DNA from: Lentibacillus amyloliquefaciens
GTDB taxonomy: Bacteria; Bacillota; Bacilli; Bacillales; Amphibacillaceae
Assembly: GCF_001307805.1 (NCBI RefSeq)
Contig: NZ_CP013862.1
Span: forward strand, 186,001-250,000
Direction of reading: 5' to 3'
DNA: 64,000 nucleotides
Shown here: positions 1 to 64,000 of the stretch, one piece after another
How the letters are laid out: each line of letters starts with the position of its first letter
Position numbering within the stretch: position 1 is the first letter of the stretch
Notes under the pieces: model-generated
Told to the model about the DNA's origin: nothing
Database searches by the model: none
Seen by the model: only the letters and a program-made list of their open reading frames with translations
Made by a program: the position numbers and the translations under genes

Positions 1-1
1 T

Positions 2-637
2 GCGAAATTAGATGATGAAGGCGACATCATAGAAGAAAGACCCGGCCGGGTACTGGACCGCATTAAATTCCGTAACATGTTTTATGATTATTTTTATGAC
101 AGTACGTCTCCTGCCAAAATAACATTGCCTGTCAGGAAGGTCTATCCGCGCGTCGACAGTGAACTGCTGGCAAACATTCGTGAACATGAAATTGGCAATT
201 ACGTGACACAGTTCAAGACAAGGAATAAAGAGCGTTCACGGAATATTGAAATCGCTGCAGAAGCGATTAATAATCATGTCGTTTTTCCGAATGAGCAGTT
301 TTCATTTAATGATGTCGTTGGGGAACGGACAGAAGACAAGGGATACAAAAGAGCGCCGGTCATCGTCAAGGGTGAGCTGTCCGAAGATATTGGCGGGGGT
401 ATTTGCCAGGTTTCCTCAACCCTTTATAATGCAGTGGATTTAAAGGGTATTGAGATTACGGAGCGTTATTCGCACAGCCGGAGTGTGCCGTATGTACCTT
501 CAGGACGCGATGCTGCTGTCAGTTGGTACGGACCGGATTTTGCCTTCACGAATGAGTCAAAGCATCCGATTTTAATCCGCGCTTCAGCTGACAAGGGAAA
601 CATGACAATCCGGATTCTTGCCTTTGAACCCCGATAA
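2..637 (+). CDS. VanW family protein, 3' part (start outside window)
   Basis: The reading frame is open from base 2 and ends with TAA at 635-637, so the N-terminus lies upstream of the window. The visible 211 residues match the VanW domain (B. subtilis YoaR type). Hallmarks are the SFNDVVGERT stretch, a conserved GGGICQVSSTLYNA segment and a later YVPSGRDAAVSWYGPD block. VanW proteins are cell-envelope associated; their biochemical role is unsettled, and the link to vancomycin resistance is by name only. No van genes are near, so a resistance role is not supported. An internal ATG at 77 has no ribosome-binding site and is not the start. Confidence 0.85.
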   Translation, partial: AKLDDEGDIIEERPGRVLDRIKFRNMFYDYFYDSTSPAKITLPVRKVYPRVDSELLANIREHEIGNYVTQFKTRNKERSRNIEIAAEAINNHVVFPNEQFSFNDVVGERTEDKGYKRAPVIVKGELSEDIGGGICQVSSTLYNAVDLKGIEITERYSHSRSVPYVPSGRDAAVSWYGPDFAFTNESKHPILIRASADKGNMTIRILAFEPR

Positions 638-681
638 CGAAATAGCACTGGGAAGCGTTTCGCTTTTCTCCCGCATGTAAC

Positions 682-718
682 GGTCAGTAACCCGCCGGAG
701 AACGGCGGTTAACTGTCC
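682..718. other. Imperfect intergenic hairpin
   Basis: Two arms, roughly GGTCAGTAACCCGCC and GGCGGTTAACTGTCC, face each other around a short GGAGAAC loop. The pairing is imperfect and no T run follows. It lies just after the VanW gene and may be an mRNA 3' structure or a decayed repeat; the function is unknown. Confidence 0.4.
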
Positions 719-745
719 CTAAATGCCTGATTCTGCTCAACTAGC

Positions 746-778
746 ATTCAGCGGAATGAAAAATCAATTCCGCTGAAT
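746..778. repeat. 12-bp perfect inverted repeat with conserved loop, copy 1
   Basis: ATTCAGCGGAAT at 746-757 is mirrored by ATTCCGCTGAAT at 767-778 around a 9-base loop. A related hairpin at 35254-35279 keeps the loop and inner stem but has a different, still paired, outer stem. It may act as a terminator for the VanW gene, but the following bases are only modestly T-rich. Confidence 0.6.
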
Positions 779-838
779 ACAGTCTCGCTTTATTTTATCC
801 CGTCTTTTGGTTAGTATTTATGGGGGAGGGGGTTGGTT

Positions 839-1954
839 ATGGATATATTGGATTTGAATGAGCATTTTCAGGATAATATGTTCTCTGAATATAGAGCAGA
901 GCTTGAGGAATTACTGGAAGAGTTTAAACGCGGCCATTATCCGAATGTCTTGACAAAATCGGCTGACTTAAGATCGAACGAGGATTTGAACCGGGAGCTT
1001 CGTGATAAACTGAGAATGGTTGAAGCCATCAGTCATTCGGAAATTGGTGAAGCAAAGGCTTCATCAGAAATCATAACAGAGTTGTATCAAGATTCGACAA
1101 TTGAATGGATGTTGCTTGGTGAAATGGCATATATGTGTGATTTTAAACTTGCACGCCGAATCCTGAGTGCAGCTGTTAAGGAAATGGAAGAAAACGGTGA
1201 ACAAGATCCGATTAAATTGGCGCGTGGCTATCTGGTACTGGCTGAAGCTGAGGAAAATCTGGAAAAATACGTGCGGGCTATCAAATACTTTAAAAAAGGT
1301 CTTACATATTTTCAAGGTGATGAATCACCGGATCAGTATATGATTTTATACCTCCATTTCAAAATCGGCATGATGTATTCAATGAGAAATGAAGCAGATG
1401 AATCACTGCATTATTTAAGCAACCTCATTGACATGGCCGGTGACTCAAATGAGGACCTTAAAATCAACAGTCTGGTGACAATCGCCAAAACATTTGGCAG
1501 TAAGAACGAAAATGAAAAGGCTTATCCATATTTGGAGGAGGCACTGGACTTGCTTGAAGGTTCCTCTTTGGAGAACAAAATCACTCATGCAGAGGCCTTG
1601 ACTGAGATGGCCTTCTATTACTTTGAACAGTCCCAATTGACTATGGCAGTGCCTTATTATGAGAAAGCCATCAATATTTATAAGCGCTTGAATCAGTCAT
1701 CTCACCGCAAAGCCGGTATGATTTATATGCAATATGCGTACTGTCTTGAACATATGGAGCAGCCAAATCTCAAGAAAGCCGGCAACAGTTATGAAAATGC
1801 CATTGATAAGCTTGAACTAACTAAAGACAGCGAATTATTGGAGAATGCGCTTGCGGATGTCATTGCATTTTTTGATAATACCGCTGATCAGAAGACAAAG
1901 CGAAAATATGAAAATAAATTTGTTGAATTGACGAACGCTAAGAATGCAACTTGA
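839..1954 (+). CDS. Tetratricopeptide-repeat protein
   Basis: This 371-residue soluble protein has no signal peptide or membrane segment. From about residue 100 onward it is made of helical TPR-type repeats, with recurring patterns such as ARGYLVLAEAEENLEKYVRAIKYFKKGL and AVPYYEKAINIYKRL-like helices. The general shape resembles Rap/PlcR-type or scaffold TPR proteins, but no catalytic or DNA-binding domain is seen. I chose ATG 839 because GGAGG at 825-829 sits 9 bases upstream; the TTG at 833 would be only 3 bases away. It stands alone between two hairpins and the Fur-box region, so it is probably a single-gene transcript. The specific role is not recognised. Confidence 0.75.
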   Translation: MDILDLNEHFQDNMFSEYRAELEELLEEFKRGHYPNVLTKSADLRSNEDLNRELRDKLRMVEAISHSEIGEAKASSEIITELYQDSTIEWMLLGEMAYMCDFKLARRILSAAVKEMEENGEQDPIKLARGYLVLAEAEENLEKYVRAIKYFKKGLTYFQGDESPDQYMILYLHFKIGMMYSMRNEADESLHYLSNLIDMAGDSNEDLKINSLVTIAKTFGSKNENEKAYPYLEEALDLLEGSSLENKITHAEALTEMAFYYFEQSQLTMAVPYYEKAINIYKRLNQSSHRKAGMIYMQYAYCLEHMEQPNLKKAGNSYENAIDKLELTKDSELLENALADVIAFFDNTADQKTKRKYENKFVELTNAKNAT

Positions 1955-1981
1955 CAGGGAACACCTTGCCACGTACCATAG

Positions 1982-2010
1982 TAACTGATAATGATAATCC
2001 TTATCAGTTA
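1982..2010. promoter_or_regulatory. Fur box upstream of iron uptake genes
   Basis: GATAATGATAATCCTTATC at 1987-2005 differs from the classical 19-bp Fur consensus GATAATGATAATCATTATC at one position. It sits inside a longer dyad (TAACTGATAA at 1982-1991, TTATCAGTTA at 2001-2010). It lies 118 bases before the start of the siderophore-binding lipoprotein, so iron-dependent repression of the 2128-5164 operon is strongly implied. Confidence 0.9.
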
Positions 2011-2127
2011 TAGTTCTGACTGGGACACGCTTGTCAGAGAATGCTGGTTACATATAAACGAAAAGCGCCTGGCAAACCAGGTTCATCTGACAGTTTAATA
2101 GACACAACCGGACAAGGAGCGGGAAAC

Positions 2128-3135
2128 ATGAAAAAACCAATACTTATGTCACTGGCCCTGCTGCTGTTAATTCTGACTGCATGCGGCGGTAATGATAATA
2201 GCAGTGAAGAAAACAATGAAGCTGATTCAGGTGAAGCCGATAACAGCGATCGGACAGTCACGATAGAAGACGCGATGGGGGAACAAACGATTGAAGGCAC
2301 CCCTGAAAATATTGTGGCACTGGAATGGACGTATGCAGAAAATCTTCTGGCACTTGGTATTCAGCCGGCAGGTGTCGCTGATTTGGAAGGATTCGATCAA
2401 TGGGTGAACATTGATAAGGAATTTGGCGACAGTGTTCAAGATGTCGGCACACGTCAGGAACCGAATCTGGAGGCAATCAGACGTCAGGATCCTGAATTGA
2501 TTATTGCGGTTAAATTCCGTCATGAGCAATATTTGGATCAGCTGAAAGACATTGCGCCCGTTGTAACATTCGCGCCATATGGTGAGGAAGCCATACAGGA
2601 TCATTATCAGAATATGATTAATGAAATGGAAACACTCGCTAAAATCGTCGATAAACAGAAAGAAGCGGAACAAGCTGTTTCTGATTTGAATTCATTTATT
2701 GATGAGCAGAAACAGCGTATTGAAGAAGCAGGCCTGGAGGGGTCCCAATTTTTGGCAACACAGGCATTCACTGCTCAAAATACGCCGACCTTACGATTGT
2801 TCACAGCTAATTCCATGGTAGGCCAGATTATGAATAAGCTGGGTCTTGAAAATGTGTATGAGACCGAAGAGCCGGAAGTGTACGGATATTCTGAAGTGAC
2901 ATTGGAAGCACTGCAGAATTTCCAAGATAACGAGAATTTACAATTTCTGTATATTGTTCAGGAAGATGACAATATTTTTGAATCAGACTTCAAAGGAAAT
3001 CCGGCCTGGGAAAATTTGAGTTTTGTACAAAACGGCAACACACATCAGCTGCCCGGTGATACGTGGACATTCGGGGGTGTGCTGTCAAATCAGGTGCTTA
3101 CGGAACAGCTGGTTGATGCTATGGTAAATGAGTGA
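2128..3135 (+). CDS. Iron-siderophore ABC transporter substrate-binding lipoprotein
   Basis: This 335-residue FecB/YhfQ-type binding protein should capture a ferric siderophore (possibly ferric citrate) outside the membrane and pass it to the permease encoded next. The N-terminus is a lipoprotein signal: basic start, leucine-rich core, lipobox LTAC with Cys19. An acidic, low-complexity linker follows (about residues 22-45), then the periplasmic-binding fold starting near TVTIEDAMGEQTIEG. ATG 2128 was chosen because an AAGGAGCGGG site precedes it and the lipobox then falls at the right distance; the frame extends upstream to 2041 without a ribosome-binding site. A Fur box lies upstream, and the stop overlaps the permease start by 8 bases. 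The exact substrate cannot be read from sequence. Confidence 0.9.
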   Translation: MKKPILMSLALLLLILTACGGNDNSSEENNEADSGEADNSDRTVTIEDAMGEQTIEGTPENIVALEWTYAENLLALGIQPAGVADLEGFDQWVNIDKEFGDSVQDVGTRQEPNLEAIRRQDPELIIAVKFRHEQYLDQLKDIAPVVTFAPYGEEAIQDHYQNMINEMETLAKIVDKQKEAEQAVSDLNSFIDEQKQRIEEAGLEGSQFLATQAFTAQNTPTLRLFTANSMVGQIMNKLGLENVYETEEPEVYGYSEVTLEALQNFQDNENLQFLYIVQEDDNIFESDFKGNPAWENLSFVQNGNTHQLPGDTWTFGGVLSNQVLTEQLVDAMVNE

Positions 3136-5164
3136 TTGGATGACGAGCAGTTTTCGAAAACTAATGATTGCGGTTCTCACCTTTGGAGGTGGAACCGCGC
3201 TTTTGTGCATTTTAACATATATTCACATTAATCAGGGCAGTGTCTCCATTTCCGCTGGAACGGTGATTGACGCGATTCTGGCACCTGAAGATACGCTCGA
3301 ACATCATACGGTAAGAGTACTGCGCATGCCGCGGGCCATAATGGGGATAATCGCCGGTGGGGCACTGGCTGTGGCCGGTGTTGTTTTGCAGACGGTAACG
3401 AAAAACCCGCTGTCATCTGCAAGCACGCTTGGGATTCATTCCGGGACATATTTTGCTGTTGTCTTTTGCACGGTGTTTTTCCCGGCAGCACTGATTGGAA
3501 ATGGCATCATTGCAGCGTTCGCGGGCGGTATTGTCACCTTTCTGATTGTGTTTACATTGTCGGGCGGCAGTAATGCCTCACCTGTTCGTATGGTGCTTGC
3601 CGGAATGATTGTGACCTTCTTGTTTTCATCGTTAACAAGTGTTTTGCAGATTTTCTATGAAAATGAGACTGCAGGTCTGTTCTTATGGGGTTCCGGCACA
3701 CTTGTCCAAAATGATTGGAGCGGTGTTCATTTTTCCTTACCGATTGTCGCAATCGGACTCCTGGTGATCGTTCTGATGACCTTCAAATTGGATACCCTGA
3801 CGCTGGGGGATGACGTTGCTACAGCCCTTGGTCAGAATGTGGGCATCGTCAAATTTGCCTCCATTACAGCGGCGGTGCTGTTGACGTCTGTGACAGTCAG
3901 TGTGGTGGGACCGATCGGATTTGTAGGCCTTGTGGCACCGCATATCATTAAGCTTATTGGCTACCGGAAACATTTGCCGCTGGTCATTGCATCATTTATC
4001 TGGGGAGGCAATGTTCTTTTATTCGCGGATGTCCTGGCACGAATCATTGATCCATCATTCTCAGAACTGCCTGTCGGGGCGATAACAGCACTTATCGGAG
4101 CTCCATGGCTTATTTACCTTGTCTTAAGGATGAAACGAAATAAATATGGCGATGAGAACACATCAGTCATTGCAGGAAAAGCATCCGTCAGCTGGCCGCT
4201 CAAACGCATTATTCCAATCTTGCTTGGGATTATAGTGATTACCATGTTTGTTAGCTTAGCCTCCGGAAATTACGGTTTTGAGCCTGTATTGTTATGGAAT
4301 GCATTCTTTGGTGACACGGATGAATTTATGCTTGGCCTTGTAATGGATTTAAGATTGCCAAGAGCACTCGTGGCACTGATCAGCGGAATGGTTTTGGCCG
4401 CAAGTGGGCTTGTTTTCCAGGGTGTTTTGCGTAACCCGCTTGCAGACCCCTCTGTCATCGGAATTACATCCGGCGCCGGGGTTGGCGCGCTTTTGACGAT
4501 GTATGTATTCGGTGTGGCAGCTGTCTGGATACCTGTCGGAGCTATCATTGGCGCATGTTTGTTTTTTATATTTGTCATGCTTATGGCGATACGAGCGAAA
4601 TTTCAGCCGACTATTTTAGCTTTGCTTGGGATTGGTGTGTCTGCATTCGGTCAGGCGATTATTCAAATATTGGTCGTTCAGGCTGATATGAATGTGGCAT
4701 CAGCACTGACCTGGCTCTCAGGCACCACATATGCAACAGGCTGGTCGGAATTATTGAATTACCTGATATGGCCGGTTGTGCTTTTATTGCCGATTTTAAT
4801 AATCCGAATCCGGAATCTTGATACATTATCATTAGGGGATGATACAGCGAAGGGGCTTGGTCTGAAAGTCATGTCAGTAAGGTTCCAGCTGGCATTAATA
4901 GCGACATTACTGGCAGCATTCAGTGTGGCTGCGGTAGGGACAATTGGATTCATCGGTCTGATTGCGCCGCATTTGTCACGTTTGCTTGTCGGGCCTTCCA
5001 ATCAGCGTTTGCTTCCGGTGACGATGCTGACAGGCGGTGTGTTACTGGTCATTGCTGATTGTTTAAGCCGGACGCTTTTGGCACCAAATGAAATTCCATC
5101 CGGCATACTGGTTGCGATTATTGGCGCGCCATATTTTCTGTGGTTGATGCGGAGACGTGCGTAG
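3128..5164 (+). CDS. Fused double FecCD-type iron-siderophore permease
   Basis: At 678 residues this is twice the usual FecC/FecD length. It contains two complete FecCD permease domains in tandem, about residues 1-340 and 350-678. Each has the same landmark order: an L-R-PRA-A motif near the start, a GVVLQ or GLVFQ-G---NPL loop, and a GPIGFVGLVAPH or GTIGFIGLIAPH motif near the end. The arrangement is that of E. coli FhuB, whereas B. subtilis usually encodes two separate permeases. Translation is probably coupled to the upstream lipoprotein gene, since ATG 3128 overlaps its end. No ATP-binding subunit follows, so the transporter must borrow an ATPase from elsewhere (B. subtilis uses the shared YusV). 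Confidence 0.93.
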   Translation: MSDWMTSSFRKLMIAVLTFGGGTALLCILTYIHINQGSVSISAGTVIDAILAPEDTLEHHTVRVLRMPRAIMGIIAGGALAVAGVVLQTVTKNPLSSASTLGIHSGTYFAVVFCTVFFPAALIGNGIIAAFAGGIVTFLIVFTLSGGSNASPVRMVLAGMIVTFLFSSLTSVLQIFYENETAGLFLWGSGTLVQNDWSGVHFSLPIVAIGLLVIVLMTFKLDTLTLGDDVATALGQNVGIVKFASITAAVLLTSVTVSVVGPIGFVGLVAPHIIKLIGYRKHLPLVIASFIWGGNVLLFADVLARIIDPSFSELPVGAITALIGAPWLIYLVLRMKRNKYGDENTSVIAGKASVSWPLKRIIPILLGIIVITMFVSLASGNYGFEPVLLWNAFFGDTDEFMLGLVMDLRLPRALVALISGMVLAASGLVFQGVLRNPLADPSVIGITSGAGVGALLTMYVFGVAAVWIPVGAIIGACLFFIFVMLMAIRAKFQPTILALLGIGVSAFGQAIIQILVVQADMNVASALTWLSGTTYATGWSELLNYLIWPVVLLLPILIIRIRNLDTLSLGDDTAKGLGLKVMSVRFQLALIATLLAAFSVAAVGTIGFIGLIAPHLSRLLVGPSNQRLLPVTMLTGGVLLVIADCLSRTLLAPNEIPSGILVAIIGAPYFLWLMRRRA

Positions 5165-5180
5165 GGGAGAAGGGAAAAAA

Positions 5181-5228
5181 AGATGCGCCTGCTGGTGTTA
5201 ATGCCAGCGGGCGCATCTTTTTTTATTT
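5181..5228. terminator. Bidirectional terminator between permease and aconitase genes
   Basis: A GC-rich stem (AGATGCGCC-TGCTGG against CCAGC-GGGCGCATCT) is preceded by an A run and followed by a T run, so it can stop transcripts from both convergent genes. Confidence 0.9.
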
Positions 5229-7185
5229 ATGCTTTTTCTTTTTCTTGTCTTTCTTTAATCCAGTTAATCAGACCGCCGCTTACGATAATTTCACGCTGGC
5301 GATCGGACAGATTATGTTCAGCGGTAATTTCTTCACCACTGTTTGGCAATGTCAATTTGATTGTGTCATGGTTTTCCACTTGATTGCGCAAATCCTCAAA
5401 CTGTAATTGGTCCTCTTTATTAAGTTTGTCATAATCTTCTTCGTTCACGAGTTTGAGTGGAAGCACGCCAAAGTTGACGAGATTTTGCCAATGAATGCGG
5501 GCAAAGTCTTTAACGAGTACGGCACGCAAGCCCAGATATCTTGGTGCCAGTGCAGCGTGCTCACGGCTTGACCCTTGACCATAGTTAAAACCGCCGACAA
5601 TTGCGTGGCCTGATTTTTCTTTGGAAACATTTGCCCGGTCAACATAAGTCGGATCAACGTCTTCATAAGTGAATTTACTGATTTCCGGCAGGTTACTGCG
5701 ATATGGCAGAACACGGGCGCCGCCGGCAAGAATTTCATCAGTTGAAACATTGTCGCCGACTTTTAATAGAACAGGGACGTTCAATTTATCCGGTAAACTA
5801 TCCATTGCAGGTATAGACGCGATGTTCGGTCCTTTTACAAGTTCTTTCGTTTGTGCTTCTTCATACGGCAACGGTTCTTCAAGCAAGCGCTTATCGACGT
5901 TTGGCTCACTTGGATCAGTGACTTTCGGATAAGGGAAGTCCAATGTTCTTGGATCGGTAATTTCCCCGGTCAACGCAGAAGCTGCTGCCGTCTCAGGACT
6001 TGATAAAAACACGCTGTCTTCTTTGGTCCCGGATCTGCCGGGGAAGTTCCGCGGTGTTGTCCGTAAGCTGTTCCGGCCTGAAGCAGGTGCCTGACCCATA
6101 CCGATACAGCCGTTGCAGCCGGCCTGGTGAAGTCTTGCGCCTGATTGCAGCAGGCTTGCGATATGCATTTCTTTAACAAGGTTTGTGAGCATCTGTCTGG
6201 ATGTCGGGTTAATATCAAATGATACGCCACCTGCAATGTTTCGATCCTTTACGATTTCAGCAGCAATGGCAAAATCACGATACCCCGGGTTAGCTGAGGA
6301 ACCGATGTAAGACTGGTAGATCGGAGTTCCTGCAAGTTCTCTGGCAGGGACTACATTTCCGGGACTGGATGGTTTGGCAACCAATGGCTCCAGTTCAGAA
6401 AGATTGATTTCTTCATGTATGTCATATGTCGCGTCTCTATCTGCGGTCAATTCAACCCAATCATCTTCACGGTCCTGCATGCTCAGGAATCGCTTGACTT
6501 CATTGTCAGAAGGGAAGACGGTCGCTGTTGCACCAAGTTCCGCTCCCATGTTGGCGATAACGTGACGATCCATGGCAGATAAATTATCAAGGCCCGGACC
6601 ATAATACTCGATAATTTTTCCTACACCGCCTTTTACGTCATGGCGTCTGAGTACTTCAAGAATAACATCTTTCGCACTTACCCAATCAGGCAGTTCACCG
6701 GTTAATTTGACGCCCATAACTTGCGGCATTTTAATGTAAATTGGCTCTCCGGTGATTGCCATCGCAACGTCAATACCGCCGGCACCCATTGCCAGCATCC
6801 CCATACAACCGTTGGCACATGTGTGGCTGTCCGAACCGAGCAATGTTTTCCCCGGGATTGCTAAACGCTGCATGTGTACAGGATGGCTTACACCATTTCC
6901 GGGTCTTGAGTAATAAAGACCGAAACGCTGGGCTGCACTTTCCAGAAACAGATGGTCATCCGGGTTTTTGTTATCTTCCTGAATCAGGTTGTGGTCAACA
7001 TACTGGGCGGAGGCTTCAGTTTTTGCATAATCAAGCCCCATTGCTTCAAGCTCCAGCATGACCATGGTTCCTGTCGCATCTTGTGTCAGGGTTTGATCGA
7101 TTTGGAGCCCGATTTCTGCACCCGTCTCCATCTTTCCTGAGACAAGATGGTCTTTAATCAGCTTCTGTGTAACGTTCAATGCCAA
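5227..7185 (-). CDS. Aconitate hydratase, Aquifex-type (short form)
   Basis: This protein converts citrate to isocitrate in the TCA cycle using a [4Fe-4S] cluster. It has 652 residues, close to the Aquifex-type/mitochondrial-like aconitases and about 250 shorter than B. subtilis CitB. Cluster and substrate motifs are visible: GSDSHTCANG near residues 117-126, a GCNGCIGMG segment in the middle, and GSSREHAAL in the C-terminal swivel domain. The start is TTG at 7185 with a near-ideal AAAGGAGG site about 7 bases upstream; no ATG fits better. Upstream, TAGACATAA occurs twice in tandem, a possible operator. The gene is monocistronic, facing a shared terminator. Confidence 0.92.
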   Translation of the reverse strand: MALNVTQKLIKDHLVSGKMETGAEIGLQIDQTLTQDATGTMVMLELEAMGLDYAKTEASAQYVDHNLIQEDNKNPDDHLFLESAAQRFGLYYSRPGNGVSHPVHMQRLAIPGKTLLGSDSHTCANGCMGMLAMGAGGIDVAMAITGEPIYIKMPQVMGVKLTGELPDWVSAKDVILEVLRRHDVKGGVGKIIEYYGPGLDNLSAMDRHVIANMGAELGATATVFPSDNEVKRFLSMQDREDDWVELTADRDATYDIHEEINLSELEPLVAKPSSPGNVVPARELAGTPIYQSYIGSSANPGYRDFAIAAEIVKDRNIAGGVSFDINPTSRQMLTNLVKEMHIASLLQSGARLHQAGCNGCIGMGQAPASGRNSLRTTPRNFPGRSGTKEDSVFLSSPETAAASALTGEITDPRTLDFPYPKVTDPSEPNVDKRLLEEPLPYEEAQTKELVKGPNIASIPAMDSLPDKLNVPVLLKVGDNVSTDEILAGGARVLPYRSNLPEISKFTYEDVDPTYVDRANVSKEKSGHAIVGGFNYGQGSSREHAALAPRYLGLRAVLVKDFARIHWQNLVNFGVLPLKLVNEEDYDKLNKEDQLQFEDLRNQVENHDTIKLTLPNSGEEITAEHNLSDRQREIIVSGGLINWIKERQEKEKA

Positions 7186-7302
7186 TGTATATCCTCCTTT
7201 TGAAATTATGTCTATAATTTATGTCTACAATAGTCCATTCCTCAAATTGAAGTGGTTCAAACACAAATAAGTTTTATGCAGATTGCTTTCTGTATTGATT
7301 AT

Positions 7303-7332
7303 TAAAAAATGCCACCGTGATGGTGACATTTG
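7303..7332 (-). terminator. Terminator of the yceI-like gene
   Basis: Read on the minus strand, AAATGTCACC pairs with GGTGGCATTT (one mismatch) around a short loop and is followed by a T run, just after the stop of the YceI-family gene. Confidence 0.85.
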
Positions 7333-7341
7333 CTTAGGTTA

Positions 7342-7878
7342 TTATTCTGCTTTGTGTGCTTCGATTTCGAAAGTGATTCGTACTTCGTCGGCTACAAGTA
7401 CGCCGCCTGTTTCCAATGTAGCGTTCCATGTCAGACCAAAGTCTTTACGGTTGATTTTTGTTTCACCACTGAAACCGGCTACGATATTTCCGCTCATTGG
7501 GTCTTTGCTTTGACCTTCAGAAACAACATTAAATGTAACTGGCTTTGTAGTGCCAACCAATGTAAAGTCTCCTGTGACTTCATAATTGTTGTCTGATTTT
7601 TTCTTGATGTCATTGGCGACAAACGTTGCTTTTGGATGATTTTCAACATCAAAGAAATCGCCTGAGCGCAAGTGGTCATCACGGTCTTTGTTTTTTGTAT
7701 CAATACTGGATACATCAATAGTTGCTTCTACCTTTGCATCTTCCAGATTTTCCGGGTCAGCCTCGATAACAGCGTCAAACTCATTGAAATGACCTTTCGC
7801 TTTTGAAATCATCATATGTTTTACTGAAAATCCGATTTCACTGTGTACTGTGTCGACATTAAATGTTTCTTTTGCCAT
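7342..7878 (-). CDS. YceI-family lipid-binding protein
   Basis: This 178-residue protein matches the whole YceI domain: an opening VDTVHSEIGFSVKHM block, a DRDDHLRSGDFFDVENHP motif, and the central GDFTLVGTTKPVTF strand pair. YceI proteins form a lipocalin-like barrel that binds isoprenoid or other amphiphilic ligands. There is no signal peptide, so it is predicted cytoplasmic, unlike the periplasmic E. coli protein. ATG 7878 has a GGAGGG site upstream. It has its own near-consensus promoter and its own terminator. Physiological role in Bacilli is uncertain; induction by stress is often assumed. Confidence 0.92.
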   Translation of the reverse strand: MAKETFNVDTVHSEIGFSVKHMMISKAKGHFNEFDAVIEADPENLEDAKVEATIDVSSIDTKNKDRDDHLRSGDFFDVENHPKATFVANDIKKKSDNNYEVTGDFTLVGTTKPVTFNVVSEGQSKDPMSGNIVAGFSGETKINRKDFGLTWNATLETGGVLVADEVRITFEIEAHKAE

Positions 7879-7913
7879 AATTAATTCCCTCCATTGGTTA
7901 CTTTCTGTAACTT

Positions 7914-7942
7914 AGTATATAATGATAAATTGCTAGTGTCAA
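7914..7942 (-). promoter_or_regulatory. Sigma-A-type promoter of the yceI-like gene
   Basis: On the minus strand TTGACA (7942-7937) and TATACT (7919-7914) are separated by exactly 17 bases. A GTTAC-TTTCT-GTAAC inverted repeat lies between the promoter and the start codon and could be an operator. Confidence 0.8.
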
Positions 7943-8048
7943 GTAACAAACGAAAATTATTTTGAATTCAGTCTAACTTTTCCCCGGTGCATATTTCGCT
8001 AAACATAATTCCCGTGCTATACTGTAAATAGATTTGGGGTGGTTCAGC

Positions 8049-8507
8049 ATGAAGGAATTAAGCATCATTCCGTGTGGTCGGAAAAAGATTTGGGATAAAC
8101 AACCGGAGCTGGGGCCGGTGGCGGCAAAAGATGCCTATATCGGGACACTGCATCAGCGTACACGGGAATATGCGCAGCTGTTTACCAATCAGTGGGTTAT
8201 ATTATCTGCCAAACATGGTTTTTTATTCGCTGAGGATGAGGTGGATGGTCAGTATGATGTCACATTTAACCGGAAGAATGATGAGATCATAACATTTGAT
8301 AAATTGATACGGCAGATGAAAAATAAACAGTTGGATCAATTCGACAAACTAGTGGTTCTGACCGGGAAAAAATATAAACCTATTATTAATGGAACATTTC
8401 CGGATGATATGCCCAAAACGTATCCATTGCTGCAATTTGGCGGTATTGGCTACATATTGCAGGCGCTCAAGCAATCAACGGAGGCGAATCAGCCCATTCA
8501 TAAATAA
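8049..8507 (+). CDS. DUF6884 family protein
   Basis: This 152-residue soluble protein has the features I associate with DUF6884: an opening IIPCGRKKIW cysteine motif, a central LSAKHGFLF motif followed by a Y-D-T segment, then VVLTGKKY and a PL-GIG-L ending. Its biochemical function is not established; relation to nucleotide- or base-modifying proteins is only a guess. ATG 8049 is preceded by GGGGTGG; a TTG at 8034 would lack a site. It is followed 15 bases later by a small membrane protein gene, so the two may be co-transcribed. Confidence 0.7.
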   Translation: MKELSIIPCGRKKIWDKQPELGPVAAKDAYIGTLHQRTREYAQLFTNQWVILSAKHGFLFAEDEVDGQYDVTFNRKNDEIITFDKLIRQMKNKQLDQFDKLVVLTGKKYKPIINGTFPDDMPKTYPLLQFGGIGYILQALKQSTEANQPIHK

Positions 8508-8522
8508 ACAGGAGAAGATACC

Positions 8523-8849
8523 ATGACACGACCATTGCTTATAGCACTTATCCTTATTGCTTATATCATATATGTCGGGTTTAAACACAAAGAGACGTGG
8601 AAGAAATTGTCCATCATGCAGACTGCCGGTGTACTCGTTACATTTGTTGGCATTATCAGTATTGCAGGTGTCATACTCTTTTATGGCAGTCGTTTTATAA
8701 CGGATGCCATATCGGGTGATATTACCGGATTTATTATTAAATTTCTTGGTATCGTTGTTATCATAGTAGCTGCAGCGGTCAGTTTCACTGCAATAGCCGG
8801 TAAAATTACAAATGGCGTGATTCCGATAACACGCCGCGACCAGAAATAG
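8523..8849 (+). CDS. Small three-helix membrane protein
   Basis: This is a 108-residue hydrophobic protein with three predicted membrane segments: about residues 4-20, 36-57 and 70-92. A basic tail (RRDQK) is likely cytoplasmic. No known domain is recognised. CAGGAGAAG lies just upstream of ATG 8523, and the gene follows the DUF6884 gene at 15 bases, suggesting a two-gene operon. Function unknown. Confidence 0.75.
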   Translation: MTRPLLIALILIAYIIYVGFKHKETWKKLSIMQTAGVLVTFVGIISIAGVILFYGSRFITDAISGDITGFIIKFLGIVVIIVAAAVSFTAIAGKITNGVIPITRRDQK

Positions 8850-8933
8850 AAGATAAGAGCGATAGAGTTAAAGCGTTTGAAAATGGTTCACAAACAAGTT
8901 ATAATAAATTTAACAAAAAAAGCATAATTTAAA

Positions 8934-9022
8934 AGCCTGCAGGGGAGCCGTTTGGCTGAGAGTGAACAGATGTCTGTTCTGACCCTTCGAACCTGTTAGT
9001 TAATACTAGCGCAGGAATGGTG
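8934..9022 (+). promoter_or_regulatory. TPP (THI-box) riboswitch
   Basis: All hallmark segments are present in order: GGGGAGCC, GGCTGAGAG, a variable stem (GAACAGATGTCTGTTC), the GACCCTTCGAACCTG core and the closing TAATACTAGCGCAGGAA. It binds thiamine pyrophosphate. A terminator hairpin at 9042-9097 follows, so the expected mode is transcription termination of thiT when TPP is plentiful. Confidence 0.95.
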
Positions 9023-9041
9023 GCTTTATTGATGGAACGAT

Positions 9042-9097
9042 AGCAATGTGAGCGGAATTTCCCCATCAGGAAGCTTCCCCTTGGCATTGCTTTTTTT
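9042..9097 (+). terminator. Riboswitch-controlled terminator before thiT
   Basis: AGCAATG (9042-9048) pairs with CATTGCT (9085-9091), with further pairing inside, followed by a run of seven T. It lies between the TPP aptamer and the thiT start, as expected for the expression platform. Confidence 0.85.
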
Positions 9098-9151
9098 GTA
9101 TGCAAAATAAGCAGGCAGCATCTGGTTGCCGGTTAAAGGGGAGGAAGATTC

Positions 9152-9724
9152 ATGCGTTCCAATCGTACGTTATTTTTAATTGAAGTGGCGATGTTTACAG
9201 CCCTGGCATTGATGCTGGATATTATTCCGTTTTTGTCCGTCAAGCTCTGGGTTCAGGGTGGTTCAGTGTCTCTGGCAATGATACCGGTTTTCATTGTGGC
9301 ATTCCGCTGGGGCCTGAGGGGCGGCCTCTTGTCGGGATTTTTATGGGGAGTTCTGCAAGTTGCCGTCGGTACAGGTTATGTGCTGCATCCGCTCCAGGGT
9401 TTTATTGATTATGCACTGGCCTTTACGGTTATTGGATTTGCCGGTGTCTTTAGTAAGCAAATTCAGGAAGCTGTTAAATCCGGTGAGACGAAAACTTATC
9501 TCACTTATATAACATTAGGTGTTATACTTGGCAGCATGCTGAGATTTGCGGCGCACTTTGCAGCTGGTGTCGTGTTTTTTGAATCAGCTGTTGATGGCCA
9601 ATCTGTTTGGGTTTATTCATTGCTTTACAACATTTCGTATATTATTCCATCGCTTGTTATCAGTGCTATTGTGGTTTTCTTTTTATTTCACAAGCAGCCA
9701 AAAACGCTCGTGCAAACAGCCTAG
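9152..9724 (+). CDS. thiT: Thiamine transporter ThiT (ECF S-component)
   Basis: This 190-residue integral membrane protein with about six hydrophobic segments matches ThiT/YuaJ, the substrate-binding component that captures thiamine for energy-coupling-factor transport. The family's aromatic- and glycine-rich signature region is seen in VKLWVQGGSVSLAMIPVF and GYVLHPLQGFIDYALAF-like segments. The TPP riboswitch directly upstream independently supports thiamine as the substrate. GGGGAGGAAG precedes ATG 9152. The shared EcfA/A'/T energising module is not in this window. Confidence 0.95.
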   Translation: MRSNRTLFLIEVAMFTALALMLDIIPFLSVKLWVQGGSVSLAMIPVFIVAFRWGLRGGLLSGFLWGVLQVAVGTGYVLHPLQGFIDYALAFTVIGFAGVFSKQIQEAVKSGETKTYLTYITLGVILGSMLRFAAHFAAGVVFFESAVDGQSVWVYSLLYNISYIIPSLVISAIVVFFLFHKQPKTLVQTA

Positions 9725-9756
9725 TATAATTGAAAATCCGCTCACAGACTAATTGG

Positions 9757-9795
9757 AAAAATGACCCTTTTGTTCGCTTAAGGGTCATTTTTTTG
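9757..9795 (+). terminator. Terminator after thiT
   Basis: AAAATGACCCTT pairs with AAGGGTCATTTT around a TTGTTCGCTT-type loop, followed by a T run. Confidence 0.9.
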
Positions 9796-9824
9796 TATAC
9801 TTGAGGAAAAAGGAGGGTGACTTG

Positions 9825-9956
9825 ATGCAGGAACTTATCGGTGAGTGCCAGTCATGCGGAAAGAATGTTTATTGCGAAGACGGCTTTTTTGATGGTGTTC
9901 ATGAAAATGGTAAACTTCTTTGCAATGCGTGTGCTGATGATAAAGAATCGACATAA
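9825..9956 (+). CDS. Very small zinc-ribbon-like protein (43 aa)
   Basis: ATG 9825 is preceded by a strong AAGGAGGGTG site, and the 43-codon frame ends with TAA at 9954. The peptide has two CxxC knuckles, CQSCGKNVYC early and CNAC late, spaced as in a treble-clef or zinc-ribbon fold, with an acidic middle. The presence of two paired cysteine motifs plus an ideal ribosome site argues that it is real despite its size. Function unknown; it is not obviously linked to its neighbours. Confidence 0.7.
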   Translation: MQELIGECQSCGKNVYCEDGFFDGVHENGKLLCNACADDKEST

Positions 9957-10065
9957 TGGAGGAAATCGCGAAGTTCACAATTTAATGGATGAAATTCGAG
10001 GCGTAATCACCGCTTCCTTTCGATGTGCATAGGCTATAGCACAGTTTAGAAAGGAAGTGTCTGAC

Positions 10066-11486
10066 GTGGAAATAACCCTTTCACATTGGCTATACATCAT
10101 ATTCACATTAATAATAATTTTAACGATGATTTTTCGTAAGGGCGTTGTTTTGCCAACCTTACTGGGATCCTTTTTAGTCGCCTGGGTTTATCAAGGCAGT
10201 ATTGTTGATGGCTTTACTGCAATCTTTAATGCCAACCTCGTCGCAGCGAAAGAACTTTTCAATATCTTTTTGATTATTACCTTTATGATCGCTTTGTTGT
10301 ATTCGTTGCGGGATCTTGGTGCTGATAAACGAATGATTCAGCCTATCCAGAAATTAATGGTCAATGGTCACATTTCATTTTTTGTGCTGGTAGCGGTAAC
10401 CTACGTGATATCCTTATTCTTTTGGCCGACACCGGCAGTACCATTAATATGTGCGCTGCTTGTCCCGGCAGCCATCAGGTCGGGGCTCCCGGCAATGACT
10501 GCGGCAGTTGCCGTTGCATTGGCGGGGCAGGGGATGGCATTGTCCTCTGACTATATCGTGCAGGTTGCTCCAAATCTCTCGGCGACATCAGCAGGGATTG
10601 ACACAGCGCTCGTCGCGGATAAAGCAATTGTCTTATCGTTGATTGCAGGCTTTGTTGCCATTGGGACAGCATATATGTTGTACCGAAAAACCATCCGCTC
10701 AAAAAACAGTGAGATGAATGAAATTGAAATGAATCAGATGCAAATGGAAAAAGAATCCGAAAACAAAGCACAGTCAATTCATTTAAACACATGGAGCAGA
10801 GTTTTTGCGGTACTGGTTCCGGTATCCCTTTTGGCTGTTGTTATTTACATGATGTATGCAAAACTTAATTCAGGAAGGATGACGGGGTTTGAAGGCGGGA
10901 TGGCGCAGCTTTCGTCGGTGGTGTAGCCGTCATATTGCTGTTGTTATCCACGATCGCATTCGGCCGCCAGAAATCGTTGGACTACATCACAAACCACATT
11001 ACAGAAGGATTTGTCTTTGCATTTAAAGCAATGGGACCGGTTATCCCGATTGCAGGGTTCTTTTTTATGGGCAGTTCGGACTTTTCAGGAAGCATTCTTG
11101 GTATCGAAGAAAATGCGCCCGCATTCCTTTTTGATTTGGTTGAAGCATCACAGGGTTATTTGCCGGAAAGTGCGTTATTGACGGTGTTTAGTATCCTTAT
11201 TATTGGCATTATAACCGGTCTTGACGGTTCCGGTTTTTCCGGGCTGCCGCTGACAGGCGCTCTGGCAGCATCACTGGAAACAGCTTCGGTTGATGCAGGG
11301 ACGCTCGCTGCCATCGGACAGATGGGGTCGATCTGGACCGGGGGTGGAACGATTGTTGCCTGGTCTTCACTGATTGCGATTGCCGGTTTCTGTGGGGTAT
11401 CTGTTATGGAACTGGTCAGGAAAAACTTCGCGCCGGTGATGCTCGGGTTATTCGTTTCTGCCATTCTTGCATTGGTCATATTCTAG
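10066..11486 (+). pseudogene. Ion-transporter-superfamily permease, frameshifted
   Basis: Two adjacent frames together form one permease of the GntP/CitMHS-like ion-transporter group, with about 11-12 membrane segments. The first frame (GTG 10066 after AAGGAAG, ending at 10926) covers the N-terminal 60 percent. The second frame picks up in the -1 frame and continues to TAG at 11484, with WTGGGTIVAWSSL-like substrate-loop features. Around 10891-10902, inserting a single G in the GGCGGGATGG stretch restores a continuous protein reading GGDGAAFVGGVAVILLLLS. No slippery heptamer or downstream structure was spotted, so either a true inactivating deletion or a base-calling error is likely. The substrate (organic acid) is not determinable. 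Confidence 0.75.
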
Positions 11487-11583
11487 TAATTCTCAGGTAA
11501 AAATGTTACGATTTTGTGATAAACGGTTATATAACATATGCGAACCAATAATTATTCAAATATCAAAGACAGAAGGTGATAAG

Positions 11584-12963
11584 ATGGCAAGCAATACTGG
11601 AGAAATCGTTCAAGAATCTTTAGATGCATTAATGGATGATCATTCATTTTTGCCGGAGTTGGATGGTATGGAACGGCAGCGCGCTTTTTCTTCGCTTCAT
11701 TCAATTCTATCTACTCCCGATCACGTTAAAAAAACATACTTGCGGGTAGCGCGCGAAAATGGGGAAGTGGAACGCATTCCTGCTTTTCGTGTTCAGCACA
11801 ACACCATTTTAGGGCCATACAAAGGTGGAATACGCTTTCATGAAACAGTATCTGAAAAAGAGACCGGAAATTTTGCAGCTTTAATGACGTTAAAAAATGC
11901 CTTGCATGAAGTCCCTTTTGGCGGTGGAAAAGGCGGCGTTATTATCAACCCGAGACATTATACGAATAAAGAACTTAATCTGGTCTGCAAAAAGTATGTA
12001 CAAAATTTTAATGAAACACTGGGACCTGATAAAGATATACCGGCACCTGATATGGGAACCGGTGAGCGTGAGATGGATTGGATGATGGGTGAGTATAAAA
12101 ACATCCATCCGGGCTATCCTTACAGAGGCAGCTTCACTGGAAAAAGTGTTATCAATGGTGGTTCATTGGGACGAAAAGAAGCTACAGGCAAAGGTGTGTA
12201 CTTTACGTTCCGGTATATGTTCCACGACTTCGTCAAAAATCGTGAAAAATGGCTGAGGGAATTGGATAACCGGTTTGCCCAAAATGCGATTAAACATATC
12301 GATAAAAAGCTGTCCGTTGCCGTTCAGGGCTTCGGCAATGTTGGGTCAGTTGCCGCCAGAGAAGCACAGCAATGTCAATACTTAAATAATAAAGTCATTG
12401 CGGTGAGTGATCACAATGTCATGCTGTATAATGCAGATGGTCTTGATATAACGAATTTAATTGACTTCTCAAAAGATCATAAAGGTGATTTGCCGACAAA
12501 TGAGGAGGAACTTAATGAGGCAGGTGTGAAAGCGTCCACACATCATCGTGACGATCTCTTGACGCTGGATACAGATGTCATGATACTTGCTGCCCTTGAA
12601 GGACAGATTCATGAAAAAAACATGAAAGACGTAAAGGCTAAAGTAATTGTTGAGGCGGCCAATGCTCCTGTTACAAGTGAAGCGGACAGTTTCTTGAGCG
12701 ATAACGGGGTTATTATCATTCCGGACATCCTGGCCAATGCCGGTGGTGTCATCGTATCCTATCTGGAATGGCTCCAGGGGCGGGAAACCCAATTCCTCAC
12801 TGAGCCGGAAGTTTATGATCGCATGTTTGATAAGATGAAAGCAACGTTTGACACGATTTATCCGCAATTTTATGGCGACCCGTTTCCATTGCGGCAAAAC
12901 TGCTACATCCAGGCTGTCATGAAGATTTCAATCATTACGTATAGACAAGGTAAATTATATTAG
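11584..12963 (+). CDS. Glutamate dehydrogenase family enzyme
   Basis: This 459-residue protein is of the Glu/Leu/Phe/Val dehydrogenase family and should interconvert glutamate and 2-oxoglutarate plus ammonia. The N-terminal domain has the substrate lysine region GPYKGGIRFH and the FGGGKGG loop; the C-terminal domain has the Rossmann motif GFGNVGS, followed by DILANAGGVIVSY-like conserved residues. It is about 35 residues longer than B. subtilis RocG/GudB. The extension at the end (ending RQGKLY) is probably native to this subgroup, so substrate specificity should not be assumed. ATG 11584 follows AGAAGGTGAT; the frame also extends upstream without a ribosome site. A dispersed 3' repeat follows the stop. 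Confidence 0.88.
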   Translation: MASNTGEIVQESLDALMDDHSFLPELDGMERQRAFSSLHSILSTPDHVKKTYLRVARENGEVERIPAFRVQHNTILGPYKGGIRFHETVSEKETGNFAALMTLKNALHEVPFGGGKGGVIINPRHYTNKELNLVCKKYVQNFNETLGPDKDIPAPDMGTGEREMDWMMGEYKNIHPGYPYRGSFTGKSVINGGSLGRKEATGKGVYFTFRYMFHDFVKNREKWLRELDNRFAQNAIKHIDKKLSVAVQGFGNVGSVAAREAQQCQYLNNKVIAVSDHNVMLYNADGLDITNLIDFSKDHKGDLPTNEEELNEAGVKASTHHRDDLLTLDTDVMILAALEGQIHEKNMKDVKAKVIVEAANAPVTSEADSFLSDNGVIIIPDILANAGGVIVSYLEWLQGRETQFLTEPEVYDRMFDKMKATFDTIYPQFYGDPFPLRQNCYIQAVMKISIITYRQGKLY

Positions 12964-12970
12964 TGTGAAT

Positions 12971-13085
12971 GAGAAGAAAAACTCAGCTGTCGCCACGTTT
13001 TTTCGAAGGTCAAAGCCTGAAGTCAGATTTGAAGAAATTGATGAACCAGCGAAATAGTCATGTGAGGAGATATACTTTCTTACCT
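12971..13085 (+). repeat. Post-stop intergenic repeat, copy A
   Basis: Starts a few bases after the glutamate dehydrogenase stop. The core TTCGAAGGTCAAAGCCTGAA, then GTCAGAT, and the end block GATATACTTTCTTAC align with copies at 20124, 27014 and 43308. A terminator follows directly. Confidence 0.75.
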
Positions 13086-13090
13086 TATAG

Positions 13091-13122
13091 AAAAGGCATT
13101 CTTTTACAGAATGTCTTTTTTT
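13091..13122 (+). terminator. Terminator after the glutamate dehydrogenase gene
   Basis: AAAAGGCATTCT pairs with AGAATGTCTTTT around a short loop and is followed by T's. It lies just behind repeat copy A. Confidence 0.85.
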
Positions 13123-13329
13123 GCAATTAGGAAAGATACATGCTTTATGCATAAATGCAACTAAGATATAGTGTTCCATAAACTTTAGTAAAAATTTGAC
13201 ATATTTAATAAAAAATGGTAATTTTATTTCAAATAATTTGAATATATAGTTTATTGTGAAAGTATAAGTGCAAACAAGGTATTTTTAACAGGTTTTTGTA
13301 ATCGATTACATTATACTGGGAGGGATAGC
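13123..13329 (+). promoter_or_regulatory. Upstream region of the OFA antiporter gene
   Basis: A very AT-rich stretch holding a TTGACA at 13196-13201. The -10 candidate at 17-base spacing (TAATTT) is poor, so the promoter assignment is tentative. No gene is seen here. Confidence 0.35.
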
Positions 13330-14601
13330 GTGGCGAAAGTGAAAAATCGTTGGTTAATTGCTTTATCGGGGGTTGGTATACATATTTGTATAGGGTCAGC
13401 GTATGCCTGGAGCGTATTTACGAACCCAATGGCTGATGAGTTTGGCTGGAGCACAAGCCAGATTTCATTAGCCTTCAGTATTGCAATTTTTCTTCTTGGA
13501 TTCTCTGCTGCATTTATGGGAAAGTTTGTTGAGAAACGGGGCCCTCGTATATCCGGTATGTTATCCGCGCTTTTCTTTGGGGCAGGTGTTATGGGTACAG
13601 GGGTTGCGACTGCTTATGAATCACTGACCTTAATGTACTTTTTTTATGGTATCATCGGCGGAATTGGACTCGGTATTGGTTATATAGCACCAGTATCAAC
13701 GCTTGTAAAATGGTTTCCAGATCATCGGGGGCTGGCAACAGGGCTTGCTATTATGGGTTTTGGCTTTGCATCGCTGATTAGTGGTCCTGCAGGAGAAGCA
13801 CTAGTCAGTTCAGTAGGCATTCCAAATACATTTTATATTTTGGGAGCAAGCTATCTCGTCATTATGATGGCTGCATCACAATATTTGTCCCCACCTCCCG
13901 AAGGATGGAAACCAAAGGGTATGAAGGATGAAATAGCTGATGAACCAAAGAAAGAAAAAGAGGATCTTTCGCAAATGACTGCTAATCAGGCAATTAAAAC
14001 GAAACCTTTTTGGATGTTGTGGATGATGTTATTTCTTAATGTTACAACAGGTATTGCTATCATCTCTGTTGCATCCCCAATAGGGCAGGAAATAACTGGC
14101 ATGTCCGCTGTAGCTGGTGCGACAATGGTAGGGATAATGGGGCTTTTCAATGGTGTCGGCAGACTTGGATGGGCTACAATTTCAGACTATATCGGAAGAC
14201 CGAATGTGTATACCATATTTTTTATTATTGGCACTGTTTCCTACTTCTTATTGCCAATTATAACATCGGTAATCTTATTTCAAATTTTAGTGTATGCTAT
14301 TGTATCTTGCTATGGCGGAGGGTTTTCGTCTGTTCCGGCGTATATCGGTGACTTGTTTGGAACCAGACAGCTTGGTGCAATACATGGCTATATTTTAACT
14401 GCCTGGGCGGTTGCCGGTGTCGTCGGGCCAATGTTGCTGTCATTGATCTATGACAATACAAATAGCTATCAATTGGTTTTGGTTATATTTGGTGGAATGC
14501 ATGTATTATCTCTAGTAATTTCCCTTTGGATAAGAGTTGTTTTGCGGAAAATGAAAGAAGAAAAAATAAATATAAATAATTCACAGGCTTCAACCTTTTA
14601 A
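13330..14601 (+). CDS. Oxalate/formate-antiporter-family MFS transporter
   Basis: This 423-residue major-facilitator protein has 12 predicted membrane segments and a hydrophilic central loop (about residues 195-220). The opening GSAYAWSVFTNPM segment and the GIIGGIGLGIGYIAPVSTL stretch are typical of the OFA (OxlT/YhjX-like) family, which moves formate, oxalate or pyruvate. It lies directly upstream of the formate dehydrogenase genes in the same direction, which supports formate as a substrate by context; this is inference. GTG 13330 follows GGGAGGGATA. No clear terminator separates it from fdh, although the fdh gene has its own candidate promoter. Confidence 0.87.
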   Translation: MAKVKNRWLIALSGVGIHICIGSAYAWSVFTNPMADEFGWSTSQISLAFSIAIFLLGFSAAFMGKFVEKRGPRISGMLSALFFGAGVMGTGVATAYESLTLMYFFYGIIGGIGLGIGYIAPVSTLVKWFPDHRGLATGLAIMGFGFASLISGPAGEALVSSVGIPNTFYILGASYLVIMMAASQYLSPPPEGWKPKGMKDEIADEPKKEKEDLSQMTANQAIKTKPFWMLWMMLFLNVTTGIAIISVASPIGQEITGMSAVAGATMVGIMGLFNGVGRLGWATISDYIGRPNVYTIFFIIGTVSYFLLPIITSVILFQILVYAIVSCYGGGFSSVPAYIGDLFGTRQLGAIHGYILTAWAVAGVVGPMLLSLIYDNTNSYQLVLVIFGGMHVLSLVISLWIRVVLRKMKEEKININNSQASTF

Positions 14602-14682
14602 GTTAAGCAGATGTAGGATTGTCTGTTTCTAAAGGATCTTTATTGTCTTTGAAAGTGTTTTCCTGTTTCTTTTTTATTAATA

Positions 14683-14691
14683 TGTTATAAT
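14683..14691 (+). promoter_or_regulatory. Extended -10 promoter candidate for the formate dehydrogenase gene
   Basis: TGTTATAAT provides a TG-N extension and a perfect TATAAT, about 90 bases before the fdh start. No good -35 hexamer is present, which extended -10 promoters can tolerate. Confidence 0.5.
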
Positions 14692-14782
14692 ATTTAAAAA
14701 ACAAGGAATTAAATATTAAATTATGAAAATTAGGTTGTAACCATGTGTAAAGGCGTTCATTAAAAACTGGGGAGGGAATAAC

Positions 14783-17734
14783 ATGCAGGACCAGGAGCAT
14801 GTCGTGGTGACAATTGACGGAGCGGAGTATTTGGGAGCCCCTGATCAGAATCTGCTTGATTTGATTAACACAACGGGCAAATTTGTACCGCAAATCTGCT
14901 ACAACGAATCACTCGGCCCCGTCCAGACGTGTGACACGTGTATGGTAGCCGTTAACGGTGAAATCGTGCGCGCCTGCGGGACAGAAGTTAAAGCCGGGAT
15001 GGAAGTGAACACACAGCTGGAAGGTGTCGGCGCCTCTCAGAAGGAAGCACTTGACCGTATTTTGGAAAAGCATGAACTGTACTGTACTGTTTGTGATTAC
15101 AATAACGGCACATGCGAAATTCATAATACAGTAGCCGAATTTGGACTTGAACACCAATCGCGTCCATTTGAGCCGAAGCCATATGAGATTGATGATTCAT
15201 CACCTTTTTACCGTTATGATCCCGATCAGTGCATATTGTGCGGGCGCTGTGTGGAAGTTTGTCAGGATGTTCAGGTCAATGAGACATTGCTGATTGACTG
15301 GGAGCGGGAACAGCCGCGGGTTGTCTGGGATAATGATGTCCCGATTGATGAGTCCTCATGTGTCAGCTGCGGGCAATGTGTCACGGTTTGTCCATGTAAC
15401 GCGCTGATGGAAACACCAATGCTCGGGGAAGCAGGCTATATGACCGATCACGAGCCAGGCCTGCTGCGCTCGATGATTGATGTGACGAAAAAGGCAGAAA
15501 CAGGTTACGGGCCATTGTTTGCTGTGTCCGATACAGAGGCATCAATGCGGGAAGATCGCATTGAAAAAACTAAGACTGTGTGTACATACTGCGGTGTTGG
15601 ATGCACATTTGACGTCTGGACAAAAGACCATAAAGTGTTGAAAGTCGAGCCGCAGCAAGATTCTCCTGCAAACGGAATTTCAACGTGTGTAAAAGGAAAG
15701 TTCGGCTGGGATTACGTGAACTCGGAGGAGCGGCTGAGAAAACCGCTGGTCCGTGAAGGTGACTCTTTTGTCGAGGTTGAATGGGACGAAGCACTGGATT
15801 ATACAGCTAAACGGTTTGCTGACATTAAAGCTGATAAAGGTCCAGATGCGTTAGGATTTATTGCTTCTTCAAAGGCTACCAACGAAGAATCGTATACCAT
15901 GCAGAAATTGGCGCGTCAAGTTTTCGGCACTAACAATGTGGATAATTGCTCGCGTTACTGTCAGTCACCTGCAACGAAAGGCCTTTTCCGAACAGTCGGA
16001 CATGGGGGTGACTCCGGTTCGATCGATGATATTGCAGATGCTGATATGGTCATAACAATCGGATCCAATACAGCAGAGTCCCATCCGGTGCTGGCATCAC
16101 GGATTAAGCGCTCGCAAAAATTATTCGGGCAGAAATTGTACGTGTTTGATCTAAGGAAACATGAAATGGGAACTCGTGCGGACCGGTTCTTCCAGCCGAA
16201 AAGCGGTACAGATTTGGTATGGCTGTCTGCGGTAACGAAATACATTATTGATCAGGGCTGGGAAGACCGTGCGTTTATCGATAAATGGGTGAACGATTTT
16301 GATGCGTATCAAGAATCTTTGAAAAAATTCACGTTAGACTATGCTGAAGAATTAACAGGCATTTCCAAAGATGAACTGAAACAAATTGCTGAACAAATTG
16401 CGAACGTGGGTAAACTGGCGATTTGCTGGGCAATGGGGGTAACACAGCATCAGCTTGGCAGTGATACAAGCACAGCTATTTCCAACCTGCTTCTGGTTAC
16501 CGGCAATTATATGCGGAATGGAACCGGTGCCTATCCATTGCGCGGGCATAATAATGTTCAGGGCTGCAGTGATTTCGGAAGCATGCCGAATTTCTTCCCG
16601 GGTTATGAGAAAGTGGCCGATGATAAGGTCCGTAAGCGTTATGAAGATGCTTGGGGTGTTGAGATTCCGGCTGAGCCCGGCAAGGATAACCATGAAATGA
16701 TCGGTGCCATTCATGAAGGCACGCTGCATTCGATGTATATTCTCGGTGAAGATACCGGCATTGTTGATGCCAATATTAATTACGTGACCGACGCTTTTGA
16801 AAAGCTGGAATTCATGGTTGTCCAGGATTTGTTTTTAACAGAAACAGCGAAATATGCCGATGTTATTTTACCTGCAGTTCCAAGCCTTGAAAAAGAAGGT
16901 ACGTTTACAAATACCGAACGGCGGATTCAGCGCCTATACCAAGCACTTGAACCTGTCGGCGATTCCAGACCGGATTGGGCAATCATCATGGATTTGGCGG
17001 CGAGATCTGGATATGAATGGGGATATAACAGCCCATCTGATATTATGGATGAGTCCGCTTCCCTTGCACCGTTATTTGCCGGTGTCAGCTATGACAGACT
17101 GACCGATTATAATAGCCTGCAATGGCCGGTTGCTGCAGATGGCACAGATTCGCCACTTCTATTTGTAGACGGGTTTCCATTTGAAGATAATAAAGCAAAA
17201 CTGTATCTATTGGACTACGAACTGATGTATGAGACGAACGACGAATATGATCTACATGTCAATAACGGCAGAGTGCTTGAGCATTTTCATGAGGGCAATA
17301 TGACCTATAAATCAAAAGCCATCTCGAGTAAAATGCCCAGTGCTTTTATTGAAGTATCGCCTGAGCTGGCGAAAGAACGCGGCATAAACGAAGGTGCTGA
17401 AGTGAAACTGATTTCTGAATCCGGTGAAGTGACAGGCTCCGTGCACATTACAGACAGAGTGAGCGGCAGGGAATTGTATTTGCCATTGAATGATAACGGC
17501 AAAACAGCCGTCAATTACTTAACCGACAATAGTGTTGATAAAGATACTGATACACCTGCTTTCAAAGAGATAGCCGTCAAAATGGAAGTCATCAAGAAGA
17601 AAGGCAAAAGCCCGTTGCCGCCGAATAATTACCGTCGCGGAAATCCGCAGCCGCAAATCGGTGTTCAGCCAGAGCGGAAATGGGAACGAAACGACTATGA
17701 ATTTCCGGGAGGTCAGGTGAAGCAGCGTGGCTGA
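14783..17734 (+). CDS. Formate dehydrogenase, large molybdenum subunit with fused electron-transfer domains
   Basis: At 983 residues this matches the B. subtilis YjgC/YrhE form. It oxidises formate to CO2 using bis-molybdopterin-guanine-dinucleotide. The N-terminus is a NuoG-like [2Fe-2S] domain (Cys39, Cys50, Cys53), followed by His/Cys-ligated and two ferredoxin-like [4Fe-4S] sites ([22 protein letters not shown]). The catalytic part opens with CTYCGVGC and contains [13 protein letters not shown], where Cys stands where E. coli FdhF has selenocysteine. A molybdopterin dinucleotide-binding domain closes the protein. GGGGAGGGAATAAC precedes ATG 14783. The next gene overlaps by 8 bases. MoeA and MoaA needed for its cofactor are encoded at 28-30 kb. 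Confidence 0.94.
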
Positions 17735-18194
17735 GCAAATTTCCAGAATTAAACGTATGGAGGTTCCTGAAGAAACGATTCAGGAAAAGAATCTTGATGA
17801 GGTTGTAAAGTCCGTCAGTGAAAATAAGGAAGCCATCTTAAAAGGAATCGATTTGCTGGAAACCTTGAATCAAAGCGGGACATTGGATATGGTAAATGCA
17901 TTTGTTAAACATCGTGAAGATGCGTTGGAGCATGTTATGCGGGAGTTAAACAAGCCCGAGTATTCAACGATTCTGGAGAACCTGACAAATCTTCTATTGA
18001 TGTTAGGTGATATGAATATGGAGGACCTCCAGGCATTTGCCGGTCGTCTGAATCATGGTGTGAAGGAGGCAGCTGCCTCAGAAGTGTCGGAGAAAACGTC
18101 GTATATGGATCTGATAAAAGCGCTGAAAGATCCGGAAATTAACCGTAGCGTCACCATGTTGCTGCAGTTTTTACGAGGCATGGGAAAAGATTAG
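17727..18194 (+). CDS. DUF1641 protein, partner of formate dehydrogenase
   Basis: A 155-residue helical protein of the DUF1641 family (B. subtilis YjgD/YrhD), which is found next to YjgC/YrhE-type formate dehydrogenases. A coiled, charge-rich N-terminus is followed by repeated [13 protein letters not shown] and [18 protein letters not shown] helices. It starts with GTG 17727 inside the fdh gene, with GGGAGGTCAG as ribosome site, so translation is probably coupled. Role as a maturation or electron-transfer partner is inferred from conserved neighbourhood only. A strong terminator follows. Confidence 0.88.
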
Positions 18195-18199
18195 CACGT

Positions 18200-18245
18200 A
18201 TAGCCCTGACAATCATTCACAAAGGTTGTCAGGGCTATTTTTAAA
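18200..18245 (+). terminator. Terminator after the formate dehydrogenase operon
   Basis: ATAGCCCTGACAATC is paired by GGTTGTCAGGGCTAT (one G-U-type pair) and followed by TTTTTAA. Confidence 0.93.
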
Positions 18246-18348
18246 ACAATAAGAATTTGCAATATTTACTTTTGCGTGTATTTAGAATAAAATAGAGTTG
18301 TACTATCAAAAACCGATATGACATAAAATAGATGGAGGGTTTTATCTT

Positions 18349-18381
18349 GTGAACTTTCCGAAAAGGGGGAAGAGAAAGTGA
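18349..18381 (+). CDS. Possible 10-codon leader peptide before cstA
   Basis: GTG 18349 has a GGAGGG ribosome site 9 bases upstream and opens a ten-residue basic frame (MNFPKRGKRK) whose TGA at 18379 overlaps the cstA GTG start. The arrangement suggests translational coupling of cstA to a short leader. It could also be chance, since the cstA start has its own GGGGGAAGAG site. Confidence 0.4.
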   Translation: MNFPKRGKRK

Positions 18382-20123
18382 ATAGTATTTTAATTGCCGT
18401 TCTTGGTCTGGTTGTTTTTGCACTGGGCTACCGCTATTATTCCAAGTTTATAGCGGAAAAGATTTTTCGTCTTGATCCCGACTATGTGACGCCGGCTCAT
18501 AAATACAAAGATGGTGTCGACTTTGTGCCGACAAACAAATTTGTACTGTGGGGTCACCATTTCACGTCAGTTGCGGGGGCAGCACCGATTCTCGGGCCTG
18601 CTATTGCGGTCTATTGGGGCTGGTTGCCTGCGCTTTTGTGGGTTGTTCTGGGAACCGTATTAGCAGCGGGTGTCCATGACTTCGGGACGCTGGCCATATC
18701 GATCCGCAATAAAGGACAGTCGATTGGCACACTGGCAAATAAGCTGATAGGGCAACGGGCTAAGATTCTGTTCTTATTTATCATCCTTATTCTTGTATTA
18801 ATGGTAAATGCTGTATTTGCCTGGGTCATTGCCAATCTATTTGTTTCGTTCCCGGCAAGCGTCCTGCCCGTATTCATTCAAATTCCGCTTGCGATTTGGA
18901 TTGGGTATGCCGTGTATAAGGGTAAAACAAAAATGCTTTTGCCCTCGGTCATTGCACTTGCCGTCATGTATCTGGCAGCAGTTCTGGCAAGTCGTGTAGG
19001 CTTTTTACAGATCGATTTGGTTTCATACTTTGGAGGCGAAGGCAGTGCCGGTTTATTTGGACTTGGCGCCGTCAATAGCGCTTTCTTCATTTGGATTCTG
19101 GTCTTAATGGTTTATGTGTACATCGCGTCGACTTTGCCGGTCTGGAAACTTCTTCAGCCGAGAGACTTTATTAATTCCCACCAGCTTGTAGTCGGACTGG
19201 GCATTCTGTATTTAGGTTTGCTGTTCACCAATCCGGAAATTACCGCGCCGGTTACAAATCCGGGCGCTGACACATCATGGTTCCCGCTGTTATTTATCAC
19301 CATTGCATGTGGTGCCATATCCGGGTTTCATGGTCTGGTGTCAAGCGGGACATCTTCCAAGCAGATTGACAAAGAAACGGATGCTCGTTTCGTCGGTTAC
19401 TTTGGAGCAGTCGGTGAAGGAGCACTCGCGTTAATTTCTATCCTGGCAGTCGTGACATTTTTTGGTAACACGGATGAATTTTTTGGAACCTACAGCAGTT
19501 TTACGGCAGCTAATGAGGCCGGTTTGAATGTGTTTGTTGAAGGTGCAAGTGTATTGGCTTCCGGTCTGGGGATTCCTGTTGATATTGCCGCAACGATTGT
19601 GTCGATTATCGTTGTCAGTTTTGCAGCAACAAGTCTTGACACATCTGTAAGGCTGATGCGTTACATCATTGCTGAGCTCGGTACAGAATATAAAGTGCCG
19701 GCGCTGACTAAAATGCATGTGGCAACATCTGTTGCGGTTATAGCAAGTACTATTTTGGTATTGATGCCTGAAGGATCAAGAGGATTTGGCTCCGGAGGGT
19801 ATCTGCTTTGGCCGCTGTTCGGTACGTCCAATCAACTCTTGGCCGGTATCAGTCTGCTTCTCGTTTCCATATGGCTTAAAAGGCGGGGAAGCAACTATTT
19901 AGTGACATTGATTCCAATGATTTTTGTGATGTTCATGACACTGTGGGCGATGTTTGAACAGGTGTTGTTTGAATGGTCCTGGTTCGGAAGCGATCCGAAA
20001 TTGCTTCTGTTTGTTCTCGGTTCCATCATATTTGTTTTTGCCGTCTGGATTGTTCTGACAGCATTCAGTACATTAACGCGCAATATGGACTCACCAGAGG
20101 ACCTGGATGAAAATATAAAATAG
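18378..20123 (+). CDS. cstA: Carbon starvation protein CstA, pyruvate/peptide transporter
   Basis: This 581-residue protein has some 15-16 hydrophobic segments. It opens with the CstA landmark FALGYRYYSKFI, followed by a DGVDFVPTNKFVLWGHHF segment and the ISGFHGLVSSGTSSKQ motif. CstA proteins take up pyruvate and possibly peptides during carbon limitation. The length agrees with the B. subtilis protein (about 598). Start is GTG 18378. It is transcribed alone, with post-stop repeat copy B and a hairpin behind it. Confidence 0.93.
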   Translation: MNSILIAVLGLVVFALGYRYYSKFIAEKIFRLDPDYVTPAHKYKDGVDFVPTNKFVLWGHHFTSVAGAAPILGPAIAVYWGWLPALLWVVLGTVLAAGVHDFGTLAISIRNKGQSIGTLANKLIGQRAKILFLFIILILVLMVNAVFAWVIANLFVSFPASVLPVFIQIPLAIWIGYAVYKGKTKMLLPSVIALAVMYLAAVLASRVGFLQIDLVSYFGGEGSAGLFGLGAVNSAFFIWILVLMVYVYIASTLPVWKLLQPRDFINSHQLVVGLGILYLGLLFTNPEITAPVTNPGADTSWFPLLFITIACGAISGFHGLVSSGTSSKQIDKETDARFVGYFGAVGEGALALISILAVVTFFGNTDEFFGTYSSFTAANEAGLNVFVEGASVLASGLGIPVDIAATIVSIIVVSFAATSLDTSVRLMRYIIAELGTEYKVPALTKMHVATSVAVIASTILVLMPEGSRGFGSGGYLLWPLFGTSNQLLAGISLLLVSIWLKRRGSNYLVTLIPMIFVMFMTLWAMFEQVLFEWSWFGSDPKLLLFVLGSIIFVFAVWIVLTAFSTLTRNMDSPEDLDENIK

Positions 20124-20220
20124 GTAAGAAACTTCGGCTGCCGCCTCGTCTTTCCAGAGGTCAGAAGCCTTAAAGTTAGACTGGAAAAGTCAGCTACAGT
20201 GATATACTTTCTTATCTTAG
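20124..20220 (+). repeat. Post-stop intergenic repeat, copy B
   Basis: Begins directly after the cstA stop. It carries CTGCCGCCTCGTC, the core CCAGAGGTCAGAAGCC, a GTTAGAC block and the end block GATATACTTTCTTATCTTAG, matching copies A, C and D. CTTTCCAG and CTGGAAAAG can pair to enclose the core. Confidence 0.8.
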
Positions 20221-20224
20221 AACA

Positions 20225-20254
20225 AAAGGGATCAAGCATTGTGCTGATCCCTTT
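20225..20254 (+). terminator. Hairpin after cstA, probable terminator
   Basis: AAAGGGATCA pairs perfectly with TGATCCCTTT around AGCATTGTGC. The T run behind it is weak, so termination efficiency is uncertain. Confidence 0.6.
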
Positions 20255-20277
20255 AGGATTTATAAAGAGGTGAGATC

Positions 20278-20535
20278 ATGCTTGAACAACTCAAGAGACT
20301 TGTGGCGTTTTATGAAGAGGTGTTAAGTATGCCGCATCGCCAGGAAATCGCCAGGGAACTGCGTGATCAGGATGATTTATTTTTATTGCTTTTATATTCC
20401 GAAATGATTGGCATTCCAAATCCGGTTTATTATTACACACTTGAACTGTATCCGTATATGATTGAAGAGTTTCATGACTGGCACCTGCGCATGGGCATGG
20501 ATAAGTCACCACTGACAGGTATTCGCTGCTGCTAG
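20278..20535 (+). CDS. Small protein ending in Cys-Cys (cory-CC-star type)
   Basis: This 85-residue protein starts at ATG 20278 behind AAAGAGGTGAG. It is amphipathic and helical with an acidic, leucine-rich middle, and its only two cysteines are the last two residues (GIRCC-stop). That ending, and the ArsA-type ATPase gene 52 bases downstream, match what I recall of the cory-CC-star family, a named family of unknown function; the family call is from memory. A tail-end double cysteine could bind metal, form a disulfide or be lipidated; none of these is shown. Confidence 0.7.
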   Translation: MLEQLKRLVAFYEEVLSMPHRQEIARELRDQDDLFLLLLYSEMIGIPNPVYYYTLELYPYMIEEFHDWHLRMGMDKSPLTGIRCC

Positions 20536-20587
20536 GATTGGAAATACAGCTTTTTTTGAAACTGATGACAGAAAGGAAGTATGCCGG

Positions 20588-21532
20588 ATGGAAGTCCTGA
20601 ATAAAAAGATTATTTTCGTCGGTGGAAAGGGCGGTGTCGGCAAGTCGACAACTGCTGCGGCGATCGCATGGAAGTCCGCCGGAAAAGGGCACCGCACATT
20701 ATTGATTTCCACTGACCCGGCTCACAATTTAGGTGATATTTTTGATCAATCGATTGGCGGCAGTACAACAAATGTTTCTGAAAATCTGTTTGCGCTTGAA
20801 ATCGATCCGGCTATTGAGACTGACGCGTATATTAAAGGTGTGAAAGCGAATATCCAAAATGTTGTGCAGTCAAGCATGATGGAAGAAGTCCATCGTCAGC
20901 TTGATACTGCGAAGGCTTCACCCGGAGCAGACGAGGCAGCGTTATTCGATCGATTGATTTCCATCATATTAGAAGAAAGTGATGGATACGATAAGCTGAT
21001 TTTTGACACAGCGCCGACAGGTCATACAATAAGACTTTTGTCACTGCCGGAATTAATGGGTGTTTGGATTGAAGGCATGCTAAAAAAACGGCAGAAGACA
21101 AATGAAAATTACTCGGCTTTGCTTAACGACGGTGACCCTGTGGAAGACCCGATTTATGATGTGTTAAAAGAGCGTCAGGAGCGTTTTTCCAAGGCACGGG
21201 AAATATTGCTTGATGGCAGCTTAACCGGTTTTGTTTTTGTGCTTAATCCGGAACGTCTGCCGATTGAAGAAACGAAAAAAGCAATTGAATTACTCGATCA
21301 GTACCATTTGCATGTGAGAACTCTGATCGTCAATAAAATTTTGCCTGACGATGCAGATGGCGAATTTTTGCTTAAACGAAGAGAACACGAGCAGCAATAT
21401 ATGGAAATGATTAGAAAAGAATTTCAAAAGCAGGAGAAAATTTATGTTCCGTTGTTCCCACATGATATAATTAAACAAGAACATCTTGAAACAATTAGTC
21501 AGTATTATAAGGAGGAGGACATTGTTAGATGA
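20588..21532 (+). CDS. ArsA/Get3-type ATPase without cysteines
   Basis: A 314-residue single-domain P-loop ATPase of the ArsA/Get3 group. The deviant Walker A GGKGGVGKST is at residues 12-21, switch I is STDPAHNLGD and switch II is FDTAPTGHTIRLL. The protein contains no cysteine at all, so it lacks the arsenite-binding cysteine triad of ArsA and Get3's zinc CxxC. Arsenite efflux is therefore unlikely, and no arsB, arsC or arsR is nearby. It follows the CC-ending small protein gene and overlaps the next gene by ATGA, so the three are likely co-transcribed. A role as an ATP-driven targeting or chaperone factor for its small partner is a hypothesis. Confidence 0.85.
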   Translation: MEVLNKKIIFVGGKGGVGKSTTAAAIAWKSAGKGHRTLLISTDPAHNLGDIFDQSIGGSTTNVSENLFALEIDPAIETDAYIKGVKANIQNVVQSSMMEEVHRQLDTAKASPGADEAALFDRLISIILEESDGYDKLIFDTAPTGHTIRLLSLPELMGVWIEGMLKKRQKTNENYSALLNDGDPVEDPIYDVLKERQERFSKAREILLDGSLTGFVFVLNPERLPIEETKKAIELLDQYHLHVRTLIVNKILPDDADGEFLLKRREHEQQYMEMIRKEFQKQEKIYVPLFPHDIIKQEHLETISQYYKEEDIVR

Positions 21533-22515
21533 AAGCATTTGTACATGAATACGGAAAACTGAAAATAAAAGATATGAGTGTGCCTTTCGCTGATCATGGA
21601 CAAGTTAAGGTATCTATCAAAATGGCCGGTTTTAATCGCCGCGATGTAGCTGTGCCGGATCGCAGAGGAAATGATGCGGGTGCATTAATTCTTGGTTCTG
21701 ACGGCGCTGGTGTTGTGGAGGCCATCGGTGAAGGTGTCTCTGAATTCTCTGTTGGGGATGAAGTGATAGTTAACCCGTCGCTTGGCTGGTACGAAAATAC
21801 GGAAGCACCGCCAAAACAATTTGATATTCTTGGGATGCCTGATAATGGCACATTTACCGAAACAATCGTTTTGCCCGCAGAACAACTCGAAAAGAAACCC
21901 GGGCATTTATCCTGGGAAGAAGCAGGTGTGCTTGCGTTATCAGGATTGACAGGATACCGGGCGTTATTTACTAAAGGAAATTTGCGGGCTGAAGATACAT
22001 TGTTTATCCCGGGTGCCGGAAGCGGTGTGGCAACTTACTTGATTCAATTTGCCAAGAAAGCCGGTGCACGTGTAATTGTTTCTTCCCGAAGTGAGGAGAA
22101 GTGCAGCCAGGCACTTGAACTGGGTGCTGACCGCGCGATTGACACCAATAGTGACTGGTCTTTCGAACTGAAAGATGAGACAATCGATATTGTCATTGAC
22201 AGTGTAGGAGAGGCCACATTTAACCGGTCTCTTGATGTACTGAAAAAAGGCGGCCGCTTTGTGACATTCGGCGCCACAACAGACGATACAGTTGAACTGA
22301 ATCTGCGCAAGTTTTTCTACGGGCAATATAAGCTTATCGGTACGACAATGGGCAGTCAGGAAGAACTGCAAGCCATGCTGGCATATATCGACGAGCATCA
22401 GATCCATCCGGCGGTAGACCGGTCATTTTTGCTGGATGACGCACAAAACGCCCTTGAGTATCTGAAAGAATCGAAACAATTCGGGAAAGTCGTCCTGAAT
22501 GTCAGTGAATCATAA
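21529..22515 (+). CDS. Zinc-free medium-chain dehydrogenase/quinone-oxidoreductase family protein (YogA-like)
   Basis: This 328-residue MDR-superfamily oxidoreductase has an N-terminal GroES-like domain (GSDGAGVVEAIGEGV near residue 56) and a C-terminal NAD(P)-binding Rossmann fold (PGAGSGVATYLIQFAKKAGARVIV-like). The zinc-ligating cysteines of classical alcohol dehydrogenases are not evident. It overlaps the ArsA gene by ATGA, with AAGGAGGAGGAC as ribosome site, so it is translated from the same mRNA. The B. subtilis YogA resemblance is by length and motif only. Substrate unknown. Confidence 0.85.
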   Translation: MKAFVHEYGKLKIKDMSVPFADHGQVKVSIKMAGFNRRDVAVPDRRGNDAGALILGSDGAGVVEAIGEGVSEFSVGDEVIVNPSLGWYENTEAPPKQFDILGMPDNGTFTETIVLPAEQLEKKPGHLSWEEAGVLALSGLTGYRALFTKGNLRAEDTLFIPGAGSGVATYLIQFAKKAGARVIVSSRSEEKCSQALELGADRAIDTNSDWSFELKDETIDIVIDSVGEATFNRSLDVLKKGGRFVTFGATTDDTVELNLRKFFYGQYKLIGTTMGSQEELQAMLAYIDEHQIHPAVDRSFLLDDAQNALEYLKESKQFGKVVLNVSES

Positions 22516-22520
22516 CGAGC

Positions 22521-22550
22521 AGACTCTTCATGTTGGAGAGTCTTTTTTGT
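22521..22550 (+). terminator. Terminator after the oxidoreductase gene
   Basis: AGACTCT and AGAGTCT arms, a loop of 9, then TTTTTTG. It separates the plus-strand ArsA operon from the convergent spore operon. Confidence 0.9.
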
Positions 22551-22583
22551 GTTCCATAGTTAAAAGCTATGCCTGATTGCGCT

Positions 22584-23441
22584 TCATTGCAAATAAGGCG
22601 TGATCTTGTCAATTGCTTGCTGCATCCGCTCACTATTCCGCTGATAAAGCTGTTTGGATGCCTGATTTTCGGTGGCCAGAGCAAATAATTCGAGGTCAGC
22701 TTGGCATTTTTTCATTGAAGCCAGCAGAAGCGGCTTCTCAGTTGGCACGGGAACCGTCAGTTTATCATCGTATAAGTCAACTGTTAATTGACCGTCACTG
22801 TCGACTTGGGCAAGAAAAACATTTTCAATGCTGATATTCATCTTCTCGAGTTCCGTTTCCAGCCAATTCGTATTCAATGACGCATTGGCCAAAGGTTCCA
22901 GCAAGGCTTTACCATCCATAACCACTGTTTGGGGTTCCTTTTCCGGAGCAACGCTTGCGCCGAGTATTTTCGGTGTAATCGGCTGATTTTCTTTTTTGGG
23001 AAGCACATTGACTTTTCCGGTTGGCTCAAGAACGGCGAATTCTACATTGCGTGCATTGAAGATGTTATTGTTCCTGAGCTCTTTGAGCAGGTCATCTGTC
23101 GTATAGCGCTCTTTTTTTAAATTGTCTTCCATAATCTTTCCATTTTGGATTAAAACGGTTCCGTTCCCTTGGATGAGATTACGGAATCGTTTGCTCTTAA
23201 GCTGCATGAATTCAATGGTAATCGGAATCACAAGCCACACAGCCAGTGCCAGTAAGCCGTACATTACATTTGTCGTCACATCGGTCACATGTATGGCAAT
23301 GATACCGCCAATAACAATACCCGTAATATATTGAAAGATATCCAGCTGTGACATTTGTTTTTTGCCGAGTGCTTTGGTAATTAAAAATAAGACGATTAAA
23401 AAAACGACTGAACGCGTCAATATTTCTGCCCAACCTGGCAT
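22584..23441 (-). CDS. DUF421 (YetF-type) membrane protein with C-terminal DUF1657-like domain
   Basis: This 285-residue protein is last in the spoVA2mob-like operon. Three N-terminal membrane segments (about residues 9-25, 38-54, 60-78) lead into the DUF421 cytoplasmic domain with NGKIMEDNLKKERYTTDDLL. The final ~48 residues, from LLLASMKKCQADLELFAL onward, resemble the stand-alone DUF1657 proteins of the same operon (LKSAQASFEQFALQTENKQA). That makes it a DUF421-DUF1657 fusion. The B. subtilis spoVA2mob operon has a yetF-like gene in the same position. Start ATG 23441 follows AAAGGAATG. Function in the spore membrane is not known. Confidence 0.85.
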   Translation of the reverse strand: MPGWAEILTRSVVFLIVLFLITKALGKKQMSQLDIFQYITGIVIGGIIAIHVTDVTTNVMYGLLALAVWLVIPITIEFMQLKSKRFRNLIQGNGTVLIQNGKIMEDNLKKERYTTDDLLKELRNNNIFNARNVEFAVLEPTGKVNVLPKKENQPITPKILGASVAPEKEPQTVVMDGKALLEPLANASLNTNWLETELEKMNISIENVFLAQVDSDGQLTVDLYDDKLTVPVPTEKPLLLASMKKCQADLELFALATENQASKQLYQRNSERMQQAIDKITPYLQ

Positions 23442-23488
23442 AGAGAATCATTCCTTTATGATGGTTATCTGTTACGATTCTGATGAAC

Positions 23489-23692
23489 TTAGCTTTTATA
23501 TTGAGGTTCTTCTTTGGTCAAATGCAGCACCTGATTTTCCAGGTCATTTTGAACGGTTCGCATTGTATTCCGGACGTCATTGAATATTTCGTCTGCTTTC
23601 TGGTCCCGAGTTTTTGCTGAAAGGGATTCAAGTGTTGCTTCGATATTTTTAACAGATGCGAAACATCCTTTTACTTGTGAGCTGACAGTAAT
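23489..23692 (-). CDS. DUF1657 protein with possible ATT start
   Basis: This 67-residue protein is homologous to the DUF1657 protein at 26063: both read TVSSQVK near the start and end in EEPQYK. Alignment puts the first residue at codon ATT 23692-23690, with AAAGGATAGGATC just upstream as ribosome site. No ATG, GTG or TTG is at that place. The alternative, GTG at 23728, adds 12 unlike residues, has no ribosome site and lies within the restored spoVAE frame. Possibilities are a true ATT start, a mutated ATG or a sequence error. It lies between spoVAE and the DUF421 gene, as in the mobile spoVA2mob operon. Confidence 0.7.
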   Translation of the reverse strand: MTVSSQVKGCFASVKNIEATLESLSAKTRDQKADEIFNDVRNTMRTVQNDLENQVLHLTKEEPQYKS

Positions 23693-23699
23693 TTTGATC

Positions 23700-24049
23700 C
23701 TATCCTTTCGGTTTGAAAATGAAAGCACCGATTAGGCCGAAAATAATGGCAGCCGATATACCGGCACTGGTTACTTCGAAGATACCGGTCACCACCCAAT
23801 GATACCGTGTTGTTCAGCTTCTTGCATGGCCCCATGAACAAGCTGGTTGCCAAAATTTGTTATTGGAACAGTTGCTCCTGCCCCTGCAAAGTCAATGAGC
23901 GGATCGTATAATCCTAAACCATCAAGGATCGCCCCGGAGATGACAAAGATGGTTAAAGTGACCCCTGGATTAAGCTTAAACACATCAAAAAGAATCTGGC
24001 CAATGACACAAATTGTCCCGCCGATAACAAATGCCCAGAAAAATATCAT
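23700..24049 (-). pseudogene. spoVAEb: spoVAE (spoVAEb-type), frameshifted as sequenced
   Basis: SpoVAE is an integral membrane part of the SpoVA dipicolinic-acid channel. The frame from ATG 24049 runs 86 residues and stops early after HGIIGW. Adding one G to the GGG at the break gives [17 protein letters not shown] and continues to a TAG at 23702-23700, giving 116 residues, the normal length for this family. The C-terminal membrane helix is thus preserved in the DNA but out of frame. The start overlaps the spoVAD stop (ATGA). The intact downstream remainder suggests a very recent deletion or a homopolymer sequencing error. Confidence 0.8.
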
Positions 24050-25062
24050 TGACTATCACTTCCTGACTCAATCGAGACAGCGTGGGCGATGCACGGAATC
24101 GCGTCATTCTGCTGAACACTTAACGGGGAATGCAGTGAACCGGTGGCGACGACAAGAATGCGGCTTAACTGCTCATCCTTCATTAATTTTAAAAAATGAC
24201 CATAAACACCTACTGCTGAACTTGCGGTGCCGCTTGCCCCCGAGAGTACCGGCTGACCTTCGCGGTAGATGGTCAGACCGCAGTCCTGATAGCTTTCTTC
24301 TTGAATGGGGATGTTTTTCTCCCGCAGCATGTCCAGCGAAATTTCCCGGCCGACATGGCCAAGGTCGCCTGTTATGATTAAATCGTAGTAAGATGGATCG
24401 ATATCCCGCTCTCGTAAATGGGTTTCAATGGTATCGACAGCAGCAGGCGCCATGGCAGCTCCCATATTAAACGGATCTGACATTCCCATATCAACGACTT
24501 TGCCGATGGTGGCTGATGTGACAATTGGACCTTCGCCATTTTTAGCAACTAAGGCACAACCTGCCCCGGTAACAGTCCATTGCGCAGTAGGGGGCTTTTG
24601 ACCACCATATTCAGTTGGGTAACGAAACTGTTTTTCGGTTGCAGCATTATGGCTCGCCGTGCCGCTTAAAATGTAATCTGCCCCATCACCGTTAATAATG
24701 AAGGCAGCGAGTGCCAGGCTTTCCATCGATGTTGCACAGGCACTGAATAATCCTAAATACGGGACATCAAGCGTTTTAGCTGCGAAGTTACTCGGTGTGA
24801 TTTGGTTGATTAAATCACCGCTGATAAAAAAATTCACGTGTTCTTTTTGAATAAGACTGTTTTTGACAGCTGTCTGACTGGCTTCTTCCATCATGATGCG
24901 CTGGGCTTTTTCAAATGATGACTGCTTCAGCCACATATCATCATGCAATATATCAAATGCTTCCGGAACATTCCCACCTGCTTCAAACGGACCACCGACA
25001 GTCCCTGTGGAGATAATGACCGGGTGATTGTCAAAAACCCATGTCCGATGTCCTTCTAACAT
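24046..25062 (-). CDS. spoVAD: Stage V sporulation protein SpoVAD
   Basis: This 338-residue thiolase-fold protein binds dipicolinic acid and is needed for its uptake into the forespore. The length equals that of B. subtilis SpoVAD. Key stretches are [11 protein letters not shown] near the start, the [17 protein letters not shown] thiolase-like cysteine region and the [18 protein letters not shown] segment. The start is ATG 25062, overlapping the spoVAC stop as TAATG, with GGGGTGG 6 bases upstream; ATG 25077 lacks a ribosome site. It is the fourth gene of the minus-strand operon. Ordinary chromosomal spoVA operons also carry spoVAA, AB and AF, which are absent here. Confidence 0.93.
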
Positions 25063-25541
25063 TAGAGACCACCCCATTCAATCAAAATGGTTTTTATCAA
25101 GGCGATGACAAACGCCGAAAATACCCCATAAACGATAACAGGGCCTGCCAATTTAAACATATTGCCGCCAACTCCAAGGATAAGGCCTTCAGAACGATGC
25201 TCAATTGCTGAAGAAATAACTGCATTTCCAAACCCGGTCACCGGAACAGCCGACCCGGCGCCGGCAAATTGGCCAATACGATCGTACACACCAAAACCCG
25301 TCAAGAACATGGTGATGAAAATTAACGTTGCAACCGTCGGGTTTCCTGCCGTCTGTTCCGTAAACCCAAAGAAATAAACATAAATGGTGGATATGATCTG
25401 GCCGATAAAGCAAATGAAGCCACCTATGAGAAAAGCTTTAATGCAATTTTTAAGTAATGGACGTTTCACTTCTCTTTTGTCGGCAAAGGCTTGGTACCTT
25501 TGAGCATTTGGCGGTAAATTTTTCTTCTTGTTATCTGCCAT
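25062..25541 (-). CDS. spoVAC: Stage V sporulation protein SpoVAC
   Basis: This 159-residue polytopic membrane protein has about four membrane segments. SpoVAC of B. subtilis behaves as a mechanosensitive channel for dipicolinic acid. The repeat GFGVYDRIGQFAGAGSAVPVTGFGN, shared in form with SpoVAE ([24 protein letters not shown]), is diagnostic of the family. The N-terminus is basic and cytoplasmic. It begins 17 bases after the lipoprotein gene and overlaps spoVAD, so the operon is tightly packed. Confidence 0.93.
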   Translation of the reverse strand: MADNKKKNLPPNAQRYQAFADKREVKRPLLKNCIKAFLIGGFICFIGQIISTIYVYFFGFTEQTAGNPTVATLIFITMFLTGFGVYDRIGQFAGAGSAVPVTGFGNAVISSAIEHRSEGLILGVGGNMFKLAGPVIVYGVFSAFVIALIKTILIEWGGL

Positions 25542-25558
25542 ACATTCTCACGCTTCCT

Positions 25559-26011
25559 TTACGTTTTGTCCTTCTTTAGATTAATAAGACGATCAACTTC
25601 TTTGGTTAACTTCTTTGCTGAAATGTCGCGATCATTGATTTTTTTCTCCAGACTTTTGAGCTCAAGGACCAGTTTTTTATCGGCGGAAACCTCAACGTCC
25701 AGGTCAGGGAATTCTTCGTCCAATTGTTTTTGGATTTTTTTATTCAAATCGGCCAGCTGGAACCGCTTATGGTGTTTTATTTCAAATGCAAGAATCATTT
25801 TATTATCTGTATTGACAGCATGTATGGCTGTGATGTCGTCACGCTGTCTCAAGCTTTCCTTAGCCTGATTTGCAGCGGTTTGATTAATAGAGCTGTTGGT
25901 TGAAATCATGCTGTAATTAATATCGTCATTTGCTTCCGGTGGATTTGGATCGTTGCAGCCGATCAGAATTCCAGCAAGACTAAATATCATAAGGAATCTT
26001 AAGGCACGCAT
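25559..26011 (-). CDS. YhcN/YlaJ-type spore lipoprotein
   Basis: This 150-residue lipoprotein has a signal segment (MRALRFLMIFSLAGILIGC, Cys19) and a YhcN/YlaJ-like C-terminal part with alternating charged helices and strands. In the mobile spoVA2mob operon a yhcN/ylaJ-type gene sits between the first DUF1657 gene and spoVAC, exactly as here. YhcN proteins are spore or forespore associated in B. subtilis; YlaJ has been linked to spore cortex and germination behaviour. A perfect hairpin separates it from the first gene of the operon. Confidence 0.85.
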   Translation of the reverse strand: MRALRFLMIFSLAGILIGCNDPNPPEANDDINYSMISTNSSINQTAANQAKESLRQRDDITAIHAVNTDNKMILAFEIKHHKRFQLADLNKKIQKQLDEEFPDLDVEVSADKKLVLELKSLEKKINDRDISAKKLTKEVDRLINLKKDKT

Positions 26012-26031
26012 ATCTAACCTCCAGATTTGAG

Positions 26032-26058
26032 GGAGGCTGGCTTTTAAGGCCAGCCTCC
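26032..26058 (-). other. Intercistronic perfect hairpin in the spoVA operon
   Basis: GGAGGCTGGC and GCCAGCCTCC form a perfect 10-bp GC-rich stem with a 7-base loop, between the first DUF1657 gene and the lipoprotein gene. No T run follows on the transcribed strand, so attenuation or mRNA processing/stability is more plausible than full termination. Confidence 0.7.
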
Positions 26059-26062
26059 TTAT

Positions 26063-26269
26063 TTAAAAACCTTTATACTGCGGTTCCTCTTGTTCCATTT
26101 GCTGTACGCGAGGTTCGACCGATTGCAGAATCGTTTGGGTCTGATTGGCTGCATTTTCATAAAGCTTCTTAGCTTGTTTGTTTTCTGTCTGGAGTGCGAA
26201 TTGCTCAAAGCTCGCCTGTGCACTCTTAAGACCGGCTATTGTCTGTTTAACCTGGGATGAAACAGTCAT
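26063..26269 (-). CDS. DUF1657 protein, first gene of the spoVA2mob-like operon
   Basis: This 68-residue helical protein (TVSSQVKQTIAGLKSAQASF opening, EEPQYKGF end) belongs to DUF1657. Two such genes flank spoVAC-AD-AE in the heat-resistance operon carried by Tn1546-like elements of B. subtilis; the second copy here is at 23489. ATG 26269 follows an AAAGGAGGATAAATC site. A sigma-G-like promoter lies about 110 bases upstream. Function unknown; spore localisation is expected by context. Confidence 0.85.
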   Translation of the reverse strand: MTVSSQVKQTIAGLKSAQASFEQFALQTENKQAKKLYENAANQTQTILQSVEPRVQQMEQEEPQYKGF

Positions 26270-26375
26270 GTTGATTTATCCTCCTTTAGAACGGGAATGT
26301 ATTTATAACAGGTGAAAAAGTTTGCAGAAAAACATGGTCGTTGTCGGCCGGTGTTTTTCTAAGCACTACACTCTT

Positions 26376-26405
26376 TATAATTTTATTTAATCCCATTATT
26401 TATGC
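26376..26405 (-). promoter_or_regulatory. Sigma-G-like promoter for the spoVA2mob-like operon
   Basis: On the minus strand GCATA (26405-26401) is followed after exactly 18 bases by AATTATA (26382-26376). This fits the forespore sigma-G pattern (GHATR, N18, CATNHTA) at all but one position. No sigma-A-like TTGACA pair was seen upstream of the operon. Confidence 0.6.
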
Positions 26406-26464
26406 TTTCTATTTTTTACCTTTTTCATCGGGCTCATGGTCGAAGCTTTTTAACGAGCCCATAA

Positions 26465-26482
26465 TTTGATAAGGGTATCAAA
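26465..26482. promoter_or_regulatory. Palindromic operator-like site
   Basis: TTTGATA and TATCAAA face each other around AGGG, about 80 bases before the gene at 26564 and behind the divergent spore operon promoter. It could be a repressor site; the regulator is unknown. Confidence 0.35.
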
Positions 26483-26563
26483 CAAAAATTAAATTTTCGT
26501 TTAATATTCTGGAACTTTTCGGCAGGATAATTCGTCATATATAAAAGTGGGGGAGGGCTGGAT

Positions 26564-27013
26564 ATGAAAAGAATATTGGTGATTTCTGCATTGGCTGCGG
26601 TATGTATCCTTGCTATCGTCTCTTATTTCTTTTATGGGCAGGAGGCAGAGGCTGAGCTTACAAATGGCAATACAAATGCAACGCAGCAGGAAGATTTTAT
26701 TTTACATATTCGCGTGGAAAGTATGGAAGAGGGTTTTCAGGTGTCAAGGGCTCTTCAGTATGTCGGGGAGGGGTCTGTGGAAGTAGAACATCAGACACCG
26801 CTCGTTTCAGTATCATTCAAAAATCAGAATCATGATTATACAGGCAGTACTATGACTAAAACGTTAAATACAGGCAATAGCTACCACCCGCAAGGTCCGA
26901 AAACATTTGAAGCGCCAAGGAGTGGCACCTACATATTGTTTTGCGAAGCACGTTTCATGGTCAATGATAAGTTTATAACCATTAATCATCAGGAAGAATT
27001 GGAGTTTAATTAA
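26564..27013 (+). CDS. Membrane-anchored exported protein of unknown function
   Basis: This 149-residue protein has an N-terminal hydrophobic helix (about residues 5-24) that would act as signal or anchor, then an extracellular domain rich in beta-strand patterns and polar residues (FILHIRVESMEEGFQVSRAL). A weakly Ig-like or immunogenic-fold appearance is a guess. ATG 26564 follows GGGGGAGGGC. It is divergent from the spore operon. Post-stop repeat copy C follows immediately. No homologous family is recognised. Confidence 0.7.
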   Translation: MKRILVISALAAVCILAIVSYFFYGQEAEAELTNGNTNATQQEDFILHIRVESMEEGFQVSRALQYVGEGSVEVEHQTPLVSVSFKNQNHDYTGSTMTKTLNTGNSYHPQGPKTFEAPRSGTYILFCEARFMVNDKFITINHQEELEFN

Positions 27014-27075
27014 GTCCGAAAACTTTACCTGCTTCGCATTTGCAGAGGTCAGAGGCCGGAAGTCAGACCAAAAAG
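27014..27075 (+). repeat. Post-stop intergenic repeat, copy C (short)
   Basis: Directly behind the stop of the preceding gene. GCAGAGGTCAGAGGCCGGAA then GTCAGACC matches the core of copies A, B and D. The distal GATATACTTTCTT block is missing, so this copy is truncated where it meets the convergent gene. Confidence 0.75.
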
Positions 27076-27107
27076 AACCCCGGCATCGGATGCTTTAATT
27101 TAAATCA

Positions 27108-27848
27108 TTATTTTGCTGTTTCAGTTTCGTTTACTATGAAGTCAATGTCTCTTTCCGGTTTATTGTTATTTTCCCATTGTTTCAGTTGTTCAGCAGATGG
27201 TTCCGGGACCTCCGGAACGATTACGGAAATACTGTCGGGTGAGACCCATTTCGCGTCCAGTATTGGCCATGTATAATCCAGTACATCCACATCATCGGTT
27301 TGATTGCGTAGTGTTTTCTGTTCCCAGGAGTTAAGATCGATGACAACAATGTCAGAAAGCGGCGGATGAGATTCTTCCCGATTAAAATGGAACAGCATTT
27401 TTTTCTCGTCAGGTGACATGGTTTTCTGTACCAGTGTTGCCAAGTCAGCAATTAAATATGTTCTGTTTTCTTCGGTCCGGTCCAGCAATAAATAGGAGCA
27501 TGATGTTGATTCATGGCAAGAGAATTCAAGTAAATACAGATTTCTGTCAGCTGCTTGTATCGGCAGAAGTGTCATTTGTTCAATTGCTTCTTCACGCATT
27601 TGTACAGCCTGTAAATAACTGTTTAAAATGGGTACCATTTTTAGATTTACCATAACTTTTTCTTCCGGGAGGGCAAATTCAATAAATTCATCAACTTCTT
27701 TCTCATCACCATCTTCAATTTCCTGTTCAACGATTTCCGGTTCCTGGGTGGAATCTTCCGGGGGTGAATCAGATTTGACAATGACCGGTTCCTCGTTGCA
27801 TGCCATCAAAAACATGAGAGCTATAAAAACAAAAGCTTTCTTTCCCAT
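27108..27848 (-). CDS. Lipoprotein of unknown function
   Basis: This 246-residue lipoprotein has signal peptide MGKKAFVFIALMFLMAC with the lipobox LMAC and Cys17. A strongly acidic linker follows (about residues 25-60), then a globular domain with motifs such as LLLDRTEENRTYLIADLA and EKKMLFHFNREES that look like a beta-propeller or TolB-like repeat, though this is uncertain. ATG 27848 was chosen because GAAGGGGGCGGTGG lies just upstream and the signal peptide then begins properly. The gene converges on the plus-strand gene at 26564. Confidence 0.75.
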   Translation of the reverse strand: MGKKAFVFIALMFLMACNEEPVIVKSDSPPEDSTQEPEIVEQEIEDGDEKEVDEFIEFALPEEKVMVNLKMVPILNSYLQAVQMREEAIEQMTLLPIQAADRNLYLLEFSCHESTSCSYLLLDRTEENRTYLIADLATLVQKTMSPDEKKMLFHFNREESHPPLSDIVVIDLNSWEQKTLRNQTDDVDVLDYTWPILDAKWVSPDSISVIVPEVPEPSAEQLKQWENNNKPERDIDFIVNETETAK

Positions 27849-28126
27849 ACCACCGCCCCCTTCAATCAAATCTTTTTATCCATTATACTAGAAATAAGAG
27901 CTGAAAGAAGTCCTGAACAATAAAAAACACCTCTGATCTATCACTTGCTCTGCTTTGGACCATTTCAAAGGTGTTTATGATGCTTTTTTTGCACATATAT
28001 TTTGTAAAGCGTTTTTCCGCTGATAATCTTCCTAAACAACGGAAGGATACCTGTGATATCAATTTATCGGTATTTTTGTTAAACTTAGTTTAAAGCAAGC
28101 ATTAGATACGGAGGGTTTGATAATTC
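27849..28126. other. Intergenic region with a long inverted repeat before moeA
   Basis: AAACACCTCTGA near 27930 is mirrored by TCAAAGGTGTTT near 27965-27980, enclosing about 35 bases, and there are A/T runs on both outer sides (TTTTTTT downstream on the plus strand). It could be an intrinsic terminator in either direction or a small RNA; no gene ends here on either strand. An AT-rich stretch with ATTTTTGTTAAACTTAG follows up to moeA. Confidence 0.5.
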
Positions 28127-29398
28127 ATGGCAGAAGTGAGGAAACCAATTCCGGTCGAAGAAGCAATCAGTCATGTGTGGGACCACAGGCTAAATGGGAA
28201 AGCAGAATTCGTTTCCATTAATGACTGTGACAATAGAAGGCTGGCGGAGGATATTGTTGCCAAACATCCTGTCCCGCCGTTTCCTAAATCACCGTACGAC
28301 GGTTTTGCGCTGCGTTCAGAAGACACATTGGAAGCGGATAGGGATAATCCAATGACATTTGAAGTCGTGGAGCATATCGGGGCTGGTCAATTGCCGGAAA
28401 AAAGATTACATAAAGGTCAGGCAACACGCATTATGACCGGTGCCAAAATTCCAGAAGACGCTGATTGTATTGCCATGTTTGAAATATGTCAAGTACATGA
28501 ACAGGATAATCGCTCCTTTATGTCCGTTAAACGAACGATTGCCTCAGGACAAAATATTATCGAGAAAGGATCAGAAGTTGCGGACGGGGAAAAGCTGATT
28601 AATCGGGGAACATTAATAAGCCCCGGTACAAAAGCTGTTTTGGCCACTTTTGGGTATAGTCAGGTCAAAGTTGCCAAAAAGCCGGTGATAGGCGTCATTG
28701 CAACGGGCACTGAATTGCTGGACGTTGATGAGGAATTGAAGCCGGGCAAAATCCGCAATTCCAATGCTTATATGATCACATCACAGATTATCAGAGCAGG
28801 CGCTGAGTATAAGTATTTTGGGAAATTGGAAGATGAATTAAAGACCAGTTATGAAACAATTAAACAGGCACTGAATGAAGTTGATATATTAATAACAACA
28901 GGCGGCGTCTCGGTTGGTGATTTTGATTTAATGCCGGCAATTTACGAAAAGCTCGATGCTGATGTCCTTTTTAACAAAGTGGCAATGCGTCCGGGAAGTG
29001 TCACAACCGTAGCAGCAGCAGGGGGGAAATTGCTGTACGGGTTATCAGGAAATCCTTCTGCATGCTATGTCGGATTTGAACTTTTTGCCAGACCTGCCAT
29101 CCAGTATTATTTATTTAATCAGACGCCTTTTCTACGGCGGATTAAAGCAATACTGGCAAATGATTTTCCGAAACCTAACCCGTTCACACGGTTTGTACGA
29201 AGTTATATCACATATGAAAATGGCAGAGTGAATGCTAATCTTGCGGGAATTGATAAATCCAATGTTGTGACCTCGCTGGCCCATTCCAACAGCTTGATGA
29301 TATTACCGGGCGGCACACGAGGATTTAAAGCAGGGGACGAAGTTGAAGCAATGCTATTGAATGATCAACAAGGCCAGTCAGAATTTCTGCTTGAATAA
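28127..29398 (+). CDS. moeA: Molybdopterin molybdenumtransferase MoeA
   Basis: This 423-residue enzyme inserts molybdate into adenylylated molybdopterin, the last common step of Moco synthesis. Landmarks are the PPFPKSPYDGFALRS loop, the RIMTGAKIPEDADCI stretch, the GVIATGTELL motif and TTGGVSVGDFD of the catalytic domain, then the C-terminal beta-barrel. GGAGGGTTTGATAATTC precedes ATG 28127. moaA follows 75 bases later. The product supports the formate dehydrogenase at 14.8 kb. Confidence 0.96.
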   Translation: MAEVRKPIPVEEAISHVWDHRLNGKAEFVSINDCDNRRLAEDIVAKHPVPPFPKSPYDGFALRSEDTLEADRDNPMTFEVVEHIGAGQLPEKRLHKGQATRIMTGAKIPEDADCIAMFEICQVHEQDNRSFMSVKRTIASGQNIIEKGSEVADGEKLINRGTLISPGTKAVLATFGYSQVKVAKKPVIGVIATGTELLDVDEELKPGKIRNSNAYMITSQIIRAGAEYKYFGKLEDELKTSYETIKQALNEVDILITTGGVSVGDFDLMPAIYEKLDADVLFNKVAMRPGSVTTVAAAGGKLLYGLSGNPSACYVGFELFARPAIQYYLFNQTPFLRRIKAILANDFPKPNPFTRFVRSYITYENGRVNANLAGIDKSNVVTSLAHSNSLMILPGGTRGFKAGDEVEAMLLNDQQGQSEFLLE

Positions 29399-29473
29399 GC
29401 TGACAACGGATGGATGTCTGTGTCACAAAGACCTGGTTACAAGCCAAGTTTTCTCAATAAAGGAGAGGTTTCT

Positions 29474-30499
29474 GTGAATAATGAAACAGCGCCAATTAAA
29501 GACCATTTCGGAAGAGTACTTAAAGACTTGCGCATATCAGTGATTGATAAATGCAATTTTCGCTGTACTTACTGCATGCCTAAGGAAATATTCGGTGAGG
29601 ATTACGTGTTTTTATCGGAAAAAGAACTGTTGAGCTTTGATGAAATTATCCGGCTTGCTAATACATTTGCTCGTCTCGGCGTTGAAAAAATCCGCATTAC
29701 CGGTGGTGAACCGCTGATGCGCAGAAACTTGGATCATTTAATTGCCGAACTGGCCAACATTCCGGGCATTAAAGATATCGCACTGACGACAAATGCTGTC
29801 ATGTTGACGAAGATGGCTAAAAAACTTAAAGCTGCAGGGCTGGAACGTGTCAATATCAGTCTGGATGCAATTGAAGATGATGTTTTTAAAGACATTAACG
29901 GAAGAGGTGTCGGCTCGAGTCCGGTATTAAAAGGGATCGAAGCAGCAAAAGAGGCAGGACTCGGCATAAAAATCAATATGGTCGTCAAAAAAGGTATGAA
30001 TGACAGCCAGATACTGCCGATGGCTCGTTATTTCAAAGGAAAAGATATTATTTTGCGCTTTATTGAATTTATGGATGTCGGAAATCATAATGGATGGGAT
30101 TTCAAACATGTCATCTCTAAAAAAGACATCATCAATACAATTAATGAGGAACTGCCGATTGAACCGGCAGAAGAAAATTATTACGGCGAGGTCGCTTCCA
30201 GGTATCGCTATAAAGATGGCGAAGGAGAAATCGGTGTTATATCTTCAGTAACCGATTCCTTCTGCGGCACATGTACCAGAATCCGGTTATCGGCAGACGG
30301 AAAGCTTTACACATGTCTTTTTGCTTCAGACGGTTTTGATATTCGGGAAAAAATGCGGCAGGATGAATTATCAAACGATGCATTGGAGCAAGAATTGACC
30401 AGCCTATGGGGCCGGCGTAAAGATCGTTATTCTGAAGAACGGACTGAAGAAACACAACGCAACCGCAAGAAGATTGAGATGTCTTATATTGGCGGTTAA
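29474..30499 (+). CDS. moaA: GTP 3',8-cyclase MoaA
   Basis: This 341-residue radical-SAM enzyme performs the first step of molybdopterin synthesis. The N-terminal cluster is CNFRCTYC (Cys27, Cys31, Cys34). The C-terminal second cluster is FCGTCTRIR followed by a third Cys (YTCLF), and the protein ends in the essential Gly-Gly (SYIGG). The start is GTG 29474, because AAAGGAGAGG lies 5 bases upstream and the length then equals that of B. subtilis MoaA. An ATG at 29414 lacks a good site. Gene order moeA-moaA is followed by a ywpF-like gene. Confidence 0.95.
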
Positions 30500-30527
30500 A
30501 AATGATTGGTGAAAGGAGGGTGAAGGT

Positions 30528-30938
30528 GTGAAAACATTTAAGCTGAGTTCTTTAAAGGTCATTGATAACGAGGATGCTGACATGTTGGAGCAATCAATCC
30601 CTCTTTTGGATGGCTTGATTATCAATCGAGAAGATGAGGCGTCCCGGTGGGTAGTTGAAGCTTATCTTGATAAAAATCAATATGACTTTTTCCATAATCT
30701 GAGAAAAGATAACGCCGAAGTGTTAATCCAGGTTAAGATTACGAAAGAGAGCAACAGACCAGCCACTTTCATTACGGCCATCATTGATATGAATCAGATT
30801 GGCGAGCAAATCAATGTGCTTTTCATGGGAACGATCGTTGATCAGCGAAAAGAAATCATTGAAAAGAAGCTGAAAGCGCTGATCGAACAGGGCTTTCAGG
30901 GAGAAGACTTGTTGGAAAAATTTAAAGAGCAGATTTAA
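30528..30938 (+). CDS. YwpF-family protein
   Basis: This 136-residue soluble alpha/beta protein has the same length and opening (MKTFK) as B. subtilis YwpF and a similar GLIINREDEASRWVVEAYLD stretch. Start GTG 30528 follows AAAGGAGGGTGAAGGT. YwpF function is unknown. It is 28 bases downstream of moaA and ends before a terminator, so it probably belongs to the same transcript as moeA-moaA. Confidence 0.8.
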   Translation: MKTFKLSSLKVIDNEDADMLEQSIPLLDGLIINREDEASRWVVEAYLDKNQYDFFHNLRKDNAEVLIQVKITKESNRPATFITAIIDMNQIGEQINVLFMGTIVDQRKEIIEKKLKALIEQGFQGEDLLEKFKEQI

Positions 30939-30984
30939 CGTTTAAGGGCTCGGTTACAGAGCAAAATACGCTATAACAAAGCCT

Positions 30985-31027
30985 ACAGGAGTGCTGATCA
31001 CATAATGATCAGCACCCTGTTTTTTTG
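30985..31027 (+). terminator. Terminator after the moeA-moaA-ywpF genes
   Basis: ACAGG-GTGCTGATCA pairs with TGATCAGCAC-CCTGT around CATAA, followed by seven T. Confidence 0.95.
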
Positions 31028-31166
31028 AGTGCTGTTTTTAAAGTTTTTTGTAAAAGAGTTCTTTCCGGTGAAAAATTGTCGAAATTTGAGGCATTTAAGT
31101 GCAATGACTGCTATAATGATGTTAAGTTTTTGTAAGTAAACCGATAATATGATTTGAGGATGCAGG

Positions 31167-32537
31167 GTGTTGTATATGTTTAGACATTCTTTGTTCCGCT
31201 GGATAAACTGGCTCTCACCGGTACAGCTGATTTTTTTATTTTACTTTATAGCCGTTATTGCAGCCACGGTACTTCTGGCATTGCCGGCAGCCCATCAGGA
31301 AGGCGTAACCCTGCCTTTTATCGATGTACTGTTCACAGCTGTCAGTGCACTAAGTGTAACGGGGCTCAGCACGGTAACAATTGCAGAAACGTTTAGTACA
31401 ACCGGGATTGTCATGCTGGCGGTCATACTCCAATTAGGCGGCGTGGGTGTAATGGCTGTAGGTACGTTTATCTGGATGCTTATTGGAAAGAAAATCGGAC
31501 TGAGAGAACGCCGGCTGATTATGGCCGATCAGAATCAGACATCATTTGCTGGCATCGTCCGTCTGGTAAAGGAAATTTTAGTCGTTATTCTGATTATTGA
31601 ACTGATTGGCTTTTTGATTCTGGGGACGTATTTTCTGCAGTATTTTCCAACCGCAAAAGAAGCTTATTTTCAAGGATTTTTCGGTGCCATCAGTGCAACC
31701 ACAAACGGCGGCTTCGATATAACGGGGCAGTCTCTCGTGTTATTCCGGAATGATTATTTCGTGCAGTTTATCAATATGCTGCTGATTATCTTTGGTGCTA
31801 TTGGTTACCCTGTACTGATAGAAATGAAATCTTTCTTATTTGCCAAAGGTAACAGCCGAGTTCCGTTCAGGTTTACGTTGTTTACAAAAGTGACGACTTT
31901 AACGTTTTTTGGCTTGATCGTTTTTGGCACCATTTTTATCGTGTTGCTGGATATAGATGGATTTTTCAGAGACAAGTCCTGGCATGAAGTTTTGTTTTAT
32001 TCTCTGTTTCAGTCGATTACGACACGGAGCGGCGGTTTGAGCACGATGGATATCAGCCAGCTTTCAGAACCAAACCATTTAGTTATGTCTTTCCTTATGT
32101 TTATCGGCGCTTCACCGAGCAGTGCCGGCGGAGGGATCAGAACAACAACATTTGCATTAGTTGTTATATTTATAGTTACATATGCCAGAGGCAAGCGCAA
32201 TATACGCCTGTTTAATCGTGAAGTATATGAGGAAGATTTGTTAAAAGCTGTAACCGTAACCTTAATGGCGCTTATTTTTGTGTTTACAGCGACAGTTGTT
32301 TTGCTAATTGCTGAACCATTCGATGTGATTCCTATTCTATTTGAAGTTGCTTCAGCGTTTGGAACGGTAGGTATCTCATTGGGTATAACAGAAAATCTAT
32401 CAGCCTTCAGCAAAACCGTTATCATGATTTTAATGTTTATTGGAAGAGTAGGCATTATTACATTTTTATTCATTTTCCAAGACAACAAAAGAAGTGGAAA
32501 ATATCATTATCCAAAAGAAAAAATGATCATAGGATAA
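31167..32537 (+). CDS. Ktr-type potassium uptake channel subunit (KtrB/KtrD)
   Basis: This 456-residue membrane protein has the four-fold TrkH/KtrB pore design. The repeated pore loops with the selectivity glycines are recognisable: TAVSALSVTGLS, SATTNGGFD, SITTRSGGLST and ASAFGTVGISLG. It imports K+ with Na+ coupling when gated by an RCK partner; a KtrC-type partner is encoded at 55.4 kb. Start GTG 31167 has GAGG 7 bases upstream; ATG 31176 with AGGG is an alternative giving three residues fewer. It cannot be decided from sequence whether this is KtrB or KtrD. Confidence 0.93.
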   Translation: MLYMFRHSLFRWINWLSPVQLIFLFYFIAVIAATVLLALPAAHQEGVTLPFIDVLFTAVSALSVTGLSTVTIAETFSTTGIVMLAVILQLGGVGVMAVGTFIWMLIGKKIGLRERRLIMADQNQTSFAGIVRLVKEILVVILIIELIGFLILGTYFLQYFPTAKEAYFQGFFGAISATTNGGFDITGQSLVLFRNDYFVQFINMLLIIFGAIGYPVLIEMKSFLFAKGNSRVPFRFTLFTKVTTLTFFGLIVFGTIFIVLLDIDGFFRDKSWHEVLFYSLFQSITTRSGGLSTMDISQLSEPNHLVMSFLMFIGASPSSAGGGIRTTTFALVVIFIVTYARGKRNIRLFNREVYEEDLLKAVTVTLMALIFVFTATVVLLIAEPFDVIPILFEVASAFGTVGISLGITENLSAFSKTVIMILMFIGRVGIITFLFIFQDNKRSGKYHYPKEKMIIG

Positions 32538-32568
32538 TCGCTGTCTGTCCATTTGGGGGAGGAAATCC

Positions 32569-32724
32569 ATGTTTAAGGAAATGAAATTGCCAATCCACTA
32601 TGAAATATTAGAAAAACTGAACCATTCGCTTGATGTGAAAGTCATTGCCGAGGGCATTGAAACAATCGAGCAGCAGTGCGGCAAAAAAACTGGTGAGCCC
32701 GTTAAGTGCAAGTGCAGCGTTTAA
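32569..32724 (+). CDS. Small cysteine-containing protein (51 aa)
   Basis: ATG 32569 sits behind an ideal GGGGAGGAAATCC ribosome site and opens a 51-codon frame ending in TAA. The peptide is amphipathic with a Cys near residue 37 and a terminal CKCSV. It starts 31 bases after the K+ channel gene and may be co-transcribed with it. No family recognised; the strong ribosome site is the main evidence. Confidence 0.6.
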   Translation: MFKEMKLPIHYEILEKLNHSLDVKVIAEGIETIEQQCGKKTGEPVKCKCSV

Positions 32725-32777
32725 GAGGACCCACGGTGCTGCATCGCAGTCTGAAGGCAGCAGAAGAATCATTTTAG

Positions 32778-33923
32778 TTATTCATTGTCGGTTGATATAT
32801 TCATGATTTTTAATTGATCATTTTCACGGTCGATTGTAAGCTTGTATGTTATCTCTTCCTTTTGAGTTTCTTCTTCAGACTGCTTTGTTTCTGCAGTAAC
32901 CTCAGCTGTTATTTTAACTTGATTGTCTTCTGTGACATTGCTTTTTAAATCAGAATATTGAAAGTCAACATACTGTGTATATCCTTCCCGGAAGTCAGGG
33001 TAGGAATCGGCAGACTGCATTGCACTTCCGAGCAGTGTGTAAGCCCCGACATAATCTCTGATACTGATACTTTCAAAAAAATATTCAGCCACATACTCAG
33101 CATCTTCAATCAGCTTTTCAGGATTCTCGGCACTCGTTATATCATCAGTATTTTTAAAATTAAGCTGATCATTATTGGCTTCATTTGACCAAGTTGTCAC
33201 TTGCTTATAAATGTCATTTGACGGAATGCTGAATCCGATCGTTCCATCAGATGTGCCTACAGCATTAACGCCGATAACATTCCCGGTCTCCCGGTTGATT
33301 AGCGGCCCGCCACTGTTGCCCTCAGTTATTTGTGCAGATATTTGATAGGCATTTTCATAGTTGAAGCCATCAACTGTAAAGTTTCGCTCTGTACCGGATA
33401 TAATACCCAATGTTACGGTGTTTTGAAAACCATGCGGACTTCCGAGAGCAATAACATCATCTCCCGTTTCTGCTTTTTCCTCATCTTCCAATGTTAAAGC
33501 GCTCTGATCTGCCAGCTGTGGTACGCGGATAACGGCTATATCGGTTTCCTCACCCTTACCAATTACTGCAGCAGGATAAACATGTCCATTGGCAGTTCTG
33601 ACATTGATGACATCTGCATTCTTTATGACATGTGCGTTGGTAATAATATCGCCTTTTCCGTTGTATATAAATCCGGATCCGGTTTTCGTGTTTTGCTCGT
33701 TTTGGCCCTCTATTTGAACAACACTTTTTTCAGCATTATGAATGATTGTCTTAAGGTCCAGCGTTTCATTGCCGGATTCAACCTCGTTTATCATCGGATT
33801 GTTTATAGAAACAGCGTCTGTCTGCCATTGATCGTTCAGAACAGCCAGAATGGCAATACCGGCTGCGATAATGATTATTGAAACGATTAATGGCCCGCGC
33901 AGTTGTTTGTCCAATACATTCAC
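32778..33923 (-). CDS. Membrane-anchored trypsin-like serine protease (S1C)
   Basis: This 381-residue protein has one N-terminal membrane helix (about residues 12-29) and an extracytoplasmic trypsin-like domain. The catalytic triad is visible as His98 (ITNAHV), Asp128 (TDIAV) and Ser204 (EGNSGGP). Unlike HtrA/DegP it has no PDZ domain; instead there is a C-terminal domain of about 130 residues (NTF2-like appearance, uncertain). It is 17 bases downstream of a zinc-ribbon membrane protein gene, which suggests a functional pair in envelope quality control. ATG 33923 is used. Confidence 0.87.
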   Translation of the reverse strand: MNVLDKQLRGPLIVSIIIIAAGIAILAVLNDQWQTDAVSINNPMINEVESGNETLDLKTIIHNAEKSVVQIEGQNEQNTKTGSGFIYNGKGDIITNAHVIKNADVINVRTANGHVYPAAVIGKGEETDIAVIRVPQLADQSALTLEDEEKAETGDDVIALGSPHGFQNTVTLGIISGTERNFTVDGFNYENAYQISAQITEGNSGGPLINRETGNVIGVNAVGTSDGTIGFSIPSNDIYKQVTTWSNEANNDQLNFKNTDDITSAENPEKLIEDAEYVAEYFFESISIRDYVGAYTLLGSAMQSADSYPDFREGYTQYVDFQYSDLKSNVTEDNQVKITAEVTAETKQSEEETQKEEITYKLTIDRENDQLKIMNISTDNE

Positions 33924-33940
33924 CTCGCTGAGGAAAATTC

Positions 33941-35110
33941 TTATCCTTGCTGATCAGTATACCATCTGATTCGATCAACTTTTATGTTGATATCTTCTTC
34001 TTTTTGGTCAATATCGAAGTGGGTGAACTCGAACTCGCCGGTGTCATCGGGAATGAGGGTGTCTGGATAGACATACACTTCATTTGATAATAATGTCTCA
34101 TCACCGTTCATTAAATTATATTCGATAAGGACGGAATTGATCGGTATCGTCGCGACGCTTTTTACTTTTCCTTTCACGACCACTTCACCCTGGTCATTAC
34201 GTTCGACATTAGCATTAACAAGTTCTATCGCGTCATTTTCATTTAATTTCCGTTCTTCTTCAGCCGAATTGATTGCCTGCTCAATCCTTTGCTGTTGAGC
34301 TGTTTCGAAGGCAGCTTTTTCTTTTTCGATTGTTGTTTTCAGGCTTTGCAGTTTTTCGGATTCCGGTGCATATTTCAAGCCATCTTCCACCAATAATAAG
34401 GCATCGGAGAATTGTTTCTCATTCAGCTGCTCACTTGCTTGGGAAAACGTGTAGTCGACGATCTGGCTCCGGATATTACCCGCGACCTCGCTTGCTTCAT
34501 CGGTTTGGATTGCATCTGCTTCCCATAATAATGTTTTTAAATCGTTTATGCCGGGTTCCTGTTCCAGACTATATCTGAGCTGCTCTAATTTAATGGCACT
34601 TCGCTTGTCTGTCAGTTTATTTATGAGTGGATTGACCGCTTCACCGATATAATTCGTTAGTCTGTTTTCAGCATCGTTGATAATTGACAAGGCTTTCTGG
34701 AATTCCTGTTTTTCAAGATGCTGTTCTGCTTGACCTACTTGTTTGTCTTCAATATCTATTGCGGTCTGAACAAAGCTCATCAAGGTTCCGGCTTCGGAAA
34801 AAGAACTCTTTATATCGAGAGCTGAACTCAGGTGCTTACTTGCTTTTTGATAGTTTTCTTCTACAGCACTTTCTTCAGCTTTTTTATACAAATCCTTGGC
34901 CTCGGTGGTCTGATGCTGCTGGAAAATGTAATAAATCCCTATTGTGAGCATCATAACAGCAAAAACCGCTATGGGAAGGTACCAATATTTATTGAATTTA
35001 CTTTTGGACTCGAGACGTTCAAACATGTCCTTAGGTAATTTTTTTCCGCATTTAATACAGTAGGACTCGTTTTCACGTACATCTGTACCGCAATAAGGAC
35101 AATGGTGCAT
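33941..35110 (-). CDS. Zinc-ribbon, single-pass membrane protein with helical repeats
   Basis: This 389-residue protein has an N-terminal zinc ribbon with CPYC and CIKC knuckles, one membrane helix at about residues 47-66, then an external part rich in TPR-like and coiled helices, ending in a beta domain (VVVKGKVKSVATIPINSVLIEYNL). The layout resembles the TcaA/YvbJ family of zinc-ribbon envelope proteins. Start ATG 35110 has AGCAGG about 7 bases upstream; ATG 35116 and GTG 35128 are possible but worse placed. It shares an operon with the downstream protease gene. Confidence 0.8.
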   Translation of the reverse strand: MHHCPYCGTDVRENESYCIKCGKKLPKDMFERLESKSKFNKYWYLPIAVFAVMMLTIGIYYIFQQHQTTEAKDLYKKAEESAVEENYQKASKHLSSALDIKSSFSEAGTLMSFVQTAIDIEDKQVGQAEQHLEKQEFQKALSIINDAENRLTNYIGEAVNPLINKLTDKRSAIKLEQLRYSLEQEPGINDLKTLLWEADAIQTDEASEVAGNIRSQIVDYTFSQASEQLNEKQFSDALLLVEDGLKYAPESEKLQSLKTTIEKEKAAFETAQQQRIEQAINSAEEERKLNENDAIELVNANVERNDQGEVVVKGKVKSVATIPINSVLIEYNLMNGDETLLSNEVYVYPDTLIPDDTGEFEFTHFDIDQKEEDINIKVDRIRWYTDQQG

Positions 35111-35253
35111 AGTCATACCTGCTTTCACTTGAAGTTAAAAAAGTTGTTTGTGTTCGATTATTATAATTAGTTTATCATATTTTTGATATTTTCCGTATAC
35201 TGTTATCCATAAACATGGATTTCTTGGGATAAAGTTTCATTTTTGTTCTTGTT

Positions 35254-35279
35254 CTGAGGAATGAAAATCAATTCCTCAG
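35254..35279. repeat. Inverted repeat with conserved loop, copy 2
   Basis: CTGAGGAAT and ATTCCTCAG pair around GAAAATCA. The inner stem and loop match the hairpin at 746-778, while the outer base pairs differ but still pair. Two related direct repeats (AAGTTTCATTTT, AAGTTTCACTTT) flank it. Confidence 0.65.
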
Positions 35280-35370
35280 GATGAAGTTTCACTTTAATTA
35301 AAACGTTGGAATTGGTATGATGGTAGAGAGATAATTGTTTTGTACATAAATGCAGTAAGGAGGTACACTC

Positions 35371-35457
35371 ATGGAGGTATGGGAAATCGCTTTTGGCGTT
35401 GTTTGTTTCGGAGTGCTCGCACTTAATATCGGCTACTGTATATTTGATAATGAATAA
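35371..35457 (+). CDS. 28-residue single-helix membrane peptide
   Basis: ATG 35371 is preceded by TAAGGAGGTACACTC, a near-ideal site. The frame gives a 28-residue hydrophobic peptide with one membrane helix (about residues 5-24) and an acidic tail, and it ends with TAA at 35455. A terminator starts 9 bases later. These three features together suggest a real small membrane protein. Function unknown. Confidence 0.55.
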   Translation: MEVWEIAFGVVCFGVLALNIGYCIFDNE

Positions 35458-35464
35458 CATTTAA

Positions 35465-35505
35465 AAAGACTCAGCCATGCAATTAGCTGAGTCTGACCTG
35501 TTTTT
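35465..35505. terminator. Terminator between the small peptide gene and sip
   Basis: AGACTCAGC pairs with GCTGAGTCT; a TTTTT tract follows at 35501, and an A run precedes it, so it may serve both convergent genes. Confidence 0.8.
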
Positions 35506-36029
35506 CACTTCGTCATTGACCACTCGTTTAATGGAAATATGATTAACTCTGATTTTCCGGTTATATTCTCTCCGCTTATAAACCCGAGGCCATTCCTGCT
35601 GTCTTTACTTAGCTGCCTGTTATCACCCATTACAAAATAACTGTTTTCAGGGACTTCAAGTGGTCCGATTTCTCCGGTGTTGTTGCGTATGGCACCAGTA
35701 ATGAATGTTTGCTTGTATTCCTCGCCATCAATATATAACGTCTCGTTGTCCACTGCAACGTTTTCTCCAGGCAAGGCAATAACCCGCTTTACATAATTTT
35801 TCTGCCGTCTGTCGATGATGACGATATCACCGCGTTCAGGATCATTAAACAGATAAGTGAATTTATTAAAAAGGACAATTTCACCGTTTTCAAGTGTCGG
35901 CTCCATGCTCTCGCCTTCAACGACAGACGTGACCAGCACAAAAGAGCGCAGCAGAAAGGCTATCACCACGGCTATGAGAACAACTTTTATCATTTCAGCC
36001 CATCCATTTTTCTTTTTTGTTTTTTCCAT
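35505..36029 (-). CDS. Type I signal peptidase (SipS/SipT-type)
   Basis: This 174-residue enzyme removes signal peptides from exported proteins. It has one N-terminal membrane helix (about residues 14-33). The Ser-Lys dyad is visible: Ser41 in GESMEPT and Lys81 in YVKRVIALPGE. The other family boxes RGDIVII and FVMGDNR--S-DSR are present. ATG 36029 is chosen because GAAAGGATG lies about 6 bases upstream; earlier in-frame ATGs at 36038 and 36056 are less well placed. Length matches B. subtilis SipT. Confidence 0.94.
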   Translation of the reverse strand: MEKTKKKNGWAEMIKVVLIAVVIAFLLRSFVLVTSVVEGESMEPTLENGEIVLFNKFTYLFNDPERGDIVIIDRRQKNYVKRVIALPGENVAVDNETLYIDGEEYKQTFITGAIRNNTGEIGPLEVPENSYFVMGDNRQLSKDSRNGLGFISGENITGKSELIIFPLNEWSMTK

Positions 36030-36281
36030 TGATGACATCCTTTCTTGTTTGCTCAAAGATAACTGACATCGGTTGCTATCGCGTTATATGCCTCTTGTTT
36101 TATAAGTTTTCCTTCTATTGGCTTGTTGAATGAAAATCGATAAGCTTCATTTCGTTTATAGTACATATTTATCTCCTTCAGAAGAAATGGTTCTTCAGCA
36201 ATATTCACTGGAACTTGTCATGTTTTGTTGAAGTGTGCTATGGTTATGTAAATTGACGAAGGGAGTTGCTTTTTAAACTAC

Positions 36282-36461
36282 ATGTGTGCTGCAGACAAGC
36301 TTTTGGATCGAATTGAATTTTTGCGAAATAAAATGACAGAAATAGCTTTTGACAAAGGCTTCACCAGTAATGAAGCAATTACGACAAGCCAAGAGCTTGA
36401 TAAACTTTTAAACCTCTATGAATCTATGAAACAAGTGAATGGGCAGAAAAAAGTTGAGTAA
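36282..36461 (+). CDS. Spo0E-like aspartyl-phosphate phosphatase
   Basis: This 59-residue helical hairpin has the Spo0E family pattern IEFLRNKM...SQELDKLLNLY, with the two helices separated by about 20 residues. The central S-Q-E-L-D motif is the phosphatase signature. Such proteins dephosphorylate Spo0A~P and delay sporulation. ATG 36282 is the only reasonable start, although GAAGGGAG is about 16 bases upstream, farther than usual, so weak translation is likely. Confidence 0.8.
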   Translation: MCAADKLLDRIEFLRNKMTEIAFDKGFTSNEAITTSQELDKLLNLYESMKQVNGQKKVE

Positions 36462-36806
36462 TGTTGACTGAATGATTTTTGCCTTCACCGGTTAAACTCT
36501 TTCTAAATGAAAGCGAAAGCTCTTCCGTATAACAGTGCAGCTTTCCCCGTATGCACTGAAATCAATTCCCGTTTAGTATCACAATATATTTTGTCCGAAT
36601 AGAGGACAGGTAACATCGAATCACTTGAGACTGTGTTAAAACATATGCCGGACCTGTAACTTCCATGATTTGGAGATTTCATTTTTATCTGAATTGGCAT
36701 TAAAGTAAACGCTCTTGAAAAATGTTTGAAAAATGTTCAAACAATTCCGATTAAAAATATGTAAAAGGTGGTATAATATAAGTAGTACAGCAAAGGAGTG
36801 TATAAT
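36462..36806. other. Intergenic region before the FbpB-like gene
   Basis: No gene recognised in about 345 bases. It holds a perfect 7-bp inverted repeat GTTTGAA-AAATG-TTCAAAC at 36724-36742 and an extended -10 (TGGTATAAT) around 36772-36780 that should drive the gene at 36807. The repeat lies just upstream of that promoter and could be an operator. Confidence 0.45.
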
Positions 36807-36959
36807 ATGCGACCAAGATTTCAAAATTTTGAAGAACTGGTTAGGCAAAATAAACAAGAACTATGGGAAGATGAATTAAAAATCAACCCAATTGAACAGC
36901 GCCTTGATAAAACAGAAACCAGTCAAGATTCTGATAAAATGGATTCTGTATCACGATAA
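36807..36959 (+). CDS. FbpB-family small protein
   Basis: This 50-residue charged protein begins RPRFQNFEELVRQNKQELW, the pattern of the FbpB family (Fur-regulated basic protein B of B. subtilis, a helper of the FsrA iron-sparing RNA). Ribosome site AAAGGAGTG precedes ATG 36807. Unlike B. subtilis fbpB, no Fur box is seen upstream; a different palindrome is present. The tail is more acidic than in FbpB, so function may have drifted. Confidence 0.72.
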   Translation: MRPRFQNFEELVRQNKQELWEDELKINPIEQRLDKTETSQDSDKMDSVSR

Positions 36960-37011
36960 CCCTATAATATCATAAAGTGAATTTTGGAACCATTTTCAGA
37001 TTTAATAAGAA

Positions 37012-37046
37012 AAGAGAGGGGCATCCTGAATTGCCCCCTCTCTTAT
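37012..37046 (+). terminator. Hairpin after the FbpB-like gene
   Basis: AAGAGAGGGGCA pairs with TGCCCCCTCTCTT (one bulged C). The T-run is short, so efficiency is uncertain. Confidence 0.65.
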
Positions 37047-37172
37047 TGGTATTTAAAGTCGTTTGAACAGTATATGATTTTCAAGTGCATGTGCTGGAAT
37101 GTATCGTTTTCAACTTACCTTATGTGATTGAACTTACACCGAGCATAAACGTTGTGGCGCGATGGCTATCAC

Positions 37173-38072
37173 TTATTGTGAAAATGCTTCCCTTCTTTTT
37201 TGGCATGAGCTTAGTTGGATTATGATAACGGCACCTAAAATGCATGCCATCCCCAAGAGCTGTACACCGGAAAATGCCTCCTGAAAAATAAACACGCCGA
37301 TCAATGTTGCAACAACCGGCTCGACCGTTGTCAGGATCGAAGCTTTGGATGCTTCTGTCTGGTTGAGTCCGTATGTATAAATGATATAGGCAAATGCTGT
37401 AGGCAGAAAACCGAGTCCTACAGCGTAAAACAATACAGCCGGATCTGAAAGCAGCGGTAACTTTTCCTCATACGGGAAAAAAGGAACTAATGAAACGGCA
37501 GCCACAATAAAAGTATAAGCGGTAATACTTAAGCTGGTATATTTTTTTAGCGCAAATTTACTGAAAATACTATAGAGGGCATAGCCAAAACCTGAGCCCA
37601 AGCCGAATAAAATACTTCCCAGCTGAAACGTGTTCAGATCCAGGGGAATCAGCCCGACTACAAGCGCGCTGCCAATAAGCGTTATAACTAAGGCAGAGAT
37701 CTTGGGTTTTGTTAATGGCTCCTGAAACAATAAAAATGATAGCACGGTAACAAATGCCGGACCGGTATATAAGAGTGCAGTCGCTGCCGGAATGGTTGAT
37801 AAATCAATCGCCGTAAATAAACAAAAATTAAAGAAGACAATACTGAAGATCCCTGTCCCTATAAAATATTTCAGATCGGAAAAGGAGCTCAGTTTTAGCT
37901 TGTTTGGGGAAGCGAGCAATAAAAATACAATGATTAAAATCGCTGCTGACCATACGCGAAGTGTCACGACTTCCATCGGTGTAAAACCATAGGCGTACAA
38001 ATTCTTGACATACCAGCTAATCGTCCCCCAAAGTGCGGCGCCAAGTATAATAAAAATAAATGCCCTGTTCAA
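37173..38072 (-). CDS. EamA/DMT-family transporter
   Basis: This 299-residue membrane protein with ten predicted helices is built of two EamA repeats (about residues 5-140 and 150-285), as in metabolite exporters of the drug/metabolite superfamily. The second repeat contains the typical ASILTTVEPVVATLIGVFIFQE stretch. The chosen start is TTG 38072, because GGGGGG lies 5-6 bases before it; the upstream ATG 38090 lacks a site. Substrate unknown. Confidence 0.85.
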   Translation of the reverse strand: MNRAFIFIILGAALWGTISWYVKNLYAYGFTPMEVVTLRVWSAAILIIVFLLLASPNKLKLSSFSDLKYFIGTGIFSIVFFNFCLFTAIDLSTIPAATALLYTGPAFVTVLSFLLFQEPLTKPKISALVITLIGSALVVGLIPLDLNTFQLGSILFGLGSGFGYALYSIFSKFALKKYTSLSITAYTFIVAAVSLVPFFPYEEKLPLLSDPAVLFYAVGLGFLPTAFAYIIYTYGLNQTEASKASILTTVEPVVATLIGVFIFQEAFSGVQLLGMACILGAVIIIQLSSCQKRREAFSQ

Positions 38073-38181
38073 GAGAACCCCCCCAATCATACAATATTGT
38101 CATTATATCAAAGAGCAGCCGGGTATAATACAGAATTGATTTGTTTATATTGAATAATAAGAAAAAATGGGGGTGAATTAA

Positions 38182-38517
38182 ATGCTGAATGGGCAAGCGG
38201 TGTATGAGTGGGGGATTTCGTTAGTTGAGAAAATTGATTTTTCATATGTTGTGTTGTTCATGATAGCTGCCGTTACATATTATCTGATACGCCCGGTCAT
38301 TATCTGGCTGATTACTTCTCAAGCAATCAGACTATTAAATTATGTTATGACCAGCTTTATCATCCTTTTATTCTTAATGGGAGGAATTGCTCTGACGGCC
38401 ATTTTTCAGCTGCAATTGCTTGAGGCTGCATTACATAGTCTCGCGGCCTTTGGCGGTTGTTTGGTGATCGCGCATCTTCTTAAGTTTGTCTTTCAGAAAA
38501 AAATAAAGCGCGCATGA
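38182..38517 (+). CDS. Small three-helix membrane protein
   Basis: A 111-residue protein with membrane segments at about 21-41, 55-74 and 82-103 and a basic C-terminus (KKIKRA). ATGGGGGTGAATTAA precedes ATG 38182. No domain recognised. A GC hairpin overlaps its stop codon. Confidence 0.72.
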   Translation: MLNGQAVYEWGISLVEKIDFSYVVLFMIAAVTYYLIRPVIIWLITSQAIRLLNYVMTSFIILLFLMGGIALTAIFQLQLLEAALHSLAAFGGCLVIAHLLKFVFQKKIKRA

Positions 38518-38528
38518 CAAGTGCGCGC
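38508..38528. terminator. GCGCGCA hairpin between convergent genes
   Basis: GCGCGCA-TGACAAG-TGCGCGC, with the upstream stop codon in the loop. There is no T run, so its terminator role is tentative. Confidence 0.45.
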
Positions 38529-38535
38529 ATCTGCA

Positions 38536-38754
38536 TTATTCGTCGTCTTTTACGCCATATTCGTCCTGCATCTTTTCATACCATTCAAACAATACTTTCG
38601 CTTGTTCAGTAGGCATTGCCTGTGTGGAAGGGGCTAACGAGCTGATCTTTTCTTGTTCACCGGGGGTCAGTGATTCGTACGCGTCTTTTAGCGTATGAGT
38701 CTGCATGGCCTGTTTTTTAAGTTCATAAAGAAAGTTCTCCATTTCAACGGTCAT
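38536..38754 (-). CDS. Small acidic protein of unknown function
   Basis: This 72-residue acidic, helical soluble protein (YESLTPGEQEKISSL) has no recognised family. GGGAGG lies 8 bases before ATG 38754. It is 80 bases downstream of ykyB in the same direction, so co-transcription is possible. It contains no cysteine or membrane segment. Confidence 0.7.
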   Translation of the reverse strand: MTVEMENFLYELKKQAMQTHTLKDAYESLTPGEQEKISSLAPSTQAMPTEQAKVLFEWYEKMQDEYGVKDDE

Positions 38755-38834
38755 ACCGATACCTCCCTTTAGTGATTGTATTACCCTCTTTCAGGCATTC
38801 ATTAAACCGGAAAGCAAATGGGGTCAAGAGCCTT

Positions 38835-39323
38835 CTAACGTGAGTTCCTTTTGGGTTTGGTCGGGGGCCATTCCATTTTTCCAAGAGATGAAGGTGTAAA
38901 GTAGGAAGACCTGTACTTTTTTCTGTTAGGTTTGTTTTGAACCCTTTTGGGCGGATGCCAGTTTATGTAGCGGTAGACCAGTTTTTTAGCCTGTGAAAGT
39001 GACATCTTTGTTGAAGGGTTCCGGTAGTTTTGATCCAGCTTGCCTAAATGCTTAAGTTCTCTGAAGTCGTCTTTCGTCGGAGGGATATGAAAAAAATACG
39101 TGTCCACTTTAACTAAAAGCGTCGAATGCTGGTTGCTGAACTTTGGATTGTCTGAGTAGTGCAAGCCAACTTTCTCGGCGCGTTTTTCTTTTAATAAGCG
39201 GTTGATTGTTTCTTTTTTAAGAAAATAGAGATGTTTGGGGTCGGGAGCTGTTTTTGCGTGGCGGTTAATGGTGAAAAGCGCCTTGCCAAGCTCATCAAGT
39301 GGAATTGATTCGTTTTCAGGCAT
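38835..39323 (-). CDS. ykyB: YkyB-family protein
   Basis: This 162-residue basic protein matches B. subtilis YkyB (about 154 residues). Conserved blocks are LGKALFTINRHAKTAPDPKHLY, VGLHYSDNP, YFFHIPPTKDDF and LDQNYRNPSTKMSL. Function unknown. It marks the start of the yku synteny block; in B. subtilis it neighbours ykuE and fadH as here. Confidence 0.88.
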   Translation of the reverse strand: MPENESIPLDELGKALFTINRHAKTAPDPKHLYFLKKETINRLLKEKRAEKVGLHYSDNPKFSNQHSTLLVKVDTYFFHIPPTKDDFRELKHLGKLDQNYRNPSTKMSLSQAKKLVYRYINWHPPKRVQNKPNRKKYRSSYFTPSSLGKMEWPPTKPKRNSR

Positions 39324-39402
39324 TCAGCTGAGTCTCCTTTCTATTATAATAATTTTTTGTGTGTTTCTATCGTACCTTATAGCCTGTCCTATTTCAATTA
39401 AA

Positions 39403-39430
39403 AACAGAGCGGGCAAAAACCCACTCTGTC
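39403..39430 (-). terminator. Terminator of the sco-like gene
   Basis: On the minus strand CAGAGTGGG pairs with CCCGCTCTG (one G-T pair) and is followed by a T run, directly behind the stop of the SCO1-like gene. Confidence 0.8.
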
Positions 39431-39433
39431 ATA

Positions 39434-40015
39434 TTACATCATATCCTGAATATCTTCTACTATTTTTTCCATATTAGCAGCTTTTCGGCCATCGTAGTTT
39501 TTGATGGCGTTGCCTTCAGGACTCACGATGAAAAAGCTTGTGCCATGCATGATCTGGTCTGAATCAGGAAGCTGTTCGACCGCTGATTTAAACGATTGAA
39601 TCGAGAATTCCTTGATAGTGTCGAAGTCATAGCCTGTCAGCAAATTCCAATTTTCAAATGAGCCGCCGCGGGCTTCTGCATAAGCTTTTAATGTTTCCGG
39701 TTTATCACGTTCCGGATCGACACTGAATGAAACAAGCTCAACATCGTCCTGCAGACCGGCTTCATCCAATTGGTCCTGCAAACTAGCCATGTTGGACGTC
39801 ATTGGAGGGCAGACCGTTGTACAATTGGTAAAAATGAAATCTACGACCCAAAATTTACCATCAAGGTCACTTTTGCTTATTTCTTCGCCATCCTGGTTCG
39901 TAAATGTAAAGTCTTGTACTTTATATGAAAAATCACCGTTATATTGATCACCGCAAGCCGCTAAAAATAATAAAAATGCTAATAGCAGGAATAACCGTAT
40001 AAATTTGACCATCAT
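39434..40015 (-). CDS. SCO1/SenC-family copper/thiol lipoprotein
   Basis: This 193-residue lipoprotein (lipobox LAAC, Cys21) has a thioredoxin-like domain. The copper-binding residues of SCO proteins are in place: Cys65 and Cys69 (NCTTVCPP) and His157 (MHGTSFF). SCO delivers copper or reduces thiols during cytochrome c oxidase Cu-A assembly at the outer face of the membrane. The match to B. subtilis SCO (YpmQ) is good in length and motif. No oxidase genes using Cu-A are in this window; the cydAB genes nearby encode a copper-free oxidase. Confidence 0.92.
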   Translation of the reverse strand: MMVKFIRLFLLLAFLLFLAACGDQYNGDFSYKVQDFTFTNQDGEEISKSDLDGKFWVVDFIFTNCTTVCPPMTSNMASLQDQLDEAGLQDDVELVSFSVDPERDKPETLKAYAEARGGSFENWNLLTGYDFDTIKEFSIQSFKSAVEQLPDSDQIMHGTSFFIVSPEGNAIKNYDGRKAANMEKIVEDIQDMM

Positions 40016-40114
40016 TTTCCTCCTAATAAGTACTTATAATGATTTTAGCATGGTTGCCGGATAAAAACTATGAACAAACTGTTACGAAATTAATCGGTAG
40101 GAGTGAATCTGCAC

Positions 40115-40972
40115 TTACTGCTCAGCTTTTAGCGTGAAGACATGAATTTCCGGCTTGCATAAAAACCTGTAAGGTAGCCGTGTCGTGCCGATGCCGCGAT
40201 TGACATAAAGTGTCAGTTTGCCGTTTTCTAATGTATGCTTGCCCTCGACATATTTTTCTGCATAACGTGGGGTATACAAATGGCCAATAACAGGCATGCG
40301 TACTTGGCCACCATGACTGTGACCCGAAAGCTGAACATCAACAGGAAAATGAACGGTGTTATCGGCATAGTCAGGTTCATGCGAGAGAAGCATCGTGTAT
40401 AAATCCGGATCGGCGTCGGCTAAAGTCGTTTGCAGATCAGGACTGCCAAGCATAACGTCATCAATCCCCGCCAGGACAATTTGTTTACCATCAATTTCAA
40501 TTTTAATATGTTCGTTTTGCAGCAGGTTAAAACCGGCGTTGTCCATAACTTTTTTCACTGTATCCGTTCCATAACCGCCGTGATCATGATTTCCATAAAT
40601 CCAATGCTTACCGTGTTTTGCCTGGAGCTTTTGAAGATGCTTAACAAGATCATCATTTCCCCAATTGTAGTTGTGAGGTTCATCGACCAAATCACCGGTA
40701 AACAAAATTAAATCAGGATTATGGTTGTTAATCGTTTGAATCAGTTTTGCCAACTGGTTGGTTGAGTAGTGAAAGCCTACATGTGTATCTGAAAACTGTA
40801 TGATTTTAAAGTTATTGAATGCATCGGGAATTTTGCCTGAGATAAGCGCTTCTTGTTTGATATCGAGCATATCCGGCTCTATTTCCCGCGCGTAATAATA
40901 CGTACCGCCGCTTAGGCCGATAAAAGCAAGCAAACTTCCGATCGACCGCTTTAGAAATGTGCGTCTGTTCAT
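40115..40972 (-). CDS. ykuE: Metallophosphoesterase with Tat signal (YkuE-like)
   Basis: This 285-residue protein carries an N-terminal NRRTFLKR twin-arginine motif followed by a hydrophobic segment; B. subtilis YkuE is a Tat-exported phosphoesterase of the cell wall. Calcineurin-like metal motifs are DTH (FSDTHVG), GDLVD, GNHDH and GHSHGGQ. The protein should bind two metals and hydrolyse phosphoesters outside the membrane, substrate unknown. Its position next to fadH matches B. subtilis. Confidence 0.9.
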   Translation of the reverse strand: MNRRTFLKRSIGSLLAFIGLSGGTYYYAREIEPDMLDIKQEALISGKIPDAFNNFKIIQFSDTHVGFHYSTNQLAKLIQTINNHNPDLILFTGDLVDEPHNYNWGNDDLVKHLQKLQAKHGKHWIYGNHDHGGYGTDTVKKVMDNAGFNLLQNEHIKIEIDGKQIVLAGIDDVMLGSPDLQTTLADADPDLYTMLLSHEPDYADNTVHFPVDVQLSGHSHGGQVRMPVIGHLYTPRYAEKYVEGKHTLENGKLTLYVNRGIGTTRLPYRFLCKPEIHVFTLKAEQ

Positions 40973-41148
40973 ATATGTCTACCTCTTTAGAAATAATAAG
41001 CACCACGTTTCTATAATACCTTATTTTCAAATCGGGTGAAATATAAGAACAGTAAAATCCGATTATAAATAAACTGCAAATATTTTGACTTTTTTGTCAG
41101 TAAAAATTATGATAGTTGATAGAGGGTCAGCTTACAGGGGGAGAAGAA

Positions 41149-41916
41149 ATGGAAAATCAAGTGATTATTGTAACAGGTGCTTCGAGCGGCATGGGCAAAT
41201 ATATGGCAAAAAAGTTTGCTGACGAAGGCGCTGATGTGGTTATAACAGGCCGTGATCAAGACCGGCTGCAGTTAACAAAAGAAGAAATGGAAAAAACAGC
41301 GGCAGGTGAGCTACATACGATTTCGATGGATGTCCGCAAACCGGATGATGTTGAAAGAATGGTAAAAGAGACAATTGACCGGTTTGGAAAGATTAATCAT
41401 CTGGTTAATAATGCTGCCGGGAATTTTATTGCACCAGCTGAAGACTTATCCATTAATGGCTGGAATGCTGTTATTGATATTGTATTGAACGGGACCTTTT
41501 ATTGCAGTCATGAAGTCGGTAAATATTGGATAAATAATGGCATTAAGGGTTCGATTCTCAATATGGTTGCGACATATGCCTGGAGAGCCGGAGCGGGTGT
41601 TGCACATTCTTCTGCTGCTAAAGCGGGCGTGCTTAATCTGTCGCGTACTTTGGCAGTAGAATGGGGAAGTAAATATGGTATTCGTGTTAATGCCATCGCA
41701 CCCGGACCAATTGACCGGACCGGCGGCGCAGGGAAATTGTTCGAATCGCAAGAAGCGGCTGAAAGAACCGTTAATTCCGTGCCATTGAACCGATTGGGTG
41801 AACCGGAAGAGATTGCAGACTTGGCATACTTCTTACTATCGGATAAAGCTGCATATATTAATGGTGAAGTCATCACAATGGATGGAGGCCAATGGCTTAA
41901 TTCACAGCCGTTTTAA
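41149..41916 (+). CDS. fadH: 2,4-dienoyl-CoA reductase-like SDR (FadH/YkuF)
   Basis: This 255-residue short-chain dehydrogenase has the cofactor motif TGASSGMGKYM, the NNAAGNF segment and C-terminal GGQWL. The canonical catalytic Tyr-x-x-x-Lys is replaced by HSSAAKAG, as known in dienoyl-CoA reductases that use other residues. It should reduce 2,4-dienoyl-CoA in unsaturated fatty acid oxidation. Start ATG 41149 follows GGGGAGAAGAA. Length and neighbourhood match B. subtilis YkuF/FadH. Confidence 0.9.
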   Translation: MENQVIIVTGASSGMGKYMAKKFADEGADVVITGRDQDRLQLTKEEMEKTAAGELHTISMDVRKPDDVERMVKETIDRFGKINHLVNNAAGNFIAPAEDLSINGWNAVIDIVLNGTFYCSHEVGKYWINNGIKGSILNMVATYAWRAGAGVAHSSAAKAGVLNLSRTLAVEWGSKYGIRVNAIAPGPIDRTGGAGKLFESQEAAERTVNSVPLNRLGEPEEIADLAYFLLSDKAAYINGEVITMDGGQWLNSQPF

Positions 41917-41950
41917 TACTTCGGTTAATAAAGAAGCGTGCAGTTGATGT

Positions 41951-42321
41951 AAACTGCGAAGTACTATAAAAAATGTTTGAGTGCTATGAGACCGCTCCGG
42001 AAATACACGCCGCGCACCTTAGGGCGGCTGGTGAGCCTCCTCGTGCTCGTCGCACTGCGGGGTCTCACCTATGCCTCCCGTCCCGCAGGAGTCGTCGAGT
42101 ATTTCCTCCGCTGGCGCCGCGCTTTATAATCTCATTGTTTTGGTGCTTAACTAAACCTCAGTTATGAATGTTGATTGGAGTGGAGGGCAGTCGACACCTG
42201 CGGGAAAGCGGGCGACTTAGACCTGAGCAGGAAGCGGTTTTCTTCCGAGGAGGCTGAAGCGTTGCCCTAAGGTGCGCGACTGCCCGGAACGGAAATCAAC
42301 ATAGCAAATACTTCGCAGTTT
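41951..42321. mobile_element. MITE-like repeat, copy 1 (371 bp)
   Basis: Bounded by perfect 13-bp terminal inverted repeats: AAACTGCGAAGTA at 41951-41963 and TACTTCGCAGTTT at 42309-42321. The interior is GC-rich compared with its surroundings and holds internal dyads such as TGAGACC/GGTCTCA, and GGAGGGCAGTCGAC motifs. There is no transposase. It aligns along most of its length with 48747-49065 and in part with 55066-55164. Confidence 0.8.
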
Positions 42322-42388
42322 ATAGATTTTGTAACCAAGAACAACCTTTAGAAGACAGTTTTCGCAAATGAATGTTTATAAAAATATA

Positions 42389-42427
42389 CAGGGATCCGGG
42401 GTTAAACGATGTTTCCGGATCCTGTTC
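42389..42427. other. Hairpin upstream of darB
   Basis: ACAGGGATCCGG pairs with CCGGATCCTGT around a 15-base loop; only a weak T run follows. It could end transcripts from fadH past the MITE-like repeat. Confidence 0.5.
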
Positions 42428-42501
42428 TATGGTAAACTATATAAGTAGTCAATATATAACTGACTCCTTAACGATTGGGGACTTAAAAAGGAGTGTCTTA
42501 T

Positions 42502-42951
42502 ATGAGTGCAACACAGGATAAGAAGTTAACAGATATTGTAGTTGAAGATTTGATGATTTCTTCAGAGAAGGTGGCTCACGTCCAGGTTAATAATCCACTG
42601 GAGCATGCGCTGCTTATACTTGTGAAATCAGGATATTCAGCAGTGCCCGTATTGGATTCGTCCTATAAGCTTGTTGGAACCATCGGCAAGACGAGAATTT
42701 TAAATACGGTGTTGGGACTGGAACGATTTGAAATGGAGAAGCTATCTGATATAAAAGTGGAAGAAGCGATGAATCCGGATATTCCTGCTTTATCTAAGAC
42801 TGATTCATTTATGGAAGGCTTGAAGGTAGTCATTAATTATCCCTTTGTATGTGTTGCGGGTGAGGATGGCTATTTTGACGGTATTCTGACGAGAAGAGTT
42901 ATATTAAAGCAATTGAAACGTGATTACTATACTTTCCAGACAAATGCATAA
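42502..42951 (+). CDS. darB: CBS-domain c-di-AMP-binding protein DarB (YkuL)
   Basis: This 149-residue protein comprises two CBS motifs (about residues 15-70 and 85-140), with the segments SGYSAVPVLDSSYKLVGTI and INYPFVCVAGEDGYFDGIL. It matches B. subtilis YkuL, renamed DarB, which binds c-di-AMP and, when free, activates the stringent factor Rel and pyruvate carboxylase. AAAGGAGTG lies 8 bases before ATG 42502. The second messenger also controls Ktr potassium uptake, genes of which are in this window. Confidence 0.88.
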   Translation: MSATQDKKLTDIVVEDLMISSEKVAHVQVNNPLEHALLILVKSGYSAVPVLDSSYKLVGTIGKTRILNTVLGLERFEMEKLSDIKVEEAMNPDIPALSKTDSFMEGLKVVINYPFVCVAGEDGYFDGILTRRVILKQLKRDYYTFQTNA

Positions 42952-43055
42952 TTCTGCTGAAGTGTGCTTTCTAATTCAGGTGTTTAGCCTACATACTGCT
43001 TTATTCTTTGGGCAATCCTAAAATTATAAAGGTTTGCACCAAAGGAGGTATGGAA

Positions 43056-43307
43056 ATGGCGCGAATTGGTGTGGAAGGATCCATGACCGATGTGAAGGAA
43101 AGATTGGCTGAAATGGGCCATGATGTCGTTGATTTGCACTCGGAAGATGATACGGCCTATTGTGATTGCTGTGTCATTACCGGGCAGGATAAGGATGTTA
43201 TGGGAATGTCAACTGCAAGTATTGCCGGTCCTGTCATAAATGCAAATGGCTTCAGCGCACAGGAAGTGTGTGACATGGTACAAGACAAGTTAAACAGAGA
43301 GCAATAA
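43056..43307 (+). CDS. ykuS: UPF0180 family protein (YkuS)
   Basis: This 83-residue protein matches YkuS: ARIGVEGSMTDVKERL at the start, the GHDVVDL block, and a Cys cluster CDCC in the middle. AAAGGAGG is 7 bases before ATG 43056; ATG 43050 is too close. Function unknown. Post-stop repeat copy D follows the stop directly. Confidence 0.85.
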   Translation: MARIGVEGSMTDVKERLAEMGHDVVDLHSEDDTAYCDCCVITGQDKDVMGMSTASIAGPVINANGFSAQEVCDMVQDKLNREQ

Positions 43308-43420
43308 GAAAAATTCTGCTGCCACCTCCTCTTTTCAGAGGTCAGAATCCGGAAGTCAGAATTAAAGAAATCGGCGAATCAGCCGAGTTTTAAAAAAGAA
43401 TGATATACTTTCTTGGGTTA
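43308..43420 (+). repeat. Post-stop intergenic repeat, copy D
   Basis: Starts with AAAAATTCTGCTGCCACCTCC, then has the core TTCAGAGGTCAGAATCCGGA and AGTCAGAA, and ends in TGATATACTTTCTT. It matches copy B from end to end, with a longer spacer. A strong terminator begins 2 bases later. Confidence 0.8.
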
Positions 43421-43421
43421 T

Positions 43422-43461
43422 AAAAAAAGCTTCGGTTTGAATTCAAACCGAAGCTTTTTTA
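43422..43461. terminator. Bidirectional terminator between ykuS and ykuT
   Basis: A near-perfect palindrome centred at 43441 (AAGCTTCGGTTTGAA/TTCAAACCGAAGCTT) with flanking A and T runs, serving the convergent ykuS and ykuT genes. Confidence 0.95.
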
Positions 43462-43462
43462 T

Positions 43463-44296
43463 TTACTGTTTCATCTGTACAGCAACTTGCTGTGGAAATG
43501 GCGTTTCAATGCCAGCATGATTAAAGGCTTCTTTAATCGATTTCCGCATGGCTCGTTCGCACTCCCACTGAAGACCATTTTCAGTCTGGCCGACAACACG
43601 CAGCACGATATCGGTTGAGCCGAAACTTTGCACCCCAATTGCATCAGGGCCTTCTTTGAAGCGCTCATCTTCTTTGAAACCTTCACAGACTTCCTCCAGC
43701 ACTGTAATGGCCTTATCAATATTGTCATTATGCTGGATGCTTATATCAACAAGCGCACGCATATTTCCGCGGGTGTGGTTGGCAACCCCTTCAATATAGC
43801 GGTTTGGCACATAATTCAATGTTCCGTCAAAACTGCGGATTTTTGTGGTCCGTAACCCGATTTCTTCAACAATGCCATCATAGCCCGCAGTCGTCGCATA
43901 GTCATCAATTTCCAGCTGGCGTTCCAGCAAAATAAAAAAACCGGTAACAATATCACTGACAAGACCCTGGGCACCAAAGCCGATGGCCAGTCCAATAATA
44001 CCTGCGCCTGCCAAGAGCGGTCCAAGTGGAATGCCAAGAACGCCGAATAGCATTAAAATAAGCACAAAAAACATCACATAGGAAAAAACGTTTAATAATA
44101 ATTTTTCCAATGTTTTAACCCTTGATGGGGATAATTTTTGGTTCGACCCCGCTTTGCGTAACGTCTTTTCGATTATTTTTTTGCCAATGGGGACCAGAAT
44201 AATAAATGCCAGAATCATTAAACCAATTTGTAAGACAACTGGTACGATACTGCTCATTAAGCTGGCCAAATCAATATTAATGCCAAAAATGTCCAT
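43463..44296 (-). CDS. ykuT: Small-conductance mechanosensitive channel, MscS family (YkuT)
   Basis: This 277-residue channel has three N-terminal membrane helices, the pore-lining one being GPLLAGAGIIGLAIGFGAQGLVSD, with the family's Gly/Ala pattern. The cytoplasmic beta domain includes DGIVEEIGLRTTKIRSFDG. It opens under membrane tension to release solutes on osmotic downshock. The start is ATG 44296 with GGAAGGAG 7 bases upstream. Position next to ykuS matches B. subtilis. Confidence 0.92.
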   Translation of the reverse strand: MDIFGINIDLASLMSSIVPVVLQIGLMILAFIILVPIGKKIIEKTLRKAGSNQKLSPSRVKTLEKLLLNVFSYVMFFVLILMLFGVLGIPLGPLLAGAGIIGLAIGFGAQGLVSDIVTGFFILLERQLEIDDYATTAGYDGIVEEIGLRTTKIRSFDGTLNYVPNRYIEGVANHTRGNMRALVDISIQHNDNIDKAITVLEEVCEGFKEDERFKEGPDAIGVQSFGSTDIVLRVVGQTENGLQWECERAMRKSIKEAFNHAGIETPFPQQVAVQMKQ

Positions 44297-44458
44297 ATGT
44301 AATCTCCTTCCAATTTCTTTTGAATTTGACACGAACCGACAATGCTAATTTACCCTCTCTTTCTCAACTTAAACTTAACGATTTTCAGTTACAGGAATAA
44401 CCCCTCGGGCATATACAATAATGAAACCATTTTACCGAAACAGATGGAGGTTATACAT

Positions 44459-44908
44459 GTGAGATTGAGAGATCATATGCCTGAGCTAGATGGAGGAACG
44501 GGTTGCATAAACTCTAAGCTCTTATCAAAAATGGATCTGAGCGGAAAGATACCGGTCTTAATCTATTTTTGGTCTGTCAGCTGTGAAACATGCAAAAAAG
44601 CAATTCCTAAAGTGAATGAATTCTGCAATAATTATGACGGTCGATTAAATATAATAGCCCTTCATATGCCACGAACAGAACGCGACCGGGATTTCGAAGC
44701 GGTGCGCCGGGCTGCTAAAGAACACGACATATCACAGCCAATTCTTGTCGATAATGATCATAAACTGACAAATCAATTTAAAAACAGATATGTTCCTGCA
44801 TATTATTTATTTGATCAAAAGGGCAGGCTGAGGCACAAACATTCCGGAAATGGTGGTATGCAAATGCTAGAGAAACGCATCAACAAAATTATCACAGAAA
44901 CAAGTTAA
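44459..44908 (+). CDS. ykuV: Thioredoxin-fold thiol-disulfide oxidoreductase (YkuV)
   Basis: This 149-residue protein contains a thioredoxin-type domain with active site CETC (Cys42, Cys45) in WSVSCETCKK. Its length, opening (RLRDHMPEL) and ending (MLEKRINKIITET) match B. subtilis YkuV, a cytoplasmic thioredoxin-like protein. GTG 44459 was chosen since GGAGG lies 8 bases before it and the alignment then fits; the frame continues upstream without a ribosome site. Confidence 0.9.
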   Translation: MRLRDHMPELDGGTGCINSKLLSKMDLSGKIPVLIYFWSVSCETCKKAIPKVNEFCNNYDGRLNIIALHMPRTERDRDFEAVRRAAKEHDISQPILVDNDHKLTNQFKNRYVPAYYLFDQKGRLRHKHSGNGGMQMLEKRINKIITETS

Positions 44909-44924
44909 AATGCAAGTTCATGCT

Positions 44925-44951
44925 TCTGCCGGAGATGGCAGATTTTTTTTG
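44925..44951 (+). terminator. Terminator after ykuV
   Basis: TCTGCC pairs with GGCAGA around GGAGAT, followed by eight T. Confidence 0.88.
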
Positions 44952-45059
44952 CACCCATTTTTATTTAAAAATTTTAAAAAAATCAGCAAAACATATGGTA
45001 ATTTATTTCGGAACCCGTTATATTAGATATTACGAAAAGACATCGGGGAGGAAGACCTA

Positions 45060-46808
45060 ATGATTATTTTCAAAAAACTTAAACAATTTTACTGGCCATA
45101 TAAAAAATACTTATTCACGTCAATATTTTTCCTGATTTTTGTCGTGGCCATTACAGTTGTTTACCCTATTGTGCTGCAGTTAACGATTGATGAAGTTGTC
45201 CTGCAGGAACGTTATTCATTGATTCCTTATATTGCAATTGGCTTCTTTTTGATTATGCTTATAAAAGCAATTGCTTCATTTTTTCATCAGTATATGGGGG
45301 ACTTGTTTGGCATAACAGCTGTTTATAAGCTTCGGGAAGCATTATATGAAAAACTTCAAGTCTTGTCGTTTAAATACTATGATAATGCAAGGACTGGGGA
45401 TCTGATGTCCCGTAAAACAACTGATGTGGAAGGATTCCGCAACTTCCTTTCATTTGGCATCTCTGATCTCATTGAAATAACGCTGCTTATTCTATTCAGT
45501 CTAGGGGTTATGTTTTATTATTCATTGCCGCTTGCCATAATTACGATGGCGGCGATGCCATTTTTAGCCATCGTTGTTTACAAATTTGATAAGCGGGTTC
45601 ACCCGGCTTTCAGAGGTATCCGCAAATCATTCGGCAGGTTGAACACCCGGGTGCAGGAAAATATTAGCGGTATGAATACAGTGAAATCATTATCAAAAGA
45701 GGATTTTGAAGTCGGCCGTTTTTCTGACAGCAATGATAATTACAGAAAGAATTATTTATTCACCTCAGGTATTTGGGCAAAGTACTTCCCGGTGATGGAA
45801 TTCATTGGAAATATCTGTGTCGTGCTGCTTTTGGCTTATGGCGGTTTTCTTGTTATTAATGACGATCTTAGTTTGGGTGCACTTGTCGCCTTCTTCAGTC
45901 TCGTATGGTATATCATGGGCCCGCTGATGAACTTGGGATTTGTCATCAATATGTTTTCACAAGCAAAAGCATCGGGGGAAAGGCTCCTGGAAGTGCTTGA
46001 AGCAATAGAGGATGTACGGGAGAAAGAAGGGGCAATTGATACAGCAATCGCTGGCCATGTCACCTTCAAAGATGTGACATTGACGTATATTGAAGATGAT
46101 GATAAAGCACTTAAACATGTCATGTTCGATGCACCACCGGGAACAGTCATCGGTCTAAGCGGTGCAACCGGGTCAGGCAAAACAAGTATTACGCAACTGA
46201 TTCCGCGTTTTTATGAACCTGAAAAAGGCGAGGTTCTGGTGGACGGGAGGCCTGTTGCCGATTATAAGCTGACAACTCTTCGTAAACACGTTGGATTCGT
46301 GTTGCAGGAATCTTTTTTGTTCTCAACCACCATCAGGGAAAACATCCGCTATGGCAATCCGGAAATACCGGAAGAGGAAATTATCGATGCAGCCAAACGA
46401 GCTCAGGCACATGATTTTATTATGGAAATGCCGATGGGCTATGACACGATGCTTGGAGAACGCGGAATGGGACTTTCCGGCGGACAAAAGCAGCGCATAG
46501 CCATTGCAAGGGCAATCTGCATCAACCCAAGTATATTAGTGCTGGATGATGCGACATCAGCTGTTGATATGGAAACGGAATTTAAAATCCAGCAAGCCTT
46601 AAAAGAAGTTATGAGAGGGCGGACCACCTTCATTATTGCTCATCGCATTTCATCATTGAAACATGCTGATGAAATTCTTGTCCTGGAGGATGGCGAAATC
46701 GTTGAACGCGGCACACATGATGAATTAGTGCAGCATAATGGACCATATGAGCGCATCTATAATATTCAGTATCAGGACCGGGAGCATATTATGGAACCGG
46801 CAACATAG
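45060..46808 (+). CDS. yknU: ABC exporter half (YknU-like), degenerate catalytic site
   Basis: This 582-residue half-transporter has six N-terminal membrane helices and a C-terminal nucleotide-binding domain. Walker A is GATGSGKTS, signature LSGGQKQRIAIARA, Walker B ILVLDDATSAVD. The residue after the Walker B Asp is Asp instead of the catalytic Glu, as in the non-catalytic half of heterodimeric exporters such as BmrC. GGGGAGGAAG precedes ATG 45060. Its partner follows 15 bases downstream. Identification as YknU rests on length and pairing near the yku block; the exported substrate is unknown. Confidence 0.86.
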   Translation: MIIFKKLKQFYWPYKKYLFTSIFFLIFVVAITVVYPIVLQLTIDEVVLQERYSLIPYIAIGFFLIMLIKAIASFFHQYMGDLFGITAVYKLREALYEKLQVLSFKYYDNARTGDLMSRKTTDVEGFRNFLSFGISDLIEITLLILFSLGVMFYYSLPLAIITMAAMPFLAIVVYKFDKRVHPAFRGIRKSFGRLNTRVQENISGMNTVKSLSKEDFEVGRFSDSNDNYRKNYLFTSGIWAKYFPVMEFIGNICVVLLLAYGGFLVINDDLSLGALVAFFSLVWYIMGPLMNLGFVINMFSQAKASGERLLEVLEAIEDVREKEGAIDTAIAGHVTFKDVTLTYIEDDDKALKHVMFDAPPGTVIGLSGATGSGKTSITQLIPRFYEPEKGEVLVDGRPVADYKLTTLRKHVGFVLQESFLFSTTIRENIRYGNPEIPEEEIIDAAKRAQAHDFIMEMPMGYDTMLGERGMGLSGGQKQRIAIARAICINPSILVLDDATSAVDMETEFKIQQALKEVMRGRTTFIIAHRISSLKHADEILVLEDGEIVERGTHDELVQHNGPYERIYNIQYQDREHIMEPAT

Positions 46809-46823
46809 AAAGGAAGAAGTCAC

Positions 46824-48659
46824 ATGGCAAATAAGAAAACACATGAAAATCGGCATTTAAAAAGGTTTTACTATACCGTTGATCACGCCGTGGAAAAGCC
46901 ATTCAACTGGCAACAAATGTGGCGGTTATTAAGATATTTGAAGCCATATTCCAAAACATACTTGCCCGGTGCCTTTATAGCGATGATGGTTTCAACTGCG
47001 GTCCGTTTAATTGTACCGATTCTGATAGGGAAAGTTGCTTTTGATATTGTGATCGCCCATGAAGATACGACGATGCTCACATATATGGTCATTGGTATTG
47101 GACTTTTATACCTGCTGAGTTATATTGGCAATGCCTTTCGTATAAAATGGGTCAATATATTGGGGCAAAATGTTATTTATGATCTCAGGCAGCATTTATT
47201 TTCACACATACAGCGTCTGTCACATCGGTTTTTTGATTCACGTTCAGGCGGATCGATTATCGTTCGGATTATGAATGATACCAACTCCCTGCAGGAACTG
47301 TTTACAAACGGGATTATTAACCTGCTGATGGATATTGTTACACTGATTGGAATCATTGTTATCTTATTGGTGCTGAGTCCGAAGCTGGCACTGGCCATTA
47401 TGGTTATTCTTCCGATTATGTTCTACATTTCAACCAAGCTCAGACGAAATATCCGGCGTTCATGGCAGGATGTGCGTATTCAGCAATCCCGTATGAATTC
47501 ACATTTGAATGAGAGCATTCAAGGGATTCGAATCACTCAATCTTTCTCACAGGAAACGGCGAATGAAGAATATTTTGACGGGGTGAATACCGATAACTTC
47601 AAGAGCTGGCGCATTGCAACGAAAAAGAGTGCAATGTTCGGGCCGTTTGTTGAAATGAGCAACGCGCTTGGCACTATTATTCTGATAGCGTATGGCGCCT
47701 ATCTTATTTTGCTGGGCGAGGCAAATGGGGGCATAGCCATCGGAACTTTCGTGTCGTTTGGATTTTATGTGGGCATGTTTTGGGAACCGATCTCACGACT
47801 CGGGCAAATGTACAATCAGCTGCTGATGGCGATGTCTGCATCAGAGCGTATTTTTGAGTTTTTGGATGAAGAACCGAATGTAGTCGATAAAAGGGATGGC
47901 GTTGATTTGCCTGAGATGAAGGGTCACATTGCGTTTGATCACGTAAAATTTTCGTATGATACAGAACGGACGGCTCTGCATGACATATCGCTGAGCATTC
48001 AAGCGGGGCAGACGGTAGCGCTGGTAGGACATACCGGAAGCGGGAAGTCGACGATTGCCAATCTGATCAGCCGTTTTTATGACCCGACAAAAGGGGCCGT
48101 TAAGATTGATGGGCATGACGTGCGGGATGTCAGGCTGCAAAGTTTACGAAGTCAGATTAGTGTTGTGTTGCAGGACACATTTATTTTTTCCGGCAACATT
48201 ATGGAAAACATTCGTTTTGGCCGTCCTGATGCCACAGATGAGGAAGTGATGGAAGCGGCAAAGGTCGTTGGTGCTGATGATTTCATACAGCGTCTGGCGA
48301 ATGGCTATGAAACCGAAGTGGAAGAACGCGGCAACATTCTATCAGCAGGTGAACGTCAATTATTATCATTTGCCAGGGCATTACTCGCAGATCCGAAGAT
48401 TTTAATTTTGGATGAAGCAACCGCCAGTATCGATACGGAAACTGAAGTAAAAATCCAGACAGCATTAAAAAGGCTGCTGAAAGGGAGGACGGCGATCATG
48501 ATTGCACACCGCCTGTCAACAATCAGAGAGTCGGATAATATCTTTGTACTTGAGAACGGTAAAATATTGGAGAACGGGAATCACGATGAACTGATGAACC
48601 AGCAAGGCGAATATTTTGAACTGGTGAAATCACAATTTCAGATGCTTGATGCGATGTAG
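46824..48659 (+). CDS. yknV: ABC exporter half (YknV-like), catalytic partner
   Basis: This 611-residue half-transporter has six membrane helices and a nucleotide-binding domain. Walker A is GHTGSGKST, Walker B ILILDEATASID with the catalytic Glu intact. The signature sequence is LSAGERQLLSFARA, unlike the usual LSGGQ. Together with the previous gene (normal signature, no catalytic Glu) this gives one functional and one degenerate ATP site in the heterodimer. AAAGGAAGAAG precedes ATG 46824. Function likely drug or lipid export. Confidence 0.88.
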   Translation: MANKKTHENRHLKRFYYTVDHAVEKPFNWQQMWRLLRYLKPYSKTYLPGAFIAMMVSTAVRLIVPILIGKVAFDIVIAHEDTTMLTYMVIGIGLLYLLSYIGNAFRIKWVNILGQNVIYDLRQHLFSHIQRLSHRFFDSRSGGSIIVRIMNDTNSLQELFTNGIINLLMDIVTLIGIIVILLVLSPKLALAIMVILPIMFYISTKLRRNIRRSWQDVRIQQSRMNSHLNESIQGIRITQSFSQETANEEYFDGVNTDNFKSWRIATKKSAMFGPFVEMSNALGTIILIAYGAYLILLGEANGGIAIGTFVSFGFYVGMFWEPISRLGQMYNQLLMAMSASERIFEFLDEEPNVVDKRDGVDLPEMKGHIAFDHVKFSYDTERTALHDISLSIQAGQTVALVGHTGSGKSTIANLISRFYDPTKGAVKIDGHDVRDVRLQSLRSQISVVLQDTFIFSGNIMENIRFGRPDATDEEVMEAAKVVGADDFIQRLANGYETEVEERGNILSAGERQLLSFARALLADPKILILDEATASIDTETEVKIQTALKRLLKGRTAIMIAHRLSTIRESDNIFVLENGKILENGNHDELMNQQGEYFELVKSQFQMLDAM

Positions 48660-48662
48660 ATT

Positions 48663-48698
48663 AAGAAAACTGAAAGCAGCCGCTTTCAGTTTTCTTAT
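48663..48698 (+). terminator. Terminator after the yknUV-like operon
   Basis: AAGAAAACTGAAAGC and GCTTTCAGTTTTCTT form a perfect 15-bp stem around AGCC. Confidence 0.93.
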
Positions 48699-48746
48699 AG
48701 AATCCTTTCATAAATATTGTTGCTCTTTAATCCTCGCAGTTGATAT

Positions 48747-49065
48747 AAAGTGCGAAGTACTATAATAAATGTTTGATTCAATGAGACCGCTTCGGAAATA
48801 CACTCCGCTTTCCGCGGGCGGTTGGTGAGCCTCCTCGAACTCCGTTCTGCGGGGTCTCACCGATACCTCCCGTCCCGCTGGAGTCTTCGTATATTTCCTT
48901 CGCTAACATGGCATTGATTGGAGCGGAGGGCAGTCGACTCCTGCGGGAAAACGGGCAGCTGAATCTGAGCAGGAAGCGATTTTTGCTTCCGAGGAAGCTG
49001 AAGCGTTGCCCTAAGGTGCGCGACTGCCCGCAGCGGAAATCAACACTGTCACTGTTGTGCAGTTT
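48747..49065. mobile_element. MITE-like repeat, copy 2 (about 319 bp)
   Basis: Colinear with copy 1 over most of its length: the shared pieces include AGTACTATAATAAATGTTTG, TGAGACCGCTTCGGAAATACAC and TGAAGCGTTGCCCTAAGGTG. The terminal repeats are decayed (AAAGTGCGAAGTA versus TGTTGTGCAGTTT). It sits between the terminator of the exporter operon and the end of cydC. Confidence 0.78.
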
Positions 49066-49109
49066 ATGGGTTTTGTGTCAAAAGCAATAATCTTTTAGAA
49101 AAAAGCCTC

Positions 49110-50828
49110 TTACAACATATCCTGTTCAATCTGTTTCATCTCATACAGGTAGCCTTTCTGTTGCATCAGTTTTTCAAATGTGCCTGATTCGATGATACTC
49201 CCTTGATCCATGACGATAATCTGGTCCATTTGATCCAGGTTAGTCAGCCGATGACTGATCAGAATGAGCGTATCATTTTTAGCTTGTTCAAACATATGCT
49301 TATAAATCATCTGCTCAGTCAATGCATCTACCGAAGATGTCGGCTCATCAAGGAGCCATAGGTTTGCATCTTTGAGTAGCACCCGTGTTATTGCCAGACG
49401 TTGTTTTTCGCCGCCTGAGAGGTTTTCTCCTTTTTCATAGACAGCATCATCCAGTGAAAAAGAACTGAGCCCAACTTTTTCCAATGCCTGTGCCATGTCC
49501 GTGTCAGTTAAATTGTCTTTAACAAGCAGCAAGTTGTCTCGAATGGTACCAAAAAAGAAATGGTTTTCCTGCAGAACGACATTTGTGTTACGCCAAATCG
49601 ATTCCTGTTCAATTTGCTCAACAGGTAAATGGTCAATCAGGATATTCCCATGGTCTTTAATGCTCATTTTTAACAGCAGCTGCATCAGTGTCGATTTACC
49701 GGAGCCGCTTGGACCGACGATTGCGGTCTTTGTGCCGGGTGCTATAGTCAAGTGAATATTTTTTAGCGCCGGCCGGAGTTCGTCCTGGAATGTAAATGAA
49801 ACATCATCCATCACGATTGGGATGGCATGGTTCGCTTGCAATGTCTCCATTTCATGTTCGCTTAAGTTTGTTTCATTGCTATCTTCAACGACACCGGACA
49901 ATCGTTTTTGTGCTCGTTTACTGTCCTGATAGTGAATAGGAAAAGCTGCCATTGGAGCGGCATCTTCAAAAACTGTCAGCGAAATCATCACAAGCATCGC
50001 CAGCAAAATCCCCTCAAGCTGTCCTTCGATGACAAGATAGCTCCCCAGCGCCAGAACTAACCAGGAAATAAACAATGTTACGAATGAATTGACCGATTCG
50101 CTGTACAGCTTATTAATATTTTCCGTTTTCTGCTCACGAATATAGGCATCAGATGACTGAATAAGTTTTTGTTCTTTTTCATTAAGTTTCTGATAGATTT
50201 TCAGGTCGCGAAAGCCATGCAGAAACTCAGTAGCTTCGGTTGATAATGTGCCTCTTTGAAACCGCACCTGGCTGTCAATCTTCATTTGTCTGTATGCAAA
50301 CAATGCAGGGATGACGAGTCCTGTCAGTATAAGCCCCGCCAAAAGGACAAGGGCGATATAAAATGAGAAGAAAGCCGTAAACAGGATCGTGCTTAGAAAT
50401 ACTAATGCCAATACGATGGGCGGGTAAAAGACTCTTAAAAAGAAATTCTGCAGTGTTTCAACATCACCGACAATACGGGATAAAAGATCACCGCTTCGGT
50501 ATTTATGAAAGATCTGCGGTGCCAACGGTTCAAGTTTTTTAAAAAACGTCACCCGCAAATTGCTTAAAATCGTAAAGGTTGCTCTGTGGGAAAAGTAGCG
50601 TTCAGCATAACGTGCGATCGCTTTGGTGACCCCGAGAAGCTTAACCGTTGACGTTATAACAATCAATGTATAAAAAGGAGGCGTCAATGCGGCTTTTGAG
50701 ATCAAGTAGCCGCTTGCCGCAAATAGTCCGACAGCGGTAATGCCTGCGATAAAACCGAACAGAATTGAAAGAAGTATATCTTTCTTCTCAATCATCATTA
50801 GCCTGATAATCACCATCAAATCTTTCAT
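49110..50828 (-). CDS. cydC: Heterodimeric cysteine/glutathione ABC exporter subunit CydC
   Basis: This 572-residue half-transporter has six membrane helices and a nucleotide-binding domain with GPSGSGKST, LSGGEKQRLAITRV and LWLLDEPTSSVD. With CydD it exports reduced thiols and supports assembly and heme loading of the cytochrome bd oxidase. It overlaps the end of cydD by ATGA. It is the last gene of the cydABDC operon. The C/D naming follows gene order relative to cydAB. Confidence 0.9.
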   Translation of the reverse strand: MKDLMVIIRLMMIEKKDILLSILFGFIAGITAVGLFAASGYLISKAALTPPFYTLIVITSTVKLLGVTKAIARYAERYFSHRATFTILSNLRVTFFKKLEPLAPQIFHKYRSGDLLSRIVGDVETLQNFFLRVFYPPIVLALVFLSTILFTAFFSFYIALVLLAGLILTGLVIPALFAYRQMKIDSQVRFQRGTLSTEATEFLHGFRDLKIYQKLNEKEQKLIQSSDAYIREQKTENINKLYSESVNSFVTLFISWLVLALGSYLVIEGQLEGILLAMLVMISLTVFEDAAPMAAFPIHYQDSKRAQKRLSGVVEDSNETNLSEHEMETLQANHAIPIVMDDVSFTFQDELRPALKNIHLTIAPGTKTAIVGPSGSGKSTLMQLLLKMSIKDHGNILIDHLPVEQIEQESIWRNTNVVLQENHFFFGTIRDNLLLVKDNLTDTDMAQALEKVGLSSFSLDDAVYEKGENLSGGEKQRLAITRVLLKDANLWLLDEPTSSVDALTEQMIYKHMFEQAKNDTLILISHRLTNLDQMDQIIVMDQGSIIESGTFEKLMQQKGYLYEMKQIEQDML

Positions 50829-52558
50829 TCCGCCTTCCCTCCTTGCTGAACGGTGACCATCTGTCGGTATTCCGGAATATGGTCAATCAGCCTTTGGTGG
50901 GTGCCTTCTGCTATTAATATGCCATCTTCAAGAAAGAGTATTTTATCAGCGTGTTTAATCGTATGGAGCCGATGGGCAACCGTAATCACCGTCGCATCTT
51001 TTCCCAATTGTTTAATGGATTGCTGTAAAATGCCTTCTGTATAAAGGTCCAACCCTGTTGTTGGTTCATCAAACAGAATGATAGCCGGTTGTTTCAAAAA
51101 AGCTCTGGCAATTGCCAAGCGCTGCATTTCACCGCCTGAAAGTCCTCGGCCGCCCTCGCCGATTGGCGTATCATACCCTTCCTCAAGTGACTGCACCATT
51201 TCAGCTACACCTGCTGCCTCAGCTGCCCGTTCAATTTCCGCGCGGCTGGAGTTAGGATCCCCTCCGAGGGCAATGTTTTCCGCTATTGTCCCTGAAAAAA
51301 TATAGGGGTGCTGAGAGATATAGCTCAACTGATCAAACCAGTCGCGTTCTCTGTAGTGTGTTAACGGTGTTCCGTTAAGTGTTATTTTTCCATTCGAAGC
51401 AGGAAGGAGGCCGGCGATTAAATGCAGCAGTGTCGTTTTGCCTGATCCGCTTCTGCCTACAATGGCAATCTGTCCGTATTTGGGAAGATTGGTACTAATT
51501 TGGTTTAATGAAAACTGTCCTTCTCCATATTCGAAACTGACGGTATCAAGATCAATGGTTGGGGGCATTTTGTTTGAAGACAGCATTTGATCGCCCCACT
51601 GAACAGGCTGATCCTTCTCTTCTAAAGCTGCTATCACTTTATTGGCTGCACCCATGCTTGTGCGCCCATTGTGAAATGAACTGCCAAGCTGCTTCAGGAA
51701 AGAATAAAATTCAGGTACAAGCACTAATATAAAGAAAGCCGTAAAGAAAGTAACCCGTTCATAAATTATCATTTGAATGGCCAACTCAAGCGCAACAAGA
51801 CCAATACTGAGCATTGAAATTAGTTCCAGCATAAACGATGACATAAACGCAACTTTTAAAATCTCCATGGTGGCATCACGGAAGTTCAGACTGCTTCGTT
51901 CCAGAGCGTCTTGTTTATCCTTTGCGCGGGAAAACAATTTTAGTGTTGTGAGCCCTTGCAGTGTATCAAGAAAATGACCGGCAAATGCGGTCATTTTTTC
52001 CTGCTGTTCTTCTGATTTTTTCTTTGTTCTCATGCCAATAATTATCATAAAAATCGGGATGAATGGGGCTGTAATGATCATAATCAGCCCCGTGTTTACA
52101 TGCTGGGTAAACACGATAACTAAAATGACCAGCGGGATAATCGACGTTTGGATGAGCTGTGGGATATATTCACTGAAATAGCTGTCCATCTCATCGATTG
52201 AATCAAGCAGTATACTGATTTTTCCGCCGGACTGTCCTTGAGCTGATTGTTTAATGGGGGTGTCTCTAAATTTATGCAAGAGAGCTTTCCGGTAGTTTGC
52301 TTTCACATCTGCAGCCATTTTAACCCCAATATGACTATTCGCATAAGAGGTGATGGTTCGAAGCAATAAAGCAGCGAGTAACCCTATAAGCACCCATATG
52401 ATACCTGAAAAATTCACCTGTTTCAGAAATACTGATTCGACAGCAGAAACAAGGAAGTAGCCCTGAAATATCAGGGCTGCTGCTGTTATAACAGACAGGA
52501 TGAACAAGATGGCTATTGGACGTTTATAATGGAATGTTAATTCTCTTAAGCTGTTCAT
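50825..52558 (-). CDS. cydD: Heterodimeric cysteine/glutathione ABC exporter subunit CydD
   Basis: This 577-residue half-transporter has six membrane helices and a nucleotide-binding domain with GRSGSGKTT, LSGGEMQRLAIARA and IILFDEPTTGLD. Both halves of this exporter keep the catalytic Glu, unlike the yknUV pair. It begins 36 bases after cydB with TTAGGAGAC as ribosome site and overlaps cydC. Role in cytochrome bd biogenesis is supported by the operon. Confidence 0.9.
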   Translation of the reverse strand: MNSLRELTFHYKRPIAILFILSVITAAALIFQGYFLVSAVESVFLKQVNFSGIIWVLIGLLAALLLRTITSYANSHIGVKMAADVKANYRKALLHKFRDTPIKQSAQGQSGGKISILLDSIDEMDSYFSEYIPQLIQTSIIPLVILVIVFTQHVNTGLIMIITAPFIPIFMIIIGMRTKKKSEEQQEKMTAFAGHFLDTLQGLTTLKLFSRAKDKQDALERSSLNFRDATMEILKVAFMSSFMLELISMLSIGLVALELAIQMIIYERVTFFTAFFILVLVPEFYSFLKQLGSSFHNGRTSMGAANKVIAALEEKDQPVQWGDQMLSSNKMPPTIDLDTVSFEYGEGQFSLNQISTNLPKYGQIAIVGRSGSGKTTLLHLIAGLLPASNGKITLNGTPLTHYRERDWFDQLSYISQHPYIFSGTIAENIALGGDPNSSRAEIERAAEAAGVAEMVQSLEEGYDTPIGEGGRGLSGGEMQRLAIARAFLKQPAIILFDEPTTGLDLYTEGILQQSIKQLGKDATVITVAHRLHTIKHADKILFLEDGILIAEGTHQRLIDHIPEYRQMVTVQQGGKAE

Positions 52559-52593
52559 AGCATTTCAGTCTCCTAAGAACGATATCGTAACAG

Positions 52594-53607
52594 CTATTTT
52601 TTCCCTTTTACATACTCAGCATCGAATAAAAATAGCTTTATTAACAGGATCAATGATGGAATTAAGAGCAGCAGGCCACCGATGAATGCCGCCACAAGCG
52701 CTATTCCCATTGATGGGTGGGTGGCGCCGTCGTATATTCTGATAAAAGGATCAAGGATATACGGGTAATGGCCTATCCCATAACCGAAAAAGGCGAAAAA
52801 GTATTGCAGCATGACACTGATAAATGCGAGACCGTAGTTTTTCCCGAGATAAAGCAGCCATGTTGCTGCCATAAAAAATGCCACTGATAGCCCGAACATC
52901 CACCATAAATCGAGCATGTTTTGATAGTGTCTTTCATTATGCTGACTCAAAAAGATAAATGTGGTCAATGCAGCAATGATGGATGGTGTACTCCAAAACA
53001 GGGCAAACTTGCGCACGAGGTTCAGTGCCGGATAGTCTTTGGCACGACTTGCGTAGAACGTTAAAAAGACTGCACTGATAAACAGAACCGATACAATAGA
53101 TAAGCCCACAACACTCCATGACAGGGGACTTGTAAACAATTCCTGGTACTGGAGTGAAACCACACCGTTCTTTTCTACGATAAACCCGCCTTCGGATAAT
53201 GTCAGGGCCACCGATAAGGATGCCGGGATCAAGAGACCGGTAGCCCCATATAAAAATGTATAAACTATACTTTGTTTGGAGCCATAATTTTCGAATGCAT
53301 AGAAGCTGCCGCGAATGGCCAGCAAAATAATGGCAATGCTGCCGGGAACTAATAGAGCTGATCCGTAATAATAGGCGGAATCCGGAAAGAACCCGACAAT
53401 ACCGACAAAGAAGAAAACAAAAAAGACGTTTGTCACTTCCCAGACGGGCGAGAGGTACCGTGATATAAGCTGATTGATAATGTGATCCTGTTTGGTGACT
53501 TTAGCGTAATAGGCAAAAAAGCCGGCACCAAAATCAACTGAAGCTACGATCAGGTAACCATACAGGAAAATCCATAATACAGTGATGCCGATTATTTCAT
53601 AACTCAT
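52594..53607 (-). CDS. cydB: Cytochrome bd ubiquinol/menaquinol oxidase subunit II
   Basis: This 337-residue membrane protein has eight or nine hydrophobic segments and matches CydB in length (B. subtilis 338). The family opening GYLIVASVDFGAGFF is present. It pairs with CydA. It overlaps the cydA stop by ATGA, which favours equal synthesis of the two subunits. Confidence 0.94.
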   Translation of the reverse strand: MSYEIIGITVLWIFLYGYLIVASVDFGAGFFAYYAKVTKQDHIINQLISRYLSPVWEVTNVFFVFFFVGIVGFFPDSAYYYGSALLVPGSIAIILLAIRGSFYAFENYGSKQSIVYTFLYGATGLLIPASLSVALTLSEGGFIVEKNGVVSLQYQELFTSPLSWSVVGLSIVSVLFISAVFLTFYASRAKDYPALNLVRKFALFWSTPSIIAALTTFIFLSQHNERHYQNMLDLWWMFGLSVAFFMAATWLLYLGKNYGLAFISVMLQYFFAFFGYGIGHYPYILDPFIRIYDGATHPSMGIALVAAFIGGLLLLIPSLILLIKLFLFDAEYVKGKK

Positions 53608-54953
53608 GATTCATCACCCTTTTTCACAGATGGATATTGTTTTTCCAATTCTTCTTCAGCCGGGTTATCCTTGAAAATTTTACGCAGTGTCACAATGGAT
53701 AAAGTACCCAGTACGATATACAGGGCAAGGAAAAGGAAAAACATCAGCCCAATATGCGGGGAGGAAGTAGCTGCTTCTTCCACGGTCATATATCCCCTTA
53801 TAATCCAGGGCTGTCGTCCTTCTTCGGCATAAATCCAGCCGAATTCAATTCCGAGCATGGCTAATGGACCACTCAATACGATGAGTGAAAGCATTCCTTT
53901 ATTGTGTTCATTACGTTTTTTCAGTTTGCTTAAGAAGAAATATAATAATGCTATCGCCGGCAGAAGGAAACCAATGGAAACCATCAGGTCAAACATGTAG
54001 TGGACCCAGAGCGGCGGCCACTCCTCCTCAGGCACTTCTTCCAGTCCTGTCACTTCTGCGTTGAAATCACCATACGCGAGAAAACTTAAGAAATTAGGGA
54101 TTCGGATTTCTCCGATTGCTTCATGTGCATCGTTCAGCCAGCCAAATAAAATCAGGTCAGCACCTTCTTCGGTTTCAAAGTGCCATTCTGCTGCGGCAAG
54201 TTTCTCCGGCTGGTGTTCTGCAAGAAATTTGGCTGATGAATCACCAGCGATTGCTGTTACAACAGCAAAGATGAACGTCAATGTCAACGTCAATTTCAAT
54301 GCTTTTTTATAATAGTCGCTCGTTTTCTTTTTCAAGATCATAAAAGCTGTTATAGCAGCAAGTATAGCGGCACATGTTAAATATGCCGAAGATAAAACGT
54401 GAAACACTTTGGTTGGGGTTGCCGGGTTGAGCATGGCTGCCAGCGGGTTAACCGCTGTAAATGCACCATCTTCTACGGCAAATCCTTCAGGTGTGTTCAT
54501 AAATGCGTTGACCATTGTTATAAAGACGGCTGAAAATCCGCCGCCAATAATAATTGGAAGTGAGAACAACCAGTGGATATATTGGTTTTTGAACCGGTCC
54601 CACGTGTACAAATAGATGCCGAGGAAAATCGCTTCAAAGAAAAATGCGAAAACTTCCATAAATAATGGCAAGCTGATGACGTTTCCGGCCACTTGCATAA
54701 AATTGGGCCATACCAGGGACAGCTGCAAACCGATAGCCGTTCCGGTAACAACACCAACGGCTACTGATATGACGAATCCGCGGGCCCAGCGTCTGGCCAG
54801 CATCCGGTAATGCGGATCTTTCTTTTTAATTCCTATAAACTCGGCAATGGAAATAAGAAGGGGAATACCAACGCCCAGTGTTGCAAATATAATATGAAAC
54901 CCAAGTGTCATAGCAGTAAGCAATCTGCTCATCAGAACTGTATCTAACTCCAT
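53604..54953 (-). CDS. cydA: Cytochrome bd oxidase subunit I
   Basis: This 449-residue protein carries the heme ligands of cytochrome bd oxidase: His20 in TLGFHIIF for heme b595, the His in TKVFHVLSS for b558, and the Met/Glu region further on. The Q-loop is the short form found in B. subtilis. The enzyme reduces oxygen to water with high affinity using menaquinol, copper-free. Ribosome site AAGGAGG precedes ATG 54953. It heads the minus-strand operon cydA-cydB-cydD-cydC. Confidence 0.95.
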   Translation of the reverse strand: MELDTVLMSRLLTAMTLGFHIIFATLGVGIPLLISIAEFIGIKKKDPHYRMLARRWARGFVISVAVGVVTGTAIGLQLSLVWPNFMQVAGNVISLPLFMEVFAFFFEAIFLGIYLYTWDRFKNQYIHWLFSLPIIIGGGFSAVFITMVNAFMNTPEGFAVEDGAFTAVNPLAAMLNPATPTKVFHVLSSAYLTCAAILAAITAFMILKKKTSDYYKKALKLTLTLTFIFAVVTAIAGDSSAKFLAEHQPEKLAAAEWHFETEEGADLILFGWLNDAHEAIGEIRIPNFLSFLAYGDFNAEVTGLEEVPEEEWPPLWVHYMFDLMVSIGFLLPAIALLYFFLSKLKKRNEHNKGMLSLIVLSGPLAMLGIEFGWIYAEEGRQPWIIRGYMTVEEAATSSPHIGLMFFLFLALYIVLGTLSIVTLRKIFKDNPAEEELEKQYPSVKKGDES

Positions 54954-55065
54954 TTATGTAGGCCTCCTTAATTGAAATGCATCGCAAATGTCATATTTAT
55001 AATTTCGGATTGTGTAATTGGCTCTTTTCGTCAATCTTGTTGCGATTCAATCTCGCAGTCGATGT

Positions 55066-55164
55066 AAACTGCGACGTATGACAGGATTGATTTCCGCTGC
55101 GGGCAGTGTATTTCCGGAGCGGTAGACGATACACCAACTTACACCTAAAGTTACGTCGCAGTTT
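55066..55164. mobile_element. MITE-like repeat, copy 3 (99 bp, rearranged)
   Basis: Perfect 13-bp terminal inverted repeats AAACTGCGACGTA (55066-55078) and TACGTCGCAGTTT (55152-55164), and flanks like copies 1 and 2 (GCAGTCGATGT before, ATGGATTTTG behind). The interior is short and partly inverted: GATTTCCGCTGCGGGCAGT is the reverse complement of the 3' part of copy 2. Confidence 0.75.
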
Positions 55165-55423
55165 ATGGATTTTGAGTCAAAAACAATAATTTTTAGAAAT
55201 CAGCTTTACTAATTATCTCCAGTCATACGTCCAACAGGTAGTTTTCCCTATATGGATAGTATAAAACACATCAACTCAACCTCAAACAGGTATCTGTGAC
55301 ATTACAGTGAAACCTTTGTCTCAATATCTTTACAAAGCAAGTAGAAAATTAGTCTGCAAATTAGTGCCAGAACTGACACATTGTGATAAACTGTGAACAA
55401 AATCGCTTTATGGAGGAACAGGG
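55165..55423. other. AT-rich intergenic region upstream of ktrC
   Basis: No gene seen. A TTGTGATAAACTGTGAACAA sequence near 55381 was checked as a Rex site, but it does not have the right palindromic form. A ribosome site GGAGGAACAGGG closes the region. No recognisable c-di-AMP riboswitch is present. Confidence 0.5.
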
Positions 55424-56086
55424 ATGAAACGAGACTATGCAGTAATCGGCTTAGGCCGTTTTGGCGGCAGTATTTGTAAAGAACTCAGTGCAGAAGGCAG
55501 ACAAGTTCTGGCCATTGATTCAGATGAGGATCGAATAAATGAATTTAAAAATATTGCATCCCATGCTGTTATGGCTGATTCGACGGATGAAGCAACCTTA
55601 AACGAATTAGGCATCAAAAATATTGATCACGTAATCGTCGCGATAGGTGACAATATTCAGGCGAGTATATTAACGACAGTCGTCTTAACAGATCTTGACA
55701 TTAAAAAAATAACGGTAAAAGCTCAAAATGATTATCATGAGAAAATTTTAAACCGAATTGGTGCCCATCAGGTGGTTCACCCCGAACGGGATATGGGAAA
55801 GCGGATTGCACATAATATTATATCCAACAATATTTTGGATTATTTGGAGGTCTCAGATGATCACAGCATTGTTGAAGTGAAAGCAGGCGGAAAGATGCGC
55901 GGCCACAGCTTAGCTAATCTGGATGTCAGAGCAAATTATGGCTGCAACATTGTAGCGATTAAGCGTGATAAAGACATTAATGTCTCTCCGGCAGCTGAGG
56001 AGGTGCTTAGAGAGGAAGACATCCTGATTGTTATCGGGGCTGACAAAGATATATCACGATTTGAAAAGCATCTTGTTATTGATTAG
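55424..56086 (+). CDS. ktrC: Potassium uptake regulator KtrC (TrkA/RCK protein)
   Basis: This 220-residue RCK protein has an N-terminal nucleotide-binding fold (VIGLGRFGGSIC, Gly9, Gly11, Gly14) and a C-terminal RCK_C domain (about residues 140-218) that binds c-di-AMP in this family. It forms the octameric gating ring for a Ktr membrane subunit such as the one at 31.2 kb. In B. subtilis ktrC also lies near rnjA. GGAGGAACAGGG precedes ATG 55424. Confidence 0.92.
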   Translation: MKRDYAVIGLGRFGGSICKELSAEGRQVLAIDSDEDRINEFKNIASHAVMADSTDEATLNELGIKNIDHVIVAIGDNIQASILTTVVLTDLDIKKITVKAQNDYHEKILNRIGAHQVVHPERDMGKRIAHNIISNNILDYLEVSDDHSIVEVKAGGKMRGHSLANLDVRANYGCNIVAIKRDKDINVSPAAEEVLREEDILIVIGADKDISRFEKHLVID

Positions 56087-56115
56087 ACATGAAATAGGGA
56101 GGTATTTCCCATAAG

Positions 56116-56154
56116 AATGGGCATGAAAAGTTAACTTTTCATGCCCATTTTATT
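56116..56154. terminator. Bidirectional terminator between ktrC and rnjA
   Basis: AATGGGCATGAAAAGTT and AACTTTTCATGCCCATT form a perfect 17-bp palindrome, followed by TTTATTAG. Confidence 0.93.
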
Positions 56155-56179
56155 AGCTTTTTTCCAATTGTTCTTGTCT

Positions 56180-57847
56180 TTATATTTCCATAATAATCGG
56201 TAAAATCATTGGTCTGCGTTTCGTTTTTTCAAAGAGGAATGGTGCGATTGTATCGGTTATTTCATTTTTGATTTCAGACCATTGACTTGTTCTGCGTTCC
56301 ATTACTTTTTCCAAGTGTTTTGCGACCAGTTTCTGGGCTTCGTTAATTAAATCTTCGGATTCCCGCATATAAACAAAGCCGCGCGAGATGATGTCAGGTC
56401 CTGATGCTATTTTGAATTCTTTCATGTTGATACTGACAACGACCATGACAAGGCCTTCTTCAGATAGAATTCGGCGGTCACGCAAAACGATATTCCCAAT
56501 ATCGCCAATGCCGCTCCCATCTACGTAAACGGATCCCGATGGGGTTTTCCCGGCAATCATGGCATTGTCACTCCCCAGTGCCAAAACGTCACCATTGTCC
56601 ATGACAAAAGAGTTATTCGGATCAATGCCGCATGCTTCCCCAAGTTTGAGATGTTCCTTTAACATACGATATTCGCCGTGGATCGGCATGAAATATTTTG
56701 GCTTCATCAGTCTGAGCATCAGTTTTTGCTCGTCCTGGCTGCCATGGCCTGACGTGTGGATATTGCTTAATGGCCCATGAATAACATCTGCTCCGGCACG
56801 ATAAAGCTTGTTGATAGTTCGGCTGACACTCACGGTGTTTCCAGGAATTGGTGATGATGAAAAGACCACTTTATCACCAGGTATAATTTGGATTTGGCGA
56901 TGTGTGCCATTGGCTACCCGGGACAGTGCGGCCATTGGTTCCCCCTGTGAGCCTGTACACAGGATGGTCACTTTATGGGCAGGCAGACGGTTGATCTGGT
57001 TCGCATCGATAAATGTATCTTTAGGCGCCTGGATATATCCAAGTTCCTGACCGATACGGATGGAAGATTCCATACTACGACCGAATACAGCAATTTTACG
57101 GTCATGTTTAACCGCCGCTTCGACAACTTGCTGCAAGCGATAAATATTCGATGCAAATGTTGCAAAAATCAAACGGCCATCGACTCTGCTGAATATATCA
57201 TGGATGTTTTCGCCAACAACTGATTCGGACATGGTGAATCCTGGAATTTCACTGTTTGTACTATCTGACAGCAGACAAAGTACGCCTTCTTTGCCTATTT
57301 CCGCCATCTTGGTTAAGTTTGCAGGGTCGCCAACGGGTGTGAAATCAAATTTGAAATCACCGGTATGGACAATGTTGCCTGGTGGTGTTTTAACAACAAT
57401 ACCATATGAGTCAGGAATACTATGCGTTGTACGGAAAAAGGAGACGGATGTTTTACGGAATTTGATAACATCTTCTTCTTGAATTGTGTTTAACTTGGCA
57501 TTTCGCAACAAGCCGTGTTCTTCCAGTTTATTACGGATTAATCCGACTGCAAGTTTACCGGCATAAATCGGCACATTAATTTCACGCAGCAAATAAGGAA
57601 TCCCTCCGATGTGATCCTCATGTCCGTGCGTTATGAACAATCCTTTTATTTTATCCTGGTTTTGGATCAGATAGGTGTAATCGGGAATGACATAATCGAT
57701 ACCCAGCAATTCATCTTCGGGAAACTTAATTCCTGCGTCGACGAGGATAATTTCATCCTGGAATTGGATACCATAAGTGTTTTTTCCGATTTCACCAAGA
57801 CCGCCTAATGCAAAGACAGCTGTCTGGTCATTTTTGACGAACTTCAT
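56180..57847 (-). CDS. rnjA: Ribonuclease J1
   Basis: This 555-residue metallo-beta-lactamase/beta-CASP RNase matches RNase J1 at full length. The zinc motif HGHEDHIGG is near residue 74, HTGDF in the middle and the beta-[17 protein letters not shown] and [10 protein letters not shown] motifs beyond. It performs 5'-exonuclease and endonuclease steps of mRNA decay. rpoY lies 3 bases upstream, in the same operon as in B. subtilis. Confidence 0.96.
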
Positions 57848-57850
57848 GCG

Positions 57851-58066
57851 TCAGACGGACTCCACTTCAAATTGATCGGATTGTTTTTCATAAGCCAAAT
57901 GTGCATCATCCAATTTTTGGATATATTCGATATTAATATTATAGTTGCGGTCTGCCAGTTTTTGACGTACTTTTCTTTCGGAGTCTGCTTCGACATATAA
58001 ACTGTTTGTTCGCTCGCGAACGGGTATTTCTTCAGGTAATTCCTGATATAAAACTTTAAAAATCAC
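57851..58066 (-). CDS. rpoY: RNA polymerase epsilon subunit RpoY (YkzG)
   Basis: This 71-residue protein matches B. subtilis Ykz[26 protein letters not shown] and the [19 protein letters not shown] end. It binds core RNA polymerase near the secondary channel. Start GTG 58066 has AGGAGAG 6 bases upstream and gives the family length; the frame extends farther upstream to 58156 without support. The pair rpoY-rnjA is a conserved Firmicute operon. Confidence 0.92.
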
Positions 58067-58398
58067 TATTATCTCTCCTAACGTTTCATTTATTCTGTTT
58101 AATTTTCCGTATTCCTGTTCAATGATTGTTTTGTTATCCATTAAAAATAACGGCAAACAGCATGTTTAAACAGCGGATTGAACTGTTTGTCATCCGCGTG
58201 TGCTGCCTTTAGCGAACGTTATCAAGATTAATGAATTTGTCCGAAACCACCAAGGATATGCATAAGCCTTCCATAGTAAATAAACGGACAGGCATGATCA
58301 ATCGCCCGGTCACTCGGGTAACATTACCTCCCATCAGAAGAAGGGGATAAGCTTTCCGTGTGAACGGGCATCACCCGATTCTTTCCTGCAAGATAGCG
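58067..58398. other. Gene-free region with a cluster of small hairpins
   Basis: About 330 bases without a gene. Consecutive short palindromes lie close together around 58286-58380: CCCGGTCACTCGGG, GGTAACATTACC, CCGTGTGAACGG (GTGA tetraloop on the plus strand) and CGGGCATCACCCG. The cluster could be a structured leader of rpoY-rnjA (minus strand) or a separate non-coding RNA. It does not fit a riboswitch class I know. Confidence 0.5.
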
Positions 58399-58500
58399 TT
58401 AGTCTTCGTGATATTCCTTTTCAAAAGTTGTTGGTACACGTCCTCTGCCAAGAAAATCCTTCCAGCGTTTTTTTAGCTTTTCTCTCAGGCGTTTTAACAT
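58399..58500 (-). CDS. 33-residue basic protein
   Basis: ATG 58500 follows AAAAGGAGATG, a strong ribosome site. The 33-codon frame starts MLKRLREKLKKRWKDFLGRG and ends with acidic residues (YHED) and TAA at 58401-58399. The basic amphipathic helix could bind RNA, DNA or the membrane. It lies upstream of the hairpin cluster and rpoY in the same direction. No family is recognised; the ribosome site is the main evidence. Confidence 0.6.
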   Translation of the reverse strand: MLKRLREKLKKRWKDFLGRGRVPTTFEKEYHED

Positions 58501-58707
58501 GAGATGGACATCTCCTTTTTAGACTTTTAAGAAAAGCGATAAAAACGTTCTGCCGATCCAATCCCTCTTACCTATAGTATAATACGGTTTGAACAAATTT
58601 GAAATAAAAACACTGCAATTATTTTAAAAAGAGTTGTTTTTAAGTGTTCAAAGTTTTGTTTATCGCTGGTTTCTACGGGTATTTTTTGTGGTCTTAATAA
58701 AAATTAT

Positions 58708-58735
58708 GCAGGAACCTATGAATATAGATTCCTGC
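58708..58735 (-). terminator. Terminator of the def gene
   Basis: On the minus strand GCAGGAA and TTCCTGC pair around 14 bases, followed by ATAATTTTTATT. Confidence 0.75.
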
Positions 58736-58759
58736 CGTTTAAGAAGAGCTTATATATTT

Positions 58760-59311
58760 TCAGTCAATCGACCTGGCGTTGTCAGGGATGGCAAATGCGT
58801 TTGCTTTATTAATATGATCATAGAACATAACGCCGTCCAAGTGATCAATTTCATGCTGGACCACTATGGCCGCATAGTCACGCAACCGCAGCTTTATTTC
58901 TTCGCCGTCGATGCCGATTGCCTTAACTGTGATGCGGGCCTGACGCGGCACATACCCTTCGACGTCACGATCCACTGAAAGACAGCCCTCGCCTGCTGAA
59001 AGGTATGCCTGTTCAACTGAATGGCTGATAATTTTAGGATTGATCAAACCATAACTATAGCGTTTTCCTTTTAAGTCTTCAAAGTGAACAGCGCACATTC
59101 GTTTATTGACACCCAGCTGTGGTGCAGCCAAACCGACACCCGGCCTTAGGTTATACTCCTGTGCAATTTCTTCATCCTGGCTGTTTTTGACAAAGTCCAG
59201 CATGTCATTTAATAATTTTATATCTTCCTCAGAAGGGGGCACTGGCACTTCTTTTGTTTTTTCACGTAAAGAAGGATGTCCCTCACGTACAATATCATCC
59301 ATTGTTATCAT
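58760..59311 (-). CDS. def: Peptide deformylase
   Basis: This 183-residue metalloenzyme removes the formyl group from nascent proteins. The three type-2 PDF motifs are present: GVGLAAPQ (58-65), EGCLS (metal Cys110) and HEIDH (153-157, two metal His plus catalytic Glu). The 12-residue insertion between motifs 1 and 2, typical of Gram-positive type 2, fits the length (B. subtilis YkrB/DefB 184). AGGGAG precedes ATG 59311. Confidence 0.95.
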
Positions 59312-59571
59312 TCTTTGACACTCCCTAGCTTATTCCTGAAGGTTTTCAACAAGTGCAGTATCGACTCGTTTTCTTACAGTTGGTATGAAGGCACTTTTCC
59401 ATTCTGCCTTGTTTAAACAACTCTGATAATGGTATTTTAACATAATATGTTTCACAGCATCATAAATTTGCTGAAGGACGAGAAAAATTTTTAAGTGAAA
59501 AACCGATTTCCATCTGTATATGTTATACTGAATTGTAAATTCTGTAACTCGTTTGAGGGGAGACATGTTAA

Positions 59572-60306
59572 GTGGTATGGAAAAAGTCATCATTGATAGG
59601 TTTTATAAGTCTCATTGTAATTCTCTCTGCCTGCAGCGGAACATCGACTTCCGAAAAAGTTTATAATCATCTCGAAGAAGCTGTGAAACTTGAACAGACT
59701 TTTGGAACTCAGCAGAAACAGATTGTTGAACTTGAGCAGGAAGAGCAGGATATATATAGTCAAATTATTGATTTGAGCATGGAAGAGTTCGATCAAATAA
59801 AAGAGTTATCTAATCAGGCACTTGAAAACATTGAAACAAGAAAAGATAAAATAACGAAAGAAAAAGAAAGTATCGATGCTTCCAGAGAAGAGTTTTCAAA
59901 AATTGAGAATATGATTAGTGATTTGGAAGAGGAGGCTGCAAAGGAAAAAGCAAATCAGCTGTACAGTACGATGACGGATCGCTATAATGCCTATGATGAG
60001 CTTCATGAAGCGTATTCTGATTCATTATCGCTTGAAGAGGAATTATATACGATGCTTCAGGAAGAAGATCTTGAACAGGAAACGCTCACAGATCATATCG
60101 AAAAATTGAATGAAAGCTATCAAAAGGTCATGGATGCCAACCAGACATTCAATGATTTGACCACTGAATATAATTCGGTAAAAGAAGAATTTTATAATGC
60201 TGCGGGAATTGAAGTTGAATATGAAGAAAATCCTGCATCAGGAGAAAATGAAAATAATAACAATGAAGAAACAAGTGAATCAGAAGAGACGGAATCAGAT
60301 GAATAG
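59572..60306 (+). CDS. ykyA: YkyA-type coiled-coil lipoprotein
   Basis: This 244-residue lipoprotein (lipobox LSAC, about Cys21) is mostly coiled coil (about residues 30-210) with an Asn/Glu/Ser-rich tail. It matches the YkyA family of putative cell-wall-binding lipoproteins, and sits before pdhA as in B. subtilis. GTG 59572 follows GAGGGGAGAC with a spacing of about 10. Function unknown; related proteins have been linked to iron or wall binding. The terminator stem begins inside the last codons. Confidence 0.82.
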   Translation: MVWKKSSLIGFISLIVILSACSGTSTSEKVYNHLEEAVKLEQTFGTQQKQIVELEQEEQDIYSQIIDLSMEEFDQIKELSNQALENIETRKDKITKEKESIDASREEFSKIENMISDLEEEAAKEKANQLYSTMTDRYNAYDELHEAYSDSLSLEEELYTMLQEEDLEQETLTDHIEKLNESYQKVMDANQTFNDLTTEYNSVKEEFYNAAGIEVEYEENPASGENENNNNEETSESEETESDE

Positions 60307-60325
60307 ATCATCTGGTTCTTTTTTT
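60292..60325 (+). terminator. Terminator overlapping the end of ykyA
   Basis: GAATCAGATGA and TCATCTGGTTC form an 11-bp stem (one G-T pair) around ATAGA, which includes the stop codon, followed by seven T. Confidence 0.88.
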
Positions 60326-60605
60326 AACGTCAGAAAAAAACATGTGTCTAAAACTCCGGTGTATTCTCAGCAAGCGCAGTTACATACCGCCTGAGGCAAT
60401 TTACTTAAATTTTGTCGCTTTAAGACGACAGTTAGAAATGCATCACAAACTAAGGAAGCCTTATAAAATCAATGTTTCATTATCTTCTTCTTTTTATTAA
60501 TACAGTTTTTTTATTAAAATATAACAGTTCATGCCGTGAAAGGACCGCAATTACTGTAAACGCTGTCATCCCTATTTAAAAATGAAAAAATCTTAAACAA
60601 AACAA

Positions 60606-60634
60606 TTGACCAAATAATATATGTGGGCTACACT
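60606..60634 (+). promoter_or_regulatory. Candidate promoter of the pdh operon
   Basis: TTGACC (60606-60611) and TACACT (60629-60634) are separated by 17 bases, about 190 bases before the pdhA start. The rest of the 520-base region between ykyA and pdhA is AT-rich and shows no gene. The long leader may carry further control. Confidence 0.5.
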
Positions 60635-60743
60635 TTAAAAAGAATAAAGGATTGTACCAGTAAATTTTGCTTATTGAATGTAACAGTTTTAGAGTTTGTA
60701 TGGTATATGATTATTGTTGATAAAAAAAGGGAAGATGTTTTAG

Positions 60744-61910
<1,167 letters not shown>

Positions 61911-61913
61911 ATC

Positions 61914-62891
61914 ATGGCAGAAAAAACAATGATTCAGGCAATCACTGATGCAATGCACCATGAACTGAAAAATGATGAAAATGTGCTTGTATTCGGTGAA
62001 GATGTTGGACAAAATGGCGGCGTATTTCGTGCTACAGAAGGTTTGCAGGATGAATTTGGGGAAGACCGTGTATTTGATACGCCTCTTGCCGAATCAGGAA
62101 TCGGCGGCCTTTCACTTGGCCTTGCACTGCAGGGATTCCGACCGGTACCCGAGATTCAGTTTATCGGCTTCACTTATGAAGCAATGGATGCGATTAACGG
62201 CCAGATAGCACGCATACGTTATCGTTCAGGCGGGACGAAGCCTGCACCTATTACGATTCGTACACCTTTTGGCGGTGGTGTTCATACGCCGGAGTTGCAT
62301 GCAGACTCTCTGGAAGGACTCATCGCACAGCAACCGGGCATTCGAGTCGTTGTTCCATCAACACCATACGATGCCAAAGGACTTCTGATTTCCTCAATCC
62401 GCAATAATGATCCGGTCTTTTTCATGGAACATATGAAATTGTACCGTTCATTCCGTGCTGAAGTACCGGATGAAGCCTACACTGTCGATCTGGACAAGGC
62501 CGATATTAAACGTGAAGGCAAGGATGTCACACTTATTGCATATGGTGCCATGGTTCACACGGCACTAAAAGCAGCTGAAGAACTGGAAAAAGATAATATT
62601 GAAACGGAAGTGATTGACTTACGCACGATCTCTCCGGTGGATATTGATACAATTGTTGAGTCAGTGAAGAAAACAAACCGTGTTGTTATGCTGCAGGAAG
62701 CACAACGTCAGGCAGGCGTGGGTGCACATGTCATTTCTGAAATCCAGGAACGTGCAATCCTTCATTTGGAAGCGCCGGTGTTGCGTGTAACAGCGCCCGA
62801 TACCGTTTATCCATTTTCACAGGCAGAGGAAGTGTGGCTGCCAACGCATAAAGATGTAATCGAAAAAGTGAATGAAGTCATTAACTTTTAA
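61914..62891 (+). CDS. pdhB: Pyruvate dehydrogenase E1 beta
   Basis: This 325-residue subunit has the transketolase-like pyrimidine-binding domain ([18 protein letters not shown]) and C-terminal transketolase domain ([19 protein letters not shown]). Length equals that of B. subtilis PdhB. AAAGGAGTCG upstream lies in the end of pdhA. It belongs to the pdhABC(D) operon. Confidence 0.96.
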
Positions 62892-62913
62892 TCAATGATT
62901 GGAGGTCGTCATT

Positions 62914-64000
62914 ATGGCGTTTAACTTTAAACTGCCTGATATCGGTGAAGGTATACATGAAGGCGAAATCGCCAAATGGTTCGTTAAAGAAGGCGATGAA
63001 ATTCAGGAGGATGACGTGCTTTGTGAGGTTCAGAATGACAAAGCCGTTGTCGAAATCCCTTCACCGGTTGACGGAACCGTAACGAAAGTGCACGTTGGCG
63101 AGGGTGAAGTGGCTGTTGTAGGCAATACACTCATCTCGTTTGATGCAGAAGGCTATGAATCTGATGACGAGGAAGAAGAGCAAGAGGAAGGAACTCAGGA
63201 ATCCTCAGAAGCTGATCAATCAGAGGAAAAAACTGAGAGTTCTGCTGATGAAGGTGAAAAAACTGAGATGTCTGAATCAGACGACAAGAAGGAAGAATCT
63301 ACATCAGATAAACGTGTGATTGCAATGCCACGGGTTCGAAAATATGCACGTGATAATGATGTGAATATCCAGGATGTGCAGGGTTCAGGCAAAAATGGCC
63401 GTATTTTAAAAGAAGATGTGGACAATTACGTAAGCGGTGATCAGCAAGCAGAACAGCCTGCTGAAGCAGAGAAAAGTGAACAGAAGCCTGCAGCTGCGCA
63501 AGCACCACAAGGCGAATATCCTGAAACCCGCGAGAAAATGAGCGGTATCAGGAAATCAATTGCAAATGCTATGGTTAATTCCAAAACGAAAGCACCACAT
63601 GTCACCTTGATGGATGATGTGGATGTTACCGAGCTTGTGGCACACCGCAAGCGATTTAAAGAAGTTGCTGCAGAACAAGAGGTTAAATTGACCTATTTAC
63701 CATATGTAGCTAAAGCATTAATTTCAGCATCGAAAAAATATCCTATATTAAATGCCGCTGTTGATGATGAAACAAACGAAATCGTCTATAAGCAGTATTA
63801 CAACATTGGTATTGCTGCAGACACAGACAGAGGCCTAATGGTACCGGTTGTCAAAGATGCAGACCGTAAATCAATATTTTCGATATCTCAGGAAGTCAAT
63901 GAATTGGCAGAAAAAGCCCGAAGTGGTAAACTATCACCTGAGGAAATGAAAGGTGCATCCAACACGATTACAAATATCGGTTCTGCCGGCGGTCAGTGGT
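62914..64000 (+). CDS. pdhC: Pyruvate dehydrogenase E2 (dihydrolipoyl acetyltransferase), 5' part
   Basis: ATG 62914 follows TTGGAGGTCG; the frame is open to the window end (362 residues visible). Domains in order: one lipoyl domain (lipoyl Lys43 in QNDKAVVEI), a very acidic linker rich in Glu, Asp and Ser (about residues 85-130), the E1/E3-binding domain ([16 protein letters not shown]), a second linker, and the start of the catalytic acetyltransferase domain. The acidic linker is longer and more negative than usual, fitting a salt-tolerant host (inference). The catalytic HxxxDG motif lies beyond the window. Confidence 0.95.

Follow-up and report, generated by a model that had tools for sequence, protein, structure and literature searches.

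The operon at positions 22584-26269 (minus strand) of the window, by which we mean the whole stretch of 64,000 nucleotides analysed here, is very probably a chromosomal spoVA2 (5A2) and the only recognisable SpoVA channel set of its genome. In the host Lentibacillus, a salt-loving spore former, the spoVA2 core has very probably replaced the classical core of the dipicolinic acid (DPA) channel, with SpoVAA, SpoVAB, and SpoVAF kept as a separate module.

The initial annotation had described the full gene content of spoVA2mob on the minus strand, and examination of the open reading frames with Pfam profiles bore this out: all seven genes were present over the whole span and in the order DUF1657, YhcN/YlaJ lipoprotein, SpoVAC, SpoVAD, SpoVAEb, DUF1657, and 2Duf, which is the order of spoVA2mob. 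The features are as follows.

21529-22515, plus strand: zinc-binding dehydrogenase (YogA-like in the initial annotation), conserved flank (Pfam and synteny)
22584-23441, minus strand: 2Duf, 285 aa, final gene of the operon (PF20730, E = 4.6e-06; PF04239, E = 4.8e-41; PF07870, E = 5.4e-18)
23489-23728, minus strand: second free DUF1657 protein, 79 aa as mechanically called (PF07870, E = 7.6e-11)
23789-24049, minus strand: SpoVAEb (Eb2), channel subunit, 5' part only, 86 aa (PF03862, E = 1.1e-29)
24046-25077, minus strand: SpoVAD (D2), plug subunit, 343 aa (PF07451, E = 2.9e-150)
25062-25541, minus strand: SpoVAC (C2), membrane channel subunit, 159 aa (PF03862, E = 2.6e-40)
25559-26011, minus strand: YhcN/YlaJ-like lipoprotein, 150 aa (PF09580, E = 1.6e-05)
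26063-26269, minus strand: first free DUF1657 protein, 68 aa (PF07870, E = 3.9e-22)
26564-27013, plus strand: 149-aa protein with no Pfam family above cut-off, conserved flank (Pfam and synteny)

SpoVAC scored 209.7 bits with TIGR02838 (cut-off, 164), and the structure of B. subtilis SpoVAD (3LM6) was related to the window SpoVAD with an E value of 4.7e-96. The lipoprotein scored 25.5 bits with PF09580, slightly below the cut-off of 26.3, and a lipobox cysteine was seen in its sequence; in place and kind it matches NJ2, which caps the SpoVA2 complex described in PMC13059800. The real start of the second DUF1657 protein may lie further inside its reading frame. The DUF421 protein was of the fused "2Duf" type, consisting of YetF_N, DUF421, and a C-terminal DUF1657 domain. 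No sigma-G promoter was recognised by pattern and alignment before the first DUF1657 gene in the window or in other Lentibacillus, in which respect the operon may differ from spoVA2 of the B. cereus group and which counts against our reading; a sigma-G-like motif was found upstream in 21 of the 46 loci tested, against 3% of shuffles.

Subsequently, the 3.86-Mb single-contig genome was searched for other channel genes. Only two SpoVAC/SpoVAEb-family matches were obtained, both from the window operon, and the one SpoVAD of the whole genome was the window copy. No SpoVAEa was found; the B. subtilis positive control was detected in each of the SpoVAC/SpoVAEb, SpoVAD, and SpoVAEa searches. As searches by protein family, they would miss a DPA transporter of unrelated kind. 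A remnant of the ordinary operon, spoVAA-spoVAB-spoVAF, from which C, D, Eb, and Ea are missing, was located 0.78 Mb away beside sigF, in the Pfam-checked order spoIIAB-sigF-spoVAA-spoVAB-18 bp-spoVAF-lysA-ppiB. The arrangement downstream of sigF was therefore A-B-F, not A-B-C-D-Eb-Ea-F. The initial annotation had raised the matter of a separate spoVAA-AF operon elsewhere in the genome; such a second locus exists, but the channel genes are absent from it. FigP was also present. The dN/dS values of the orphan A, B, and F genes between Lentibacillus genomes were 0.04-0.09, but dS approached saturation in several of the comparisons and no value was obtained for some; judged from these sequence comparisons, spoVAA, spoVAB, and spoVAF look selected.

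One gene of the window operon was broken. The spoVAEb reading frame ends after 86 aa and its homologous remainder continues in another frame to about 23703 (tblastn pieces at 23703 and 23795), so that the sole channel would be incomplete as assembled, a point against our reading. Among 20 relatives, 18 had an Eb reading frame of 116-131 aa at the same place, and none was seen there in the other two (L042 and L058). Frameshifts in spoIIAB and dacF of the same genome, which put three of the four breaks seen in sporulation genes, would fit a strain with decaying sporulation, in which spoVAEb, spoIIAB, and dacF are genuinely disrupted and only a relic of the operon is left. We regard this as unlikely. 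All four breaks were single-base deletions and one hit a gene for a membrane protein not known to act in sporulation, which is what indel errors in long reads would produce; the sample of breaks was also biased, since the stretches checked had been picked around sporulation genes. Moreover, SpoVAA, SpoVAB, SpoVAF, SpoVAC, and SpoVAD were intact here and SpoVAEb was intact in relatives, and decay would leave the missing trio of C, D, and Eb in relatives unexplained. The spoVAEb frameshift is probably an assembly error.

The identity of the seven genes in kind and order with spoVA2mob could also suggest an accessory heat-resistance island, brought in by a mobile element and placed beside a normal spoVA operon. 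This reading is very improbable, already contradicted by the whole-genome searches: no other SpoVAC, SpoVAEb, or SpoVAD existed for it to supplement, and the sigF locus held only spoVAA, spoVAB, and spoVAF. The initial annotation had seen no part of Tn1546 in the 64 kb, and indeed queries with the transposase and resolvase (Tn3 family) from the plasmid element of B. velezensis matched nothing meaningful in the window (best E value, 3.3); each found itself in the plasmid copy (L183), the positive control. Carriage on a Tn1546-like (Tn3-family) element was thus not observed in the window, and the neighbours were conserved: moaA-moeA-(253 aa)-(149 aa)-[operon]-adh-arsA-cstA recurred, whole or in part, in many genera of the host family. 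No match to spoVA2mob was obtained in phage records. In the tree of concatenated SpoVAC, SpoVAD, and SpoVAEb, the ten host-family rows formed one clade with the mobile operon outside (100/98), and the mobile operon grouped with Priestia plasmid and Heyndrickxia copies, not with Lentibacillus. The conserved neighbours and this clade agree with the chromosomal, long-fixed form that had been proposed from the window.

In the same tree, the window proteins were placed inside the spoVA2 clade (100/100), as distinct from the canonical, sigF-linked clade (100/100). The possibility left by the initial annotation that SpoVAC and SpoVAD group with the ordinary spoVA operon was rejected (AU test, p = 3.7e-37). 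Single-base errors or breaks do occur in the assembly, and an assembly gap or collapse might be thought to have removed the classical trio; we give this hardly any weight, because the genome is a single contig with a spoVAB-spoVAF junction of 18 bp, the trio is likewise absent there in L. persicus, L. halodurans, V. subterraneus, O. massiliensis, and others, and exactly two SpoVAC/SpoVAEb-family matches were found in 33 of 49 named genomes, L028 lying outside the searched set. Equally negligible is the idea that the trio only moved, the remote C-D-Eb being a relocated sigF-linked set rather than a paralogue: such relocation is known elsewhere (G343 and G420 have sigF-linked-type C and D apart, with Eb left behind), but the C+D+Eb tree and AU test speak against it for the window, as does a SpoVAD tree of 111 rows, built from rows of at least 300 aa after removal of preset duplicates and close relatives (later SpoVAD typing was made without the SpoVAD of G444 and the second remote SpoVAD of G289).

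The absence of the classical core from its usual place was not confined to this genome. SpoVAD was encoded elsewhere than beside SpoVAA in 123 of the 133 host-family genomes with SpoVAA (in one, G025, SpoVAA stands at a contig end and the downstream genes there are off the contig); the ten with SpoVAD beside SpoVAA belonged to one genus (g16). Three stages were seen among 71 sigF loci, a count that excludes two loci lacking a lysA match (L131, A-B-F; L175, contig end): the full trio in 12, A-B-Ea-F in 22, and A-B-F in 37. A-B-Ea-F is an intermediate state. The trio was also absent from the sigF locus in Neobacillus/Robertmurraya-type genomes and Evansella. A survey of SpoVAD in 110 genomes, made among the matches listed with weaker ones lying outside them, left 34 of the 110 unjudged. 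Free trees nested g16, the genus with classical spoVA, inside the host family (SH-aLRT 94; 92/83), and a single loss within the host family was not rejected (AU p = 0.22); assuming that the trio never came back, a minimum of three losses is required on that tree, in the host family, the Neobacillus/Robertmurraya group, and Evansella. The operon neighbours adh and moeA were not found at E 1e-60 in five g16 genomes, and as these searches had no positive control, loss of spoVA2 in g16 is indistinguishable from never having had it.

By homology to the studied SpoVA2 complex, SpoVAC and SpoVAEb would form a channel in the forespore inner membrane, which SpoVAD may plug from inside and the NJ2-like lipoprotein may cap from outside; the complex would load DPA in sporulation and release it in germination, and 2Duf with the DUF1657 proteins is predicted to alter the inner membrane and add wet-heat resistance. 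DPA import and export by the C/D/Eb/NJ2 complex here is presumed from PMC13059800, in which spoVA2 was necessary and sufficient for wild-type DPA accumulation in B. anthracis. According to PMC11841064, a minimal channel consists of C-D-Eb; A and B influence premature germination, and Ea and F are dispensable for DPA accumulation. We infer that DPA transport passed to the paralogous spoVA2 core in an ancestor and that the classical core was lost afterwards; SpoVAA/AB and SpoVAF-FigP would have survived because they do a job that can be separated from that of the channel core.

More broadly, we lean towards a view of SpoVA as an exchangeable channel cartridge (C-D-Eb) with a separate regulatory and ion-channel module (A, B, and F-FigP). 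In many families of Bacilli the spoVA2 cartridge would have taken the place of the classical one, which would have left the sigF operon mostly in one piece; the textbook seven-gene operon would then be one of several states and not the rule. The replacement channel of Lentibacillus would also have fixed Asn65 in SpoVAEb. In a published SpoVAEb mutant, a change to Asn65 made the cap lipoprotein dispensable, with DPA release modestly slower. The idea that Asn65 frees NJ2 to diverge was not supported by median NJ2/SpoVAD distance ratios, which were 4.3 in Lentibacillus and 2.5 in Robertmurraya (Asn65); 4.2 and 4.7 in Oceanobacillus groups, 5.3 in Aquibacillus, and 2.8 in Neobacillus (Ser65); the ratio was 5.0 in mixed Ornithinibacillus and 1.2 in one Ser65 Virgibacillus pair. 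Nor is Asn65 a distinguishing mark of spoVA2mob: it is present in the B. velezensis plasmid copy, but L222 and L252, in which SpoVAD is nearly identical or identical to that of the plasmid copy, have Ser.

Chromosomal spoVA2 as such is not new, copies having been published for the B. cereus group (PMC10126465; PMC13059800). That spoVA2 has the same seven genes in the same order, with C2/D2/Eb2, an NJ2-type lipoprotein, two free DUF1657 proteins, and 2Duf. The B. cereus group also has a complete seven-gene spoVA1, whereas spoVA1 of the genome studied here has lost C, D, Eb, and Ea, leaving spoVA2 as the only core. The operon shares gene content and order with spoVA2mob on Tn1546-like elements (PMC5133452; SpoVAD 66% identical to that of the plasmid copy), but differs from it in the missing Tn3 match, the conserved chromosomal neighbours, and its separate tree branch. 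Compared with the classical spoVA (spoVA1) of B. subtilis, C, D, and Eb are homologous and the sigF-spoVAA-spoVAB...spoVAF-lysA frame is kept, but the frame lacks C, D, Eb, and Ea, and the window C, D, and Eb fall in the other clade. Our literature search found no earlier report of spoVA2 replacing the classical core with SpoVAA/AB/AF kept.

Work on spoVA2 has so far treated it as an extra copy or a mobile heat-resistance trait. In most sampled genomes of the host family, it appears to bear the whole DPA burden, and its presence alone should not be taken to indicate unusual heat resistance. The loss of C-D-Eb with A, B, and F kept, apparently under selection, is a natural experiment that parts the channel core from its helpers, and makes it testable whether the target of SpoVAA, SpoVAB, and SpoVAF is the channel or the germinant receptors.

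The operon reads on the minus strand of the window from 26269 to 22584 as a DUF1657 protein, a YhcN/YlaJ-like lipoprotein, SpoVAC, SpoVAD, SpoVAEb, a second DUF1657 protein and a DUF421 protein. Pfam supported every one of the seven proteins, the lipoprotein slightly under the cut-off, and showed that the last belongs to the "2Duf" type, carrying a further DUF1657 domain at its C-terminus; these results bore out the placement, gene set and order in the initial annotation. The same set and order are described for the mobile heat-resistance operon spoVA2mob in PMC5133452 and were found in the spoVA2mob of a B. velezensis plasmid, where the operon adjoins a Tn3-family transposase. The transposase and resolvase of that plasmid element had no detectable match within the 64-kb window, in which the initial annotation had likewise seen no Tn1546 part. 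The source genome is one contig of 3.86 Mb, 99.9% complete, and the window is its bases 186001-250000. Among named SpoVAD proteins, the one from Lentibacillus persicus was closest (93%), and those of other Lentibacillus came next. No sigma-G promoter was recognized for the operon. Two proteins at window 26564-27013 and 27108-27869, neither with a Pfam family above the cut-off, adjoin the operon in many genera and are possibly encoded by spore-related genes.

Subsequently, the entire genome was searched. Only two members of the SpoVAC/SpoVAEb family were present, both within the window operon; SpoVAD was single-copy, and SpoVAEa gave no match. A B. subtilis control was positive in each family search (SpoVAC/SpoVAEb, SpoVAD, SpoVAEa, SpoVAA, FigP and GerA). 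The window operon is the only recognizable SpoVAC-SpoVAD-SpoVAEb core (hereafter the trio) of this genome. SpoVAA was located 0.78 Mb from the operon, and the sigF locus was arranged as spoIIAB-sigF-spoVAA-spoVAB-18 bp-spoVAF-lysA-ppiB, with SpoVAA, SpoVAB, SpoVAF and sigF confirmed by Pfam. The separate spoVAA-AF operon considered in the initial annotation thus exists beside sigF as spoVAA, spoVAB and spoVAF, and lacks the rest: this locus is the classical spoVA operon (spoVA1) minus spoVAC, spoVAD, spoVAEb and spoVAEa. FigP, the partner of SpoVAF, and three more GerA-family proteins were also found. Among Lentibacillus genomes, dN/dS was 0.04-0.09 for SpoVAA, SpoVAB and SpoVAF, as compared with 0.04 for sigF, 0.05-0.10 for lysA and 0.02-0.05 for SpoVAC and SpoVAD of the operon; these values are rough, because several pairs had a high or saturated dS and three others gave no value. 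The orphan SpoVAA, SpoVAB and SpoVAF, with dN/dS similar to sigF and lysA and to the operon's SpoVAC and SpoVAD, look kept.

The window spoVAEb is frameshifted after approximately 85 residues, and that of relatives is intact. Compared with L. persicus, three of the 41 orthologues measuring 120 aa or more were likewise split; each of the four breaks is a single-base deletion relative to that species:
Window 23789-24049, minus strand: spoVAEb
Locus L083, 6760-7193: spoIIAB
Locus L083, 7879-9056: dacF
Window about 10036-11506: membrane-protein gene
Assembly error is the likelier cause and probably explains the four breaks; decay of sporulation genes, to which three of the four broken genes belong, is less likely.

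In a tree of SpoVAC, SpoVAD and SpoVAEb (33 rows), the window fell within the spoVA2 clade (100/100) and the canonical rows formed the other clade (100/100). Forcing the window to join the canonical rows lowered lnL by 90 and was rejected (AU p 3.7e-37); the split and this test rule out that the window trio is a relocated spoVA1. The SpoVAC and SpoVAD grouping with ordinary spoVA that the initial annotation had weighed is accordingly rejected. A SpoVAD tree of 111 rows concurred, its spoVA2 clade holding 97 rows (SH-aLRT 96). In the three-protein tree, the ten family rows inside spoVA2 formed one clade (100/98) with the mobile operon outside, the latter clustering with Priestia plasmid and Heyndrickxia copies (98/94). 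Furthermore, the operon flanks, with moaA, moeA and 253-aa and 149-aa proteins on one side and adh, arsA and cstA on the other, were conserved completely or partially in many family genera. This clade and the recurring neighbours indicate that the operon is old and was inherited mostly vertically within the family, in keeping with the ancestral chromosomal form or long-fixed acquisition first suggested.

Among 146 family genomes, SpoVAD was matched in 144 and SpoVAA in 133. In 10 of the 133, all of genus g16 with one SpoVAD apiece, SpoVAD and SpoVAA were no more than 2.3 kb apart; in the other 123, SpoVAD lay away from SpoVAA (at least 79 kb distant on the same contig in 52, on a different contig in 71). 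We also counted 71 sigF loci, covering most family genera having SpoVAA and some named genomes: the trio with SpoVAEa was present in 12 (SpoVAA unmatched in 3), spoVAA-AB-AEa-AF without the trio in 22 and spoVAA-AB-AF in 37. In the family sample, 42 of 44 loci were without the trio, both keepers being g16. Named genomes without it at this locus include L. persicus, L. halodurans, Virgibacillus subterraneus, Ornithinibacillus caprae, Oceanobacillus massiliensis, O. oncorhynchi and Aquibacillus rhizosphaerae.

Outside the family, the trio was kept at 10 of 20 named sigF loci and absent from those of Neobacillus, Niallia, Robertmurraya (two), B. methanolicus, Heyndrickxia ginsengihumi, Rossellomorea, Bacillus sp. 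V3B, Bacillus sp. BHET2 and Evansella. Exactly two SpoVAC/SpoVAEb-family matches were found in 33 of 49 named genomes and more in 16, in a non-random sample picked for a window-like SpoVAD. Of 259 genomes sampled across the class, 110 had SpoVAA, with SpoVAD adjoining in 26 and only elsewhere in 50; these counts rest on the stronger matches listed, leaving 34 unplaced. When 16 of the "elsewhere" genomes were sampled, the remote SpoVAD examined belonged to a broad spoVA2 clade (95/95) in 13, grouped with sigF-linked proteins in two (G343 and G420) and was not among the tree's rows in one. In G343 (L249/L250) and G420 (L260/L261), sigF-linked-type SpoVAC and SpoVAD were relocated, and SpoVAEb stayed with SpoVAA-SpoVAB-SpoVAEa. 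Three f12 genomes (5-7 Mb) each had one SpoVAD at the base of the broad clade, and its assignment to spoVA2 is less sure. SpoVAF was not found at the class-sample sigF loci L241, L249, L251, L254, L260 and L273. In one Clostridia record SpoVAC-SpoVAD-SpoVAE comes immediately after sigF; on this single example, the position next to sigF probably predates the remote one.

Several variants were observed elsewhere. SpoVAD of L222 (G170, uncultured Metabacillus) and L252 (G402, f36; SpoVAEb frame interrupted) was nearly identical or identical to that of the B. velezensis plasmid spoVA2mob, so this mobile operon seems to extend into further families. In L185 (CP079755, labelled Klebsiella grimontii plasmid pNY3A), a spoVA2 operon occurs together with a spore former's germination genes, and the record looks mislabelled or contaminated. 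The trio was split in Salipaludibacillus aurantiacus (L042, L224), Evansella caseinilytica (L044, L193) and G021 (L148): SpoVAD accompanied DUF1657 and 2Duf, and SpoVAEb, or SpoVAC with SpoVAEb, lay elsewhere; no SpoVAEb was seen next to SpoVAD in G021. Seven f1 loci (L095, L100, L134, L156, L160, L161 and L162) had a spoVA2-clade trio with no adjoining 2Duf or DUF1657 match, and their nesting among 2Duf-bearing relatives suggests 2Duf loss. SpoVAD of L139 (G008) and L180 (G051), from genomes without SpoVAA, was very divergent (39-41% to the window; long branch). Three equal-scoring SpoVAD copies in addition to a sigF-linked one in G352 (class sample, f2) suggest several copies of mobile spoVA2.

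As reported in PMC13059800, SpoVAEb S65N restores dipicolinic acid (DPA) import without NJ2, the cap lipoprotein of the SpoVA2 complex, and modestly slows DPA release. Matching position 65 by residue number and the motif VPIT-x-FGN, we found Ser in 158, Asn in 20 and Gly in 3 of 181 rows, duplicates included. Asn65 occurred in:
Lentibacillus group closest to the window (7 of 7 rows): window, L003-L007, L181
Further loci: L019, L094, L057/L061/L067/L071/L077
B. velezensis plasmid copy: L183
Besides Lentibacillus and the plasmid, the carriers were Robertmurraya and B. methanolicus, Ornithinibacillus halophilus and G050; the change found in the NJ2-deletion suppressor thus occurs naturally in several separate groups. 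L. populi and L. sediminis, placed apart from this group by the SpoVAD tree, were not among the Asn rows. The 120 listed database proteins closest to the plasmid copy had Asn in 1 and Ser in 117, the pattern being unreadable in 2. No link was found between Asn65 and faster NJ2 evolution.

In the open-access literature as searched, mostly by title and abstract, we recognized no account of spoVA2 as a sole core or of a gutted sigF-linked spoVA operon; the absence of an earlier description is provisional. PMC3533761 lists spoVAC, spoVAD and spoVAEB in all spore formers, disregarding type, and a term search of the main text of PMC10126465 returned no Lentibacillus, Oceanobacillus or Virgibacillus.

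We propose that an ancestor would have held both cores, as Alkalihalophilus or Pseudalkalibacillus still do, and that the classical core would then have been lost. According to PMC11841064, SpoVAC-SpoVAD-SpoVAEb is the minimal channel, loss of SpoVAA or SpoVAB causes premature germination that is suppressed by gerA removal, DPA accumulates without need for SpoVAEa or SpoVAF, and SpoVAF-FigP is an ion channel. The genomes fit this division: the channel core is replaced, part of the family lacks SpoVAEa, and SpoVAA, SpoVAB and SpoVAF persist.
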